From positions 1-64,000 of the forward strand of contig CALXSY010000001.1 of the NCBI GenBank assembly GCA_944391285.1: DNA of 64,000 nt. Direction: 5' to 3'. The notes under the pieces are model-generated. The model did not search any database, had not been told where the DNA came from, and was given only the letters and a program-made list of their open reading frames with translations. The position numbers were made by a program, and so were the translations under genes. The DNA comes from an uncultured Clostridia bacterium (lineage in GTDB: Bacteria; Bacillota; Peptococcia; Peptococcales; Peptococcaceae). This document shows, piece by piece, positions 1 to 64,000 of the stretch. The first letter of the stretch is position 1, and each line of letters starts with the position of its first letter.

Positions 1-746
1 TATCTTACTCCGTTTGAGAAGAGATTTGCATCTTAGATTTATCGAACCAAGTGTTACAATTATACTTGACCACAACAGACTTTGATTAAGTTTGAAAGAA
101 AACTGTACGATTCAAGTATACAATAGTTTTAGAAAATTTACAAGCATTTTTGATAAAAGGCAAGCATTTCGCCAAAAAATGCATATGTATTTTAAAACAT
201 CGGCAAGGCGTTAAGCGTGCAGGAGTTGTTCAAAACGAAAAAACCATGTTGACACATTGACGGATTATTTTGGCTTTTTATATCGCTTAAAGATAAAATA
301 TTGACTGAGAAATGCCGTATATAAAGATGAAAAAAATCTGTCAATCAGTCAATCAGTCAACCCTTGCACCATTATTGTGTTTTAACATATTATTGCCTGC
401 GCAGATGCAGACAGATCTACCGGACCGGTTAAAAACTGATGAGCGCCTAATATAGATGAACAGCACAAACAAGACCGGTACGCATTTTTTGCTGGAACCA
501 AAGCAGAATAATATTTTATGGGTTCGATAAAAACAAAATAACAATATACAGAAATAATGCATACAATGAATATCGTGCATAAAAAGTCAAAAATCAAAAA
601 GGGATATTTTGGAAAGAAAATAAGCCTATAATTCTATTGCACAAAAAAATCAGCGACATTTTGAACAATAAAAAATCGCAAAAAAACGATGCATTTTTCA
701 TACATATAAAGCGGATAGAAGCCCGATTTTATCGCGAAAAAAGGTA
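1..746. other. AT-rich region without a convincing gene
   Basis: No reading frame here has a good ribosome site together with protein-like composition. Two overlapping minus-strand frames around 353-597 are cysteine/phenylalanine-rich and lack a Shine-Dalgarno sequence, so I treat them as chance. The stretch holds short direct repeats at 340-360 and ends at a strong promoter (747-775). As it precedes the replication and integration genes of a mobile element, it may carry cis sites of that element such as an origin or operators. This is inference from position. Confidence 0.4.
340..360. repeat. short tandem repeat GTCAATCA x 2.6
   Basis: The 8-mer GTCAATCA occurs at 340-347 and 348-355, followed by GTCAA. 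The related inverse TTGACTGA lies at 301-308. Iteron-like repeats upstream of a primase/helicase gene can mark a replication origin or an operator, but three short units are weak evidence. Confidence 0.4.
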
Positions 747-775
747 TTGACCACATCAGAAGAAATCGGTATAAT
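747..775 (+). promoter_or_regulatory. sigma-A type promoter for the mobile-element genes
   Basis: TTGACC (747-752), a 17-bp spacer, and a consensus TATAAT (770-775). It points at the orphan gene at 1042 and the primase behind it. The predicted start near 782 gives a leader of about 260 nt containing three Shine-Dalgarno-like motifs. Confidence 0.7.
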
Positions 776-869
776 AAAACAAGATCAAATGACCCGGCCG
801 GTATTTGAGTAACTTAAAGACACGCAAAAATGAGCAATTAAAGCGGCAAGGAAGGAGGATAAAACAAAA

Positions 870-932
870 ATGAATATGCATACTTTATGCAAAAATGCTG
901 GAGGGAGGATAAAAAAGAAAGTGCTCTATTGA
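870..932 (+). CDS. possible 20-residue leader peptide
   Basis: An ATG at 870 follows the strong ribosome site GGAAGGAGGAT (851-860 region) at normal spacing and opens a 20-codon frame ending in TGA at 930-932. A second AGGAGG-like sequence lies inside it (about 900-910). It lies in the leader between the promoter at 747-775 and the gene at 1042. It may be a translated leader ORF or only a relic. No family is recognised. Confidence 0.25.
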   Translation: MNMHTLCKNAGGRIKKKVLY

Positions 933-1041
933 GCGAAAAATCAAGTCTTAATTAAATAATGGAGAGAATGGGGGAATTTTTGCTTCAAAAAAACGCTTTG
1001 CATGATTTTTATTTTTCAAAGAAACTATTAAGGAGGATACT

Positions 1042-1530
1042 ATGTATATTAAAATAAATGAACCCGAAAAACTCGCGAAGTTTTATGACAAAGTTAAAGA
1101 AGAAGGCGGCGACAGGTTATTTATTGACGGAGAGCAACTTGTGATTCAGCATGGCGGAAGTGAATATCGTTCCGACAACTTTAGGTTGTCGGGACCTTTT
1201 GGCAGAGTAATCGGCTCGGAAGAAGAACGCGTCAAGCAATTATGCTGTGCAGACCGCCAGTTGTTGGCTGCTATCGGTAAAGAGCGCGCTTTGGTGCGTT
1301 GCGATGAAGACGGCTTTTTGTATATTTCACCTAAGCATGCGGCTACGGAAAAAGACGCAGGATTTATAATTTTTTGGGCAACTGATGCAGGAGCAAAATT
1401 GGCATTTGTAAACTGTTTGACCGAAAAGATTGTCAGCTTAACCGTAAGTAAAAGTTTGAGCGATAAAACATGCCTAATCGCCAAATCGCTGGAGAGGGGA
1501 GATAAGGAAAATGGGAAAATTAATAATTAA
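1042..1530 (+). CDS. hypothetical protein of mobile element
   Basis: A protein of 162 residues that I do not recognise. An AGGAGG site (about 1031-1036) precedes the ATG at good spacing. The sequence is soluble and mixed alpha/beta in look, with no membrane segment and no obvious metal-binding or catalytic motif. Its end overlaps the start of the primase-helicase gene by 20 bp, so the two are probably co-transcribed from the promoter at 747-775. Being first in an operon with primase, excisionase and integrase, it is probably an element-borne accessory or regulatory protein. That role is inferred only from position. Confidence 0.6.
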   Translation: MYIKINEPEKLAKFYDKVKEEGGDRLFIDGEQLVIQHGGSEYRSDNFRLSGPFGRVIGSEEERVKQLCCADRQLLAAIGKERALVRCDEDGFLYISPKHAATEKDAGFIIFWATDAGAKLAFVNCLTEKIVSLTVSKSLSDKTCLIAKSLERGDKENGKINN

Positions 1531-2953
1531 TGTACCGGGCGGTGAACCGGATTTTCTGGCCATGGACTTGCTGGACGGCGGAAGTTTTGAAGATTATTTT
1601 GATTTGTGCGGGGATGTGATGGCATCTGATGATGGCGGGCTGTGGCTTGGTGATTTGATTTGCAAGGAAATTGATGAGCAGCAGGTTGCTTTGGAATTAA
1701 TCGACAGGAAAGAGGACGTTAAGGCTGAAAGCGGAAAGATGCGCAAGGAAACCGGCGAAGATAAAATATCAATGAATGCACTTGCCGAAAGGTTTTTAGC
1801 CGCATATTATGTGCGAAATATCGAAGAGAAGATTTATATTTTTGATGATGAACTAAATTTTTATCGTTATGCCAATCAAAATGAGATCCTATCAAAGCTG
1901 CGGGATGTGCTTTCACAAAAGGAGTTGAATAAGCTAACTTATCGAAGTTTTGATGATGCGATAAAGTTTTTGCAGGCATTCAGCAAAATAAAATTGGAAG
2001 AACGCCCTATTTACCGCTCTTGCGTTCTTTTTGAGAACGGATTTTTTGACATATGCACAGGCAAAGAGATTGAGTATGATCCGGCACGCATTCAATGCTT
2101 TTATAAAATCAACGCTAATTTTCATCCGAAGGAAAAGCTTGAGGCGCCGTATTTTGAACAATTTTTAGAATATGTAAGCACGGGCGATAAGCAAGTGATC
2201 AGAAGAATATGGGAATTTTTGGGTTATTGCCTGATACCGGATCAGGATGCCAAATGCTTCTTTTACCTAGGTACAGAACATGACAGCGGCAAGAGCGTTT
2301 TAGCTGAGTTTTTGACAAGACTTGTCGGCAAAGAGTTCGTATCGGCAGTAGCTCTGCAGGAGTTAAATAAAGATTTTTATTTAGCACCATTGGTGGGAAA
2401 AACCCTTAATTTATGCATGGATCTGAGCTCAAAAGCGTTGAAGCCGGATGATGTAAGCCAATTAAAAAAGCTCACCGGCGGAGATATGTTGAATGTTAAT
2501 GAAAAATATAAGTCCATAAAAAGTCATAAAAACAGCACGAAATTTGTTTTTGGCTCAAATTACAAGCTGCAACTGAGCGAAGATGACGATGCCTTATGGG
2601 AGCGCTTGGTCGTGGTGCCGTTTTTGCAGTCAACGCCAAAGGAAAAGCAAGATAAAAAACTAGCCGAAAAATTCTGGCAGGAGAGAGATGCAATCGTTAC
2701 AAAGGCGATGTTTGCGGTGCGCAGAGTAATTGGCAAAAATTACATTTTTTCGGAATGCTTGATCGCTGATCGCATGAAAACGCAATGGCAGAACGACGAT
2801 CAAAACAGTGTGATGCGCTTTATTGGCTTAAGATGCTCGGTAGGCGATAAAGACCGGAGAACACATACCGAAGACCTTTATTCGGAATATCTAATTTTTT
2901 GCGACGAAGCAGGCTATGAGCCGGTAACCAAAAATCGTTTTCCAGGATTTTAA
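1511..2953 (+). CDS. P4/D5-type primase-helicase, probable frameshift at 3' end
   Basis: A 480-residue protein resembling the phage/plasmid DNA primase-helicases of the P4/D5 group (SF3 ATPases), which unwind DNA at the element's origin. The ATPase core starts near residue 255 with the P-loop GTEHDSGKS. A later stretch, TKFVFGSNYKLQLSEDDDAL then WERL, fits the sensor/arginine-finger area with a conserved N and R. The N-terminal third is short and no complete primase catalytic domain is visible. The frame stops at 2951-2953 after KNRFPGF. Removing one T from the TTTT run at 2938-2941 would continue the protein to a TGA at 3033-3035 through the family-like tail FEESKVAGKRK. The copy is therefore probably frameshifted, by mutation, sequencing error or slippage. 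The ribosome site is GGAGA-rich and well placed. Confidence 0.75.
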   Translation: MGKLIINVPGGEPDFLAMDLLDGGSFEDYFDLCGDVMASDDGGLWLGDLICKEIDEQQVALELIDRKEDVKAESGKMRKETGEDKISMNALAERFLAAYYVRNIEEKIYIFDDELNFYRYANQNEILSKLRDVLSQKELNKLTYRSFDDAIKFLQAFSKIKLEERPIYRSCVLFENGFFDICTGKEIEYDPARIQCFYKINANFHPKEKLEAPYFEQFLEYVSTGDKQVIRRIWEFLGYCLIPDQDAKCFFYLGTEHDSGKSVLAEFLTRLVGKEFVSAVALQELNKDFYLAPLVGKTLNLCMDLSSKALKPDDVSQLKKLTGGDMLNVNEKYKSIKSHKNSTKFVFGSNYKLQLSEDDDALWERLVVVPFLQSTPKEKQDKKLAEKFWQERDAIVTKAMFAVRRVIGKNYIFSECLIADRMKTQWQNDDQNSVMRFIGLRCSVGDKDRRTHTEDLYSEYLIFCDEAGYEPVTKNRFPGF

Positions 2954-3070
2954 ACACAAGATTAAATTTGAAGAATCAAAAGTGGCAGGAAAACGGAAAA
3001 CAAGCCTGGGGATTTGTTGGGATCTGCTTGGATGATGAAGCGGAAAATCAATAAAAAAAGGAGAGAAATT

Positions 3071-3256
3071 ATGGAAGAAAAGTATTTGACTGTAAAAGAT
3101 TTGCAGCAAATTTTGAACTTATCCCGAAGCACCGCTTACGCGCTCGCTAATAGCGGCGAATTGAAGGTTGTGCGCATCGGTTCTGTGATACGCATTCCGC
3201 GTACAGAGTTGGATAAATGGATAAATGCTCAACTTGGTGAGGTGATTTCTGCGTGA
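3071..3256 (+). CDS. excisionase-like helix-turn-helix protein
   Basis: A 61-residue DNA-binding protein of the excisionase/MerR-like winged-helix family (HTH_17). The pattern is YLTVKDLQQILNLSRSTAYA then a recognition helix and RIPRTELDKW. Such proteins bend DNA at att sites and set the direction of site-specific recombination. I start it at the ATG at 3071 because AAAAAGGAGAGA lies just upstream; a longer in-frame TTG start at 3014 has no ribosome site. The TGA overlaps the GTG of the integrase gene by 4 bp, so the two are translationally coupled. Confidence 0.85.
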   Translation: MEEKYLTVKDLQQILNLSRSTAYALANSGELKVVRIGSVIRIPRTELDKWINAQLGEVISA

Positions 3257-4485
3257 AAATCGCTGTTTCAGGTTCCATAGAAACTAAAATAGACAAACAT
3301 GGGCAGAAAACTTATGCGGTTCGCTACCGGTGGCTTGATTTAGCCACCGGCAAGCGCCGGCAAAGCACGAAAAGAGGGTTTAAACGCAAAGGCGATGCGC
3401 AAAAGTTCTTGGAAGAAATCAAAACGAAATTACAATCGGGGCAAAGCATACCGAACAGCAAGCTGACTTTGGCGCAAGTGGCAGATGAATGGTTGGCATC
3501 GGAGGTAGAAGGAAAACTGCGCCCCAATACGATCAATTGGTATAAAGTAAACAAGGACAACCATATCAAACCCTATATCGGTATGCTGAAAATGGAGGAT
3601 ATCACGCCGACTGTTCTGCAGGAACTGTACAGGGCTAAATCGGCGGAAGGTTTATCCGATACAAGTGTCTACTACATTCATCGTACCATGAAACAGATTT
3701 GCAAATATGCGGTGCGCAAGCATTATATAACGGAAGATATCACGCAGAGCATCGAAATAAAACTGCGCCGCTCATCGAATAAGAAACCGAATATTCTGAC
3801 TCCGGAGGAGATCCATAACCTGATACAACGCAGTGAACAGCCGCCATATGCCGATATTGCTTTGGCAATCGCTTTGGCTGGGTTTATGGGACTGAGAAGA
3901 GGCGAGATATTGGGCTTAAAGTACAGCGCCATCGACCGCAAAAATCGCATATTGCACATTTCGGAACAAAAGACCGGCTATGATGAAGAAGACAGCACCA
4001 GCGAGCTAAAGACCGAAAGCAGCTGCCGCAATCTGCCCATTCCCGATATAGTATGGGAATACCTTTGTCAGCAGGAAGAACGAACAGCCAAGCTTGCCGA
4101 AAAATACGGCTGCAGATACGATTTTACAACAGGATTCGTCTGCTGTTATTTTAGCGAGAAAAATTTCGGACATCCATTCAAGCCGAATTATTTCAGCAGG
4201 AAGTTTGGGGAGCTGGTCAAAGAGAACGAAAAGACGACAGGTTTTCGCTTTCACGATCTGCGCCATTCCTATGCCTCCTGGCTGATCCACCAAAAAATAC
4301 CGGTGACTACGGTGGCAATGTTGTTGGGACACGCATCGCCGGATATCACCATGAAAACCTATGCGCACATCTTAAAGCAAGCGTATCTGAAAGAGTGTGA
4401 GGAGATAAATGATTATCTGAATATGGCTGTCGGCCTCGACAGACAGAACGAAAAGGCTTTGGGCAATAACCCAAAGCCTTTTTGA
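3253..4485 (+). CDS. tyrosine recombinase / phage-type integrase
   Basis: A 410-residue integrase of the Tn916/phage group. It has an N-terminal arm-type DNA-binding domain (about residues 1-60, basic, ending in FKRKGDAQKFLEEI), a SAM-like core-binding domain (about 70-165) and a catalytic domain (about 180-390). Catalytic residues visible are the first Arg in GLRRGEILGL, the HDLRHSYAS box (H-x-x-R), LLGHAS, and the nucleophile Tyr in MKTYAHIL. The start is GTG, overlapping the excisionase stop. The last codons form half of an intrinsic terminator. It presumably recombines at the tRNA-Ser 3' end copied at 4705-4721. Confidence 0.93.
   Translation: MKIAVSGSIETKIDKHGQKTYAVRYRWLDLATGKRRQSTKRGFKRKGDAQKFLEEIKTKLQSGQSIPNSKLTLAQVADEWLASEVEGKLRPNTINWYKVNKDNHIKPYIGMLKMEDITPTVLQELYRAKSAEGLSDTSVYYIHRTMKQICKYAVRKHYITEDITQSIEIKLRRSSNKKPNILTPEEIHNLIQRSEQPPYADIALAIALAGFMGLRRGEILGLKYSAIDRKNRILHISEQKTGYDEEDSTSELKTESSCRNLPIPDIVWEYLCQQEERTAKLAEKYGCRYDFTTGFVCCYFSEKNFGHPFKPNYFSRKFGELVKENEKTTGFRFHDLRHSYASWLIHQKIPVTTVAMLLGHASPDITMKTYAHILKQAYLKECEEINDYLNMAVGLDRQNEKALGNNPKPF
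4452..4483 (+). terminator. intrinsic terminator inside the integrase 3' end
   Basis: AAAGGCTTTGGG (4452-4463) pairs with CCCAAAGCCTTT (4470-4481), followed by Ts. The integrase stop codon lies within the U-tract, so coding and termination signals overlap. Confidence 0.85.
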
Positions 4486-4663
4486 ATCGGCGAAAATATG
4501 ATAAAAGTTACTTATCGTATCAAAATAAACATAAAAACAGCCGCAAAACCGGCTTTTTACGCTGAAAAATGCAGGGAGTACAAGCGATTTTTCTGATACT
4601 GTGATCAAATTGTTGTCAAGCCCGAATTTCAGCCGCTCGGAAAGAGATGTGCAACACAAAAGC

Positions 4664-4698
4664 AAAAACCCCGTAATCGCGATGATTACGGGGTTTTT
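4664..4698. terminator. palindromic terminator next to att-like repeat
   Basis: AAAAACCCCGTAATC (4664-4678) and GATTACGGGGTTTTT (4684-4698) form a perfect 15-bp stem with A/T tracts on both sides, so it can act in either direction. Read on the minus strand it lies immediately behind the partial tRNA-Ser 3' end at 4705-4721, just as the terminator at 4885-4921 lies behind the intact tRNA gene. Confidence 0.8.
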
Positions 4699-4704
4699 CA
4701 CTAC

Positions 4705-4721
4705 GGAGAGAATGGGATTTG
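4705..4721 (-). repeat. tRNA-Ser 3'-end fragment, probable att site
   Basis: The 17-mer ggagagaatgggatttg is identical (as reverse complement) to the 3' end of tRNA-Ser(GCT) at 15538-15554 and matches 16 of 17 positions of tRNA-Ser(GGA) at 4925-4941. The preceding TTTTTCAC is also shared with the flank of 4925. It is a cut-off tRNA end beside an integrase gene, which is what integration into a tRNA 3' end leaves behind. The other boundary of the element was not found in the window. Confidence 0.6.
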
Positions 4722-4884
4722 CTCCGCTCCCTCCTCGTAGTTATTTTTGCTTTTGCAGGCAGCTGCTCGTTGGAAAATACGATAATTATCGCATTTTATC
4801 TGTCGGTCACTATCACGCCGCGGCGGGAAAAATTCTTCCAAAGGGCGCATTTTTCTTATCCGCCTGTTCAAATCCCCAAGCATA

Positions 4885-4921
4885 AAAAAGACCATGTACC
4901 AAAAAGGCACATGGTCTTTTT
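4885..4921. terminator. terminator of tRNA-Ser(GGA)
   Basis: AAAAAGACCATGT (4885-4897) pairs perfectly with ACATGGTCTTTTT (4909-4921). It sits 4 bp beyond the 3' end of the minus-strand tRNA gene and has U-tracts in both directions. Confidence 0.85.
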
Positions 4922-4924
4922 CAC

Positions 4925-5010
4925 GGAGAGAAAGGGATTTGAACCCTTGATACAGTTTCCCGTATACACGCTTTCCAGGCGTGCTCCTTCGACCGCTCGG
5001 ACATCTCTCC
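4925..5010 (-). tRNA. tRNA-Ser(GGA)
   Basis: An 86-nt class II tRNA with a 7-bp acceptor stem GGAGAGA/TCTCTCC, D arm GAGCGGTCGAAGG, anticodon stem CACGC/GCGTG with loop CTGGAAA (anticodon GGA at 4974-4976), a long variable arm, and T arm GGGTTCAAATCCC. CCA is not encoded, so the cca product at 28834-30168 must add it. It has its own promoter and terminator and is the likely integration target of the element to its left. Confidence 0.97.
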
Positions 5011-5029
5011 AAATTGGACTAACAGTCAA

Positions 5030-5058
5030 ATTATAGCACGGCTTAACAGCACTGTCAA
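5030..5058 (-). promoter_or_regulatory. promoter of tRNA-Ser(GGA)
   Basis: Minus-strand TTGACA (5053-5058) and TATAAT (5030-5035) with a 17-bp spacer, a full consensus promoter, about 20 bp upstream of the tRNA 5' end. Confidence 0.88.
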
Positions 5059-5139
5059 GCATTATTTTGGGGAAAATAGATTAAAAGCAGAAAAAAATCA
5101 AAAAGATTTCATAAGAAAAATATATTTATACTGAGGTAG

Positions 5140-5859
5140 TTATGCCAACGGCAAAATCGCAAAGATTAAAACACTCCAGATGGCATGTGAGAGAATAGCT
5201 AAAAAGAGATTGTCACGCCACTGATAAAGCGCACCCCAAAATAAACCGCCGACTAACGCTGCAATAACTAGCAAAGGATTAAGGGAGCAGACATGCGCTA
5301 AAGCATAAAGGATGGACGCCAAAACTAAACCTAATTCTCTGCCTAAAAAAGCTTGCATATTGTGCTGGACAAAACCCCGCCAAAATAATTCTTCTACCGG
5401 AGCGATAATAAAAAATATTAACAATCCGCCGATGATCGGGGACAGAGAGGAAGTCAACTGGTAGAGGGAAAGGGTAAATTCCTCAACCGCCGGAAAGAGC
5501 ATAGTTAACAAAAGCTTGCCTAAAAAGAAGATGAGATACAAAATTAAGGCACTGGCAACAGCAATTAAAATATTAACCGCCGAAAGATGCTCGCGGTTTA
5601 TATGCACATCACCCCAAGCTAAGGTCAGAAAGCCTAAAACTACGGAAGTGAGCAATATACCAACCCAAAAGTTAGCGATTTGCACAAAAAAGGTGAGAAA
5701 AAGTAGAATAAAAGCAATACCCACGGCAATGGCTAACTGCCAAGGCGTAACCGGTGTGCCGGTAAAATGGTCGTCAATGCTGTAACCATGCTGTGTGGTC
5801 GCAAAGGTAAGGTTGCGTTGGACATCGTTAGGATTAACAGGATTTTTGAGAAATTTCAT
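5140..5859 (-). CDS. CPBP (CAAX-like) intramembrane metalloprotease
   Basis: A 239-residue membrane protein with about six to seven hydrophobic helices. The Abi/CPBP family signature is present: EE in PVEELFWRGFVQ (about residue 155), then an AHV histidine (about 190) and SHAIWS (about 225). Members cleave membrane-embedded peptides and in various bacteria process prenylated or bacteriocin-like peptides; the substrate here is unknown. The ribosome site is AAAGGAGG, slightly far from the ATG. It follows ung by 26 bp on the same strand and probably shares its promoter. Confidence 0.85.
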   Translation of the reverse strand: MKFLKNPVNPNDVQRNLTFATTQHGYSIDDHFTGTPVTPWQLAIAVGIAFILLFLTFFVQIANFWVGILLTSVVLGFLTLAWGDVHINREHLSAVNILIAVASALILYLIFFLGKLLLTMLFPAVEEFTLSLYQLTSSLSPIIGGLLIFFIIAPVEELFWRGFVQHNMQAFLGRELGLVLASILYALAHVCSLNPLLVIAALVGGLFWGALYQWRDNLFLAILSHAIWSVLIFAILPLA

Positions 5860-5885
5860 TGTAAGCTAAGCCTCCTTTAAGGGGA

Positions 5886-6563
5886 TTAAATATTAGGAAT
5901 CTGCCAATCGATAGGTGTTTCGTTTAAGGACTGCAAAATATTGTTGCAGCGGGAGAAAGGACGGCTGCCGAAAAAACCATTGTGCGCCGATAAAGGGCTG
6001 GGATGAGGGGACTCGATGATGTAATGCTGTTTATTGGTAACAAACTTTTTCTTAGAACGGGCAAAAGCGCCCCAAAGAATAAAGATCACCGGTTTTTCCC
6101 GTTCGTTCAGAAGCTCGATAATGCGGTCGGTGAAAATACCCCAGCCGATTTTGCTGTGGCTGTTGGCAACGCCTTGGCGTACGGTTAAGGTGGCATTGAG
6201 CAAAAGGACGCCCTGATCCGCCCAAGGCTTTAAATAGCCGTTGTTGGGGATATAGCAGCCTAAGTCGTCATGCAGTTCTTTGTAAATATTTAATAATGAC
6301 GGCGGAATTGCTACTCCTTGGCGTACCGAAAAACTGAGACCGTGAGCTTGTTTGGGACCATGATAAGGGTCTTGTCCCAAAATTACAACTTTGGTATCAG
6401 CATATGAAGTGTAATGCAAAGCATTAAAAATATCATGCATATCCGGATAGATAATGCGGGTACGATATTCTTTAATCAAAAACTGACGAAGCTTTTGGTA
6501 GTAATCTTTGGAAAATTCTGCGGCTAAATAATTATTCCAGTCATTAGTTAAAATTTGCTTCAT
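5886..6563 (-). CDS. ung: uracil-DNA glycosylase
   Basis: A 225-residue family 1 uracil-DNA glycosylase that removes uracil from DNA as the first step of base excision repair. Visible motifs are the water-activating GQDPYHG with its catalytic Asp, the uracil-pocket LLLNATLTV, and the DNA-minor-groove loop [14 protein letters not shown] place the start at the ATG at 6563 because GAGGTG lies 6 bp before it; an upstream in-frame GTG overlaps that ribosome site. It is transcribed from a good minus-strand promoter (6585-6613), divergent from ileS, with the CPBP protease gene behind it. Confidence 0.96.
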
Positions 6564-6584
6564 AAAATTCACCTCGACAGATAT

Positions 6585-6613
6585 ATACTACCACTTTATC
6601 AGAAAACTGTCAA
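6585..6613 (-). promoter_or_regulatory. promoter of ung
   Basis: Minus-strand TTGACA (6608-6613), a 17-bp spacer, and TAGTAT (6585-6590), just upstream of the ung ribosome site. It is divergent from the ileS promoter. Confidence 0.75.
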
Positions 6614-6651
6614 ACATAAAGGGGTTTTTTCAAGAAAAAAGCGAATAAGTG

Positions 6652-6680
6652 TTGACAAAATGCTTCAAGTAGCTTATTAT
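6652..6680 (+). promoter_or_regulatory. promoter of the ileS T-box transcript
   Basis: TTGACA (6652-6657), a 17-bp spacer, TATTAT (6675-6680). Transcription would start near 6687, at the 5' edge of the T-box leader. Confidence 0.85.
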
Positions 6681-6689
6681 TAAAATAAT

Positions 6690-6923
6690 TATAGGAAAAT
6701 GCAGTGACGGAAAAGAGTACCTTGTCCAAGCTTTTAAGCGAATTCGGGATGGTGGGAGCCGAAGAAAGCGGAGATAAGGGAAAATCATTCCTGAGCAGAT
6801 AAGGTGAACTAACAGTAGCCTTAGCCGTCTGCCCTCGTTACGGGCGAGAAAGTGCCGGAGAAATCCGGAATAAAGGTGGTACCGCGAGCGCTCTCGTCCT
6901 TAGGGATAGAGAGCGTTTTTTTT
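6690..6923 (+). promoter_or_regulatory. T-box leader (Ile) controlling ileS
   Basis: A tRNA-sensing leader. The conserved T-box sequence aaaggtggtaccgcg lies at 6873-6887, followed by the terminator CGCTCTC/GAGAGCG (6889-6915) and eight Ts (6916-6923). Stem I features are AGAGTA near 6715 and GGTGGGAGCC near 6754. The specifier reads AAA-ATC-ATTCC, giving the isoleucine codon ATC at 6784-6786. Uncharged tRNA-Ile should pair there and stabilise the antiterminator so ileS is read when isoleucine is short. Confidence 0.92.
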
Positions 6924-6948
6924 AGATTAAATTTATGAGGTGAAAATA

Positions 6949-9750
6949 ATGGAAAATGAGAAAGTTGATTATGGCAAAACCTTAAACTTGCCCCAAACTG
7001 ATTTTCCCATGCGGGGCAATCTGCCGCAAAAGGAGCCGGAAATTCAAAAGTTTTGGGAAGAAATCGACATCTACAATCTGGTTGAAAAAGAAAACAAAGG
7101 CAAACCGACCTTTATTTTGCATGACGGTCCGCCTTATGCCAATGGAGATATCCATTTGGGACACACCTTGAATAAAGTTTTGAAGGATATCGTCGTCAAG
7201 CAAAAAAGCCAAGCGGGCTTCGATGCGCCTTATGTGCCCGGCTGGGATACCCACGGCTTGCCTATCGAATTAAAAGCTATTAAAGCTATGGGCTTAAACG
7301 AAGAGGGCGAAGATAAAGTAGCCTTCCGCAAAAGATGCGCTGAGTATGCCCATAAGTATGTTAAACTGCAAATGGCAGGCTTTAAGCGCTTAGGTGTCAG
7401 AGGCGATTGGGAGCATCCTTATGTGACTTTGGATCCTAAATTTGAAGCGGAGCAAATCAAGGTATTCGGCGAAATGGCGAAAAAAGGCTACATTTATAAA
7501 GGCGTTAAACCGGTGCATTGGTGCCCCAGCTGCGGCACAGCCTTAGCAGAGGCAGAAATCGAGTATGCCGAGCTGCGTTCTCCTTCTGTTTATGTTAAAT
7601 TCCCGGTTATCGACTCCAAAGGCTTGTTTGATACTAAGGACGCTTATTTCGTCATTTGGACAACTACCCCTTGGACCTTGCCGGCTAACATGGCAATTTC
7701 TATTCATCCCGAATACAAATATGTCTTAGCCCAATTCGGCGAAGAAAAATATATCTTAGCTAAAGAAATGCTGCCGATGATTATCCAGGAAACCGGTTTA
7801 AGCGAGGAGTATACCGTTTTAGCTGAATTTATCGGCAAAGACTTAGAATTCTGCAAAACCCGCCATCCCTTTATTGAGGGCAGAGAACCGATGGTTATCT
7901 TAGGCGAGCACGTCACTTTGGATGCCGGTACCGGATGTGTGCATACCGCTCCCGGTCATGGTGATGTGGACTTTGTTATCGGTCAAAAATATAAGCTGCC
8001 GGTCATCTCGCCTATGGACGACAAAGGCTGCTTAACTGCCGAAGCAGGCATCTTTGCCGGTTTAAATACCGATGATGCCAACAAAGCAATCTGCAAATGG
8101 TTGGACGAAAATCATTATTTGCTCAAGCTGAAATTTATCAAGCACCAATATCCCCATTGCTGGCGCTGCAAAAACCCAACCCTCTTCCGGGCAACCGCTC
8201 AATGGTTTGCCTCTATCGACGGCTTCCGCCAAAAAGCCTTGGAAGAGATCGACAGAGTAAAATTCATTCCCTCCTGGGGCAGAGACCGCATCTATAATAT
8301 GATTGCTGACCGCGGTGACTGGTGTATTTCCCGCCAGAGAACCTGGGGTGTGCCGATCCCGATTTTCTACTGCGAGGATTGCGGTGCGGAGATTATCAAC
8401 GATGAGACTATTGAGCATATTTCTGAATTATTCCGGGAATATGGCTCTGATATTTGGTTCGCTAAAGAAGCGATGGAATTAATCCCCGAAGGTTTAACCT
8501 GCCCTAAATGCGGCGGCAAACATTTCCGCAAGGAAACGGATATTATGGACGTTTGGTTTGATTCCGGCAGCAGCCATGCCGCAGTCTTGACCCAATGGCC
8601 TAATCTGCGCTGGCCTGCTGATCTGTACTTAGAGGGCAGTGACCAGCACCGCGGCTGGTTCAACTCTTCCTTGTGCACTTCGGTAGCAGTAAAAGGCAGA
8701 GCTCCTTATGACCAAGTGCTGACTCACGGCTTTATCGTTGACGAGCAAGGTCGCAAAATGAGCAAATCCTTGGGCAACGGTGTTGATCCGTTGGAGGTTA
8801 TAAAAACCAGAGGCGCTGATATTCTGCGTTTGTGGGTTGCTTCCAGCGATTACCGCAATGACATCGCCGTCTCCGACAACATCATGAAGCAAGTCAGCGA
8901 AGCTTACCGCAAAATGCGCAATACCTTCCGCTATTTATTGGGCAGTATCTATGATTTTGATGCGGAGAAAGATCGGGTGGCTTTAAAAGATATGCTGGAG
9001 TTAGACCGCTGGGCGATGCTCAAACTAAACCAGCTTATTCAGAAGGTCAGCAAGGCTTATGAGGAATATGAATATCATGTAGTTTATCAAGCTATTCACA
9101 ATTTCTGCAATGTGGATTTGAGCGCCTTTTATCTGGATATCATTAAAGACCGCCTGTATTCCACTGAGCCGGACAGCCAAGCCCGCCGCAGTGCACAAAC
9201 TGCATTATATGACATTTGCTTGAGCTTAGTACAAATGTTGGCGCCGATTTTAACTTTCACCTGCGAGGAAGTCTGGAAATACCTGCCGGCAAAGGATAAA
9301 AAAATCAGCGTGCAGTTGTCCGGCTGGCCGGAAGTTAATCAAGAGGCGCTGGATAGCGAATTAGAAGCTAAGTGGAACAAAATTATTGCTATCCGCAGTG
9401 AGGTTACCAAACCTTTAGAAGAAGCCAGACGCAATAAAACTATCGGACATTCCTTGGATGCGGCGGTAGTATTGTATGCGGATGCTGAAACCCGAGAGCT
9501 TTTGGCTTCTTTGGGCGAGCAGTTAGCCAATATCTTTATCGTTTCCCAGGCAGATTTAGCTGATTTATCAGAGGCTCCGGCGGATATTTATCAAGCTGAA
9601 GGCATGGCTTTAAAGGTTAAAGTAGGACCGGCTAAAGGCATTAAATGCGAGCGCTGCTGGATTTACAGCGAAGAAGTCGGCAAAGACAGTGAATATCCGA
9701 CCCTTTGTCCACGCTGTGCTGCTGTCTTAAAAAATGCTAAAAAATGTTAA
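6949..9750 (+). CDS. ileS: isoleucine-tRNA ligase
   Basis: A 933-residue class I aminoacyl-tRNA synthetase that charges tRNA-Ile. The HIGH motif is HLGH near residue 70 within PPYANGDIHLGH, the CP1 editing domain lies at about 190-400 (containing TTTPWTLPANMA), and the KMSKS loop is in GRKMSKSLGN near 605. A C-terminal zinc site is formed by CERCW and CPRC close to the end. This is the bacterial type of normal length. I start at the ATG at 6949 because GAGGTG precedes it by 6 bp; the in-frame GTG at 6940 is part of that site. It is regulated by the T-box just upstream. Confidence 0.98.
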   Translation: MENEKVDYGKTLNLPQTDFPMRGNLPQKEPEIQKFWEEIDIYNLVEKENKGKPTFILHDGPPYANGDIHLGHTLNKVLKDIVVKQKSQAGFDAPYVPGWDTHGLPIELKAIKAMGLNEEGEDKVAFRKRCAEYAHKYVKLQMAGFKRLGVRGDWEHPYVTLDPKFEAEQIKVFGEMAKKGYIYKGVKPVHWCPSCGTALAEAEIEYAELRSPSVYVKFPVIDSKGLFDTKDAYFVIWTTTPWTLPANMAISIHPEYKYVLAQFGEEKYILAKEMLPMIIQETGLSEEYTVLAEFIGKDLEFCKTRHPFIEGREPMVILGEHVTLDAGTGCVHTAPGHGDVDFVIGQKYKLPVISPMDDKGCLTAEAGIFAGLNTDDANKAICKWLDENHYLLKLKFIKHQYPHCWRCKNPTLFRATAQWFASIDGFRQKALEEIDRVKFIPSWGRDRIYNMIADRGDWCISRQRTWGVPIPIFYCEDCGAEIINDETIEHISELFREYGSDIWFAKEAMELIPEGLTCPKCGGKHFRKETDIMDVWFDSGSSHAAVLTQWPNLRWPADLYLEGSDQHRGWFNSSLCTSVAVKGRAPYDQVLTHGFIVDEQGRKMSKSLGNGVDPLEVIKTRGADILRLWVASSDYRNDIAVSDNIMKQVSEAYRKMRNTFRYLLGSIYDFDAEKDRVALKDMLELDRWAMLKLNQLIQKVSKAYEEYEYHVVYQAIHNFCNVDLSAFYLDIIKDRLYSTEPDSQARRSAQTALYDICLSLVQMLAPILTFTCEEVWKYLPAKDKKISVQLSGWPEVNQEALDSELEAKWNKIIAIRSEVTKPLEEARRNKTIGHSLDAAVVLYADAETRELLASLGEQLANIFIVSQADLADLSEAPADIYQAEGMALKVKVGPAKGIKCERCWIYSEEVGKDSEYPTLCPRCAAVLKNAKKC

Positions 9751-9790
9751 TGATTTTTTCGCATAATTTATGCTTGCTGAGACATACTAT

Positions 9791-9809
9791 CCTTGAATTT
9801 AATTCAAGG
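9791..9809 (+). promoter_or_regulatory. hairpin overlapping the DUF1540 ribosome site
   Basis: CCTTGAATT (9791-9799) and AATTCAAGG (9801-9809) form a near-perfect palindrome whose right arm includes the first four bases of the Shine-Dalgarno sequence AAGGAGG (9806-9812). Folded, it could partly hide the ribosome site. It may instead be an operator. Confidence 0.35.
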
Positions 9810-9820
9810 AGGTAAAATAA

Positions 9821-9985
9821 ATGAGCAATGTAAATCAAAGTATCAAATGTACTGTTCAGCAGTGCAGACATCATGCCAACAGTCAAAATTACTGCACCTT
9901 AAGTGGTATCACTGTCGGCACTCATGAAGCAAATCCTACTGAGAAAAAATGCACTGACTGTGAGTCTTTTGAGCGTAAGATGTAA
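9821..9985 (+). CDS. DUF1540 cysteine-motif mini-protein
   Basis: A 54-residue protein with AAGGAGG at good spacing before the ATG. It matches the small DUF1540 family of Clostridia: start IKCTVQQCRHH, then NYCTLSGITVG, then KKCTDCESFE. The spaced cysteines suggest a small metal-binding (probably zinc) fold. The function of the family is not known to me. It is a separate single-gene unit between ileS and radA, closed by the terminator at 9996-10030. Confidence 0.88.
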   Translation: MSNVNQSIKCTVQQCRHHANSQNYCTLSGITVGTHEANPTEKKCTDCESFERKM

Positions 9986-9995
9986 AAAGAAGGCG

Positions 9996-10030
9996 AAAAA
10001 GCTAAGAAGCAAAAGCTTCTTAGCTTTTTT
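9996..10030 (+). terminator. terminator after the DUF1540 gene
   Basis: AAAAAGCTAAGAAGC (9996-10010) pairs with GCTTCTTAGCTTTTTT (10015-10030), ending in a T-run. Confidence 0.9.
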
Positions 10031-10135
10031 AGCGTTTAAGCAGGCAAATATTAGTGCAAAAATGCACAAATATTGTTATTATCAGAATATTGTAATTGAA
10101 ATAAAACTTTTATTTGGTTTTTTTACCAAAAACCT

Positions 10136-10164
10136 TTGTACAAACTGCTTAAATTTAGTATAAT
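10136..10164 (+). promoter_or_regulatory. promoter of radA
   Basis: TTGTAC (10136-10141), a 17-bp spacer, TATAAT (10159-10164). The expected start, near 10171, coincides with an in-frame ATG, which argues that translation begins at the TTG at 10189 behind a ribosome site instead. Confidence 0.75.
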
Positions 10165-10188
10165 AAAATTATGAAAGGCGGTGAAAGC

Positions 10189-11562
10189 TTGAGCAAAGAT
10201 AAAACTATCTATGTTTGTGATAATTGCGGTTATCGCACAATCAAATGGCTGGGCAAATGTCCGGCTTGCGGTGAGTGGAATACCTTAAAAGAAAACAATG
10301 TTGCTCCCAAAACTGCCGTAGCGGAGAAAAATCTTGCCCGCAGCCAAACAAAAGGGGCTAACAAAGCTTTGACTTTAAGCAGTATCGCTGATTTAAGCGA
10401 GGAGAGAAAGGACAGCGGCATTTCTGAGCTCAACCGCGTCTTGGGCGGAGGCTTGGTTTTGGGGGAGCTGATTTTGCTCTCCGGCGATCCCGGCATCGGC
10501 AAATCAACTCTTGCTTTGCAAATGGCAGCAGAAATCGCCAAAAAGGAAAGGGTAGTTTATATTTCCGGCGAGGAATCAGCGGGACAAATCAAAATGCGGG
10601 CGGCTCGCTTGGGATTAAAGGGCGATATTTATGTTTTAGCGCAAAATGATTTGAGCAAAGCGGAGGAAGAATTAAAAGCGCTTAAGCCGTCATTGGCAAT
10701 CGTCGATTCTATTCAAACGGTTTATCTGCCGCAGGTTAATGCTTCACCGGGCAGCATCACTCAGCTTAAAGAGTGTACCGAGCGCTTGATGTTTTGGGCA
10801 AAGGATTGGAATATTACTACCGTTATCGTGGGACACGTCACCAAAGAAGGCAATGTAGCCGGACCGAAAATGCTGGAACATATGGTGGATTGCGTGCTGT
10901 TTTTTGAAGGCGAGCGCCATTATCAATACCGCACGCTTAGAGCTTTAAAAAACCGCTTCGGCTCAACGGATGAAATAGGCATTTTTGCTATGGAGGAGGA
11001 CGGTTTAAAGGAAGTTTTAAATCCTTCGCAAGTGTTTATCTCCGAGCGCAGCGAGCAGGCAGTGGGCAGTGCTATTACTGCTTCCCTGGAAGGAACCAGA
11101 CCGATTTTAGTGGAAATGCAAGCCTTAACTATTCCCAGCTTCTATGCGCAGCCCAGAAGAACTGCTTCGGGGGTGGATTTTAACCGCCTGCTGATTATTT
11201 TAGCGGTGCTGGAAAAATACGCCGGCGTAAAGCTCAGCAATCAGGATGTCTTTGTCAATATTGCCGGCGGCTTAAAGATTGATGAACCGGCAGTGGATTT
11301 GGCTCTGCTGGTTGCCTTGGCTAGTGGTTATAACAATCAAGCCCTGGACAGTGATTGGCTGATTTTGGGCGAGGTTGGCTTAAGCGGCGAAGTAAGACGG
11401 ATTAACCATTTGAAAAAAAGGCTCAATGAAGGTGCTAAGCTGGGTTTAAAAAAAGCTGTCGTACCTAAAAGCAACCTGGAGGATAAAAATATTTTAAGCG
11501 ATTGCCCGTTAAAGCTGCACGGTGTGAGCAATATTGCTCAAGCGCTAAAGATTCTGTTTTAA
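10189..11562 (+). CDS. radA: DNA repair protein RadA
   Basis: A 457-residue RadA (Sms) ATPase that promotes branch migration and processing of recombination intermediates. It has an N-terminal C4 zinc finger (CDNCGY and CPACGEW), a RecA-like core with Walker A GDPGIGKST near residue 105, the RadA-specific KNRFG motif, and a Lon-protease-like C-terminal domain without a protease active site. The start is taken as TTG at 10189, preceded by AAAGGCGGTG; the ATG at 10171 lies at the predicted transcription start and has no ribosome site. In many Bacillota disA follows radA; here a YacL-like gene follows directly. Confidence 0.95.
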   Translation: MSKDKTIYVCDNCGYRTIKWLGKCPACGEWNTLKENNVAPKTAVAEKNLARSQTKGANKALTLSSIADLSEERKDSGISELNRVLGGGLVLGELILLSGDPGIGKSTLALQMAAEIAKKERVVYISGEESAGQIKMRAARLGLKGDIYVLAQNDLSKAEEELKALKPSLAIVDSIQTVYLPQVNASPGSITQLKECTERLMFWAKDWNITTVIVGHVTKEGNVAGPKMLEHMVDCVLFFEGERHYQYRTLRALKNRFGSTDEIGIFAMEEDGLKEVLNPSQVFISERSEQAVGSAITASLEGTRPILVEMQALTIPSFYAQPRRTASGVDFNRLLIILAVLEKYAGVKLSNQDVFVNIAGGLKIDEPAVDLALLVALASGYNNQALDSDWLILGEVGLSGEVRRINHLKKRLNEGAKLGLKKAVVPKSNLEDKNILSDCPLKLHGVSNIAQALKILF

Positions 11563-11677
11563 AGGCAAAAATTTTGCTTATTTTTGGCAAGAAAGAAAAA
11601 ACAAAGCAGGAGAATAAACTGCTTCTGTAGAATGGAGTTTATGTATAAGTTTATATTTTTGTAAAGGAGGTGAATAG

Positions 11678-12772
11678 ATGGTAAGATTGGCACAAATTGT
11701 GTTAGCTTTGCTTGGTATCTGGCTGGGTTTTTTAGGCGGCAATGCGGTTAATGTTTTAATTTTGCAGATGGGTTGGTTTACTTCCGAGGTTATGCTGATT
11801 GCGGCAGTGGTTGTAGCATGTATAATCGGAGCTTTGATTGGCTTTTTGTTGGGCAAGCCTTTGGTAAAAGGCATGATGATGGTCACCAACCGTTTGGAGT
11901 CGCGCTTGCAGAGAATGCCTATCCAAGATTTATTGGGCGGAGCTATCGGTTTAATAATCGGACTTATAATAGCAACATTTATTGGCTATGCTTTGGCAAA
12001 AATCCCCTTCGGAGGATATATTTCAATTGTAGTAAGCATTATTTTAGGCTATGTAGGTATGGTTATAGGCGTGCGCAAAAGAGAAGAACTTTTTAATTTG
12101 CCCCAAGTGTTAAAACGGGAAAGAAACCGCATGTCTCGGCCAAAGGGTACTTGCTTGGAAAGCGAAGACGGTACCTTGTGCAACAGACCTAAAATTTTAG
12201 ATACATCTGTAATCATAGACGGACGCATTGCAGATATCTGTCAGACAGGATTCGTAGAAGGACCATTGGTAATTCCTAACTTTGTTTTAGAGGAACTCAG
12301 ACATATCGCTGATTCCTCGGACAGTTTGAAAAGAGTACGCGGCAGAAGAGGCTTGGATATTTTAAACAAAATCCGCCGGGAACTCACTATCGAAGTACAG
12401 ATTTCCAATGAGGATTTTCCCGATATTAACGAAGTGGACGATAAATTGGTGAAATTAGCCCAGGATATGTGCGGTTGTGTGGTGACTAACGATTTTAATT
12501 TAAATAAAGTCGCTGAGCTCAGAGGTGTAACCGTTTTAAATATCAATGAGCTGGCCAATGCTATTAAGCCGGTGGTTTTACCGGGAGAAGAAATGATAGT
12601 TACTGTTGTTAAAGAAGGCAAAGAGATGAATCAAGGTGTGGCTTATCTGGATGACGGTACGATGATCGTCGTCGAAAACGGTCGCAACTATATCAACGAG
12701 ACTATCAATACGGTGGTTACCAGCGTAATTCAAACCAATGCCGGCAGAATGATCTTCGTTCGTCCGGAATAA
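11678..12772 (+). CDS. YacL-like membrane PIN/TRAM-domain protein
   Basis: A 364-residue protein with four hydrophobic helices in the first 130 residues, a PIN nuclease-like domain (about 175-290, with the acidic residues of [12 protein letters not shown] and VTNDFNLN), and a C-terminal TRAM RNA-binding domain (about 300-360). It belongs to the YacL family found beside radA/disA in Bacillota. The TRAM and PIN domains suggest a membrane-anchored RNA-processing enzyme, but its substrate is not established. AAAGGAGGTG precedes the ATG. It is followed by its own terminator. Confidence 0.92.
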
Positions 12773-12785
12773 TTTGGGACAAGCA

Positions 12786-12819
12786 CAAAGCAGGCATCTT
12801 AGGGTGTCTGCTTTTTTTA
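12786..12819 (+). terminator. terminator after the PIN/TRAM gene
   Basis: AAAGCAGgCA pairs with TGtCTGCTTT around a TCTTAGGG loop, followed by a run of seven Ts. Confidence 0.85.
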
Positions 12820-12931
12820 AGAAAAGAATAATCACTGATTCACACTATCACAAAAAAAATAAAAAAATTTTTCCAAAAGGTGCAATAAAACACTTTGCTG
12901 TTGCATTAACTAAGTGAAGGGAGTGAAAACG

Positions 12932-13504
12932 TTGCCTAACGACCGGTCGGCATCGTACGAAAAAAAATATGCATATAATAACGAGGATTTAGACAGCTGC
13001 TTAAGGAGAATAGCCGCCAAAGAGGAAGAAGCACTGGCAGATTTATATTATCAGACCAGTGCGGCAGTATATAGCTTTGCCCTTTCTATCTTGCGGCATA
13101 CTCACGATGCAGAAGATGTTTTGCAGGAATGCTATATTGCCGTTTATCAGGCGGCGGGAGAATATCGCTCGGCAAAAAAGCCTATGGCATGGATTTTAAC
13201 CATTGCGAAAAATTTATGCTTGCAGAAAATTCGCCAGCAAAAGAAGATTGCTGAGGTAAGCGATGATGAATGGGAAAAGCTTTTGCCTAATAACGGAACA
13301 ATTCCCTCTGAGGAGCGCATTCTTTTAACTGAAGCCTTAAAACAGCTTTCTGCTCAGGAATTGCAAATAGTTGTTTTGCACATTGTGAGCGGCTTTAAAC
13401 ATCGAGAGATAGCGCAGTTTTTGGAAATGCCCCTGGCAACGGTGCTTTCCAAATACCATCGGGCTATCAAGAAACTAAAAAAGAATTATCTCCAAGGAGA
13501 GTGA
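12932..13504 (+). CDS. ECF-type RNA polymerase sigma factor
   Basis: A 190-residue sigma-70 family factor with only regions 2 and 4, the ECF layout. Region 2 contains HDAEDVLQECYIAVYQ (the DAED-x-x-Q core-binding motif) and region 4 contains the helix-turn-helix FKHREIAQFLEMPLATVLSK. It should direct polymerase to a small regulon, usually including its own promoter. Three in-frame starts exist (GTG 12914, GTG 12923, TTG 12932); I prefer 12932 because AAGGGAG is correctly spaced before it. It is followed after 5 bp by a membrane protein with an RsgI-like domain, almost certainly its anti-sigma partner. Confidence 0.88.
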   Translation: MPNDRSASYEKKYAYNNEDLDSCLRRIAAKEEEALADLYYQTSAAVYSFALSILRHTHDAEDVLQECYIAVYQAAGEYRSAKKPMAWILTIAKNLCLQKIRQQKKIAEVSDDEWEKLLPNNGTIPSEERILLTEALKQLSAQELQIVVLHIVSGFKHREIAQFLEMPLATVLSKYHRAIKKLKKNYLQGE

Positions 13505-13509
13505 GAAAA

Positions 13510-15303
13510 ATGACCGATCAGCAAATTGAAGAAAGGCTTAAAGATGCTTTTGTCCATGCTACTCCCGACGTGCTGGAGCGGATCAACTCTCAGATAAAGG
13601 AGCAGAAAGGACCAGTGATAGTGATGAGTGAAGTGAAAAAGAAAAAAGGATTCAATAAATTAGCAGCCGTAGCTTTTGCTGCAGTGCTGGCATTGGCAGT
13701 AGGTGTAGGCGGATATATTTACAGCACCAATTATGCCGTAGCGGCAACCGTTGCTTTAGAAGTAAATCCCAGCGTGGAGATTTGCGTCAATAAAAAAGAA
13801 AGAGTGCTGGAAGTTGTTCCTTTAAATGATGATGGCAGAGTTATCGTGGGAAATATGGATTTTTCCGGCAGCAGCTTGGATGTGACCGTTAATGCGCTTA
13901 TCGGCTCCATGCTGCAAAACGGCTATTTGAATGAATTGGCAAACTCTATTTTGATCAGCGTTGAAGATGATAATGCTGTTCAAGGTGCGCTCTTGCAGGA
14001 AAAGCTGACTCAAAACGTCAACGAAATGCTTAATTCGCAGGCGTTCTCCGGAGCGGTGCTGATTCAGACCCTAAGCGATGATGCCCAGGTTAAGCAATTG
14101 GCAGCAGACAACAATATCAGCGTGGGCAAAGCACAGCTGATCGAGCAAATCATCGCTCAGCAGCCTCAGAAAAATTTCAGCGAATTAGCCAAGCTGTCCA
14201 TTAACGACCTTAACTTGATTTTGACCAGCACTGCTCAAAGCCAAGAGCAAAATCCAGCTCAAAGCCAAAGCGTAGCGTCTTTGGGCACTGCCAGCGCCAA
14301 AGCTTATATCGGCGAAGCTAAAGCTAAGGAAATCGCTTTACAGCATGCGCAAGTAGCAGAAAAAGATATATTCAATTACGAATGGGAGCTGGACGGCGAT
14401 AACGGCATCATGGTCTATGAAATTGAGTTTAATGTAAGCGACTATGAGTATGATTATGAGATTAACGCTACCAGCGGAGCTATTATCAAAAACGCCAAAG
14501 AGCGGGACAATGACAGCAATCTGTTGAATTCTGCCGCCGGAGCTGATTTAATCAGCGCCGATGAAGCTAAAGCCATCGCCTTAAAGAACGCTGGTGTGAG
14601 TGAAAGCGATTTAACCGGCTACAGCATTGATTTGGACAACGAATACGGTGTAATGCAGTACGAAATCGAGTTTAAATCGGGCGGTTATGAGTATGATTAT
14701 GAAATAAATGCTGCAACCGGCGAAATTTTGCAAAAGCAAAAGGAGCGGGATGATGATTATTATCCTGCCAACTCTTCAACACCAGCCAACACTAATACTG
14801 CCGCCAATTCTACTAATACTAATTCCGCCGGCACCAATAATTCCGGCAATTATATCAGCGCCGAGGAAGCTAAGAGTATTGCCCTTAAGCATGCCGGTGT
14901 AAGTGAGGCTAATGCTAATTGGTATAAAGCGGAGCTGGATCGTGATGACGGAATTGTGCATTATGAAATTGATTTTAAAGCCGATGGCTATGAGTATGAT
15001 TATGAAATCAATGCCACCAGTGGGGAGATTATTAAAAGCGAAAAAGAGTGGGATGATGATTATCAGGCTGCTGCCAATACTGCCGGCGGCAATTACATCA
15101 GTGCCGATGAGGCAAAAAGCATAGTTTTAAATCATGCCGGTGTAAATGCTGCTGATGCTAATCGGTATGAATCGGAGCTGGATTATGATGACGGCAGAGC
15201 CAAATATGAAATTGAGTTCAAATCAGGCGGTTACGAATATGAGTATGAGCTTAATGCTTCTACTGGTGAGATTTTAAAGAGCGAAAAGGAAAGAGATAAT
15301 TAA
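13510..15303 (+). CDS. RsgI-like anti-sigma factor with four PepSY repeats
   Basis: A 597-residue membrane protein. A cytoplasmic N-terminus of about 50 residues is followed by one transmembrane helix (about 50-70) and an extracellular segment beginning VALEVNPSVEICVNKKERVL, the hallmark of the RsgI-like middle domain. The C-terminal half carries four PepSY-type repeats, starting about 14310, 14550, 14850 and 15096. Each runs from AEEAKSIALKHAGV-like, through YEIEFKSGGYEY-like, to NATSGEI-like. Linkers are Asn/Ser/Thr-rich. No zinc-binding H-x3-C-x2-C anti-sigma motif is seen. AAGGAG lies before the ATG. By position it should hold the ECF factor at the membrane and release it on an external signal; the signal is unknown. 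Confidence 0.85.
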   Translation: MTDQQIEERLKDAFVHATPDVLERINSQIKEQKGPVIVMSEVKKKKGFNKLAAVAFAAVLALAVGVGGYIYSTNYAVAATVALEVNPSVEICVNKKERVLEVVPLNDDGRVIVGNMDFSGSSLDVTVNALIGSMLQNGYLNELANSILISVEDDNAVQGALLQEKLTQNVNEMLNSQAFSGAVLIQTLSDDAQVKQLAADNNISVGKAQLIEQIIAQQPQKNFSELAKLSINDLNLILTSTAQSQEQNPAQSQSVASLGTASAKAYIGEAKAKEIALQHAQVAEKDIFNYEWELDGDNGIMVYEIEFNVSDYEYDYEINATSGAIIKNAKERDNDSNLLNSAAGADLISADEAKAIALKNAGVSESDLTGYSIDLDNEYGVMQYEIEFKSGGYEYDYEINAATGEILQKQKERDDDYYPANSSTPANTNTAANSTNTNSAGTNNSGNYISAEEAKSIALKHAGVSEANANWYKAELDRDDGIVHYEIDFKADGYEYDYEINATSGEIIKSEKEWDDDYQAAANTAGGNYISADEAKSIVLNHAGVNAADANRYESELDYDDGRAKYEIEFKSGGYEYEYELNASTGEILKSEKERDN

Positions 15304-15313
15304 TCATTAAAAG

Positions 15314-15345
15314 GATCACTCTGCTCAAGCAGGGTGATCTTTTTT
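15314..15345 (+). terminator. terminator of the sigma/anti-sigma operon
   Basis: GATCACTCTGC (15314-15324), loop TCAA, GCAGGGTGATC (15329-15339), then six Ts. The stem is 11 bp with one G-U pair. Confidence 0.9.
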
Positions 15346-15421
15346 AAAGCTATCAATACAATCCATACAGTTTGCTGATGAATCAAGCGTAAAAAAATAG
15401 AAAAAATCCCGAAAAAAAAGC

Positions 15422-15450
15422 TTGCATTTAAAAAATGTATGTGCTATAAT
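15422..15450 (+). promoter_or_regulatory. promoter of the tRNA-Ser/tRNA-Arg unit
   Basis: TTGCAT (15422-15427), a 17-bp spacer, TATAAT (15445-15450), ending 18 bp before the tRNA-Ser 5' end. Confidence 0.8.
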
Positions 15451-15468
15451 TGTTCTGTTGCTAAAAAA

Positions 15469-15554
15469 GGAGAGATGGCCGAGTGGCCGAAGGCGCTCCC
15501 CTGCTAAGGGAGTATACGAGAGATCGTATCATGGGTTCAAATCCCATTCTCTCC
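15469..15554 (+). tRNA. tRNA-Ser(GCT)
   Basis: An 86-nt class II tRNA with acceptor stem GGAGAGA/TCTCTCC, anticodon stem CTCCC/GGGAG with loop CTGCTAA (anticodon GCT), a long variable arm, and T arm GGGTTCAAATCCC. No CCA is encoded. Its last 17 nt are identical to the att-like fragment at 4705-4721. Confidence 0.97.
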
Positions 15555-15559
15555 GGCAG

Positions 15560-15633
15560 GCGCCGGTAGCTCAGTTGGATAGAGTACTTGGCTACGAACC
15601 AAGGGGTCAGGGGTTCGAATCCCTTTCGGCGCA
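15560..15633 (+). tRNA. tRNA-Arg(ACG)
   Basis: A 74-nt tRNA with acceptor stem GCGCCGG/TCGGCGC (last pair G-U), D arm GCTCAGTTGGATAGAGT, anticodon stem CTTGG/CCAAG with loop CTACGAA (anticodon ACG, read as ICG), T arm GGGGTTCGAATCCC, and discriminator A. No CCA is encoded. It lies 5 bp after tRNA-Ser and is co-transcribed with it. Confidence 0.97.
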
Positions 15634-15638
15634 GATGT

Positions 15639-15674
15639 GCAGATTTGTCGAGACGGCAAATCTGCATTTTTTTT
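15639..15674 (+). terminator. terminator after tRNA-Arg
   Basis: GCAGATTTG (15639-15647) pairs with CAAATCTGC (15657-15665), followed by A and a run of eight or more Ts. Confidence 0.9.
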
Positions 15675-15710
15675 AAATGGATTTTTGCTTTGAGAAATGG
15701 GGAAAAAGAA

Positions 15711-16319
15711 ATGGCAAGGGTAATCCGCTTAGCTGAAGCAGATGATGCAGAAGAAATATTGGCAATCTATGCCCATTATATTGAGCAGTCAGTGACTTTC
15801 GAGTGTATTCTGCCCAGCTTGGAACAGTTTAAAAAACGCATAGAAGATGTTTTGCAAATTTACCCTTATTTGGTAGCGGAGAAAGACGGGCGTATTATAG
15901 GCTATACTTATGCCCATCGCTTTAAAGACAGACAGGCTTATGATTGGAGCGTGGAATGTTCTATTTATCTGCATCCGCTGGCTCGGGGCATGGGTTTGGG
16001 CAAAATACTTTACGGTGCTTTGATGAAGCTTTTAGCTTTGCAAAATATGCAAATGGCTTATGCTTGTGTAACTATGCCCAATGTGCCCAGCGAAGCCCTG
16101 CATAAGTCGGTAGGATTCCATTGTGTGGCGCAAATGCCTAATGCCGGCTACAAAGCCGGAGCTTGGCATGATGTCAAATGGTATGCCAAAGAAATCGGCA
16201 CATTTCCCTTGGAGCCTCGACCGGTGGTGCCGCTTCAAGAAACGGATCATAAAGCCCAATCAGAAATCTTGCAAGAGGCGGTGGAAATATGGGAGCAAAA
16301 GATGACTTTAAAAAAATAG
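15711..16319 (+). CDS. GNAT N-acetyltransferase, phosphinothricin-acetyltransferase-like
   Basis: A 202-residue GNAT enzyme that transfers acetyl from acetyl-CoA to an amine. The order is IRLAEADDAEEILAIYAHYI, an ECSIYLH strand, the CoA-binding RGMGLGKILY (about residue 100), and PNVPSEALHKSVGF, all close to the Pat/MnaT group acting on amino-acid analogues such as phosphinothricin or methionine derivatives. The true substrate is not readable. I start at the ATG at 15711; longer frames run back through tRNA-Arg. It overlaps the 5' end of rnmV by 31 bp. Confidence 0.85.
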   Translation: MARVIRLAEADDAEEILAIYAHYIEQSVTFECILPSLEQFKKRIEDVLQIYPYLVAEKDGRIIGYTYAHRFKDRQAYDWSVECSIYLHPLARGMGLGKILYGALMKLLALQNMQMAYACVTMPNVPSEALHKSVGFHCVAQMPNAGYKAGAWHDVKWYAKEIGTFPLEPRPVVPLQETDHKAQSEILQEAVEIWEQKMTLKK

Positions 16320-16867
16320 ATATAGCCGAGCTCATCATCGTCGAAGGCAAGGATGATATCAGCGCCTTAAAAAAAGCGGTCAATGCCGATATTATAATCA
16401 CAAACGGCTTGGGCTTAACTAAAGAGCGCCTGGCAGAAATCAGCCAAATTGCCCAAAGCCGCGGCGTGATAGTTTTTACCGATCCTGACTATCCCGGCGG
16501 CAAAATCCGCAATATTTTAAAGAAACATTTGCCTGATTGCAAGCACGCTTACATCAATAAAGCCGAGGCAATTAATCCTAAAACCGGCAAATACGGCGTG
16601 GAATATGCTTCGCCGGAGGCTATTGTCACCGCTTTAAAAAATGCCAAAGCGACCATTGCTCAAGGTGAAATAAAATATACTTTAAATGATTTGGTAAAAT
16701 GGCGTCTGGCAGGAGCTAATTCCGGCAAACGGCGCTTAGCTCTCTGCGAACATCTGCACATCGGGCAAGCTAACGCTAAAGGCTTAATCAATAAATTAAA
16801 CGCCTACCAAATTCCCCCCGAAGAGATTGAGCAATTTATAAAAAGCTGCCAAGAGGAGGAGCTATGA
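16289..16867 (+). CDS. rnmV: ribonuclease M5
   Basis: A 192-residue TOPRIM nuclease that matures 5S rRNA. The TOPRIM glutamate is in LIIVEGKDDISALK (about residue 18) and the acidic pair is in VIVFTDPDYPGGKIR (about 62-75). Length and order match RNase M5. It overlaps rsmA by 4 bp (ATGA), the usual partnership in Bacillota, where both act on ribosomal RNA. Confidence 0.94.
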   Translation: MGAKDDFKKIDIAELIIVEGKDDISALKKAVNADIIITNGLGLTKERLAEISQIAQSRGVIVFTDPDYPGGKIRNILKKHLPDCKHAYINKAEAINPKTGKYGVEYASPEAIVTALKNAKATIAQGEIKYTLNDLVKWRLAGANSGKRRLALCEHLHIGQANAKGLINKLNAYQIPPEEIEQFIKSCQEEEL

Positions 16868-17706
16868 ATATATCGGAGGATTTAAAAAAACATAACTTTC
16901 ACTTCAAAAAGAAGCTGGGGCAAAACTTCATCAATGACGATCACCTGCTCAATAAAATTGTTGCCGCCGCCGAAGTGAACGGCGATGATGTGGTGATAGA
17001 AATCGGACCCGGCGCTGCTACTTTGACCGCCGCCTTGGCAAAAAAGGCTAAGCAAGTGATTGCGGTGGAGATTGACCAAGATTTATACCCCATCATTAAA
17101 GAACGCATGGCTGATTTCGCAAACTTTGAATTAGTCTGCGGCGATGCCATGAAGGTGGATTTTGATGAATTAGCGGCGAAATATGGAGCGAAGAAATATA
17201 AAATAGTGGCTAATTTGCCTTATTACATCACGACACCTATTGTCATGCGGCTTTTGGAAGAAGGCTTTCAAGCAGAAAGCATCGTCATCATGGTGCAAAA
17301 GGAAGTGGCAGAGCGCTTCTCGGCTAAAGCAGGCACCAAGGCTTACGGCGCTATTACCGTGGCGTTAAACTATTACGGCGAGGTGTCTCAAGCCTTTAAT
17401 GTGCCGCGCAGTATGTTTACTCCCCGCCCGGAGGTGGACAGTGCAGTTGTCTGCATTAAATGCCGGCAGGAGAGACCTTTGAAAGCCGATGATGAGCAAT
17501 TGTGGCGTTCATTGGTTAAAGCCGCTTTTTCGCAGCGCCGCAAAACCTTAAACAACGCTTTAAAAGCCTTGAATTTCCCTGCTGAAGCTTTAAAAGAAGC
17601 TTTGGCAGAAGCAAATATCGACCCCTCACGCCGGGGAGAAACCTTAAGCGTGGAGGAGTTTGTGCGTTTAGCCAATATTTTAAACCGTAAAAAAACCTTA
17701 GCTTAA
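16864..17706 (+). CDS. rsmA: 16S rRNA dimethyladenosine transferase
   Basis: A 280-residue KsgA/RsmA methyltransferase that dimethylates two adjacent adenosines near the 3' end of 16S rRNA during small-subunit assembly. It shows the N-terminal KKLGQNFINDD, SAM motif I VIEIGPGAATLT, the catalytic NLPYYITTPI (motif IV), and FTPRPEVDSAV. It is translationally coupled to rnmV. Its stop codon lies inside a 28-bp palindrome that serves as terminator for this gene and for the convergent flavodoxin gene. Confidence 0.97.
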   Translation: MNISEDLKKHNFHFKKKLGQNFINDDHLLNKIVAAAEVNGDDVVIEIGPGAATLTAALAKKAKQVIAVEIDQDLYPIIKERMADFANFELVCGDAMKVDFDELAAKYGAKKYKIVANLPYYITTPIVMRLLEEGFQAESIVIMVQKEVAERFSAKAGTKAYGAITVALNYYGEVSQAFNVPRSMFTPRPEVDSAVVCIKCRQERPLKADDEQLWRSLVKAAFSQRRKTLNNALKALNFPAEALKEALAEANIDPSRRGETLSVEEFVRLANILNRKKTLA

Positions 17707-17718
17707 GCTAAGGTTTTT
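17691..17718. terminator. bidirectional terminator between rsmA and flavodoxin gene
   Basis: AAAAACCTTAGCTT (17691-17704) and AAGCTAAGGTTTTT (17705-17718) are perfect reverse complements. The palindrome contains the rsmA stop codon and touches the stop codon of the convergent gene. Confidence 0.85.
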
Positions 17719-18220
17719 ATTGCGCTAAAATGTTTTCCAGCCAAGTTCGAATATTAGCCAAATCCCCTTCATCGGGGTGAGAGGCTGCCTGATGAAAATT
17801 TGCGATTGACTGCCGGATTTTTTCGTCGGCGGGATTAGCCTCTGCCAGCTTTTGATAGCGCGCTAAAACTCCTGCCGGCATTTTGCCTTGGCAGAAAAAG
17901 GGCGGCAAGATTTGATTGGATTGGTCAATATGGGTTTTAATACGCTCAAAAATTGCTTGGTAATATTCCTCGGAGCCGCCAAAACCGGCAGTGGCGAAAA
18001 CGGCGATAGTTTTTCCTGAAAGCTTTTCTAAAAAGCCGGCAATTTTTGCGGAGCAGCTGCCTTTATCGGTCCAGGAGCCGATGAGATATAAATCCGCTTC
18101 AATGCCATCCGGCAGAGGACCGCAATAAACCAAATCTTCGGGAGGAAGGGCTTTTTTCAGCTCATCAGCTAAAATTTTGGTATTGCCGGTCAAGGAATCA
18201 TAGACAACAGCAATTCTCAT
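17717..18220 (-). CDS. flavodoxin-family protein
   Basis: A 167-residue flavodoxin-like electron carrier. The FMN phosphate loop is at the N-terminus (VVYDSLTGNTKIL), followed by a YLIGSWTDKGSC loop and a GFGGSEEYYQ segment expected to flank the flavin. The C-terminal 50 residues are helical and exceed a minimal flavodoxin. Its redox partner is not evident; the neighbour argG is a separate function. It starts at an ATG at 18220 behind AAAGGAGT. Confidence 0.82.
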   Translation of the reverse strand: MRIAVVYDSLTGNTKILADELKKALPPEDLVYCGPLPDGIEADLYLIGSWTDKGSCSAKIAGFLEKLSGKTIAVFATAGFGGSEEYYQAIFERIKTHIDQSNQILPPFFCQGKMPAGVLARYQKLAEANPADEKIRQSIANFHQAASHPDEGDLANIRTWLENILAQ

Positions 18221-18280
18221 AAAAAATTACTCCTTTCTGAAATTATTTTTATATTATGCTTATTTCGCTGGCAGACAACG

Positions 18281-18309
18281 AAAAACCTGCTTTACCGAAG
18301 CAAAGCAGG
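18281..18309 (-). terminator. terminator of the argFG operon
   Basis: CCTGCTTT (18286-18293) and AAAGCAGG (18302-18309) form the stem, and on the minus strand a five-T run (18281-18285) follows. Confidence 0.85.
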
Positions 18310-18315
18310 CAAAAA

Positions 18316-19521
18316 TTATTTCTTTAAGCTTTCTTTCATCAAAGCATTGACTTTTAAAGGCAGACCAAACAAATTGATGAAGCCTTCAGCATCAGCTTGA
18401 TTGTAAACTTCGTCCTCACCAAAAGTAACGAATTCTTCGTTATAGAGAGAATAAGGAGAAGTCATGCCGGCGATGGTGCAGTTGCCTTTGTAGAGTTTCA
18501 TTTTAACTACACCGCTGCAGGTTTCTTGGGTCTTGTCGATGAATGCGTCCAATGCTTCTTTGAGCGGAGTATACCACAGACCATCGTAAACTAATTGAGC
18601 GTATTTAATGCCGATAATGCTCTTGTACTCGGTTGTTGCTCTGTCTAAGGTTAAAGACTCTAAGCATTTGTGTGCCTCATAGAGAATAGTGCCTCCGGGG
18701 GTTTCATAAACACCGCGGGACTTCATGCCGACAAGGCGGTTTTCTACCATATCGACAATGCCGATACCGTGTTTAGCGCCTAACTCGTTGGCTTTTTCCA
18801 AAAGTGCCAAAGGTTCTAAATATTCGCCGTTAATAGCAACAGGATTGCCTTTTTCATAGGTGATTTCTACATATTCCGGCGCATCGGGAGCATCTTCGGG
18901 ACGATTGCAGATTAAGAGCAAATCGCTCATAGGCTCATTAGCCGGATCTTCCAAATCAGCGCCTTCGTGGCTCAAATGAAGCACATTGCGATCCATGCTG
19001 TAGGGACGTTTTTTGGCAACCGGTACGGGAATACCGCGAGCTTCAGCATAATCAATGGCCTGCTCCCGGGATTTGATATCCCAGATTCTCCAAGGAGCGA
19101 TAACCTTGACATTAGGGGCCAAGGCTTTGATAGTTAATTCAAAACGCACTTGGTCGTTGCCTTTGCCGGTAGCGCCGTGGGCGATATAATCAGCGCCTTC
19201 TTTTTTGGCTACTTCAACCAGCTTTTTAGCGATTAAAGGGCGGGCGCAGGAAGTGCCCAATAAATATTTGCCCTCGTAAAGACAGCCGGCTCTTAAAACC
19301 GGAAAGACATAATCTTTGACAAATTCTGCCTTTAAATCCTCGATATAAATTTTGCTGGCGCCGGATTTGATAGCTTTGTCATGAAGAGGAGCTAACTCTT
19401 CGCCTTGACCTAAGTCTGCAGACATGCAGATAACTTCTAAGTCATAGTTTTCCTTCAGCCAGGGAATAATTATTGAGGTGTCCAAACCACCGGAATAAGC
19501 CAATACTACTTTTTTACTCAT
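18316..19521 (-). CDS. argG: argininosuccinate synthase
   Basis: A 401-residue ATP-dependent ligase that joins citrulline and aspartate, the penultimate step of arginine synthesis. The PP-loop AYSGGLDTS is at the N-terminus, with the citrulline/aspartate-binding [13 protein letters not shown] and the following helix in place. It follows argF by 29 bp and has the ribosome site GGAGGC. argH, often the next gene, is not present; the transcript ends at a terminator. Confidence 0.98.
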
Positions 19522-19550
19522 TTTAAATTGCCTCCAAACTGATATATAAA

Positions 19551-20477
19551 TTAAAGTATAGCTGCTAAAATAGCTTTGTGAGCGTGCATGCGGTTTTCTG
19601 CTTCGTCAAAGACCACGCTTTGCGCACCTTCGATGACTTCATTGGTAATCTCATAGCCGCGGTAAGCAGGCAGACAGTGCATGACAATGGCATCTTTCTT
19701 TGCCGCATCCAGAAGCTTTTGATTAATTTGATAAGGCGCAAAGATTTTGGCGCGGATTTCTTTTTCCGCTTCCTGACCCATGCTTGCCCAAGTGTCGGTA
19801 TAAACCACATCAGCATCGGCTACAGCTTCAAAGGGATCCTGAGTGATGGTAATACTTACGCCGTTAAGGGCAGCTTGCTCTTTAGCGTAAGCAACTACCT
19901 CAGCGTTGGGCAGATAACCCTCCGGAGAAGCGATGGCAACGTTCATGCCGACTTTTGCCCCGCCGATCATTAAGGAATGAACCATGTTGTTGCCGTCACC
20001 GACGTAAGCAAATTTCAAGCCTTTGTTGGTGCCTTTATGCTCTTTAATGGTGATTAAATCAGCGATAACCTGCGTGGGATGAAAATCGTCGGTTAAACCG
20101 TTGATGACCGGCACGTCGGAATATTTAGCCAAATCCTCAACCATTTTATGCGAATAAGTGCGGATTAAGATGCCGTCCAAAAAGCGGGATAAAACTCTGG
20201 CGGTATCCTCGATAGGCTCGCCGCGGTCAATCTGCAAATCATGGCTGCTCAGAAAAAGAGCTTGTCCGCCTAACTGGTACATCCCCACTTCAAAAGAAAC
20301 GCGGGTACGGGTGGAGGATTTTTGAAAAATCATGCCTAAGCTTTTGCCGCTTAAAAGCGGAGTAGGAATGCCCGATTTAAGCTTGGTTTTTAAATCAAGA
20401 CCTAAGTCTACTAAATAGTTGATTTCCTCAGAGGAGAAGTCTTTTAATGTTAGAAAATCTCGGCCTTTTAAGTTCAT
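19551..20477 (-). CDS. argF: ornithine carbamoyltransferase
   Basis: A 308-residue enzyme that makes citrulline from ornithine and carbamoyl phosphate. Signature motifs are the carbamoyl-phosphate loop [15 protein letters not shown], the ornithine loop TWASMGQE, and HCLPAYRG. It lacks the features of catabolic isozymes that could be judged by eye, and its pairing with argG and tandem ARG boxes in the promoter point to biosynthesis under ArgR repression. Confidence 0.97.
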
Positions 20478-20511
20478 AATAATTCTCCCTTTCCAAATTA
20501 AAGATGATTAT

Positions 20512-20546
20512 TGCATAATTATACATTCATATGAATAAAAACGCAA
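20512..20546 (-). promoter_or_regulatory. argF promoter with tandem ARG boxes
   Basis: Minus-strand promoter TTGCGT (20541-20546), 17-bp spacer, TATAAT (20518-20523). The site TGCATAATTATACA (20512-20525) matches the ArgR/AhrC half-operator pattern TGNATWWWWATNCA exactly and covers the -10. A second, weaker site TGAATAAAAACGCA (20532-20545, one mismatch) starts 20 bp away, the helical spacing expected for an ArgR hexamer. Arginine-dependent repression of argFG is the likely outcome. Confidence 0.82.
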
Positions 20547-20565
20547 GGGGAAAACAAAAATTTCC

Positions 20566-20892
20566 CTATAAAGATTGTTCATCATCGTTATTAGGGTGAG
20601 CATAAAGCAAGAAGGATTTAAATCCAATGCAGGCGGCATAATAAAAGGGACGCAAACGCAAATAATCCAGTCTTTCTACAGGCAGAGGATAAACTTCGCC
20701 CGTTGCTGTGGTAAGGATTAGCTTGTCATTTTCCAGCGCAAAGGAAATATCGTACAGCCACGGGCTTTCCTTTTCACCGTAAAGTCTGAAGCGGCCGTTG
20801 GTATAATTGATGCGCCCTTGGTCTTTAGCGAAGCGCTCGTTTAAAGTCTTTAAAAGTTCATCTGCGTTTGCAAAATATTCCTCCCAATCCAC
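20566..20892 (-). CDS. hypothetical protein
   Basis: A 108-residue soluble protein that I do not recognise. It starts at a GTG (20892) preceded by AAAGGAGG at good spacing. It is rich in aromatic residues in the middle (WLYDISFALENDKLILTT) and has no cysteine pair, membrane segment or known catalytic signature. It lies on the same strand between a small membrane-protein gene and argF, which has its own promoter. Confidence 0.65.
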   Translation of the reverse strand: MDWEEYFANADELLKTLNERFAKDQGRINYTNGRFRLYGEKESPWLYDISFALENDKLILTTATGEVYPLPVERLDYLRLRPFYYAACIGFKSFLLYAHPNNDDEQSL

Positions 20893-20966
20893 CTTTTATC
20901 CTCCTTTGGCAATAATACCTATTTATTATAAGGTATTTTGCGTTTAAAGGCAATAAGAAAATAAAA

Positions 20967-21254
20967 TTAACGGATAATTTTTATCTCGCCTATAATAGGA
21001 AGTGGTTTTTCTCTTCCATTTAAGGCGTAGTACATACCGTAAAGAACTCCGCATAAATAGCCTATTTTGGCAAAAAATAAAAGAATAGCCCCGATTAAGG
21101 GCTGATACTTGACGATAAAGGACAAAAATAAATAGCTAAGCCACAGCACTAAGCCTTGGTTAGCATGAAAACGCAAAAACGGATCTTTAGGCTTTAAAAG
21201 CGGCAGAAAAAAGAGAATATAGCCGCTCATCGCCCAAAAATTTCTCTCCTGCAT
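20967..21254 (-). CDS. small DUF4870/Tic20-like membrane protein
   Basis: A 95-residue membrane protein with three hydrophobic stretches. The FHANQGLVLWLSYL segment resembles the conserved HANQG motif of DUF4870/Tic20-like small membrane proteins. The ribosome site GAGGTG lies 6 bp before the ATG. Function is unknown. It is divergent from the CPA2 antiporter gene and probably co-directional with the hypothetical gene downstream. Confidence 0.65.
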   Translation of the reverse strand: MQERNFWAMSGYILFFLPLLKPKDPFLRFHANQGLVLWLSYLFLSFIVKYQPLIGAILLFFAKIGYLCGVLYGMYYALNGREKPLPIIGEIKIIR

Positions 21255-21377
21255 AAAATCACCTCGTTAAATTTTATGCTAAAACAAAGAAATAAAGAAC
21301 GAAAATTTGCTTCATTTTGCAGGAAAGAGGGGAGAGGCGAGAGAATATGTTATTATAAAAAAAGGAGGTTGAAAAAA

Positions 21378-23672
21378 ATGGGTCATATGCCAACGCTTAT
21401 TTCTGACTTGGCACTTATTCTTTTAGTTGCTGGACTTATGACGCTTTTATGCAAAAAACTAAATCAGCCGTCCATTTTAGGCTATATTTTGGCAGGAGTA
21501 TTGATCGGACCGGTGGTGGATTTTTTGCCGACTGTGGCCGATACTGCTAATATAACTGTCTGGGCAGATATCGGAGTAATATTTTTGATGTTCAGCTTAG
21601 GTTTGGAGTTTTCTGTACATAAGATGTCCGAGGTGGGTATGGCAGGCTTTGTCAGCGCCGCCATAAAAATCTGCGGAGTAGGACTGACCGGCTTTGTGGT
21701 AGGGCAAATCTTGGGCATGGGGGTCATGAACAGTGTCTTTTTAGGCGGTATGCTTTCCATGTCCTCCACTATGATTACTTTAAAAGCTATTGACGATATG
21801 CACTTAAGAGAGATGCCCTTTGTTTCTTTGGTAACGGGAATTTTGGTTATTGAGGATATCGCTGCGATTTTCTTAATGATTATTCTTTCAACGGTGGCAG
21901 TCAGCCAAAATATCAGTGGCTTAGAATTAGTGGCAAGCTTGGGACAAATGGTCTTTTATCTGATCATTTGGCTGGTATTGGGCATTTATCTTTTGCCCAG
22001 CTTTTTAAAGCGAGCCAAGGATTTGATGAATGATGAAATGCTGTTGGTCTTAGCTTTAGGTATTTGCTTTTCCATGGTTTGGCTGGCCAATGCTTTAGGA
22101 TTTTCCACTGCTTTAGGCGCCTTTATGGCAGGCTCCATCTTGGCAGGAACGATTCATGCCGAGCATATTGAGCATTTGGTGAAACCTTGTAAGGATTTAT
22201 TCGGGGCGGTATTTTTTGTTTCGGTAGGTTTATTAGTTGATCCGCAGGTCATGATTGATTACAGCGGCTCCATCATATTAATTACTATCGTGGCTATTCT
22301 GAGCATTTTTGGTTTTTTGGTTTTTGGCATGGTTTTGGCAGGACAAAGCTTGTATGATGCTATTTATGCGGCGACTACGCAAACCCAAATCGGTGAGTTT
22401 TCCTTTATCATTGCTTCTTTGGGTTTGAGCTTAGGAGTTACCAGTGATTTTCTCTATCCCATGATCGTAGCGGTATCGGTTTTAACCACCTTTGCTACGC
22501 CTTACATGGTCAGATTTGCGCCGAAAATGATTGATTTTGTGGATAGAAAACTGCCGCAGAATATTAAAGATAAATTGGCATTAATCCAAGAATCCAAGCA
22601 AAACAAACCGGTTAATGACAGCGACTGGCGCAGCTTCTTTAAAAGCTATATCCGTTCATTGGCTATATACAGCGCCATAGCTATCGGTTTAATTTTGCTG
22701 GTCAATAAAATGATCGCGCCGCGAGTCAACTCTTTAGGCTATTTTGAGGGGCATATGGGCAATTATGTGATTGGCGCAGTTTTGTATTTATTTATCTTGC
22801 TGTTGATTCCGCCGCTGTTAAGGATGCGCAACAGCTATTTTACCGCCCTTTGGCTGAAAAACAAAGCTAACCGCATTCCTTTGATTCTTTTGGTAATGGT
22901 GCGCTATTCGGTTGCCTGCGGAATTTTGCTTTTGCCGGCAATTATTTATTGGGATATTCCGCCCATACTGTTTGTTTTGGTAGTAGCACCGGCAATCTAC
23001 TTTGCCCGGCATTCGGACCGTTTGAGCGGACAATATTTAAAGATTGAAGCCAACTTTTTAGCCAATTTTAACGAGCGCCTGCTCATTGAAAACTTTCAAA
23101 CTGAAGGCCACACCCACAGCTGGCTGGATGAGCAGCTTTATATTCAAGGAGTGCAGCTGGCTGAGAAAAGTGAAATGGCAGGCAAAACCTTGCAGGAGTT
23201 AAACTGGAGTAAGATTTGGCATGTGAAAGTTATTCGCATAATCCGCGGCAAAAAGGTTATCAATATCCCCCAAGGCAGTGCCAAAATTTTGGCAGGCGAT
23301 GTTTTATATATGATGGGCGAGGAGAAAACCCTGGATAACTTTATCCTTTTCGGCGAAAACAGCAGCAGTTTAAAGGTTATCAGCGACAAAGAAACCTTGC
23401 GGGAATTTATCAGTCATCAGGAAGAAGTTGATTTAGAGCAGCAGCTTTTGTGCTTTGCCATTAAAGTGCAGAAGGAATCCCCGCTTAACGGCAAAAATAT
23501 TAAGGAATCACCAATTAAAAACGAATGGTTTGGCTTTTTAATCGGCATTGAGCGCAATTTATATCCGATAGTTGACCCATCTGTCAATATGATTTTGCAG
23601 GATAACGACCTTTTGTGGATTTTGGGCACTCAGAAAATGGGCAATGCTTTAACTCACGCTCAGTTATTGTAA
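21378..23672 (+). CDS. CPA2 family cation:proton antiporter with C-terminal RCK_C domains
   Basis: A 764-residue transporter. The N-terminal half has about twelve membrane helices typical of KefB/NapA-like CPA2 exchangers (QPSILGYILAGVLIGP, FLMFSLGLEFS, ALGAFMAGSILAG, TQIGEFSF). Further hydrophobic segments follow at about 450-570. The last 180 residues are soluble and hold two stretches like TrkA-C/RCK_C regulatory domains (about 590-660 and 690-760), with no NAD-binding TrkA-N domain between. It should exchange K+ or Na+ for protons. I start at the ATG at 21378, preceded by AAAGGAGG; a longer frame upstream has no ribosome site. Confidence 0.88.
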   Translation: MGHMPTLISDLALILLVAGLMTLLCKKLNQPSILGYILAGVLIGPVVDFLPTVADTANITVWADIGVIFLMFSLGLEFSVHKMSEVGMAGFVSAAIKICGVGLTGFVVGQILGMGVMNSVFLGGMLSMSSTMITLKAIDDMHLREMPFVSLVTGILVIEDIAAIFLMIILSTVAVSQNISGLELVASLGQMVFYLIIWLVLGIYLLPSFLKRAKDLMNDEMLLVLALGICFSMVWLANALGFSTALGAFMAGSILAGTIHAEHIEHLVKPCKDLFGAVFFVSVGLLVDPQVMIDYSGSIILITIVAILSIFGFLVFGMVLAGQSLYDAIYAATTQTQIGEFSFIIASLGLSLGVTSDFLYPMIVAVSVLTTFATPYMVRFAPKMIDFVDRKLPQNIKDKLALIQESKQNKPVNDSDWRSFFKSYIRSLAIYSAIAIGLILLVNKMIAPRVNSLGYFEGHMGNYVIGAVLYLFILLLIPPLLRMRNSYFTALWLKNKANRIPLILLVMVRYSVACGILLLPAIIYWDIPPILFVLVVAPAIYFARHSDRLSGQYLKIEANFLANFNERLLIENFQTEGHTHSWLDEQLYIQGVQLAEKSEMAGKTLQELNWSKIWHVKVIRIIRGKKVINIPQGSAKILAGDVLYMMGEEKTLDNFILFGENSSSLKVISDKETLREFISHQEEVDLEQQLLCFAIKVQKESPLNGKNIKESPIKNEWFGFLIGIERNLYPIVDPSVNMILQDNDLLWILGTQKMGNALTHAQLL

Positions 23673-23684
23673 ACAGATTTACCG

Positions 23685-23709
23685 GCGACCGGAAACGGTC
23701 GCTTTTTTT
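23685..23709 (+). terminator. terminator of the antiporter gene
   Basis: GCGACCG (23685-23691), GAAA loop, CGGTCGC (23696-23702), then seven Ts. Confidence 0.93.
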
Positions 23710-23808
23710 ATAAAAATTTTTCATTTTTTAACAAAGGCGGGAAAGAGCTCATAAAATTCCTTTGAGTGTTTATACTAACCTTAGTTTAAAAATTAAGGAG
23801 TTGATCTG

Positions 23809-25497
23809 ATGGAAACAGGGAGTTTTTTCGGCTTTTTGCAAATGTTTTTTGCTATAGTAATAGGAGTGTATTTTTTGAATCTCCTGCAAAGCCAGCAAAG
23901 CACAAAAACAGCGGTAGCAAAAGGCTCCCGCCGAGAAAATGAAAAATTGGCGATGATGAGAAAAGTAAGTTTAACTCAGCCGTTGACGGCAAAGATAAGA
24001 CCGCAGAAATTTTCAGATATTATAGGTCAGGAAGAGGGCATCAAAGCCTTAAAAGCGGCACTGTGCGGACCAAATCCCCAGCATGTAATCATTTACGGAC
24101 CTCCCGGGGTCGGCAAAACCACCGCTGCCCGGTTGGTGATGGAGGCGGCTAAGGAAAGCCCCCATTCGCCTTTTTTAGCCGATGCGAAATTTATCGAGGT
24201 AGACGGAGCAACTTCCCGCTTTGACGAAAGAGGCATTGCCGATCCTTTAATCGGCAGTGTCCACGACCCCATTTATCAAGGTGCCGGCGCTATGGGACCG
24301 GCAGGTATTCCTCAGCCCAAACCGGGCGCTGTCAGCAAAGCTCACGGCGGGATACTCTATATTGACGAAATCGGCGAACTGCACCCGATGCAGATTAATA
24401 AACTGCTGAAGGTTTTGGAGGACCGCAAGGTCATGCTGGAAAGCGCCTATTACAATCCCGATGACAGCAATGTTCCCAGCTATATCAAGGACATCTTTGA
24501 CAACGGCTTGCCGGCTGATTTTCGTTTGGTGGGGGCAACAACCCGTCAGCCCTATGAGATACCGCCGGCGATTCGCTCCCGCTGTCTGGAAATCTATTTT
24601 CGGGCTTTGCTGCCGGCAGAGATAGAGAAAATTGCTGCCGATGCGGCAGAAAATGCCCAGTTTCCGGCAAGCGCCGAAGCCATTAAATTGGTCGGTCGCT
24701 ATGCCACCAACGGTCGTGAGGCGGTCAATATGATTCAAATTGCCGCCGGCTTAGCCTTAACGGAGGACAGAAACGCTATCAGCGTGGAGGATATTGAATG
24801 GGTCATCAACAGCGGCAAATATTCTCCCCGTCCGGAGAAAAAGCCCTTGGCGGCGGCAGCGGTAGGTATTGTTAATGGCTTGGCGGTGACCGGCACCAGC
24901 ATCGGCTTGGTGATGGACGTAGAAGCGACCGCTGTTAAAAATCCCAAAGGTGCCGGCTCCTTAAAGGTCACCGGTGTTGTGGACGAAGAGGAATTAAAGG
25001 GGCAGGGGCGTTCCCTATTCCGCAAAAGCATGGCGTTAAGTTCCGCAGAAAATGTCTTGACTGTCCTGCACAACCTATACGGCTTTGCTACCGAGGAATA
25101 CGATATTCATATCAATTTTCCGGGCGGTGTGCCGATTGACGGACCCAGCGCCGGAGTGAGCATGGCAGTTGCCCTTTATTCGGCATTGACCCAAAAGCCG
25201 GTGGACAATTTTTTAGCTATGACCGGTGAAATATCCATAAACGGACGCATCAAACCGGTGGGCGGTGTCAGCGACAAAATCAATGCCGCTGTGCAGATGG
25301 GGCTGAAACGGGTGTTGATTCCTATCGACAACTATCAGAATAACTTTGCTCATCTGCCTATTGAGGTTGTTGCTATCAGCCATGTGGAAGAAGCTTTTGA
25401 ACTGGCATTTGCAGAAGAAGAAGCTCAAGCAGCTCAAGATGCGGCAGCGGAAGCAAATGCAGCAACAGGCGTAAAAAAACAAGCGGCAGTGATGTAA
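23809..25497 (+). CDS. lonB: ATP-dependent protease LonB
   Basis: A 562-residue membrane-anchored Lon protease of the LonB type found in spore-forming Bacillota. It has an N-terminal hydrophobic segment (about 8-27), the AAA+ module with Walker A GPPGVGKT at residues 97-104 and Walker B GGILYIDEIGEL, and a C-terminal Lon protease domain with the Ser nucleophile in GPSAGVSMA and the Lys in GGVSDKINAA. Its C-terminal tail is alanine-rich. In Bacillus the homologue acts in the forespore. It precedes lon, which has its own promoter, as in many relatives. Confidence 0.95.
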   Translation: METGSFFGFLQMFFAIVIGVYFLNLLQSQQSTKTAVAKGSRRENEKLAMMRKVSLTQPLTAKIRPQKFSDIIGQEEGIKALKAALCGPNPQHVIIYGPPGVGKTTAARLVMEAAKESPHSPFLADAKFIEVDGATSRFDERGIADPLIGSVHDPIYQGAGAMGPAGIPQPKPGAVSKAHGGILYIDEIGELHPMQINKLLKVLEDRKVMLESAYYNPDDSNVPSYIKDIFDNGLPADFRLVGATTRQPYEIPPAIRSRCLEIYFRALLPAEIEKIAADAAENAQFPASAEAIKLVGRYATNGREAVNMIQIAAGLALTEDRNAISVEDIEWVINSGKYSPRPEKKPLAAAAVGIVNGLAVTGTSIGLVMDVEATAVKNPKGAGSLKVTGVVDEEELKGQGRSLFRKSMALSSAENVLTVLHNLYGFATEEYDIHINFPGGVPIDGPSAGVSMAVALYSALTQKPVDNFLAMTGEISINGRIKPVGGVSDKINAAVQMGLKRVLIPIDNYQNNFAHLPIEVVAISHVEEAFELAFAEEEAQAAQDAAAEANAATGVKKQAAVM

Positions 25498-25533
25498 AAA
25501 GCGAAAATATAAAAATTTATTGTGACAAACTCC

Positions 25534-25613
25534 TTGCAAATTAAGCTCAATTTCTTTATACTATAAGAATGGGGTTTTATACTTTTTAAGATAAAACCCC
25601 GCAAATTGAGCTT
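25534..25613 (+). promoter_or_regulatory. lon promoter with nested inverted repeats
   Basis: Promoter TTGCAA (25534-25539), 17-bp spacer, TATACT (25557-25562). Two inverted repeats surround it. AAGCTCAATTT (25543-25553, in the spacer) is mirrored exactly by AAATTGAGCTT (25603-25613), and GGGGTTTTAT (25571-25580) by ATAAAACCCC (25591-25600). The inner pair would be a stem-loop at the very 5' end of the mRNA, while the outer pair straddles the start site and looks like a two-site operator. No match to the CIRCE or CtsR operators is seen. Confidence 0.6.
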
Positions 25614-25632
25614 GGATGAGGAGTGAATTTTT

Positions 25633-28035
25633 ATGCAGGAAGATATAAAAAAAGAAGAAGCCCTCGAAAATGAGGAAAATATTGAAATAGATGAAAGTTT
25701 GCTGGATGAAATTAACTCAAGCACTTATCCGGCGGTAGCTATGCGCGGTGTAGTAGGATTTGTTTACAGTGAGTTTAATTTGGATATCGGCAGAGACAGC
25801 TCATTAAAGGCCATTGATGTGGCAATGGGCAAGGACAATAAGCTCATTTTGCTGGTGCAAAAGGATATGATGGTGGAGCGGCCGCAAAAAGAGGATTTGT
25901 ATGAGTACGGCTTATTGGCAGAGATCAAAAAGGTGGTTTATCTGCCCGGCGGCGGTATGCGTATCAATGTCAAAGGTTTAGAAAAGGTCGAGGCTAACGA
26001 ATATTTACAGTTTGAGCCTTACATCGTGCTTAAATACGAAGCGGCAGAGGAAGAGGAAGCCGGCGAAGAAGAAATTTTGCTTCCGGCGATGGCTTCGGTG
26101 GAAAATTATTTTGAGCGCCATGTGCAGATGAACAGCAAAATCACCAAGGAGCAAGCCCGCATGGTCAGCCGGGCGCAGGATATTCCGGTGAAAATCAGCC
26201 TTATCGCTAATTTGATTCCGGCTTTGGTGAGCGATAAATATGAAATTTTTGCGGCGAATACTTTAAGCGCTAAACTGGAGCTTTTACTGGAATATTTCGT
26301 GAAAGCGGAAAAACTGGCAGAATTAGAAAGCCAGATCAACCGCAAGGTCAAAGAGAGTATTGACAAAGGTCAGCAGGAGTATTATCTGCGGGAGAAAATC
26401 AAAGTCATCAATGAAGAATTGGGCGACAGCGAGGATAAGGCAGTCGAGATTCAGGAGATCAGAGAAAAAATTGCCAAAGCTATCATGCCCGGGGAAGTTA
26501 AGGAAAAGCTGGAAAAAGAGGTTAAGCGGTTAAACCGCACCATAGTATCTTCCCCTGATTACGGCGTGATCCGCAATTATTTGGATTGGGTTTTGGATTT
26601 GCCTTGGGGAATATATACTGAAGATGAAGAAAATATCAATAAAGCGCAGAAAATATTGGACAAAGACCATTACGGTTTGGAAAAGGTCAAAGAGCGCATC
26701 TTGGAATTTTTGGCGGTGCGCCAGCTGAAAGACGACGGCAAAGGACCGATCATCTGCTTGGTAGGACCTCCCGGCGTGGGCAAAACGTCCTTGGCTCGCT
26801 CGGTAGCTGCCGCCTTAAATAAAAATTTCGTGCGCATGTCCTTAGGCGGAGTGCGGGATGAGGCGGAGATTCGCGGGCACCGCAAAACCTATATCGGAGC
26901 TATGCCTGGCAGAATTATCCGCGGCTTGTGCGAGGCTAAATCTGCCAATCCGGTCTTTTTGTTTGACGAAATCGACAAAATGGCTAATGATTTTCGGGGC
27001 GATCCGGCATCGGCGATGCTGGAGGTTTTGGATCCGGAGCAAAATAAAAATTTCAATGACCACTTTATCGAAGTGCCCTTTGACTTGTCCAAGGTGTTGT
27101 TTTTAACTACCGCGAACTCCATGCAGGGTATTCCAGCGCCGCTTTTGGATAGGATGGAGATTATCGAGCTTTCCAGCTACACAGAAGCAGAGAAACTGCA
27201 AATCGCCCGCCGTCATCTCTGGGGCAAGCAGGTAGAAGAGAATGGCTTAAACAAACGGCAGATTTCTATCACCGACGAAGCCATTATGAAGATTATCCAA
27301 AATTACACCCGTGAAGCCGGCGTGCGCAATTTGGAGCGCAAACTGGGTGAAGTTTGCCGCAAATGCGCCATGGCTATTGCTTCCGGCAAGAAAAAATCCG
27401 CCCGCATTACAGCGGATAATTTGAGCAAATATTTAGGTGTGCCGCGCTATACCCACGGCGAACTTTTGGATAAAGATGAAGTTGGCGTAGCTACCGGCAT
27501 GGCGTGGACTGCGGTTGGCGGCGAACTATTGCCTATCGAGGTTTCTGTTTTGCCGGGCAAGGGCAATTTAATGCTTACCGGACAGTTAGGTGATGTCATG
27601 CAGGAGTCGGCTAAAATGTCTTTGAGCTATATCCGCAGCATCTGGGATAAATTGGGCTTAAAGATGGATTTCTACGAAAAATGCGATATCCATATTCACG
27701 CACCGGAAGGCGCTGTGCCTAAAGACGGTCCTTCCGCCGGAGTCACTTTGGTAACGGCGATGGCGTCCGCTTTAACCAAGCAAGCGGTGCGCCGGGATAT
27801 CGCTATGACCGGTGAGATGACTTTGCGGGGCAAGGTTTTGCCTATCGGCGGTTTGAAGGAGAAATCGCTGGCGGCTTTCCGCGCCGGCATACGGGAGATA
27901 ATTGTACCTGCGGATAATGAAAAAGATTTGGAAGAAATCCCATCAGAGGTTAAAGATAAACTCACTATTCATTTAGCGGAGGATATTTCGCAGGTGTTAG
28001 ACTGGGCATTAATCAAAAGGAGCGAAGCAGAGTGA
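25633..28035 (+). CDS. lon: ATP-dependent protease Lon (LonA)
   Basis: An 800-residue cytosolic Lon protease for damaged and regulatory proteins. It comprises an N-terminal substrate-recognition domain (to about 210), a coiled-coil helical domain, an AAA+ module with Walker A GPPGVGKTS near residue 377 and the sensor LFLTTANSMQGIP, and a protease domain with the catalytic Ser in KDGPSAGVTL (about 700) and Lys in GGLKEKSLAA. The first 25 residues are unusually acidic. It overlaps engB by 4 bp (GTGA). Confidence 0.97.
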   Translation: MQEDIKKEEALENEENIEIDESLLDEINSSTYPAVAMRGVVGFVYSEFNLDIGRDSSLKAIDVAMGKDNKLILLVQKDMMVERPQKEDLYEYGLLAEIKKVVYLPGGGMRINVKGLEKVEANEYLQFEPYIVLKYEAAEEEEAGEEEILLPAMASVENYFERHVQMNSKITKEQARMVSRAQDIPVKISLIANLIPALVSDKYEIFAANTLSAKLELLLEYFVKAEKLAELESQINRKVKESIDKGQQEYYLREKIKVINEELGDSEDKAVEIQEIREKIAKAIMPGEVKEKLEKEVKRLNRTIVSSPDYGVIRNYLDWVLDLPWGIYTEDEENINKAQKILDKDHYGLEKVKERILEFLAVRQLKDDGKGPIICLVGPPGVGKTSLARSVAAALNKNFVRMSLGGVRDEAEIRGHRKTYIGAMPGRIIRGLCEAKSANPVFLFDEIDKMANDFRGDPASAMLEVLDPEQNKNFNDHFIEVPFDLSKVLFLTTANSMQGIPAPLLDRMEIIELSSYTEAEKLQIARRHLWGKQVEENGLNKRQISITDEAIMKIIQNYTREAGVRNLERKLGEVCRKCAMAIASGKKKSARITADNLSKYLGVPRYTHGELLDKDEVGVATGMAWTAVGGELLPIEVSVLPGKGNLMLTGQLGDVMQESAKMSLSYIRSIWDKLGLKMDFYEKCDIHIHAPEGAVPKDGPSAGVTLVTAMASALTKQAVRRDIAMTGEMTLRGKVLPIGGLKEKSLAAFRAGIREIIVPADNEKDLEEIPSEVKDKLTIHLAEDISQVLDWALIKRSEAE

Positions 28036-28628
28036 TTATTAAAAACGCTGAATTTATCATCAGCGCCGTAGGTCCTAAGCAGTACCCCGAGGACAATTTG
28101 CCGCAGATTGCCTTAGCCGGGCGCAGCAATGTCGGCAAATCGTCGTTGATCAATAAATTTATCAACCGCAAAAATCTGGCTCGCACCAGCAGCAAGCCAG
28201 GCAAAACCCAAACCTTGAATTTCTACCGCATTAACAATAATGAGTTTTATTTTGTGGATTTGCCTGGCTATGGTTTTGCTCAGGTGAGCCAGAGCGTCAA
28301 GGCTCAGTGGGGCAAGTTTATCGAAACTTATTTGAACAGCTGTCCGCAGGTGCGGGGAGTGATTCAGATTGTCGATATCCGCCATGCACCATCCAAGGAC
28401 GATGTCAGCATGTACCAATGGCTTATGAGCCGTAATTTGCCCACTCTTTTGGTGGCGACCAAGGCGGATAAGGTGTCTAAGGGGCAATGGCTTAAGCAGT
28501 TAAAATTGATTAAAACTACTTTAAATACTGACCCTAAGCAGGAAATAATCGTTTTTTCCGCTGAAAACGGACAAGGCTTAGAGGAATTAAATGCTTGGGT
28601 GGAAAATAAAATATTTCCAAAAGCATAA
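28032..28628 (+). CDS. ysxC: ribosome biogenesis GTPase EngB/YsxC
   Basis: A 198-residue GTPase required for 50S subunit assembly. G-motifs are G1 GRSNVGKSS (about residue 31), G3 VDLPGYGFA, and G4 TKADK. The GTG start overlaps the lon stop and AGGAG lies 9 bp upstream, so it is coupled to lon. The lonB-lon-ysxC order is conserved in Bacillota. Confidence 0.96.
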   Translation: MIIKNAEFIISAVGPKQYPEDNLPQIALAGRSNVGKSSLINKFINRKNLARTSSKPGKTQTLNFYRINNNEFYFVDLPGYGFAQVSQSVKAQWGKFIETYLNSCPQVRGVIQIVDIRHAPSKDDVSMYQWLMSRNLPTLLVATKADKVSKGQWLKQLKLIKTTLNTDPKQEIIVFSAENGQGLEELNAWVENKIFPKA

Positions 28629-28650
28629 AATGTTTTAGGAGGCGAGTTAA

Positions 28651-28818
28651 ATGGGCAATAATGTCTATGAAACTCCGCGCAATAAAAGCAAGTGGCACAC
28701 CACTAACGATAAAAATAAAAATCATGGCGCAAATTTTGCCCCGGAGAATGATAAAAACGCCCGCTTGCAGAAATTGCGGGAGCTGGCAAAGAAGAAAAAG
28801 GAGCAGAGCAATAATTAA
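28651..28818 (+). CDS. small basic hydrophilic protein, unknown
   Basis: A 55-residue protein between ysxC and cca. The ATG follows AGGAGGCGAG at good spacing. It is rich in Lys and Asn, without cysteines or a hydrophobic segment; the last 20 residues look like a charged helix (LQKLRELAKKKKEQ). It lies 22 bp after ysxC and 15 bp before cca in a tight co-directional row, so it is probably expressed with them. I do not recognise a family; nucleic-acid binding is a guess from charge alone. Confidence 0.6.
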   Translation: MGNNVYETPRNKSKWHTTNDKNKNHGANFAPENDKNARLQKLRELAKKKKEQSNN

Positions 28819-28833
28819 AGCGAGGTGAGGGCG

Positions 28834-30168
28834 GTGCAGATCAAGATAAATATTCCGAGTCCATGCCAAAAGGCGTTGGAGTTATTGGAAGCACATGGTC
28901 ATGAAGCCTATTTGGTCGGCGGCTGTGTCCGTGACAGCGTGTTGGGCAAGGAGCCCTTGGATTGGGATATCTGCACTGAGGCACTGCCGGAGGAAATGCT
29001 GAAAATTTTTGCTGCGTACCGCTTGGTTTTAAACGGCTTAAAGCACGGCACGGTGACGGTGATCATAAACCGGATGCCTATTGAGATTACCACCTACCGT
29101 ATTGACGGTGAATATGAGGATAACCGTCATCCCAAAGAAGTGCATTTTACTTCAAATCTCAAGGAGGATTTAAGCCGCCGGGATTTTACTATCAATGCTT
29201 TGGCTTATAATCCACAAAAAGGTCTGGTGGATTACTTTGACGGCTTGGAGGATTTAGCCCAAAAGAAAGTGCGGGCAGTCGGTGAGGCGCAAAAACGCTT
29301 CGAAGAGGACGGTTTGCGTATCATGCGGGCGGTGCGGTTTGCCTGTGTGCTGGGATTTAGCTATGAGGAAAAAACCAGAGAAGCTATTGGCAAATGCGGG
29401 CATCTTTTAAATAATATTGCTACCGAGCGCATCCAGATTGAGCTCAATAAAATTCTCATTTCTCCCAATGTCCGCCAAGGCTTGGAGGATTTGTACCATT
29501 TGGGGCTTTACAGCTATTTTCTGCCGCAGATGTGCCATACCTATGGCTTTACGCAAAATAATCCTTTTCATTGCTACGATGTCTTTGGGCATACTGTGCG
29601 GGCGGTGGAAATAGTTGAGCCGGAGCTGGTCTTGCGCTTAACAATGCTTTTGCACGATATCGGCAAGCCCTTTTGCTTAGAAAGCTGCTATGGCGACAGT
29701 GATTGTTTCCCTAATCATGAAGCTCCTTCGGCGGAAATTGCTGAGGAATTTCTGGAGCGGATGCATTATGATAAAAAGACTTCCCGAGAAGTAGTCAGAC
29801 TGGTAGCGGAGCATAATTATCAAATATTTTTGGACGATTACAGTATTCGCCTGGCGTTAAATAAATTCGGCGCTCAAAGCTTACGCTATCTTTTAAAGGT
29901 GAAAGAAGCGGATTTGGGAGCACAGAAGGATACTTTGGCGGAGGTAGTAGCCTTTTTTCATCAGATAGAGGAACGCTTGGAGGAAATATTGCAAAGGGGC
30001 GATTGCTATAGTTTGGCTCAGTTGGCAGTGAAAGGCAATGATTTGATAAATTTGGGCTATCAAGGCAAGGAAGTAGGCAAAAGGTTAGAATATCTTTTGG
30101 CTTTGGTGCTGAAAGAGCCTGAGATAAATAAAAAAGAGATATTGCTTGAAAAAATAAAAAGGACTTGA
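28834..30168 (+). CDS. cca: CCA tRNA nucleotidyltransferase
   Basis: A 444-residue class II nucleotidyltransferase with a C-terminal HD domain. The head has LVGGCVRDSVLG and the metal-binding DWD of PLDWDICTEA, followed by RRDFTINALAYNP and RFEEDGLRIMRAVRFAC. The HD part has LLHDIGKP and HNYQIF. It repairs or adds CCA to tRNAs. The three tRNA genes in this window lack encoded CCA, so such an activity is required. The GTG at 28834 is preferred because GAGGTGAGG precedes it; an upstream GTG at 28825 overlaps that site. Confidence 0.93.
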   Translation: MQIKINIPSPCQKALELLEAHGHEAYLVGGCVRDSVLGKEPLDWDICTEALPEEMLKIFAAYRLVLNGLKHGTVTVIINRMPIEITTYRIDGEYEDNRHPKEVHFTSNLKEDLSRRDFTINALAYNPQKGLVDYFDGLEDLAQKKVRAVGEAQKRFEEDGLRIMRAVRFACVLGFSYEEKTREAIGKCGHLLNNIATERIQIELNKILISPNVRQGLEDLYHLGLYSYFLPQMCHTYGFTQNNPFHCYDVFGHTVRAVEIVEPELVLRLTMLLHDIGKPFCLESCYGDSDCFPNHEAPSAEIAEEFLERMHYDKKTSREVVRLVAEHNYQIFLDDYSIRLALNKFGAQSLRYLLKVKEADLGAQKDTLAEVVAFFHQIEERLEEILQRGDCYSLAQLAVKGNDLINLGYQGKEVGKRLEYLLALVLKEPEINKKEILLEKIKRT

Positions 30169-30191
30169 GACATTGCTCAAGTCCTTTTTTT
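30156..30191. terminator. bidirectional terminator between cca and symporter gene
   Basis: AAAAAGGACTTGAG (30156-30169) pairs with CTCAAGTCCTTTTT (30176-30189), flanked by A and T tracts. It contains the cca stop and reaches the stop of the convergent gene. Confidence 0.9.
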
Positions 30192-31737
30192 ATTGAATTT
30201 CTTCACCCAAGGCATCTTTGGCGCTGACCAAAACCTTATGTTCATAGCAGGCAAACATTTCGTCAATTACGTCTTGTTCCTGCTTTTTGCTGATAAGGCT
30301 CACTAAGGGAATGATGATTAGACCGGCGAGCATGACAAAGGCACCGCAGTTAATGGGGGATTGGATGACCGCTGGGAAGTAGGAGTTAAACAAAATATTG
30401 GCGCTCATCACCGCTGTGCTGAAGATAAAGCAGCACCAAACGCTTGCTTTGGTAATCTTTTTGGAGTATAAGCTGTATAATAACGGAGCTAAAAATGCAC
30501 CGGCTAAAGCACCCCAGGAGATGCCCATTAGCTGAGCGATGAAGGTGACATTGCTTTTGTACTGCAAAATAGCGATAATTACCGAAATAGCGATGAAGAT
30601 GATGATAAAGAAACGGATGAAGAAAAGCTGTTTCTTTTCGTCCATGTCTTTAACAACGGTATTTTTTAATAAATCCAAGGTTAAAGTGGAGCTGGAAGCC
30701 AAAACCAAGCTGGATAAGGTAGACATGGAAGCGGAGAGAACCAAAACGATAACGATGGCGATTAATACATCGGGCAAGCCTTCCAGCATGGCGGGAATGA
30801 TGCTGTCGTAGCCATTGGCGGCGATATCAACCTTGTCGCTCATCAAGCGGCCGAATCCGCCTAAAAAGTAGCAGCCGCCGGCAACGATGATGGCAAAAAA
30901 GGTGGAAATAACCGTGCCTTTGCTGATGTCGCTTTCGCTTTTAATAGCGTAAAATTTCTGTACCATCTGCGGCAAGCCCCAAGTGCCTAAGGAGGTTAAA
31001 ATAACTACCGCCAGAAGCGAGAAAGGATCCGGTCCGAAGAAGGAGGCAAATACGCCGGGAATATCGGAAACAGTGGGATCGTTTACTTGAGCTAAGGCGC
31101 TTAAGGAGCCCATGAAACCGCCGTTTAAATTAAGCACGGCAGCGATGATGATGACGATACCGGCTAGCATGATGATGCCTTGGATAAAATCGTTGATGGC
31201 AGTAGCCATGTAGCCGCCGCAGGTGACATAAATAGCCGTTAAAACAGCCATGATGATGATGCAGATGGTGTAGTCAATGCTGAATGCCATGCCAAACAAG
31301 CGGGAAAGACCGTTGTATAGCGAGGCGGTGTAAGGAATAAGAAAGATAAAGATAATAACGGATGCGGCAATTTTTAATTTGGTAGAGTTGAAGCGTTTGC
31401 CGAAGAAATCGGGCATAGTTGCCGAATCTAAATGCTGAGTCATCAAGCGGGTGCGTCTGCCTAAGATTATCCAGGCTAAAAGGGAGCCGATAAAGGCGTT
31501 GCCTAAGCCAATCCAGGTGGAAGCGACACCGAATTTCCAGCCGAATTGTCCGGCGTAGCCGACAAAAATAACAGCGGAAAAGTAGGAAGTGCCGTAAGCA
31601 AAAGCCGTTAACCACGGACCGACGGAGCGGGAGCCCAATACAAAACCATGTACATCACCGGCATTGCGGCGGCAGTAAATGCCGACCCCCAGCATGACAG
31701 CGAAAAATAAAACTAAAACAAAACTTTTGATAAACAT
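30190..31737 (-). CDS. sodium:solute symporter (SSS family), T-box controlled
   Basis: A 515-residue transporter with about thirteen membrane helices and the SSS family pattern: an N-terminal GSRSVGPWLTAFAYGTSYFS, and YVTCGGYMATAINDFIQGI in the middle. It resembles PutP/PanF-type sodium symporters. The leader is a T-box whose specifier appears to be TAC, so the transporter is expected to import tyrosine or a related aromatic amino acid when tRNA-Tyr is uncharged. The substrate is inferred from regulation, not from the protein. GAGAGG precedes the ATG. Confidence 0.88.
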   Translation of the reverse strand: MFIKSFVLVLFFAVMLGVGIYCRRNAGDVHGFVLGSRSVGPWLTAFAYGTSYFSAVIFVGYAGQFGWKFGVASTWIGLGNAFIGSLLAWIILGRRTRLMTQHLDSATMPDFFGKRFNSTKLKIAASVIIFIFLIPYTASLYNGLSRLFGMAFSIDYTICIIIMAVLTAIYVTCGGYMATAINDFIQGIIMLAGIVIIIAAVLNLNGGFMGSLSALAQVNDPTVSDIPGVFASFFGPDPFSLLAVVILTSLGTWGLPQMVQKFYAIKSESDISKGTVISTFFAIIVAGGCYFLGGFGRLMSDKVDIAANGYDSIIPAMLEGLPDVLIAIVIVLVLSASMSTLSSLVLASSSTLTLDLLKNTVVKDMDEKKQLFFIRFFIIIFIAISVIIAILQYKSNVTFIAQLMGISWGALAGAFLAPLLYSLYSKKITKASVWCCFIFSTAVMSANILFNSYFPAVIQSPINCGAFVMLAGLIIIPLVSLISKKQEQDVIDEMFACYEHKVLVSAKDALGEEIQ

Positions 31738-31828
31738 TTCTCAAACCTCTCTTTCAAAAAATTGAAAAGTGGCTGCTTGGAGCATTAAAACCAAGGCTTT
31801 AGAGTGGATCCGGGCTCTAAAATAAACG

Positions 31829-32102
31829 AAAAAAACCGTCCCTGATTACAGGGACGGCTATAAACCGTGTTACCACCTTGCTTTAATTGTACCTTGCGAT
31901 ACAAAACTCGTCAGGCAACCATCATTGCCTCCACGATATAACGGTCGTACCCGTCACAGCCTACTTGCCAAAGCTTTGGGTGTGCAGCTAACGAAATGTA
32001 TTTGGGAATCATACTAACTATCGTTTTTCACCAACCAACGACTCTCTGCAAGCCTTTCTGACTCTTACTTCTTTTCGCTCAACGCCTTTGTGTTTTAAAT
32101 TA
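31829..32102 (-). promoter_or_regulatory. T-box leader (probable Tyr) of the symporter gene
   Basis: Read on the minus strand, the T-box core AAGGTGGTAACACGG lies at 31865-31879 and is followed by the terminator CCGTCCCT/AGGGACGG (31836-31857) and a T-run. Stem I carries AGAGAGTCG and GGTTGGTG, closed by TGCAG/CTGCA. The specifier region reads AAA-TAC-ATT with TAC at 31998-32000, the same frame of neighbours as AAA-ATC-ATT in the ileS T-box of this window. TAC is a tyrosine codon. Confidence 0.88.
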
Positions 32103-32108
32103 GTACAA

Positions 32109-32137
32109 ATAATAGCACAAGGAGCAAAAGTTGTCAA
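32109..32137 (-). promoter_or_regulatory. promoter of the T-box symporter transcript
   Basis: Minus-strand TTGACA (32132-32137), 17-bp spacer, TATTAT (32109-32114). It lies just beyond the nadE stop codon and starts the T-box leader. Confidence 0.88.
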
Positions 32138-32159
32138 GAGGTTTTTTAAAAATTTTTCT

Positions 32160-34088
32160 TTAATTTTGCAGCGATTTTTGCAAATTTTGGATTTCCTCCA
32201 GCCACAGCGCACTGACCGCATCAGAAGGCATGCGCCAATCACCGCGGGGCGATAAGCTGACCGAGCCGACTTTGGGACCGTCCGGCAGGCAGGAGCGTTT
32301 AAACTGCTGATTAAAGAAGCGGCGGTGGAAAACTTCCAGCCAATGGAGAATAGTCTTGGCATCGTACTGCGGATAAGCCAAGCAGGCTAAGCGATAAATC
32401 TTGCTTGGCGTAAAGCCGAAGCGCAGGAGGTGATATAAAAAGAAATCGTGAAGCTCGTAAGGACCGACCAAATCCTCAGTTTTCTGGCTCATTTCGCCTT
32501 TTTCGTCAACGGGCAAAAGCTCCGGCGAAACAGGAGTGGCTAAAATATCCTGCAATATATCCGCCAAGGCTTTCTCGGCATGGGCGGCTTCGTAGCCGAT
32601 GATGTAGCGGGCTAAGGTTTTGGGTATGGAAGCATTGACGCCGTACATGCTCATATGATCGCCGTTATAAGTAGCCCAGCCTAAGGCTAATTCGGACAAA
32701 TCGCCGGTGCCGATGACTAAGCCGTTAGTTTTGTTGGCGATATCCATTAAAACCTGGGTGCGCTCCCGGGCTTGAGAATTTTCATAGGTGACGTTTAAAA
32801 TGCTTTCGTCGTGACCGATATCGGCAAAATGCTGGCGCACCGCCTTGGTAATATCCACGGTGTATAAGGTTGTTTGCAGCTGCTCACAGAGTTTAACGGC
32901 ATTGGATTTGGTGCGGGCGGTAGTGCCGAAGCAGGGCATGGTGACAGCGACGATGTCGCTGTTGGGGCGGTTTAATAACGCCATGGCTCTGGCGGCGACT
33001 AATAGAGCCAAGGTGCTGTCGATGCCGCCGGAAATGCCGATAACTGCCGTCTGAGCGTGGGTGTGGGCTAAGCGTTTGGCTAAGCCGTGGGACTGGATAT
33101 CCAAGATGACGGCGGCACGCTCGCCCAAAATACGTTCATTCTGCGGCACGAAGGGGTTGGGCACTGGCAGGGTGTCTAAAGCTGTCTGCCGCATCTCTTG
33201 GGCAAAGGTGATGAATCGTCCGCCGGCTTGAGGGCGGAAGGAGGTATTTTTATGCCGCTCTGCTGCCAAAAGCTGCACATCAATATCGCCGACTAATAGC
33301 TCGTTTGTGCTAAATGGCTTGTTTTCCGCTAAAAGAGTGCCGTTTTGGGCGATTAAATGATGGCTGGAATAAACCATATCCTGCGTTGACTCGCTGGAAG
33401 AAGCATTGGCATAAGCATAGCCGGCGAAAAGGCGGGCGGAGGTGCTTTGAATTAACAAGCGGCGGTAGTCAGCCTTGCCGATAAGCTCATCGGAAGCGGA
33501 AGGATTTAAGATGATGTGCGCGCCTTGCAAGGCTAAGCGGTCGCTGATAGGCTCTGCTGACCAGAGGTCTTCGCAGATTTCCACGCCAAAGGTATAAGCG
33601 CTTAAAGATTCGTGGGCAAAAATTAAATTACTGCCAAAGGGAATTTCTTCGCCGTTAAGATTGATAAAAGCCTTATCCGGCAGATTTTGGGCGGAGGAAA
33701 ACTGGCGCATTTCATAAAATTCGCTGTGATTGGGCAGATAGGTTTTGGCGGCGATGCCTAAAATTTTTCCTTTCGATAAAACAGCGGCGCAGTTATAAAG
33801 CTTGTCCTGATATTTTAAAGGCACTCCGACAATAGTTACGGGGTATAAGTTTTGGCTGTATTGGGCTAACTCCAGCAAGGCTTCCCGGGATTTCTCCAAA
33901 AGCAGCTGAGAATAAAATAAATCCCCGCCGCTGTAAGAAGAGAGGCATAATTCGGGCAAAACCAAAAGATTGACCTTTCTTTCGTGGGCTTGGAGCATGC
34001 GATTTTTGATCAGCTCTTTATTGTGATTAATGCCGCAGACTTGAACCTCGATACTGCCGCAGGCTACTTTAATAAATCCATCTTTCAT
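32160..34088 (-). CDS. nadE: glutamine-hydrolysing NAD+ synthase
   Basis: A 642-residue two-domain enzyme for the last step of NAD synthesis. The N-terminal nitrilase-like glutaminase (about 1-290) has the Glu in LLVLPELCLS, the Lys region, and the nucleophile Cys in EICEDLW. The C-terminal synthetase has the ATP PP-loop GISGGIDST (about 348) and GTGDLSELALGW. Its leader is short and contains an intrinsic terminator between promoter and ribosome site. Confidence 0.97.
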   Translation of the reverse strand: MKDGFIKVACGSIEVQVCGINHNKELIKNRMLQAHERKVNLLVLPELCLSSYSGGDLFYSQLLLEKSREALLELAQYSQNLYPVTIVGVPLKYQDKLYNCAAVLSKGKILGIAAKTYLPNHSEFYEMRQFSSAQNLPDKAFINLNGEEIPFGSNLIFAHESLSAYTFGVEICEDLWSAEPISDRLALQGAHIILNPSASDELIGKADYRRLLIQSTSARLFAGYAYANASSSESTQDMVYSSHHLIAQNGTLLAENKPFSTNELLVGDIDVQLLAAERHKNTSFRPQAGGRFITFAQEMRQTALDTLPVPNPFVPQNERILGERAAVILDIQSHGLAKRLAHTHAQTAVIGISGGIDSTLALLVAARAMALLNRPNSDIVAVTMPCFGTTARTKSNAVKLCEQLQTTLYTVDITKAVRQHFADIGHDESILNVTYENSQARERTQVLMDIANKTNGLVIGTGDLSELALGWATYNGDHMSMYGVNASIPKTLARYIIGYEAAHAEKALADILQDILATPVSPELLPVDEKGEMSQKTEDLVGPYELHDFFLYHLLRFGFTPSKIYRLACLAYPQYDAKTILHWLEVFHRRFFNQQFKRSCLPDGPKVGSVSLSPRGDWRMPSDAVSALWLEEIQNLQKSLQN

Positions 34089-34115
34089 AATGAGACCTCC
34101 AGAAGATCAAATATT

Positions 34116-34144
34116 AAAAAAGCGTTTCTTTAGCCGGAAACGCT
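34116..34144 (-). terminator. promoter-proximal terminator / attenuator of nadE
   Basis: On the minus strand AGCGTTTC (34144-34137), an 8-nt loop, GAAACGCT (34128-34121) and a five-T run. It lies about 30 nt after the predicted transcription start and before the ribosome site GGAGG, so it should stop nadE transcription unless overridden. No T-box sequence accompanies it. Confidence 0.7.
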
Positions 34145-34179
34145 GTTTGGTTAGCAAAATATTCAAGCTCAATAAAATT

Positions 34180-34208
34180 ATTATAAAATAAAGGGAAAAG
34201 CTTGTCAA
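34180..34208 (-). promoter_or_regulatory. promoter of nadE
   Basis: Minus-strand TTGACA (34203-34208), 17-bp spacer, TATAAT (34180-34185): a full consensus promoter. Confidence 0.9.
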
Positions 34209-34216
34209 GAGAGGTT

Positions 34217-34247
34217 AAAAATAACCATTGCCTAAAAGACAATGGTT
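34217..34247 (-). terminator. terminator after prsA-like gene
   Basis: On the minus strand AACCATTG (34247-34240) and CAATGGTT (34230-34223) form the stem, followed by ATTTTT. It ends the long ispE-to-prsA gene row. Confidence 0.85.
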
Positions 34248-34252
34248 AAAAA

Positions 34253-35173
34253 CTATTCAGGATAAACTATTTGAGCTTCGTTGATTAATTCGGTATATAT
34301 TTCTTCCTCAACTTCGTAGGAAACATCCTGCACGACATAGCTTTGGGCTTCTTCAAAGGATAATTGGCGGGCTTGGGTGTGGTCGGTTACATAGATGATG
34401 TGATAGCCATATTGACTTTGCACCGGTTCGGGAGTGTAAGTGCCAACCGGCAAAGAGAAGGCGGCATCAGAGAATTCTTCAACCATTTGACCGGCAGTAA
34501 AATAACCCAGATAGCCGCCGTTTACGGCTGAGGCGGTATCGGTGGAATATTCTTCGGCTAAAGCGGCGAAATCAGCTCCTGCGTCTAACTGCGCAATCAA
34601 ATCTTTAGCGGTATCCAGATCATCAACTAAGATATGGCTGGCTTCAACCTGCTCGGGCATTTGATATTTGGCAGGGTTTTCGTTGTAGATGGCTTCCAAA
34701 TCAATATCCTTTTGGGATAAACGCTCGGAAATCAGATTGTCATAGATTAAACCCACCCGATAAAATCTCACTAACTCATCCCAAGAAATGCCGATAGGCT
34801 CTAAGTAAAGTTCTTTATAGGTGTCGACGGAACCGTAATAGTTAGTAATATCCTCCTGCATAATTTCCGAGGCTTCGTCCATAGAAATGGTAAGTCCTTT
34901 CTTTTCGGCATCCTGCAAAATCAACTGCTGAAAGATATATTCATCCAACAAGCCAGCCTGCACATAGTATTCCTTGTTTTCCTGGCTGTTTTCCAGCTGG
35001 TTGACGGCGCAGAAAAGATTAAAATATTCATCAAACTCCCCTTGAGTATACTCAGTGCCATTAACAGTCACCAAAAGTGTATCATTGTTAGCTTCGGTAT
35101 TTTGTTCATCTCCGCAAGCGCTGAGAGCAAAAACAATGAGCATCATTAAAACAAGAGCCAAAGCTTTTTTCAT
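34253..35173 (-). CDS. prsA: PrsA/SurA-like peptidyl-prolyl isomerase lipoprotein
   Basis: A 306-residue foldase on the outer face of the membrane. A lipoprotein signal peptide ends in the lipobox FALSAC (Cys about residue 20). An N-terminal chaperone part is followed by a parvulin domain at about 175-275 (EASHILVDDLDTAKDL, the GGYLGYF and QYGYHIIYV motifs). It should help fold exported proteins. It follows mfd by 66 bp, a common arrangement. Confidence 0.9.
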   Translation of the reverse strand: MKKALALVLMMLIVFALSACGDEQNTEANNDTLLVTVNGTEYTQGEFDEYFNLFCAVNQLENSQENKEYYVQAGLLDEYIFQQLILQDAEKKGLTISMDEASEIMQEDITNYYGSVDTYKELYLEPIGISWDELVRFYRVGLIYDNLISERLSQKDIDLEAIYNENPAKYQMPEQVEASHILVDDLDTAKDLIAQLDAGADFAALAEEYSTDTASAVNGGYLGYFTAGQMVEEFSDAAFSLPVGTYTPEPVQSQYGYHIIYVTDHTQARQLSFEEAQSYVVQDVSYEVEEEIYTELINEAQIVYPE

Positions 35174-35239
35174 AAAAATCGCTCCTTAAAGATAGGTATC
35201 AGCCAAAAGGCATGCGGTATTATTATAGCGAAAAAAAGC

Positions 35240-38200
35240 TTAAGACGCAAGACTAACCAGCTTGGAAACGACACTTTTTACTAAATCTAAACAATCCTTT
35301 TGGTCTAAAGTGCCGACAGTCACCTTGACTAAAAGCTCACCGGAAGCATTGGTGTAGTTGATGCGGCGCTTGTATTCCTTGGCTAGTTCATAGAGCTTGG
35401 GTATTTCAATGGCAGTGTCCGCTGAGAAACGAATGCTGACCACACCGGCTTTTTGCTTAATGGAGGTAATGCCTGCTTCATGGGCTAAAAGCTTAATTTC
35501 AGCGATAGCTAGAAGATTTTGTGTTTCCTGCGGCACATCACCGAAACGGTCTACCAGCTCATCAAACAATAAGCCTAACTGGGAGATGGCAGTGGCATTT
35601 TGGATACGCTGATAGAAGGAGAGTTTTAAATGAGCATCGCGGATATAATATTCGGGAATAAAGGCGCTGATTTGCAAATCCACTTCTGTATGCTCTTTGG
35701 CGGCTTTCTTTTCGCCTTTCAGCTCCTGGATAGCTTCATCCAGCATCTTGCAGTATAAATCAAAGCCTACCGCACAAACCTGACCGTGCTGCTCGGCGCC
35801 TAATAAATTGCCGGCACCGCGAATCTCCAAGTCTTTCATAGCGATTTTAATGCCGCTGCCCAATTCGGTGTATTCCCTGACCGCGGAAAGGCGTTTTTCG
35901 GCAACGGTATTTAAGGTTTTGTCCTTTTGGTAGGTGAGATAAGCGTAAGCGACCCGATTGCTGCGACCGACCCGTCCTCGGAGCTGATAAAGCTGGGAGA
36001 GTCCCATTTTGTCCGCATGGTCAATGATTAAAGTGTTGGCATTGGCAATATCCAAGCCTGTTTCGATAATGGTGGTGCACAAAAGGACATCGGCTTGTTT
36101 ATTGATGAAATCCAGCATGACGTTTTCCAGCTCATGCTCCTTCATCTTGCCGTGACCGATTAATATCCGCGCTTCCGGCACTAATTGGCTTAAAGTGCTG
36201 GCGACGGATTCGATATCCTCGACCCGATTGTGCACATAGAAAACCTGCCCGCCTCGGCCTAATTCCCGGCGGATCGCATCGACGATTAATTCGGGAGAAT
36301 ATTCCACTACATAGGTTTGAATGGGATAACGATCCTGCGGCGGAGTTTCGATGACGCTCATATCTCTGATGCCCACCAAGGACATATGCAAGGTGCGGGG
36401 AATAGGCGTAGCCGACATAGTTAAAACATCTACCTGGGAGCGCAGAGCTTTAATTTTTTCTTTATGTGTTACACCGAAACGCTGCTCCTCATCGATGACC
36501 AGCAAGCCTAAATCGTAAAACTGCACCGATTTATTGAGCAGCTTGTGGGTGCCGATGATGATATCAACATCATTATGGGCTAAACGGTTGATGATATCCT
36601 TTTGCTCCTTGGCGCTGCGGAAGCGGCTCAAAAGCTCAACCTTGATACCGTAAGGAGCAAAACGCTCGGAAAAGGTATTGTAATGCTGCTGAGCTAAAAC
36701 GGTAGTAGGCACCAAAACCGCCACTTGCTTGCCGTCGTTGACGCATTTAAAGGCGGCACGGATAGCGACTTCGGTTTTGCCGTAGCCGACATCGCCGCAG
36801 ATCAAGCGATCCATGACCTTAGGCGAGGTCATGTCTTTTTTAACATCGATAATAGCTTTAAGCTGATCCTCAGTTTCGACATAGGGGAAAGCATCTTCAA
36901 ATTCCCGCTGCCATTGGTCGTCAGGCGAAAAGGCGTAGCCTGCCATGGTTTCTCTTTTGGCGTAAATTTCTAAAAGCTTCTGCGCTAATTCCTCTACCGA
37001 AGCTTTAACTTTGGCTTTGGTTTTTAACCATTCGGCACCGCCTAATTTATTGACCTTAGGAGTGGCGCCTTCGCCGGCAGAGTATTTTTGCAAGAGGTCA
37101 AATTGCTCCACCGGAATATAAAGCTTGTCTTCGCCGGAGTATTTGACGATCAAATAATCCTTTTCCACATTATCCACCTTGAGCTTTTGGATACCTAAAT
37201 AACGACCGATACCATGAGTCAGATGCACCACATAATCACCGATATTGAGCTCATCAATGCTGGAGATTTTTTCTCCTTCGGCGGAAAAGAGCTTTTTATT
37301 GACCCGTTTCTTTTGCTGCTCGAAAATTTCATTTTCGGTGATGATGACCAATTTGCTGCGCAAAAACTGAGCGCCTTGGCTGATATTGCCGTAGGCACTG
37401 ACGATTTCACCGGCAACAGGAACGGCTTTGTCCCCTTGCCAAGGACAGTTCAAGTCGTATTCACTAAGCATTTGCTGGAGTTTCAAGGCTTTGGTAGCGG
37501 AAGTGAGGAGGATGATAATGCGGTATTTTTGCCGCTTCCAGTTTTTCAGCTCGTCTATTAAAAGATTGACATTGCCGAAAAAGGGCGGAATAGTCTTGCA
37601 CTCCACCGACAAAAGGGCGGCACTATCCAAAAAGAGGGAGTTTTTCGGCAAAAGGGAGAAGCTCGCCCTGTTAAATTGGCTTAAATGCTCGCCAAGGGTC
37701 ATGGTATCAAAGAAAAACTGGCTTTGTAAAGGTAAAGCCGCCCCTTTAATCAGTAAATCTGCCAGAGTTTGCTCTCTCTCTTTGGTCAAATGCTGCCAGG
37801 CTTCTTCGATACGATTGGCTTCATCAAAGCAGATTAAAGTATCGGAAGACATATAATCTGCCAAAAAGGCGCCCTGGGGATAGAAATAGGCGTTATATTG
37901 CTCTAATCCGACTTCCGCATGATTATTAAGCCGCTCCAATAATTCACCGATTTTGCTTTGCAGGCGGCGGGTGGCTTCCGGATCTTTTTTAGGCGCTAAT
38001 TTGGCTAATTGCTCCTCGTAGGCTTGACGAATGTTTTTTGTGCCCCGTTCTCGTGCTTCAGGGGTGAGGAAGAACTCCTTAGCCGGAAAAATAACCGCCT
38101 TTTTGACCTTGTCAATGGAGCGCTGGTCGGCTATTTCAAAAAAGCGCAGGGAATCCACCTCGTCGTCAAAAAATTCAACACGCAGAGGCTTTTGATAATT

Positions 38201-38764
38201 AGGCGAAAAAATATCGATAATACCGCCCCTGAAGGCAAACTCTCCCGGAGCTTCAACCACGCTTACTGCCTGATAGCCGATTTCGACCAAATGATTTTTA
38301 AATTCCTCTAAATCAACCCGCTCGCCTAAGGACAAATTGCGCAAAGCATCTTGCATGATTTCCTTAGGCAATAAGACCTTGCCCAAAGCATCGATGGTGG
38401 TAACAACGATTAGCGGTTCGCTTTTCTTTAAAAGCTTGGCAAGCACATTTAAGCGCTGGCGCTCCAATTCGCCGCTTTGTCCCAAAACTTCAAAGGGGAT
38501 CAGCTCCAAAGCCGGGAAATAGACGCTTTCGGCGGATTTTACCAGCTGAGACATGTCCTCCCAGAGCGCTTTGGCGCGTTTGGGTGATTCACAGATTAAA
38601 AGGGCATCTTTGCCTTTGACCAACTGGGCTTCAATCATCGCCCTTTGTCCTTCGTTCAAGCCGTAGATGCCTACTTTGCCTTGCTCTGCCAAAGTTTTTT
38701 TGATTTGCAGCAGTTCCTTATCCTCGCTTAAAAGCTCGCTGAAACTATCAGTAGAATAATTCAT
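35240..38764 (-). CDS. mfd: transcription-repair coupling factor
   Basis: A 1174-residue Mfd translocase that removes stalled RNA polymerase from lesions and recruits UvrA. It has an N-terminal UvrB-like module, the RNA-polymerase interacting domain ([18 protein letters not shown], about 490), the SF2 motor with Walker [12 protein letters not shown] (about 640), DEEQ in [10 protein letters not shown], motif [11 protein letters not shown], and a C-terminal TRCF domain. I start at the ATG at 38764 because AAGGAGG lies 7 bp upstream; a longer frame start has no site. Confidence 0.97.
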
Positions 38765-38917
38765 GATTTCCTCCTTACAAAGCAAAGATGCTTTGATCTT
38801 TCGATTTAGCACAAATAAAGCCAGTGAGCATCATCAAGATCCCCACTGTGAGAAAAATATTTTTTTAAAATTAGCCATACATGATAAATATATGCAGGAA
38901 AAACAAAAATATGCCTG

Positions 38918-39466
38918 TTAGTTAAATTTATTCATCGCTTTGGCTAAGCCTTCTTTGAGCCAGCATTCCACGCCGTCGGCGGCTTTAATAACGGCGGCGT
39001 TGATCTTTTCTAAATCTTCGCCGTAAAAAGGGCTTAAAACGTAATCAACGGCACTGCCTGTTTTGCCGATACCTATTTTTAAATGGTCAAAATCGTTGGA
39101 GTTAAGCTGAGCGATGATGCTTTTGATACCGTTATGCCCGCCGGCAGAGCCGCCGGCTTTAAAACGCAGTTTGCCTACCGGCAAATCCAAATCGTCGTGA
39201 ATCACCAAAAGATCGTCCAGGCGGTCGTGGTAATAATTGATTATCTCACTTACCGCATGACCGCTTAGATTCATAAAGGTTTGGGGTTTAGCTAAAAGCA
39301 CCTTTTCACCGTTTATACTGCATTGGATCAAAACAGCTTGACACTGTTTTTTTTCCACCGCGTTTTCGCTGCGGCGCACCAGCTCATCAATAACCCAAAA
39401 GCCGGCATTGTGCTTGGTTTTGGTATATTTATCGCCGGGGTTGCCTAAGCCTACTATTAAGCGCAT
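38918..39466 (-). CDS. pth: peptidyl-tRNA hydrolase
   Basis: A 182-residue enzyme that frees tRNA from dropped-off peptidyl-tRNA. Motifs are IVGLGNPGDKY, the catalytic His in KHNAGFWVIDEL, and the FMNLSGHAV and DDLDLPVG segments. The ATG at 39466 has GAGGTG 6 bp before it; the in-frame GTG at 39475 overlaps that site. It lies between prs and mfd as in Bacillus. Confidence 0.97.
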   Translation of the reverse strand: MRLIVGLGNPGDKYTKTKHNAGFWVIDELVRRSENAVEKKQCQAVLIQCSINGEKVLLAKPQTFMNLSGHAVSEIINYYHDRLDDLLVIHDDLDLPVGKLRFKAGGSAGGHNGIKSIIAQLNSNDFDHLKIGIGKTGSAVDYVLSPFYGEDLEKINAAVIKAADGVECWLKEGLAKAMNKFN

Positions 39467-39484
39467 ATTTTTCACCTCACAACT

Positions 39485-39512
39485 CTAAGCCTTCCCCAAA
39501 GGAGGAAGGCTT
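39485..39512 (-). other. intercistronic hairpin between prs and pth
   Basis: TAAGCCTTCC and GGAAGGCTTA form a 10-bp stem just before the pth ribosome site. No T-run follows on the minus strand, so it is not a classical terminator for prs; it may be an RNA processing or stability element. Confidence 0.5.
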
Positions 39513-39530
39513 AAAAGTATTTTTATTAAA

Positions 39531-40472
39531 TTAGTTAAACATTTCGCTGACCGAATCATCATTGTGAATGCGCAATATAGCTTCGCCCATCAAAGGTGCT
39601 ACGGAAAGCACTGTCAGCTTGTCAAATTCTCTTGTAGCCGGAATAGTATTGGTGGTAACGATTTCTTTAATCGGAGCTTTTGCCAAACGCTCATAAGCCG
39701 AACCGGACAAAATAGCATGAGTGCAGGAAACATAAACGCTTTTTGCGCCTCTTTCTACTAAAGCAGCGGCGCCGTTGGAGATAGTGCCGGCAGTATCGAT
39801 AATATCGTCAATCATGATGACATTTTTGCCGTTAATATCGCCGATAATATTCATAATCTCCGAAACATTAGGCATAGGACGACGCTTGTCAATGATAGCC
39901 AACGGCACACCCAGTTTCTCAGCCAAGCTTCTGGCTCTGGTGACACCGCCCATATCGGGAGAAACAACAACTAAATCTTCAATATTTAATCCTCTGTAAT
40001 AATCAGCTAAAATGGGCATGGCCATTAAATGGTCAACCGGAATATCGAAAAAGCCCTGAATTTGCTGGGCATGCAGATCCATAGTTAAGATGCGGTTGGC
40101 ACCGGCTTGGACGATTAAATTGGCGACCAATTTAGCGGTGATAGGCTCTCTGCCTCTGGATTTGCGGTCCTGGCGGGCATAGCCGTAATAAGGCATGACT
40201 ACGGTAATACGTCTGGCAGATGCTCTGCGCATAGCGTCAATCATGATTAATAATTCCATCAAATGATCATTGACCGGAGCGCAGGTGGACTGAACGATAA
40301 ACACATCACAGCCGCGCACGCTTTCGTCGATGGTAATGTTGGTTTCGCCGTCGCTGAAATTTTGCACATGAGATTTGCCTAAAGAGATGCCTAAATAGCT
40401 GGCAATTTCCTCTGCCAATTTAGGATTGGCATTGCAGGTAAATACTTTGAGATTATTAGTTTGATTATTCAT
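39531..40472 (-). CDS. prs: ribose-phosphate pyrophosphokinase
   Basis: A 313-residue enzyme making PRPP for nucleotides, histidine and NAD. It shows the class I pattern: [43 protein letters not shown], and the PRPP loop [12 protein letters not shown]. The ATG at 40472 follows GGGAGG; a longer frame start lacks a site. It has its own promoter downstream of glmU. Confidence 0.97.
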
Positions 40473-40510
40473 TAGTATAGTTCCTCCCACAGAAAAATAT
40501 ATCTATCTCT

Positions 40511-40539
40511 ATCATATAACTAAAAGCAAAATTTTACAA
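40511..40539 (-). promoter_or_regulatory. promoter of prs
   Basis: Minus-strand TTGTAA (40534-40539), 17-bp spacer, TATGAT (40511-40516), directly behind the long hairpin at 40547-40599. Confidence 0.65.
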
Positions 40540-40546
40540 GATGAAA

Positions 40547-40599
40547 CTTGGCATTTTACCTAAAATATTCTTTATAAAATTAAAAGGCAAAATGCCAAG
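40547..40599 (-). repeat. long inverted repeat between glmU and prs
   Basis: CTTGGCATTTTACC (40547-40560) and GGCAAAATGCCAAG (40586-40599) pair over 14 bp in the minus-strand RNA with one G-U pair and an AT-rich 25-nt loop. It follows the glmU stop closely. There is no long T-run after it, so it could be a weak terminator, a 3'-end stabiliser or an operator for prs. Confidence 0.55.
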
Positions 40600-40610
40600 A
40601 CAGGCGCATT

Positions 40611-41984
40611 TTATTGGTTTTGTTCTTTTTGCCTCTTTTTTAAGACCCAGCCTTCTTTAACGACAAAGGGCGCACGGTTGATAGCTAAAGAAAAGGGCGG
40701 AACATTTTCGGTGACAGTTGCTCCGGCAGCGATGAAGGCACCTTCGGAGATGGTAATGGGAGCAACCAGATTGCTGTTGCTGCCGATAAAAGCATCGTCG
40801 CCAATGGTGGTCGGAAACTTATTTTTGCCGTCGTAATTGCAGGTAATAGTGCCGCAGCCGATATTGACCCGTTTGCCTAAGGTGGCATCGCCGATATAGG
40901 AAAGATGGGGAACCTTGCTGCCTTCAGCAATGGTAGATTTCTTCACTTCGACAAAATCACCGATTTTCACCTTGTCAGCTAAAACTGTGCCCGGACGGAG
41001 ATAGGCAAAAGGACCGATATTGCAGAGATTGCCGATTTTACTTTCGTTGATGACGGTGTTTTTGATATGGCACTCATTGCCGATGGTGCTGTCGTTAACT
41101 TCTACCTCGGGACCGATCTCGCAGCCGGAGCCGATAACGGTTTTGCCTTTTAAAACTGTGCCGGGCCAAAGGATGGTGTCATTAAGCACCTGTACGTCCT
41201 CCTCGACATAGCAGTTGTCCGGATTGATGATGGTGACACCGTCAAGCATCAGCTGCTCCAGCTTTCTTTGGGTTAAATATTTTTGTGCCATAGCTAACTG
41301 CAAGCGATTGTTGACCCCCATAATTTCATCAAAGTCAGCGATTAAAGCAGCAGTGGGGAGATGAGCTTCGACTGCCAAGGCTAAAAGATCGGTCAGATAA
41401 TATTCCCCTTGAGCATTGTCATTTTTAAGCTTAGGCAGATTTTCCAAGAGAAACTGGCGGTCAAAGAAATAGGTGCCGGCGTTGATTTCTTTAATCAAGG
41501 CTTCTGTTACGGTGGCATCTTTTTGCTCCACAATAGCGATTACCCGCTCATTATCCCGGATAATTCGCCCGTAACCGAAAGGATTAGGCGCGATAGCGCT
41601 TAAAACGGTAACAGCAGCTTTTTTCTCTTGGTGCAAGGCGTGTAAATTTTGCAGAGTCCGGGGAGAAATTAAGGGAGTATCTCCGCAGATAACCAAGACA
41701 TCGCCTTGGGCTTTTTCCAATAACGGAGCCGCTTGCATAACGGCGTGCCCGGTGCCTTTTTGCTCGTATTGGTAAGCGATAAGGCAGTTTTGGGGCAGGC
41801 TTTGAACGATTTGCTCGCTTTTGTGCCCTAAGATTACGATTTGTTCACTAATGCCGGCGGCGGCAATATTTCCAAGGACATGGTCTATCAAGCTTTTGCC
41901 GTTGGCTTTGTGCAGGACTTTGGGCAAATCTGATTTCATGCGTGTGCCTTGACCGGCTGCTAAGACGATAGCAGTAGTATTCAT
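40611..41984 (-). CDS. glmU: bifunctional N-acetylglucosamine-1-phosphate uridyltransferase / glucosamine-1-phosphate acetyltransferase
   Basis: A 457-residue enzyme making UDP-GlcNAc for the cell wall. The N-terminal uridyltransferase has LAAGQGTRMKSDLPKVLH and CGDTPL; the C-terminal left-handed beta-helix has repeated hexapeptides and the catalytic His region KVPHLSYIGDA, then GCGTITCNYDG. The ATG at 41984 follows GAGGTG. Its 5' end is 11 bp from the gntR stop. Confidence 0.97.
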   Translation of the reverse strand: MNTTAIVLAAGQGTRMKSDLPKVLHKANGKSLIDHVLGNIAAAGISEQIVILGHKSEQIVQSLPQNCLIAYQYEQKGTGHAVMQAAPLLEKAQGDVLVICGDTPLISPRTLQNLHALHQEKKAAVTVLSAIAPNPFGYGRIIRDNERVIAIVEQKDATVTEALIKEINAGTYFFDRQFLLENLPKLKNDNAQGEYYLTDLLALAVEAHLPTAALIADFDEIMGVNNRLQLAMAQKYLTQRKLEQLMLDGVTIINPDNCYVEEDVQVLNDTILWPGTVLKGKTVIGSGCEIGPEVEVNDSTIGNECHIKNTVINESKIGNLCNIGPFAYLRPGTVLADKVKIGDFVEVKKSTIAEGSKVPHLSYIGDATLGKRVNIGCGTITCNYDGKNKFPTTIGDDAFIGSNSNLVAPITISEGAFIAAGATVTENVPPFSLAINRAPFVVKEGWVLKKRQKEQNQ

Positions 41985-41995
41985 ATTTAAACACC

Positions 41996-42709
41996 TCAAT
42001 CTATAATAGAATCATTGCCAATAAGTCCATTGGCAGTTAAAGCGGAAATTAACGCATCCTGAGCATTGGCAATATGCTCTCTGGCCAGCTTTGCCGCCAA
42101 GATGCTGTCGTGGGCTCTCAGAGCTTCTACCATTTGCTCGTGCTCCGCCAAGGCAGTATGACTGCGGGAGCCGCTGCCTAAAGGCAGAAAGCGGAAGCGT
42201 TTGAACTGCTCCTGCAAAATTTCGACAAATTGGGTGAGGCGGCTGTTGCGGGCATATTGGTAGATTAAATCATGAAAGGAGCTGTCGATGAAGATAATTT
42301 CGTTTAGACGATTGGCTTCGGTCATGGCTTCTTCTTGGCGCACCTGGTGCTCTAATTCGGCTATTTCTTCATCGGTAATGTATTTAGCCGCTAATTCTAA
42401 CGCCAGCATTTCCAAGGCGGCTCTGATTTCATAGACCTCCTGAATATCCTTTAGAGAGATGCCGGAAACATAAGCTCCTTTGCGGGGAATCATGGCGACC
42501 AAGCCTTCCTGTTCCAAGCGGCGGATCGCTTCTCTAACCGGAGTGCGGCTGACGCCTAAACTTTCGGCTAATTCGTTTTCCAACAAACGCTTGCCTGGCG
42601 GCAGAGTTTGGGTTAAAATAGCGTCCTTTAAGCTTTCAAAGACTAAATCCCTTAACGGCCGGTAGCTGTCCAAGGCGATGGGAGCTAACGGAGCTTCCTT
42701 AGTCTTCAT
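41996..42709 (-). CDS. GntR-family regulator, FadR/FCD type
   Basis: A 237-residue transcription factor with an N-terminal winged helix (LPPGKRLLENELAESLGVS then RTPVREAIRRLEQEGLV) and an all-helical FCD ligand domain (about 85-225) with the acidic/histidine residues typical of that fold. The effector is unknown. It overlaps ispE by 11 bp and precedes glmU, the position held by purR-yabJ-spoVG in Bacillus. Confidence 0.92.
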   Translation of the reverse strand: MKTKEAPLAPIALDSYRPLRDLVFESLKDAILTQTLPPGKRLLENELAESLGVSRTPVREAIRRLEQEGLVAMIPRKGAYVSGISLKDIQEVYEIRAALEMLALELAAKYITDEEIAELEHQVRQEEAMTEANRLNEIIFIDSSFHDLIYQYARNSRLTQFVEILQEQFKRFRFLPLGSGSRSHTALAEHEQMVEALRAHDSILAAKLAREHIANAQDALISALTANGLIGNDSIID

Positions 42710-43586
42710 AAATTTTCACCCTTTCGTTGATGGCTGCGGTGGTCAGTGTTTCGGTAAAAAATGAAGTTTTACAGCGATTTTTGATTTTACGGTAAAAGGC
42801 GAAGGCTTCTTCGGCATCATCAAATAAGCTAAACAAAGTCGTACCGCTGCCGCTCATTAAAGTATAGGGCGCACCTAAGGCGATGAATTGCTCTTTCATT
42901 TTTTCCAGCTTAGGTATCAGGCGGAAAGTGGATTTCTCTAAGACATTATAGATATTTTCCTTTAAAGCCTGACGGTCTTTGTTTTTGATAAAGGTTAAAT
43001 AATCATCCAAAGAAGGGTGAGAGGCGTAATCCGCCGGCGTAAGGTTTTTATATACCTGAGCAGTAGCGGCGCCTGTTTGGGGTTTAGCCAAAACTACATA
43101 CATAGGCGGCAAATCCTCTAAGGGGGTAATTATTTCCCCGCGCCCGCTGGCTAAAGCGGTGGGAGCAGTTAAGCAAAAGGGCACATCACTGCCGATTTGG
43201 GCGCCTAAGCCTTGCAAGTCGGCTAAAGAGAGCTGCAGCTTAAAAAGCTCATTAATCCCTGAGATAACAGCGGCCGCATCGCTGGAGCCGCCGGCTAAAC
43301 CGGCTGCCACCGGCAGATGCTTTTCTAAATTGATGCGCACCTTCGGCACTTGGGAAAAATTGTTCTGCATTAAAACCAGCGCTTGCAGGGCGAGGTTATT
43401 TTTATTGGTAGGCAGAAACTTGCTGGAGCAAAGGAGGATATTTTCCTTCCAAGGCATGAGGGAAATGTAATCCGCCAGCTTGATGGACTGCATGACCATT
43501 TTGACCTCGTGAAAGCCGTCCTCCCGTTTGCCTAATACATCTAAAAATAAATTAATCTTGCCGTAAGCGCTTACTACCGCACGCAT
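42699..43586 (-). CDS. ispE: 4-diphosphocytidyl-2-C-methyl-D-erythritol kinase
   Basis: A 295-residue GHMP kinase of the MEP isoprenoid pathway. The N-terminal AYGKINLFLDV contains the catalytic Lys, PVAAGLAGGSSDAAAV is the ATP loop (about residue 95), and MSGSGTTLFSLF is motif 3. The ATG at 43586 follows GGAGG at 7-8 bp. Another MEP enzyme, IspH, is fused to S1 at 61452-63455, so this organism uses the MEP route. Confidence 0.96.
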   Translation of the reverse strand: MRAVVSAYGKINLFLDVLGKREDGFHEVKMVMQSIKLADYISLMPWKENILLCSSKFLPTNKNNLALQALVLMQNNFSQVPKVRINLEKHLPVAAGLAGGSSDAAAVISGINELFKLQLSLADLQGLGAQIGSDVPFCLTAPTALASGRGEIITPLEDLPPMYVVLAKPQTGAATAQVYKNLTPADYASHPSLDDYLTFIKNKDRQALKENIYNVLEKSTFRLIPKLEKMKEQFIALGAPYTLMSGSGTTLFSLFDDAEEAFAFYRKIKNRCKTSFFTETLTTAAINERVKIYED

Positions 43587-43673
43587 CAAAAAGCCTCCTT
43601 GGAATAATAAAGATATTTCTTTTATTGTAACCTAAAATAAGCCAATAGTCACTACTTTTTGAGAAAAAAATTT

Positions 43674-44354
43674 TTAAGATAATTTATCGCTTTCTTTAAA
43701 GAAAAGCTTGAAGCTGCTGCGGTGGTAGTCCAACAAGCCTTCGTCACGAAGCTTGCTCAGCTCGTGGCTCATGGCACTGCGCTCAACAAACAGATAATCC
43801 GCTAATTCCTGGCGGTTAAAAGGAATAGTAAAGGTATTGCTGCCCTGCAAGCGGGATTGCAGATAAAGATAGGAGAGCAGTTTCTCCCGGGTAGAGCGTT
43901 TGGAGATGTGGGAAAACTTAGTCACCAGCTGCTGATTGCGGTTGGCTAAAATTTTAAGCAAATTTTGGATTAATACGGCGTGATTATTGCAGGCATTGGT
44001 GCAGACGGTGGTGAGTTTTTTGATGGGAATAAGGAGAATCTCACTCTCCTCGCCAGCCTGTACGCTCATCTGCGGAGCGAGATTCAAGGCGGCGTAGGCT
44101 TCGCCGCAGAGTTCGCCGGGGAGAATCTTATCCAGCACATTTTTATTGCCGAAAAAATCCTCGTTGCTTAAAAGGACACTGCCTGTTAAGACTAAGGCTA
44201 ATTCGCTGATGTTTTCCTTAGGCGGGTAGATAAACTGACCTTTGGCAAAATTTTTGCGGTGAGCGTGGATACAGTTGAGCATAGCGGGCAGAGCATCGGG
44301 AGAAACATTGGCAAATAGGGGGCTTTGGCTGATTAGGGGCAAAAAATTTTTCAT
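43674..44354 (-). CDS. Crp/Fnr-family regulator, HcpR-like by position
   Basis: A 226-residue regulator with an N-terminal cyclic-nucleotide-type sensor fold (about 1-120) and a C-terminal winged helix with FNRQELADYLFVERSAMSHE. It is divergent from hcp, the usual place of HcpR-type regulators that sense NO or nitrite and control hcp. The sensor domain has several cysteines (for example CTNACNNHA, and CIHAH near residue 29), but no Fnr-type four-Cys N-terminal cluster. AGGAG lies 7 bp before the ATG at 44354. Confidence 0.85.
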   Translation of the reverse strand: MKNFLPLISQSPLFANVSPDALPAMLNCIHAHRKNFAKGQFIYPPKENISELALVLTGSVLLSNEDFFGNKNVLDKILPGELCGEAYAALNLAPQMSVQAGEESEILLIPIKKLTTVCTNACNNHAVLIQNLLKILANRNQQLVTKFSHISKRSTREKLLSYLYLQSRLQGSNTFTIPFNRQELADYLFVERSAMSHELSKLRDEGLLDYHRSSFKLFFKESDKLS

Positions 44355-44383
44355 AAGCATTCTCCTTTTGTGGTAAAAACAAC

Positions 44384-44451
44384 AAACTTTTTAATTTTAT
44401 TATAGTACAATGCATTCGTGAAGTAAAGAAAAAGCTAAAATTAAAAAGTTT
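44384..44451. promoter_or_regulatory. 16-bp inverted repeat in the hcp/crp intergenic region
   Basis: AAACTTTTTAATTTTA (44384-44399) and TAAAATTAAAAAGTTT (44436-44451) are perfect reverse complements 36 bp apart. Between them lie candidate -10 boxes for both directions (TACAAT 44406-44411 for hcp; TATAAT on the minus strand at 44399-44404). The layout suggests two facing binding sites for the divergent Crp/Fnr-like protein, controlling both genes. Confidence 0.5.
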
Positions 44452-44475
44452 AGAATATTTAAGGAGGAAAATATC

Positions 44476-46074
44476 ATGACCCAAACTGCAACTAATACCC
44501 CTGAGATGTTTTGCTTCCAATGCGAGCAGACCTTAAACGGCAAAGGCTGCACCAAAGCCGGCGTCTGCGGCAAAAGCGCCCAATGCGCCAACAAACAGGA
44601 CAGCTTGATCAAAGCCTTGATTTTCTTGGCTAATGTTTGTGTTAAAAAAGAAGACATCACTCCCAAAAGCGCTGCTTTGATGCGGGAAGGCTTATTTGCC
44701 ACTTTGACTAACGTCAATTTTGATGAAAAATCCTTGCAGGAGCTTATCGACCAGGTTTTAGCCTGTGCGGAGGAGATCGATCCCCAAGCAAAGCTGATTT
44801 GCCCGTTAGATGATACTCCGTTAGCCTTATGGGGCGCTGATGAGGATATCCGCTCCTTAAAATCCCTCATTATCTTTGGGCTGAAAGGCATGGCGGCTTA
44901 TGCTTATCATGCGGCAATTTTGAATTATTATGACCAAGAAGTGGATCATTTCTTCTTTACTGCTTTACAGCAGGTTTCCCAGCTAGAGATTACCGCAGAA
45001 GAATTAGTTAATATTGCCATGGAATTAGGTAAGGTCAATTACAAATGCATGGCGCTTTTGGACAAAGCCAATACCGAAAGCTACGGCGTGCCTACACCTG
45101 AAGAGGTTAGTTTAACTATTAAAAAAGGACCCTTTATCGTCGTCAGCGGTCATGACTTAAAAGATTTGGAAATGGTTTTGGAGCAGACCAAGGATAAAGG
45201 CATCAATATCTACACCCATGGCGAAATGATTCCGGCGCATGGTTATCCCAAGCTTAAAGAATATCCCCACTTCCAAGGGCACTTCGGCACAGCTTGGTGC
45301 AACCAGCAGAAGGAATTTGCCAATATCCCCGGCGTATTTTTGTTTACCACCAACTGTCTCATGCCGCCAACACCCAGTTATCGGGACAATATTTTTACTA
45401 CCGGCGTAGTACAGTTTCCGCATATCACCCATATCGGCGAGGATAAAGATTTTACGCCTTTAATCGAGAGAGCATTGGAATTAGGCGGCTATAGTGAGGA
45501 TACCGCCTTTAAAGGCTCTAACGGCGGCGAAAAACTAACTACCGGCTTTAATTACCGCACTGTCTTATCCTTGGCAGAGCCTATCATTAACGGCGTAAAA
45601 AGCGGCGCCATCAAACGCTTTATTTTAGTAGGCGGCTGTGACGGTAACAAAAAAGAGCGGGAATATTATACCGAATTAGTCAAAAAAGCGCCGAGCGATA
45701 GTATTATTTTAACCCTGGGCTGCTTAAAATATCGCTTCAATGATTTGGAAATCGGCACCGTTGCCGGACTGCCCCGCTTGATTGACTTAGGGCAGTGCAA
45801 TGATGCTTACGGCGCTTTGCAGATTGCCATTGCCTTGGCAGAGGCTTTTGAGTGTGAGGTCAATGATTTGCCCTTATCCTTAGTTTTAGGCTGGTATGAG
45901 CAAAAAGCAGTAGCTATTTTGTTAACGCTTTTGGCTTTAGGCGTAAAAAATATTAAATTAGGACCCAGCCTGCCGGCATTTGTCTCGCCTAACATTTTAG
46001 GATTTTTGGTAGAAAACTTTAATATCGCCTCTATTAAAACCGCAGAAGAAGATTTAGCAGAGATTATGGCTTAA
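44476..46074 (+). CDS. hcp: hydroxylamine reductase / hybrid-cluster protein
   Basis: A 532-residue Fe-S protein protecting against nitrosative stress (NO and hydroxylamine reduction). The N-terminal cysteines MFCFQCEQTLNGKGC then GVCGK bind the first cluster; later residues of the hybrid cluster are seen in the EISHGE-equivalent THGEMIPAH, in FLFTTNCLMPP, in VGGCDGNKKERE and in LTLGCLKYRF. AAGGAGG precedes the ATG. It is divergent from a Crp/Fnr gene and followed by an HPP-family gene. Confidence 0.97.
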   Translation: MTQTATNTPEMFCFQCEQTLNGKGCTKAGVCGKSAQCANKQDSLIKALIFLANVCVKKEDITPKSAALMREGLFATLTNVNFDEKSLQELIDQVLACAEEIDPQAKLICPLDDTPLALWGADEDIRSLKSLIIFGLKGMAAYAYHAAILNYYDQEVDHFFFTALQQVSQLEITAEELVNIAMELGKVNYKCMALLDKANTESYGVPTPEEVSLTIKKGPFIVVSGHDLKDLEMVLEQTKDKGINIYTHGEMIPAHGYPKLKEYPHFQGHFGTAWCNQQKEFANIPGVFLFTTNCLMPPTPSYRDNIFTTGVVQFPHITHIGEDKDFTPLIERALELGGYSEDTAFKGSNGGEKLTTGFNYRTVLSLAEPIINGVKSGAIKRFILVGGCDGNKKEREYYTELVKKAPSDSIILTLGCLKYRFNDLEIGTVAGLPRLIDLGQCNDAYGALQIAIALAEAFECEVNDLPLSLVLGWYEQKAVAILLTLLALGVKNIKLGPSLPAFVSPNILGFLVENFNIASIKTAEEDLAEIMA

Positions 46075-46108
46075 AGGTAGTTTGAATCACAGAAAGAAGG
46101 CTTGATTG

Positions 46109-48699
<2,591 letters not shown>

Positions 48700-48708
48700 G
48701 GTGATATG

Positions 48709-49470
48709 ATGAATTTATTTGATACCCATGCCCATTTGATGGACAGCGCCTATGATGAGGATAAAGAAGAGGCTTTAAAAGAGGCGGCGGAATTAAAATT
48801 GGTAATCAATATCGGCTGCGATGTGCCCAGCTCTCGGGAAGCCTTGGCATTAGCCGAGCAGTTTCCCAACTTTTACGCCGCTGTAGGTATTCACCCCGAA
48901 GAAGCGTTAAAATACAGCGATGAGGCATTAAAAGCAATAGCCGAGCTGGCAAAGCATCAGAAAAACAAAGCCATCGGCGAGGTCGGTTTGGATTATCATT
49001 GGGACGTGCCCAAAGAGGTGCAGAAGGTGGCGTTTGAGAAGCAAATCGCCTTGGCTAAAGAGCTGAAACTGCCTTTGATAATTCACAACCGTGAAGCGCA
49101 CCGGGATACATTGGATATTTTAAAGGCGTGCGGTGCCGAGGAAGTCGGCGGAGTATTTCATGCTTACTCCGGCAGTGCGGAAATGCTGGACGAAGTTTTG
49201 GTCATGAATTTTTACATCGGCTTAGGCGGCGTGGTGACCTTTAAAAACGCCAAAAAAACCGTTGAGGTGGCTAAAAAAGTGCCCCTGGACAGGCTTTTGA
49301 TCGAGACGGACTGCCCCTATATGACACCGGTGCCTTACCGCGGCAAGCGCAATCACCCTAAATATGTTTATCATGCAGCGGAAAAACTGGCGGAAATAAG
49401 GGAAACAACTACCGAGGAGATAATCAATCAAACCTATGAAAACGGCAGAAGGCTGTTTAAAATAGATTAG
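48709..49470 (+). CDS. tatD: TatD-family metal-dependent hydrolase
   Basis: A 253-residue TIM-barrel deoxyribonuclease of the TatD group with metal ligands in FDTHAHLMD, the Glu in AIGEVGLDYHWD, the His in LIIHNREAH, and ETDCPYMTP. It takes part in DNA turnover or repair. Two adjacent ATGs exist (48706, 48709); AAGGTG is better spaced for the second. It follows metG by 9 bp, a widespread pairing. Confidence 0.94.
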   Translation: MNLFDTHAHLMDSAYDEDKEEALKEAAELKLVINIGCDVPSSREALALAEQFPNFYAAVGIHPEEALKYSDEALKAIAELAKHQKNKAIGEVGLDYHWDVPKEVQKVAFEKQIALAKELKLPLIIHNREAHRDTLDILKACGAEEVGGVFHAYSGSAEMLDEVLVMNFYIGLGGVVTFKNAKKTVEVAKKVPLDRLLIETDCPYMTPVPYRGKRNHPKYVYHAAEKLAEIRETTTEEIINQTYENGRRLFKID

Positions 49471-49475
49471 AAATC

Positions 49476-49510
49476 AAAGGAGAGCATTGCTAAAAGCGAG
49501 GCTCTCCTTT
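49476..49510 (+). terminator. terminator after tatD
   Basis: AAAGGAGAGC (49476-49485) pairs with GCTCTCCTTT (49501-49510) across a 15-nt loop. The following T-run is short. Confidence 0.65.
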
Positions 49511-49545
49511 AAATTAAAAAATAGGTAAAATCGTGAAAATACTTC

Positions 49546-49574
49546 TTGACTTTAGCACATTAAAGTGCTATCAT
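49546..49574 (+). promoter_or_regulatory. his operon promoter with palindromic operator
   Basis: TTGACT (49546-49551), 17-bp spacer, TATCAT (49569-49574). The spacer contains TAGCAC (49553-49558) and GTGCTA (49565-49570), an inverted repeat with a 6-bp centre, ideally placed for a repressor. No histidine T-box is present in the 30-nt leader, so control by a DNA-binding regulator is more likely. Confidence 0.75.
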
Positions 49575-49604
49575 AATAAAAAATAACCAAAGGAAGTGAC
49601 AGGT

Positions 49605-50714
49605 ATGTGCGATATTACCGAAGCCTTAAAACGAGATGAAAGCCTGAGCTTTGAGCTCAGGGCATTATATAATAAATACGGCTACAAGCTGTTTAAAATG
49701 AGCAAATTTGAAGCCTATGACCTCTATGCGCAGAACAAGGAATTTTTAGGCGGCGAAAATATGATTACTTTCACCGACAATAAGGGCACATTGCTGGCGT
49801 TAAAACCCGACGTGACTTTGTCAATCATTAAAAGCCTGCCCAATGATTTGAGCGAAGTGCAGAAGATTTGCTATAATGAAAATGTTTACCGCCAGCAAAA
49901 GGGCGCCGGCTTTAAGGAAATACTGCAAACAGGCTTAGAGTGTGTGGGCGAAATTGATTTGTACCATACCGTAGAAGTATTGAGCTTGGCGGAGATGAGC
50001 TTAAAGAAAATCGGGGCGCCTTATGTTTTGGAAATCTCCCACATGGGTTTGATTTTGGCGGCGATGGAAGCCTGCGAAATTGATAAGCGGGATTATGATG
50101 AGGTGCTGGGCTATATTAAAGCCAAAAACCAAGGGCAGATGCGGGCCTTTTGCCAAAGAGAAAAAATATTTGCCCAGGGCAGCAAGACACTTTTAACCTT
50201 TATTACTGCTTTCGGTCAGTGGCAAAAGGTAGTTAATCAATTTGTGCCCTTAAATGCCAAGATGGCAGAGGCTATTGATGAGTTGAAAAATATCTGCCAA
50301 ATTCTTTCAACCGTAGGCATTGACAAAAATATCCGCCTTGATTTTTCCTGTCTGAATGATTTAAACTATTATAACGGCATCATCTTTCAAGGCTTTATCC
50401 AAGGCGTGCCCCATCATATATTAAGCGGCGGCAGATATGACCAGCTGGCGCAGAAAATGGGCAAAAACTGCGGTGCTATCGGCTTTGCCATCAGCTTAAA
50501 TGAGCTGGATTATCTGGCAAAGGAAAAGGAAAAATATGATGTCGATGTGCTTTTAATCTACGATGAAACAACCGATCCGGCGGATATTTTAAAAGCGATT
50601 GCGGACTTTACCCAAAATAAAGAAAGCGTTTCAGTGCAGAAAAATATTCCTGCCAAGCTAAAATACCGCACCGTTTACACCATGAAGAATGGGGAGGCGA
50701 AGAAATATGAGTAA
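49605..50714 (+). CDS. hisZ: ATP phosphoribosyltransferase regulatory subunit
   Basis: A 369-residue HisRS-like protein without aminoacylation function. The class II synthetase core is visible (ITFTDNKGTLLALKPDVT, YRQQKGAGFKEILQTGLE, and the HilSGGRYDQLA motif), but it lacks the C-terminal anticodon-binding domain. It partners with the short HisG encoded next to form the active octamer. The ATG at 49605 is used, with AGGAAGTG upstream. It overlaps hisG by 8 bp. Confidence 0.93.
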   Translation: MCDITEALKRDESLSFELRALYNKYGYKLFKMSKFEAYDLYAQNKEFLGGENMITFTDNKGTLLALKPDVTLSIIKSLPNDLSEVQKICYNENVYRQQKGAGFKEILQTGLECVGEIDLYHTVEVLSLAEMSLKKIGAPYVLEISHMGLILAAMEACEIDKRDYDEVLGYIKAKNQGQMRAFCQREKIFAQGSKTLLTFITAFGQWQKVVNQFVPLNAKMAEAIDELKNICQILSTVGIDKNIRLDFSCLNDLNYYNGIIFQGFIQGVPHHILSGGRYDQLAQKMGKNCGAIGFAISLNELDYLAKEKEKYDVDVLLIYDETTDPADILKAIADFTQNKESVSVQKNIPAKLKYRTVYTMKNGEAKKYE

Positions 50715-51351
50715 TTATTTAAATATCGCTCTGCCCAAAGGAAGACTGGGCGAAAAGGTGTATGCTATGTTTGCCCAAGCAGGCTTTGACTGTGCGGAGA
50801 TTTTAAGCGGCAGCCGCAAGCTCATCTTTGAAAATGAAGAAACCAAGGTGCGTTATTTTTGGGCAAAACCCACCGATGTGCCGATTTATGTCGAAAGAGG
50901 AGCGGCAGATATCGGAGTTGCCGGCAAGGATATTCTTTTAGAGTATGATCCCGATGTTTATGAACTGATGGATTTAAATGTCGGTATTTGCCGGATGTGT
51001 GTAGCAGCGCCCAAAGGCTATCATGAGGATACTCAGCGCACCTTGAGAGTGGCAACTAAATTTCCTCATATAGCGGAGAATTTTTATAAAGCCAAAAGCC
51101 GGGATATCGACATCATCAAATTAAACGGCTCGATCGAAATCGCCCCCATTTTAAATTTGTCCGACGTGATCGTCGATATAGTGGAAACAGGCACTACCTT
51201 AAAGGAAAATAATCTGGAAGTGGTGGAAACGATTATCCCTATTTCCGCCCGTTTGATTGCCAATAAATCGGGCTTTAAGTTTAAAGATGAAAAAATAGCG
51301 GCATTATTGCAGAGCTTAAATGAAATCCTCACAAAGGAGCAGGAAAAATGA
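50707..51351 (+). CDS. hisG: ATP phosphoribosyltransferase catalytic subunit (short form)
   Basis: A 214-residue HisG that starts histidine synthesis by coupling PRPP and ATP. It shows ALPKGRLGEK, the GAADIGVAGKDIL segment, and the PRPP loop DIVETGTTLKEN. It lacks the C-terminal regulatory domain of long HisG, consistent with dependence on HisZ. GGAGGCG precedes the ATG at 50707. Confidence 0.96.
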   Translation: MSNYLNIALPKGRLGEKVYAMFAQAGFDCAEILSGSRKLIFENEETKVRYFWAKPTDVPIYVERGAADIGVAGKDILLEYDPDVYELMDLNVGICRMCVAAPKGYHEDTQRTLRVATKFPHIAENFYKAKSRDIDIIKLNGSIEIAPILNLSDVIVDIVETGTTLKENNLEVVETIIPISARLIANKSGFKFKDEKIAALLQSLNEILTKEQEK

Positions 51352-52625
51352 TTAAGATACTGAAGATGAATGAAATTGCCAGAGAGGAAATATTGGCGCG
51401 CACAATTCCCATGAGCACTGTGGAGGATCAGGTGCAGGAGATTGTGGCTGAAGTACGAAAAAACGGCGATAATGCCTTATATATGTTCAGCGAGAAATTT
51501 GACAAAGCCAAGCTTACCGCTTTAGAAGTAAGCGAGGAGGAAATCAATCAGGCTTATGAGTCTGTTGACGAAAAGTTTAGAGAAATCATCAAAGAAGCGG
51601 CGGAAAATATTCGTGTTTTTCACCAAAATCAAGTGAAAAGCGGCTTTATCTATAACGAGCGCCGGGGTATTGTTACCGGGCAAAAGGTGCAGGCCTTAAA
51701 AAAGGTCGGCATCTATGTTCCCGGCGGCACAGCGGCTTATCCCTCCACCGTGCTGATGAATGCTATTCCTGCCAAAATCGCCGGCGTAGAGGAAATCATC
51801 ATGGTTACTCCGCCCACAGGCGGCAAGGTCAATCCGGTTATTTTAGCGGCGGCAAAAATCGCCCAAGTAGACCGAGTATTTCAAATCGGCGGTGCTCAGG
51901 CAGTAGCCGCCTTGGCTTACGGCACCGAGAGCGTGCCGAGAGTGGATAAAATTGTCGGTCCCGGCAATGCTTATGTAGCCGAAGCCAAAAAACAAGTTTA
52001 CGGGCAGGTGGCGATCGATATGATTGCCGGTCCCAGCGAAATTTTAATTGTAGCCGATGAGAAAGCTAATCCCGTCTATTTAGCGGCAGATTTGCTCTCG
52101 CAGGCGGAGCATGATAAATATGCGCAGGCGGTCTTGGTTTGCACCGACGAAAAATTGGCTTTAGCGGTGCAGGCCGAATTAGAGCGGCAGATACCCCTTT
52201 TGCCGAGAGCGGAAATTGCCCGCTTTGCTATCGATAACGGCGGCAAAATCATTGTGGCGGCAACTATTGAGCAGGCATTGGAGGTATCCAACGAGCTGGC
52301 GCCGGAGCATTTGGAGATTTGCACCGACAATCCTTTTGATTATTTGGATTTAGTAGAGCATGCTGGTTCGGTATTTTTAGGCAGATATTGCCCCGAGGCA
52401 GTGGGCGATTATTTCGCCGGTGCTAATCACACCTTGCCCACCGGCGGTACGGCTCGTTTTGCCAGCCCATTGTCGGTCGATGATTTTACGAAAAAAACAC
52501 AATATACCTACTACACCAAAGAAGCGTTACAAACAGACGGCGCAAAAATCGCTTATTTTGCCGATAAAGAAGGCTTGGGAGCTCATGCTCAAAGCGTGCG
52601 GGTGCGCTTGAAGGAGGAAGAATAA
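51348..52625 (+). CDS. hisD: histidinol dehydrogenase
   Basis: A 425-residue zinc enzyme oxidising histidinol to histidine in two steps. Visible are YVPGGTAAYPSTVLMNAIPA, QIGGAQAVAALAYG, IDMIAGPSEILI, and the zinc/catalytic SQAEHDKYAQAVL and ANHTLPTGGTARF. It overlaps hisG by 4 bp (ATGA). Confidence 0.97.
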   Translation: MIKILKMNEIAREEILARTIPMSTVEDQVQEIVAEVRKNGDNALYMFSEKFDKAKLTALEVSEEEINQAYESVDEKFREIIKEAAENIRVFHQNQVKSGFIYNERRGIVTGQKVQALKKVGIYVPGGTAAYPSTVLMNAIPAKIAGVEEIIMVTPPTGGKVNPVILAAAKIAQVDRVFQIGGAQAVAALAYGTESVPRVDKIVGPGNAYVAEAKKQVYGQVAIDMIAGPSEILIVADEKANPVYLAADLLSQAEHDKYAQAVLVCTDEKLALAVQAELERQIPLLPRAEIARFAIDNGGKIIVAATIEQALEVSNELAPEHLEICTDNPFDYLDLVEHAGSVFLGRYCPEAVGDYFAGANHTLPTGGTARFASPLSVDDFTKKTQYTYYTKEALQTDGAKIAYFADKEGLGAHAQSVRVRLKEEE

Positions 52626-53683
52626 TGAGCAAATTTTTAAACGCTAAATATCAAAGCTTAAAGGCTTATGTCCCCGGCGAACAGCCCCAGGACCAAAAAT
52701 ATATTAAGCTCAATACCAACGAATCACCTTATCCGCCCTCTCCAAGGGTAATAGAAGCCGCAAGCAAAGAGGCTGTGGAAAGACTGCGCCTTTACGGCGA
52801 TCCGGAGTGCAGGGTGCTCAGAGAAAAGCTGGCGGCTCTTTATGGTGTCGGCATAGAAAATGTTTACACTGCCAACGGCTCTGATGACATTTTAAATTTT
52901 TCCTTTATGTGCTTTGGCGCTAATGGCGCGGTATTCAGCGATATTACCTACGGTTTTTATCAAGTGTTCGCCGATTTATATGGGATTGAGGCAACGATTA
53001 TTCCTTTAAAAGAGGATTTTTCTATTGATTATAAAAAGTATCTGGGGTTAAACAAATTTATCGTCATTGCCAATCCCAATGCTCCGACCGGTTTGGCTTT
53101 ATCCTTAGGAGAAATCGAGGAGATTGTGCAAACTAACCCCGAGAGCGTAGTTTTGATTGACGAAGCTTATGTGGATTTCGGAGCGGAGAGTGCGGTGGAG
53201 TTAACCAAAAAATATGCTAATCTTTTGGTAACTATGACCTTCTCCAAATCCCGCTCTTTGGCAGGGGCTCGTTTGGGCTTTTGCATCGGCAATGAGGAGT
53301 TAATCAAGGATTTAAACTTAATTAAATACTCCACCAATCCTTACAATGTCAATTCTTTGACTCAGCTTTTAGGCATTGCGGCGCTTGAGGACAATGCTGT
53401 CTATATGGCAAACTGCCAAAAAATTATCGAAACCAGAGAATATGTCATCAGTGAGCTTAAAAAATTGGGCTTTGAAGTGACTGACTCTAAGACCAATTTT
53501 ATCTTTGCCAAAACTAACGCTATGAGCGGGGAAAAGATTTATCAGGAATTAAAGAAGCGGGGTATCTTGGTGCGCCACTTAAGCGGCGAAAGAATTAAAG
53601 ATTACAACCGCATTACCATCGGCACAGCGGAGGAAATGGCAGTATTTTTAGCGAAAATCCGGGAAATAATCGAGGTGAAATAA
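52625..53683 (+). CDS. hisC: histidinol-phosphate aminotransferase
   Basis: A 352-residue PLP enzyme converting imidazole acetol phosphate to histidinol phosphate. It has KLNTNESPYPPSP, the NPNAPTGLALS motif, and the PLP lysine in TFSKSRSLAGARLGF. Its ATG overlaps the hisD stop by one base. Confidence 0.95.
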   Translation: MSKFLNAKYQSLKAYVPGEQPQDQKYIKLNTNESPYPPSPRVIEAASKEAVERLRLYGDPECRVLREKLAALYGVGIENVYTANGSDDILNFSFMCFGANGAVFSDITYGFYQVFADLYGIEATIIPLKEDFSIDYKKYLGLNKFIVIANPNAPTGLALSLGEIEEIVQTNPESVVLIDEAYVDFGAESAVELTKKYANLLVTMTFSKSRSLAGARLGFCIGNEELIKDLNLIKYSTNPYNVNSLTQLLGIAALEDNAVYMANCQKIIETREYVISELKKLGFEVTDSKTNFIFAKTNAMSGEKIYQELKKRGILVRHLSGERIKDYNRITIGTAEEMAVFLAKIREIIEVK

Positions 53684-54271
53684 ATGCGCACAGCACAGAT
53701 AGAGAGAGCAACCAAAGAAACCAAAATCAGCCTGAGCTTAAATCTGGACGAAAATATAAATGGGGAGATTAAAACCCAAGTGGGATTTTTAAACCATATG
53801 CTGGAGCTTTTCAGCGCTCATGGCGGCTTTGGCTTAAATATTGCCTGTGAGGGCGATGTGTGGGTGGATTATCATCACTCGGCAGAGGATATAGGCATTG
53901 CCTTAGGACAGGCATTTTTAGCGGCATTGGGCGAAAAACGAGGTATCAAACGTTACGGGCATATTATTCTGCCCATGGACGAGAGCCTTGTTTTAGCGGC
54001 GGTGGATATCTCCGGCAGAGGAGTATTAGGCTATCAGCTGCCCATGCCTCAGGCAAAGGTCGGCGATTTTGATACCGAATTAGTCAAGGAATTTTGGCTT
54101 GCATTTACCAGAGAAAGCAAGATTACTTTGCATTTGCAGCTATTAGCCGGCGAGAATACTCACCACATCATCGAGGGCACTTTTAAGGCGGCGGCTCGAG
54201 CCTTAAAAGAGGCTTGCACCATCGATGAGAGCCAAAAGGACAAAATACCTTCGACCAAGGGGGTATTGTAA
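53684..54271 (+). CDS. hisB: imidazoleglycerol-phosphate dehydratase
   Basis: A 195-residue single-function HisB. Manganese ligands appear as FLNHMLELFSAHGGF, DYHHSAEDIGIALG, and HHIIEGTFKAAARAL. It starts directly after the hisC stop and shares its last base with hisH. The phosphatase half seen in proteobacteria is absent and is supplied by hisJ. Confidence 0.97.
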   Translation: MRTAQIERATKETKISLSLNLDENINGEIKTQVGFLNHMLELFSAHGGFGLNIACEGDVWVDYHHSAEDIGIALGQAFLAALGEKRGIKRYGHIILPMDESLVLAAVDISGRGVLGYQLPMPQAKVGDFDTELVKEFWLAFTRESKITLHLQLLAGENTHHIIEGTFKAAARALKEACTIDESQKDKIPSTKGVL

Positions 54272-54888
54272 TGATAGTGATCGTGGATTACGGCGTAGGA
54301 AATTTATTTTCCTTAAAAAGCTCCTTTGAGGCTATCGGGGCAGAGATAAAAGTCAGCGGCGAGCCGGAAGATATTCGCCAAGCGGACAAAATAGTATTGC
54401 CTGGGGTAGGGGCATTTCGTGATGCCCGGGAAAAATTGGCTCAAAACGGCTTGGATCAGGTGATTATCGCCGAAGCCAAAAAAGGCAAGCCTTTATTGGG
54501 CATCTGCTTAGGCATGCAGATGCTTTTTGAAAAAAGCTATGAATACGGTGAATATGAGGGATTGGGACTATTAAAGGGCGAAGTAGTGCCGATAATTGAT
54601 GATTTAACGGATAAAACATTAAAAATCCCCCATATCGGCTGGAATGCTTTGGAGATATTAAAGGACAATCCCTTGCTTAAATATACTAAAAACGGCGATT
54701 TCGTTTACTTTGTCCATTCCTACTATGTGAAAAACTGCGAAGAAAGCCTCTTGGCGGTCTGTGATTACAGCACGCCGCTGACGGCAGTGGTAGCAAAGGA
54801 TAATGTTTACGGCTGCCAGTTTCACCCGGAGAAAAGCTCCAATGTCGGCTTAGATATTTTGCGGGCGTTTTGCCAGATAGGAGAGTAA
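54271..54888 (+). CDS. hisH: imidazole glycerol phosphate synthase glutaminase subunit
   Basis: A 205-residue class I glutamine amidotransferase that feeds ammonia to HisF. The Cys nucleophile is in LLGICLGMQMLFE (about residue 80) and the His-Glu pair in GCQFHPEKSS near the end. Confidence 0.96.
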   Translation: MIVIVDYGVGNLFSLKSSFEAIGAEIKVSGEPEDIRQADKIVLPGVGAFRDAREKLAQNGLDQVIIAEAKKGKPLLGICLGMQMLFEKSYEYGEYEGLGLLKGEVVPIIDDLTDKTLKIPHIGWNALEILKDNPLLKYTKNGDFVYFVHSYYVKNCEESLLAVCDYSTPLTAVVAKDNVYGCQFHPEKSSNVGLDILRAFCQIGE

Positions 54889-54890
54889 CG

Positions 54891-55610
54891 ATGAAAATAT
54901 TTCCGGCGATAGATTTATATCAAGGGCAGGCGGTGCGCCTTTATAAAGGCGATTATGAGCAAATGAAAGTTTACTCAAATGAGCCGTGGATATTTGCCCA
55001 AAAATTTGCCCAAAGCGGCGCTAAATACTTGCACTTGGTGGATTTAGAGGGCGCTAAAGACGGAAATACGGCGAATTTAGAAACAATCGCCAAAATTGTG
55101 CAAGCAAGCGGTTTATTCTGCGAATTAGGCGGCGGTATCCGCAGCATGGAGATTATCGATAAATATTTAGCATTGGGTGTAAATAGGGTTATACTGGGTA
55201 CCAAAGCAGTGGAAGATCCCCTCTTTGCCAAAGAGGCAGCGGAGAAATATGGTGAGAAAATTGCCGTAGGCATCGATATCAAGGACGACAGAGTAGCCAT
55301 CAAAGGCTGGAAGGAAACTGCCGCTTACACCACCGACGAATTTTTTGCGCTGATGTGTGATTACGGCGTCAAATATGTTATCTGCACTGATATTTCCAAA
55401 GACGGGGCGATGAAAGGGACAAATGTAGAACTTTACCGCCGTTTAAAGGAAAAATATCCGATTAACCTTACCGCTTCCGGCGGTGTATCGACTTTGGAAG
55501 ATATTCGCCAACTGAATGAAATTAATATTTATGGCGCTATTATCGGCAAAGCTTATTACGAAGGCAAAATCGATTTAAAAGAAGCGGTTAAATTGGGAGG
55601 GGAGCAATAA
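54891..55610 (+). CDS. hisA: ProFAR isomerase
   Basis: A 239-residue TIM barrel with two half-barrel phosphate sites (ELGGGIRSME and TASGGVSTLED) and the catalytic Asp residues in FPAIDLYQG and ICTDISKDGAMKG. It isomerises ProFAR to PRFAR. The ATG at 54891 follows GGAGAG. Confidence 0.96.
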   Translation: MKIFPAIDLYQGQAVRLYKGDYEQMKVYSNEPWIFAQKFAQSGAKYLHLVDLEGAKDGNTANLETIAKIVQASGLFCELGGGIRSMEIIDKYLALGVNRVILGTKAVEDPLFAKEAAEKYGEKIAVGIDIKDDRVAIKGWKETAAYTTDEFFALMCDYGVKYVICTDISKDGAMKGTNVELYRRLKEKYPINLTASGGVSTLEDIRQLNEINIYGAIIGKAYYEGKIDLKEAVKLGGEQ

Positions 55611-56368
55611 TGATTACCAAAAGAATAATTCCCTGCCTTGATGTCAAGGACGGACGGGTGGTAAAGGGAGTCAACTTTTCCGATTTAAACGATGTTAATT
55701 CGCCTGTGGAATTAGCCAAATATTATTCTCAGGCGGGAGCCGATGAGCTGGTCTTTTATGATATTACCGCCTCCAGCGAAGGACGAGGCATTTTTACCGA
55801 AATATTGACCCAAACTGCCCGTGAGGTCTTTATTCCCTTGACAGTGGGCGGAGGAATAAAATCATTGGAGGATTTTGAGCGGGTCTTAAACTGCGGCGCT
55901 GATAAGGTAAGCGTTAATTCAGGAGCGGTCGCTAATCCGAAACTTATCGGCGAAGCGGCTAAGCGCTACGGTGACCAATGCGTGGTTATCTCCTGCGATG
56001 CCAAATTAGTCGACGGTGTTTACCGAGTCTTTGCCAAAGGCGGCAGAGAAAACACCGGCTTGGAAATGATTGAGTGGCTCAAATATTGTGTGGATAACGG
56101 TGCCGGTGAAGTAGTTTTAAACTCGATTGATACCGACGGGGTAAAAAAAGGCTTTGATTTGTCTATGTTAGCCAAGGTTACCGAGGCGGTCAATGTTCCG
56201 GTTATCGCTTCCGGCGGCGCCGGGGGAGTGGAAGATTTTGTGGAGCTGTTTAAAGCTCTGCCTAAAGTAGATGCAGGATTGGCAGCGTCAATCTTTCATT
56301 TCGGCGAAGTGAAAATCGAGCAGTTAAAAGAAACCTTGGCTTTAAACGGAATAAATGTGAGGAGATAA
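55610..56368 (+). CDS. hisF: imidazole glycerol phosphate synthase cyclase subunit
   Basis: A 252-residue TIM barrel partner of HisH. Catalytic Asp are in IPCLDVKDGRVVKG and LNSIDTDGVKKG; phosphate loops are LTVGGGIKSLEDF and IASGGAGGVEDF. It overlaps hisA by one base. Confidence 0.97.
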   Translation: MITKRIIPCLDVKDGRVVKGVNFSDLNDVNSPVELAKYYSQAGADELVFYDITASSEGRGIFTEILTQTAREVFIPLTVGGGIKSLEDFERVLNCGADKVSVNSGAVANPKLIGEAAKRYGDQCVVISCDAKLVDGVYRVFAKGGRENTGLEMIEWLKYCVDNGAGEVVLNSIDTDGVKKGFDLSMLAKVTEAVNVPVIASGGAGGVEDFVELFKALPKVDAGLAASIFHFGEVKIEQLKETLALNGINVRR

Positions 56369-56371
56369 AGT

Positions 56372-57028
56372 ATGCTTAATATTGATAAAGATGAGTTTAT
56401 CCAAAGCCTGAAATTCAATCAGCATGGATTAATACCGGCGATTGTGGTTGATGCCGAAAATAAAGAAGTATTGACTTTGGCTTATATGAATAAAGAGAGC
56501 TTGGCTATTTCTATCGAAAAGGAGCTCACCTGCTTTTGGAGCCGTTCCCGAAATGAGCTGTGGCTCAAAGGCGAAACCAGCGGCAATTATCAGCACATCG
56601 TAGGCATCACCCCCGACTGCGACCGGGATGCCTTGGTGGTGACAGTAAAAAAAGACGGACCTGCCTGTCATTTGGGCAATAACTCCTGCTTTGAGGGAGT
56701 GGTGTATGCCGAAGATGATTTTTCCTTGGACGAATTGCTGCAATTAATCAAAGGACGCAAGGAAGAGAAAAAGGAAGGCTCTTATACCACCTATCTTTTT
56801 GAAAAAGGTATCGATAAAATATTGAAAAAAATCGGTGAAGAATCCACCGAGGTCATCATCGCCGCCAAAGCGGACGATAAAAAAGAAACCATCTACGAAA
56901 TTGCCGATTTAACCTACCATGTGCTGGTTTTGATGGCAGAGATGGGCATCAGTTTGGAAGAAATTAAAGCCGAATTAGCCTCCCGCCATGTCATCGATAA
57001 AAAAGTTAAGCAGGAGAAGATGACCTGA
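56372..57028 (+). CDS. hisIE: bifunctional phosphoribosyl-AMP cyclohydrolase / phosphoribosyl-ATP pyrophosphatase
   Basis: A 218-residue fusion. The N-terminal HisI has the metal/zinc motifs [20 protein letters not shown], and DCDRDALVV then DGPACHLG. The C-terminal HisE has [18 protein letters not shown] and the following acidic helix. It ends one base into hisJ. Confidence 0.96.
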
Positions 57029-57804
57029 TGGGCGGTAAAACTAATTTTCATACCCACAGTGTTTACTGCGACGGCAAGGATACTTTGGAGGAATTGGTGG
57101 AGCAAGCCTTGGCAATGGGCATGGATGCTTTGGGCTTCAGCGGGCACAGCTTTACCCCTTTTGACCAAAGCTACTGCATGAGCTTAAAGGATACTTTGGA
57201 GTATCAAAAAGAGGTGCGTGCATTAAAAGAAAAATACCGGGGCAAAATCAAGCTTTATCTGGGTATTGAGCAGGATTTTTATTCGCCGGAAAGCACAGCT
57301 GAGTACGATTATGTAATTGCTTCGGTGCATTATGTAAAAAAGAACGGCGAATATTTAAGCATCGATGAATCGCCGGAGGATTTAAAAAGCTTTGCCCGCG
57401 ATTTTTATCAGGGCGATATTTACGGGCTGGTGGAGGACTATTTTCAGACCGTGGCTTTAATGGCACAAAGCAAATGCGCCTTTGTCGGGCATTTTGATTT
57501 GATTTGTAAGTTTCAGGAGCAAGCGCCCCTTTTTGATGAAAATCACCCCCGCTACAAACAAGCAGCGCAGAGTGCGTTAGCAGAATTGCTGCAAGCGGGA
57601 AAAATCATGGAAATCAACACCGGCGCCATGGCTCGGGGTTATCGCACTGCACCTTATCCGGCAGAAAATTGGCTTAAGGAAATTGCTAAAAATCAAGGCA
57701 GGCTTATTTTAAGCAGCGACTGCCATGACAAAAACTATTTAACCTACGGTTTTGATTTACCGCTAATAGCACAGTATGAGAAATATATCAATAAATCCAT
57801 CTAA
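57028..57804 (+). CDS. hisJ: histidinol-phosphatase (PHP family)
   Basis: A 258-residue PHP phosphoesterase completing the pathway. Metal ligands are in NFHTHSVYCDGKDTLEE, GFSGHSFTP, YVIASVHYVK, VGHFDLICKF, and SSDCHD. It is the Bacillota HisK/HisJ type, unrelated to the HAD domain of proteobacterial HisB. It is the last gene of the operon, closed by the terminator at 57815-57847. Confidence 0.93.
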   Translation: MGGKTNFHTHSVYCDGKDTLEELVEQALAMGMDALGFSGHSFTPFDQSYCMSLKDTLEYQKEVRALKEKYRGKIKLYLGIEQDFYSPESTAEYDYVIASVHYVKKNGEYLSIDESPEDLKSFARDFYQGDIYGLVEDYFQTVALMAQSKCAFVGHFDLICKFQEQAPLFDENHPRYKQAAQSALAELLQAGKIMEINTGAMARGYRTAPYPAENWLKEIAKNQGRLILSSDCHDKNYLTYGFDLPLIAQYEKYINKSI

Positions 57805-57814
57805 AAAAGCAACA

Positions 57815-57847
57815 ACCGTCAGAACAAATCTGACGGTCATTTTTTTT
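57815..57847. terminator. terminator after the his operon
   Basis: ACCGTCAGA (57815-57823) pairs with TCTGACGGT (57829-57837), then CA and eight Ts on the plus strand. It lies just beyond the stop of the convergent lipoprotein gene and may serve both. Confidence 0.92.
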
Positions 57848-57858
57848 AAAAGGAGAAG

Positions 57859-58440
57859 TTATCTGCTGACTTTTTCAGGGGTGATGCGAGTGAAAAGATT
57901 GGTTATTTCACTGGTCAGACCGCTTACCGGCTTACCGTTGGTTAAATCAGTAAAGGTATCTTTAATTCTGGTAAAGGAATCGGCATCCTCAGAAATATAG
58001 ACATCGCTGATTTGGCTGTCAGTATTCATGACAATCTCGGCTACCTGATCTTTAAGATCTCCGGCCTCGGCTGAAGTATCCTGAGAGTCGATATCCAAGG
58101 CAATATAGGCGCTGTTGCCTACAACCATTACCCAGACGTCTTTGGCTTGAGAAACCTCGGATTTGATGGCATCGTTAATGGCTTGAGAACGGCTTTCATT
58201 GTAGGTTTCGTCATTAGCGGTATTATTATCGGTCATATTTTGACCCATTTGGGTGTCATTGGCAGAATTATTGGTTGTTTGGTTGTCCATCATGCCGTTG
58301 GTGCCATTCATGTCAGTGGAATTTTGGGTAGTGGGATTTTGGTCATTGGTGTTGCCGTTTTGCTCGTCGCTTGAACAGGCGGTGAGCACAGTTAATCCCA
58401 AGATAAGAATAACTGTCAATAAAAGAAGACGTTTTTTCAT
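57859..58440 (-). CDS. YhcN/YlaJ-like lipoprotein
   Basis: A 193-residue exported lipoprotein. The signal peptide ends with lipobox VLTACS (Cys about residue 22). A low-complexity stretch rich in Asn, Thr, Gln, Met and Ser follows (about 25-85), then a compact domain of about 100 residues with VWVMVVGNSAYIALDI and DVYISEDADSFTRIKD, as in YhcN/YlaJ sporulation lipoproteins. Those are associated with spore membranes in Bacillus. Together with LonB it is a hint, not proof, of sporulation. AAAGGAGG precedes the ATG. Confidence 0.78.
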   Translation of the reverse strand: MKKRLLLLTVILILGLTVLTACSSDEQNGNTNDQNPTTQNSTDMNGTNGMMDNQTTNNSANDTQMGQNMTDNNTANDETYNESRSQAINDAIKSEVSQAKDVWVMVVGNSAYIALDIDSQDTSAEAGDLKDQVAEIVMNTDSQISDVYISEDADSFTRIKDTFTDLTNGKPVSGLTSEITNLFTRITPEKVSR

Positions 58441-58652
58441 CTAAATCCTCCTTTCTAAAAAAATATGAGGCTGTTACTCAAAGGTAGTATTTGAAATAAT
58501 TAAAAGAGTATGCTTGCAAAAAGTTAATAAGAAAGAAAAAACACCATAAAAAACTAATCGGTAATAGAAATTAATTTTATATAAAAGCGGCAGATATTGT
58601 GCTATAATAAAAAATGGTTTTTGATAAAAACACTTGGCAGAGGAGGATAATT

Positions 58653-59273
58653 ATGGATAAAAATCTGCTTAATCAAACGATAGAAAACTTGCGCAAGCAT
58701 GGCTTTGACGCCAGACTGTGCCGCAATCAGGACGAGGCAAAAACTTTGATTGCCGAATATATCATTCCCTACGGCAGCGTAGGCATGGGCGGTTCAATGA
58801 CTTTGCGCCAGCTGGAAATAGCCCAGTTGGCTCGTAATCACCGGGCAAAGGTTTACGATCATTGGGATCCGAAGCTTAATGCGGAAGAAAAAATGGATAT
58901 TATGCGCAAAAGCCTGCTTGCCGACTTATACCTTGCCAGCGCCAATGCAATCAGCGCAGACGGCAAAATATTTAATATCGACGGCAACGGCAATCGTTTG
59001 GCGGCAATGATGTTTGGTCCGAAAAAGGTCGTAATCGTTGCCGGATATAATAAGATTGTGACCGATGAAAAGGCGGCAATGGAGCGGATTAAAAATCATG
59101 TCTGCGGGCTTAATGCTAAGCGCCTGCAAAAGAAAACTCCCTGCGCCGAGAGCGGCAAATGCATGGACTGCCAAAGCCAAGACCGTATTTGCGCCATCAC
59201 TTCCATCATGGAGCGCAAGCCGGGTTTGACAGATATGACAGTGATTATAATCGAAGAAGAATTGGGATACTAG
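58653..59273 (+). CDS. LUD-domain protein (LutC/YkgG-like)
   Basis: A 206-residue lactate-utilisation-like (LUD, former DUF162) protein. The core has PYGSVGMGGSMTLRQL, YDHWDPKLNAEEK, and FNIDGNGNRLAAM then GPKKVVIVAGYNKI. A C-terminal cysteine cluster (CGLNAKRLQKKTPC then CMDCQSQDRIC) could bind metal or an Fe-S centre. It is not beside lutA/lutB, so it is the stand-alone LUD type common in anaerobes with unclear substrate. AGGAGG precedes the ATG at 58653, and a TATAAT-like -10 lies at 58603-58608 without a good -35. Confidence 0.85.
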   Translation: MDKNLLNQTIENLRKHGFDARLCRNQDEAKTLIAEYIIPYGSVGMGGSMTLRQLEIAQLARNHRAKVYDHWDPKLNAEEKMDIMRKSLLADLYLASANAISADGKIFNIDGNGNRLAAMMFGPKKVVIVAGYNKIVTDEKAAMERIKNHVCGLNAKRLQKKTPCAESGKCMDCQSQDRICAITSIMERKPGLTDMTVIIIEEELGY

Positions 59274-59284
59274 GAGAGAATGAG

Positions 59285-60544
59285 TTGAAAAAAGTTGTGA
59301 TAATCGGTGCCGGAGCTTCCGGCATGATGGCGGCTATTGCGGCGGCGGAAAATGGAGCAGAGGTTTTAGTTTTAGAAAAAAATGACCGGGCAGGCAAAAA
59401 AATTCGCATTACCGGCAAAGGACGCTGCAATGTGACCAGCGCCAAAGCTTTGGAAGAGCATATTAAATCCTTTGCCCATAACGGCAAATTTATGTATACA
59501 CCTTTAAACCGTTTGACGCCGGAGGAAACCTACCGCTTTTTTGAAGAAGCAGGAGTGCCGTTAAAGGTGGAAAGAGGCGACAGAGTATTTCCCCAGTCGG
59601 ACAATGCACAGGATATTGTTGACGCTTTAGTAAAACGCATGGCAAAAAAGAATGTGCAAGTAAAATTTAATAAGGCGGTTAAAACCATCTTACGAAGCCA
59701 AGAGGGCAAATTATTGGGAGTAATGTGCGATGACGGCGAGCTGATTATGGCGGACAGCGTGATTATTGCTACCGGCGGCGCTAGCTATCCCGGCACCGGC
59801 AGCAGCGGCGATGGCTATAAATTTGCCAAAAGTGTAGGGCATAAGATAGTGGATATCCGTCCGGCATTGGTACCTTTAGTAGTGAAAGAAAGTGACATCA
59901 GCCAGCTGCAGGGACTTAGCCTGCGCAATGTGAAATTAAGCGTCTATGATAAAAAGGGCAAGCTTTTAGTCAGTCAGTTTGGCGAATTGTTATTTACTCA
60001 CTTTGGCTTGAGCGGTCCGGTGGTGCTGACGGCAAGCGGCATTTTAAGCGATTATTGGCAGAAAAATAAGGAAGAATTGATGGGCGATATTGATTTAAAA
60101 CCGGCATTATCGCGAGAAAAGCTGGACGAACGCCTGCTCAGAGAAATTAAAGAGCTGCCCAAGCGCAGCTACAAAAATTTGCTGGGGGCTTTGATGCCTC
60201 AGTTATTGATTGCGCCTTTTATCAACCGCAGCGGTATTCCTTATAATAAATTGTCCAATCAGCTTACCAAAGAGGACAGAGAGGTCATCATCGACTTACT
60301 CAAAGGCTATTGGTTTACTTTAACCGGCACTAGACCACTGGCGGAAGGCATAGTGACCGCCGGCGGAGTGAATGTTAAGGAAGTATCGCCCAAAACTATG
60401 GAGAGCAAAATCTGCCCTAATCTTTATATAGTCGGCGAATTGTTAGATGTAGATGCGGTAACCGGCGGTTTTAATTTGCAGGCGGCTTTTTCTACCGGCT
60501 ATTTGGCTGGCTTAAGTGCGGCGCAAAAAGAGAATATTGAATAG
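59285..60544 (+). CDS. HI0933/BaiN-family flavoprotein
   Basis: A 419-residue FAD-dependent oxidoreductase. The N-terminal Rossmann loop is VVIIGAGASGMMAA, followed by GKKIRITGKGRCNVTS, FPQSDNAQDIVDAL, IIATGGASYPGTGSSGDGY, and the C-terminal TAGGVNVKEVSPKTMES and GGFNLQAAFSTGYLAG. The family includes BaiN, proposed in bile-acid reduction, but most members have no known substrate. The TTG at 59285 is chosen because AGGAGAG lies just before it; it is 11 bp after the LUD gene, probably co-transcribed. Confidence 0.88.
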   Translation: MKKVVIIGAGASGMMAAIAAAENGAEVLVLEKNDRAGKKIRITGKGRCNVTSAKALEEHIKSFAHNGKFMYTPLNRLTPEETYRFFEEAGVPLKVERGDRVFPQSDNAQDIVDALVKRMAKKNVQVKFNKAVKTILRSQEGKLLGVMCDDGELIMADSVIIATGGASYPGTGSSGDGYKFAKSVGHKIVDIRPALVPLVVKESDISQLQGLSLRNVKLSVYDKKGKLLVSQFGELLFTHFGLSGPVVLTASGILSDYWQKNKEELMGDIDLKPALSREKLDERLLREIKELPKRSYKNLLGALMPQLLIAPFINRSGIPYNKLSNQLTKEDREVIIDLLKGYWFTLTGTRPLAEGIVTAGGVNVKEVSPKTMESKICPNLYIVGELLDVDAVTGGFNLQAAFSTGYLAGLSAAQKENIE

Positions 60545-60556
60545 AGGGTGAAATAA

Positions 60557-60679
60557 ATGAAAAGCATTAAAGAAATATTATTCCCACAAGAAGTAAAGCC
60601 GATTAGATTGGCGGGGTTAAGGTTATTTAATGTAGGCGGCAGAACAAGGTGGCTGTTCAATCGGCTAAAGAAAAATTAA
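60557..60679 (+). CDS. possible 40-residue basic peptide
   Basis: An ATG at 60557 follows AGAGGGTG with correct spacing and opens 40 codons. The product is basic, with a Leu/Phe/Arg-rich middle (RLAGLRLFNVGGRTRWLFNR) that could be amphipathic. It sits 12 bp after the flavoprotein gene and 53 bp before cmk, where relatives often have cmk directly. An imperfect stem (CTTGATTAGC with GCCAATCAAG) lies at about 60688-60715 behind it. No family is recognised. Confidence 0.45.
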   Translation: MKSIKEILFPQEVKPIRLAGLRLFNVGGRTRWLFNRLKKN

Positions 60680-60732
60680 AAAATGCACTTGATTAGCCTG
60701 CAAAAGCCAATCAAGCAATAAGAGGTGAAAAG

Positions 60733-61413
60733 ATGGAAAGACAATTGCAAATTGCTATCGACGGTCCGGCGGGAGCCGGTAAAAGCACTATTGCTAAAAT
60801 GATTGCCGATAAATTGGATTTGTTATATTTAGATACCGGTGCCATGTATAGGGCTTGCGCTTACTATTTAAAGCAAAATAATGCTTTAGATGACGAAAAA
60901 AAGATGGATGAACTTTTAGAGCAAATGGAGCTTAATTTTGATGAAAGCGGCAAACAGATATTTTTAAACGGAGAAAATGTTTCAGCGGTGATTCGCACCC
61001 CGGAAATCTCCGAGCTTACTTCTAAAGTATCGAGCAATGCAAAAGTGCGGAAAATATTAGTACACAAGCAGCAGCAAATTGCCGGAAGCCGCGGGGTTAT
61101 TATGGATGGCAGAGATATTGGCACAGTAGTCTTGCCCGAGGCACAGGTCAAAATATTTTTGACTGCTTCGCTGGAATCGAGAGCTCAAAGAAGACTTTTG
61201 GATTTGGCGCAAAAAGGCATTAAAAGCGATCTGGCTACGGTAATGGAAGATTTGGCAAAAAGGGATAAGCAAGACAGCACCAGAGAGCATTCACCGTTAA
61301 AACAGGCAGATGATGCTGTGGTTATAGATACAAGCGAAATGAGTATTGATGATGTGATAAAAAATATTTTATTAATTATTGAAAATAAGGGTTTATTTTC
61401 TCGAAATAATTAG
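60733..61413 (+). CDS. cmk: cytidylate kinase
   Basis: A 226-residue (d)CMP kinase. The P-loop is IDGPAGAGKSTIAK, then DTGAMYRACAYYL, the IVMDGRDIGTVV-like VIMDGRDIGTVV, and the lid ALAQKGIKSD-like segment with RDKQDSTREHSPL. The gene lies immediately upstream of ispH-rpsA, a conserved neighbourhood in Clostridia and Negativicutes. GAGGTG precedes the ATG. Confidence 0.96.
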   Translation: MERQLQIAIDGPAGAGKSTIAKMIADKLDLLYLDTGAMYRACAYYLKQNNALDDEKKMDELLEQMELNFDESGKQIFLNGENVSAVIRTPEISELTSKVSSNAKVRKILVHKQQQIAGSRGVIMDGRDIGTVVLPEAQVKIFLTASLESRAQRRLLDLAQKGIKSDLATVMEDLAKRDKQDSTREHSPLKQADDAVVIDTSEMSIDDVIKNILLIIENKGLFSRNN

Positions 61414-61451
61414 GTATAATGAAATAGTATATCTATAAGGAGTTGATCCGA

Positions 61452-63455
61452 GTGGCTATTTTCGTAGCTCCGCATTCGGGATTTTGTTTTGGTGTACGCA
61501 CTGCCATCCAAAAAGGGGAAGAGCTGATAAAAGAGGGCTTAGGTCCGGTGGCTACCTTGGGACCGTTGATACATAATCCGCAAGAGGTAGACAGGCTTTC
61601 CAAGATGGGCATTATCAGCCGGGAGAGCTTTCAAGATATTGTGGAAAACAAAGTCTTGATCCGCACTCATGGTGTAGCACCGGAGGTTTATGCCGAGGCT
61701 AAAAGACGAGGATTGGAAATATTGGACTGCACTTGCCCTTTTGTGCGCAAGGTGCAAAAAATTGCCCATGAGAGAAGCTTAAATGGCGATTTGGTCTTGA
61801 TTTTAGGCAATAAAGCTCATCCGGAAGTGATGGGAATATTGGGCTGGGCCGGAGAAAACAGCATTGCTTTTACTGAGATAGATGAATTGGATTTAAACCA
61901 GTTAAAGGGTAAAAATGTAAGCTTGGTTTCACAGACGACGGAAAATGTGGCGAAGTTTGAAAAAGCGGCACAGGTTTTGCGGGAGTCGGCGGGACATTTG
62001 CAAGTTTACAATACCATTTGCTCTGCTACCCAGGAGAGGCAAAATGATGCGTTGGATTTGGCAAAAAAGGTCGATATCATGATCGTTATCGGCGGCAAAA
62101 ACAGCGCCAATACGCAAAAGCTGGTGAGCTTATGCGAAAAGCAGACCAAAACGTACCATGTAGAATCAGCTCAAGATTTAACACCGCAGATGTATAATGC
62201 GGTTAAGATAGGCATCACAGCAGGGGCCTCAACACCTGACTGGATTATTAGGGAGGTTATTGACAAGATGAATGAAGAATTAATGACGATGGAAGAATGT
62301 TTAGAACAAGAAGGAGCCAGCATCAAACCGGTTGAATTGCATGAAATCGTTACCGGTGTAGTTGTTAAAGTTAACAATGACGAAGTACTGGTTGATATAG
62401 GAGGCAAGTCCGAAGGTGTAATTCCTGCTAAAGAATTAGGCAATGACGAAGTTAATGTCGGCGACGAAGTTCAGGTAATGGTTATCCGCATGGAAAACAA
62501 AGAGGGCAACATGGTATTGTCCAAAAAGAGAGTAGACCAACAATTGGCTATCAATAAGCTGGCTGAAGATTTTGAGCAGGGCAATATCATCGAAGCAAAG
62601 GTAACTGAAGCTGTCAAAGGCGGCGTTATCGTTAATATCGGTGTTCGCGGCTTTGTACCGGCATCTTTGTTAGACACCAAATATATCGAAGATATCAACA
62701 GCTTTGTAGGACAAACCTTGAAATTCAAAATCGTAGAATACAAACCGGAAGACAGAAAAGTTATCCTGTCCCGCCGGGCAGTAGTTGAAGAAGAAGAAAA
62801 AGCTTTGAAAGAAAAATTCTGGAATGAAATCGAAGAAGGTCAAACTGTAAAAGGTACTGTCAGAAGATTGTCCAACTTCGGTGCATTTATTGATTTAGGC
62901 GGAGTTGACGGCTTACTCCATATCTCCGAAATGGGCTGGGGTCGTGTAAGAAGACCGGGCGATGTTGTAAAGGTAGGTCAGGAAGTAGAAGTTTATGTTT
63001 TGAGCGTTGACAAAGAAAATGAGAAAATTTCTTTAAGCTTGAAGAAATTGATTGCTAATCCTTGGGAAGATGCTGCGGAAAAATTTGCTGTCGGCAATAT
63101 CGTTACCGGTAAGGTTGTACGCATCGCCTCCTTTGGTGCATTTGTGGAATTGGCTGATGGTGTTGATGGTTTGGTTCATATTTCTCAGATTTCCTGGAGC
63201 AGAGTAGAAAAGGTAGAAGATGCTTTAACTATCGGTCAAGAGGTTCAGGCTAAAGTTTTGGATTTGGATTTAGAAAACAAAAAAATCAGCTTGAGCATCA
63301 AAGAAACCACCGAAAGACCGCAAAAAACCGTTGCTGAAAAAATTGCAGACAAGGTTGAAGAGGTAGCAGATAAAGTAGAAGAGGCTATGGATAAAATCGA
63401 AGACAAGGTTGAAGACGTAGTTGACGCTATCAAAGATGCTATTGACAGAGACTAA
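61452..63455 (+). CDS. ispH: IspH (HMBPP reductase) fused to ribosomal protein S1
   Basis: A 667-residue fusion. Residues 1-285 are IspH, making IPP/DMAPP from HMBPP with a 4Fe-4S cluster bound by Cys in HSGFCFGV, LDCTCPFV (about 95) and ICSATQE (about 190). Residues about 295-615 hold four S1 RNA-binding domains (each with a GAF/GVIV strand and an SLKK-type end). The last 45 residues are a charged repetitive helix (KVEEVADKVEEAMDKIED). Fusions of this kind are known in Clostridia and Negativicutes. The GTG at 61452 is chosen because AAGGAG is 9 bp upstream; a TTG at 61443 is too close. Confidence 0.93.
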   Translation: MAIFVAPHSGFCFGVRTAIQKGEELIKEGLGPVATLGPLIHNPQEVDRLSKMGIISRESFQDIVENKVLIRTHGVAPEVYAEAKRRGLEILDCTCPFVRKVQKIAHERSLNGDLVLILGNKAHPEVMGILGWAGENSIAFTEIDELDLNQLKGKNVSLVSQTTENVAKFEKAAQVLRESAGHLQVYNTICSATQERQNDALDLAKKVDIMIVIGGKNSANTQKLVSLCEKQTKTYHVESAQDLTPQMYNAVKIGITAGASTPDWIIREVIDKMNEELMTMEECLEQEGASIKPVELHEIVTGVVVKVNNDEVLVDIGGKSEGVIPAKELGNDEVNVGDEVQVMVIRMENKEGNMVLSKKRVDQQLAINKLAEDFEQGNIIEAKVTEAVKGGVIVNIGVRGFVPASLLDTKYIEDINSFVGQTLKFKIVEYKPEDRKVILSRRAVVEEEEKALKEKFWNEIEEGQTVKGTVRRLSNFGAFIDLGGVDGLLHISEMGWGRVRRPGDVVKVGQEVEVYVLSVDKENEKISLSLKKLIANPWEDAAEKFAVGNIVTGKVVRIASFGAFVELADGVDGLVHISQISWSRVEKVEDALTIGQEVQAKVLDLDLENKKISLSIKETTERPQKTVAEKIADKVEEVADKVEEAMDKIEDKVEDVVDAIKDAIDRD

Positions 63456-63466
63456 TTGGGTTGAAT

Positions 63467-63508
63467 AAAAAGCGAGGTTTATCAAAAAACGATAGGCTTC
63501 GCTTTTTT
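63467..63508 (+). terminator. terminator after ispH-rpsA
   Basis: AAAAGCGA (63467-63474) and TCGCTTTTTT (63499-63508) close a longer imperfect stem containing TATC/GATA. Confidence 0.85.
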
Positions 63509-63799
63509 CATGGGGAAAAGAAGAAAATAAATATTTAATAATGATAAAATTTTATAATTGAGCGGTCAGTGATAAAAAAACCTTTTTAGATTGCAATAGT
63601 TATTTTAATAGAGAAATAGCATATAATATATAGGAATTTTGCGAGAATAATGATATACTATATGTAATGTATGTATCTCTTAAACAATAGATTAAATTTG
63701 AAAGGTGATGCCTTTGGCCCAAACTTTTTGCGATGCCGCAAATCATTAAAAAGATTAAGAAAAAATTAGAAAAATTTGAGACAACAAGGAGTAGGTGTT
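63509..63799. other. AT-rich region before sdhC
   Basis: No gene is seen. Two TATAAT/TATACT-like -10 boxes occur at 63622-63627 and 63654-63659 without convincing -35 partners. A small hairpin TTTGCG-ATGC-CGCAAA lies at 63727-63742. The AT-rich stretch probably holds the sdh promoter and leader, but no defined regulator site could be named. Confidence 0.4.
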
Positions 63800-64000
63800 A
63801 TGAGTCAAAAGGAAAGTAAGTTAGAGTTTGCATTGCGTAAACTCCAATCATTGAGTGGCTTTTTGCCATTGTGCGTATTTTTAATGTTTCACTTGGTAGC
63901 TAATGCTGTAATTATGATAAGTCCTGGGTATTACTATAAGTTTATAAACACTATGGCTACCATCCCGGGGCTGATCGTCATTGAGTTGGTTATCATTTTC
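63800..64000 (+). CDS. sdhC: succinate dehydrogenase/fumarate reductase cytochrome b subunit, partial
   Basis: The first 67 residues of a membrane anchor of the Bacillus-type SdhC (cytochrome b558) family; the gene runs off the window. The opening FALRKLQSLSGFLPLCVFLM followed by FHLVANAV matches the first helix with a probable heme-ligating His, and a second hydrophobic stretch begins at IPGLIVIELVIIF. It would anchor the SdhA/B subunits and pass electrons to or from quinone. AAGGAGTAGG precedes the ATG at 63800. Confidence 0.88.
   Translation, partial: MSQKESKLEFALRKLQSLSGFLPLCVFLMFHLVANAVIMISPGYYYKFINTMATIPGLIVIELVIIF

Follow-up and report, generated by a model that had tools for sequence, protein, structure and literature searches.

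A UAC T-box precedes a sodium:solute symporter gene whose product may import aryl acids for tyrosine synthesis in an uncultured Clostridia bacterium

In a 64,000-nt stretch of DNA from an uncultured Clostridia bacterium (the window), we confirmed that a complete T-box leader, with its own promoter and terminator, precedes a gene of the sodium:solute symporter (SSS) family, and that the specifier codon of this leader is UAC (Tyr). Considering the operons in which orthologues of the symporter occur and a second tyrosine T-box operon in the same genome, we think it probable that uncharged tRNA-Tyr switches on a symporter for an aryl acid, 4-hydroxyphenylacetate being the likeliest candidate, and that a route consisting of a CoA ligase and the ferredoxin oxidoreductase IOR (IorA/IorB) rebuilds tyrosine from this acid.

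A covariance-model search with Rfam matched positions 32091–31847 of the minus strand to the T-box family RF00230 over the full model (1–219), with 110.8 bits against a gathering score of 93 (E = 1.3e-23). This leader RNA (31847–32091) comprises stem I, the stem II region, stem III and the antiterminator. A sigma-70-type promoter, TTGACA-N17-TATTAT (32109–32137, minus strand), lies in front of it, with 11 of 12 consensus matches and a TG before the second hexamer. The T-box core, GGUGGUAACAC (31867–31877, minus strand), contains the bulge UGGU (31875–31872) that pairs with the ACCA end of the tRNA. One terminator hairpin with a T run behind it was found in the leader, an intrinsic terminator of the form CCGUCCCUG-UAAU-CAGGGACGG-U7 (31829–31859, minus strand; hairpin 31859–31834), and because the hairpin and T run overlap the 3′ arm of the antiterminator, the two folds are mutually exclusive. 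The folding stability of the leader was 3.5 SD above that of shuffled sequences. All of these elements are those of a class-I transcriptional T-box of the tyrS type (RF00230), namely stem I with its specifier loop, the AGNGA and GGUG apical motifs, the core UGGN and the terminator/antiterminator pair. The statement in the earlier note that a complete T-box leader stands before an SSS gene is therefore borne out by the RF00230 score, the promoter, the terminator, the core and the SSF open reading frame downstream. A T-box activates its gene in response to uncharged tRNA. We infer that this canonical transcription-terminating leader senses uncharged tRNA-Tyr(GUA) and would switch the symporter on during tyrosine shortage.

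The tyrosine specifier had been read by analogy with the ileS T-box of the same window (6695–6904, plus strand; RF00230, 120.8 bits; AUC specifier, with the IleRS open reading frame downstream). Structural alignment to the covariance model agreed with that analogy: where the ileS leader shows AUC, the same columns of the SSS leader show UAC and no different codon (32000–31998, minus strand). To this we added a comparison of nine leaders, comprising that of the window's SSS gene, those upstream of its orthologues at loci L060, L069, L076, L096 and L101, that of a ligase–SSS operon (L041), and those of tyrS and the ligase–iorAB operon of the window's own genome. In all nine, including each of the five orthologues, UAC was conserved, and no other triplet of the specifier loop was invariant, which rules out the readings AAU, AUA, ACA and CAU. 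It is also the specifier of the genome's own tyrS leader, and the tRNA-Tyr of this genome has the anticodon GUA and the discriminator A (A73), complementary to the UGGU bulge. Sequence evidence could hardly make the tyrosine assignment more secure. In the Rfam alignment the leader has some non-standard pairs, and a long insertion separates stem I from the antiterminator; this might point to a T-box remnant or a misread codon, and hence to the absence of tyrosine control. Given a score well above the curated threshold, an intact promoter, terminator and core, and the constancy of UAC in the nine leaders, tyrS included, we regard this as extremely improbable.

The gene under the leader (30190–31737, minus strand) encodes a 515-aa protein with a full-length SSF domain (Pfam PF00474; 184.1 bits against a gathering score of 22.8), which we propose as an importer of aryl acids such as 4-hydroxyphenylacetate. 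Members of the SSS superfamily carry monocarboxylates, vitamins, sugars and amino acids. The closest named model was the proline symporter PutP (TIGR02121; 199 bits, cut-off 515.5), and the pantothenate symporter PanF (TIGR02119; 148.3 bits, cut-off 328.05) and the monocarboxylate transporter MctC (NF058657; 72.7 bits, cut-off 670) scored lower still. Since the protein fell below the cut-off of each NCBIfam equivalog, we rejected naming it after any characterised one. It shares the full-length SSF domain with the PutP, PanF, MctC and ActP branches, but unlike them it lies under every characterised equivalog cut-off, and the neighbours of its orthologues are acyl/aryl-CoA ligase and iorAB genes. 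The solved structures comparable with it are distant SGLT/NIS relatives only, the resemblance to SGLT being weak; transport is presumably coupled to Na+. A search of 12 further genomes from the same family at E ≤ 1e-150 recovered no copy of the protein, and the gene may therefore have been acquired by horizontal transfer.

Within the genome collection, at least 592 candidate stretches encoded relatives of the symporter; the 80 loci that we kept are 67–74% identical and mostly from gut and rumen Clostridia. An orthologue at L052 belongs to the cultured Butyrivibrio sp. INlla18. An aryl-related gene (AMP-forming acyl/aryl-CoA ligase, iorA, iorB or paaK) was present in 38 of the 80 loci, and in 24 it was a same-strand neighbour of the SSS gene within 250 bp. 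Counted per gene, the ligase occurred in 29 loci, iorA in 17, iorB in 15, paaK in 13 and ACT in 8. The gene orders included SSS–ligase–iorA–iorB (L083, L074), ligase–SSS–iorA–iorB (L085, L033) and SSS–iorA–iorB–paaK (L029, L077), and adjacency to the ligase was scattered over several separate branches of the SSS protein tree. At the level of whole genomes, the ligase was found in 9 of 10 SSS carriers against 58 of 399 genomes of the phylum overall (hypergeometric P = 1.5e-7, a value that carries no correction for kinship). Likewise, IorA scored above its cut-off in 11 of the 12 SSS-bearing genomes tested but in only 2 of 14 controls; the former include records titled Spirochaetaceae, Synergistaceae and Deferribacteraceae.

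A gene for a PF04909 amidohydrolase was present in 24 of the 80 loci. It was also seen beside iorA and downstream of an acyl-CoA ligase with an Ile T-box (for example, L108:5981-6781, on contig C14 of the window's genome, G000; and L198:4427-5230). None of the other neighbour families reached 10 loci; the next, C6, with 9 loci, likely consists of antisense open reading frames over iorA, judging from position and strand. The amidohydrolase, the broad substrate range of the SSS superfamily and the failure of the window's protein to pass any equivalog cut-off would all be compatible with transport of some other compound that supplies tyrosine, such as 4-hydroxyphenylpyruvate, 4-hydroxyphenyllactate, a plant phenolic acid, phenylacetate or a peptide. 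The association with ligase and IOR, however, points to an acid that is activated to its CoA ester before carboxylation, a step that keto or hydroxy acids would not need, and we consider such another compound improbable as the substrate.

Control by a T-box was a minority state among the orthologues, since a complete tyrosine T-box preceded the SSS gene or a ligase–SSS operon in only 6 of the 80 loci; in a seventh (L073), the T-box core was interrupted by the contig end. Motif matches upstream of the SSS genes of L044 and L077 were judged not to be T-boxes. In three other genomes the tyrosine T-box lies on an SSS–ligase or ligase–SSS operon, and in L060 and L076 the ligase gene follows the SSS gene after a short gap. 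No T-boxes were found on 11 ligase loci of relatives from the same class.

The assembly of the window's genome (1.70 Mb, rated 100% complete) contains 21 T-boxes. Those with UAC precede tyrS, the window's SSS gene and an acyl/aryl-CoA ligase–iorA–iorB operon, while UUC T-boxes precede pheST, a tyrA–aroB–aroA–aroC–pheA–DAHP synthase operon and paaK–ACT. A GUC T-box lies upstream of genes for a cupin/HTH protein and an MbcS-like acyl-CoA ligase, AUC T-boxes precede ileS and a cupin/HTH–MbcS-like fusion gene followed by an amidohydrolase gene, and CUC T-boxes precede a LeuA-like gene and lie upstream of an ATPase–vorABC–ilvE cluster. IorA scored 734 bits (cut-off 650.9) and IorB was also above an equivalog cut-off. 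The ligase encoded with them, whose gene lies at G000:C6:5347-6987, is AMP-forming, and such ligases are of the activating type; its best model was a long-chain fatty-acid–CoA ligase subfamily, below the cut-off, and the PaaK-like protein was likewise below its own (547 bits, cut-off 646). IlvD was absent from this genome and IlvC never scored above its cut-off, whereas both were detected in 14 of 14 control genomes, which indicates that the usual route to branched-chain amino acids is closed to it. With T-boxes on acid-activating ligases, on ligase–iorAB and on paaK, and with ilvC and ilvD not found, the T-box regulon looks largely designed for converting carboxylic acids to amino acids through reductive carboxylation. 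Several T-box codons in this genome appear to specify the amino acid that the pathway yields, and not the compound on which the controlled protein acts.

Other T-boxes of this genome showed arrangements of their own. The Leu T-box is on the same strand as the ATPase gene and vorABC–ilvE (G000:C6:64475-69535, L124), although a 500-nt gap makes the linkage less certain, and the cluster is a candidate reductive-carboxylation operon. The cupin/HTH proteins under Val and Ile T-boxes, separate from or fused to an MbcS-like ligase (G000:C19:3882-6405, G000:C14:10314-12906), suggest that branched-chain acid activation is under tRNA control. Downstream of a Trp T-box (UGG) lie an iron-alcohol-dehydrogenase-like gene and then ABC transporter genes that look like the TrpXYZ type (L106:2204-6362, G000:C35), and a T-box with an apparent Ala specifier (GCA) precedes genes for an Lrp-type regulator and an aminotransferase (L110:3967-5903, G000:C10).

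A carrier, an AMP-forming ligase and a ferredoxin oxidoreductase that are switched on by tyrosine shortage are best read as anabolic. In the scheme that we favour, the symporter would bring in an aryl carboxylate, most likely 4-hydroxyphenylacetate; the ligase of the second tyrosine T-box operon would activate it to the CoA thioester; IorA/IorB would reductively carboxylate the aryl-CoA to 4-hydroxyphenylpyruvate; and transamination would yield tyrosine. The substrate of the symporter and the direction of the ligase and IOR reactions are predicted from these genes and their regulation. Several observations count against an aryl acid. The SSS gene is the sole gene under its T-box, the ligase–iorAB operon being on another contig; no aryl gene was seen in the locus DNA examined for 42 of the 80 orthologues; and no T-box was found on iorAB in the other genomes with a T-boxed SSS gene. 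In addition, the ligase family leaves the acid substrate unfixed, and IOR and PaaK are also used in aromatic amino-acid fermentation by other organisms. The same genome also has its shikimate/tyrA/pheA operon under a Phe T-box. We ruled out absence of the shikimate pathway as support for salvage, because the genome encodes chorismate synthase and prephenate dehydrogenase; salvage for tyrosine would then be a non-obligatory, energy-saving or redox option and not the only route.

The main rival is that the symporter imports tyrosine, or aromatic amino acids in general, and that the neighbouring ligase and IOR ferment the imported amino acid. Transporters under T-box control usually carry amino acids, and tyrosine T-boxes on transporters of the NhaC and other families have been catalogued (PMC2494555). 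The nearest named SSS model, PutP, is moreover a proline carrier, though its score stays below the cut-off. Like the NhaC-family transporters of Firmicutes, the SSS gene has a tyrosine specifier upstream, but it belongs to another transporter superfamily, and the genes found with it in operons suggest an acid as the substrate. The orthologues form operons with an acid-activating ligase and iorAB; one would not expect tyrosine shortage to turn on genes for fermentation, yet the genome's own ligase–iorAB operon bears a tyrosine T-box; and in the same genome, Val, Ile and Phe T-boxes also stand on acid-activating ligases. We therefore consider tyrosine import possible but rather unlikely, and an aryl acid such as 4-hydroxyphenylacetate appears the better-supported substrate. 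Of the earlier note's proposal that the leader assigns an amino-acid substrate class to the symporter, the T-box, the tyrosine specifier and the SSS gene stand, while the step from the codon to tyrosine as the substrate is insecure, because codons in this genome appear to name products and the orthologues are operonic with the ligase and iorAB.

An IOR-dependent route from aryl acids to aromatic amino acids in Methanococcus maripaludis is cited in PMC4162585, and conversion in rumen cultures of phenylacetate to Phe, and of branched-chain acids to branched-chain amino acids, is cited in PMC7356843. The scheme proposed here resembles these routes in its IorAB and CoA ligase, with a transaminase implied, but differs in being bacterial and in having a dedicated SSS symporter and T-box control, and its activity is predicted. 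The SSS family, to which the gene controlled here belongs, is missing from the transporters tabulated in the 2008 survey of T-boxes (PMC2494555). In the open-access literature searched, we found nothing that links a T-box to reductive carboxylation, phenylacetate-CoA ligase or indolepyruvate; as far as that literature goes, what appears to be new is the combination of RNA and protein families that are themselves known.

Extended to the whole regulon of this anaerobic gut-type bacterium, the favoured scheme would have each uncharged tRNA turn on import, activation and reductive carboxylation of the matching acid (4-hydroxyphenylacetate for Tyr, phenylacetate for Phe and branched-chain acids for Val, Ile and Leu), with the symporter as a dedicated Na+-coupled aryl-acid importer of a family widespread in gut Clostridia, a generalization whose chances we hold to be even. 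T-box codons serve to assign substrates to transporters, and the SSS case suggests that such a codon can stand for the end product of a pathway whose precursor acid is what the carrier moves. Should this hold, gut and rumen Clostridia would have a candidate carrier for aryl acids such as 4-hydroxyphenylacetate and phenylacetate, amino-acid synthesis by reductive carboxylation would have a regulatory signature, and cross-feeding of amino acids by way of acids excreted by other gut microbes could be tested directly.
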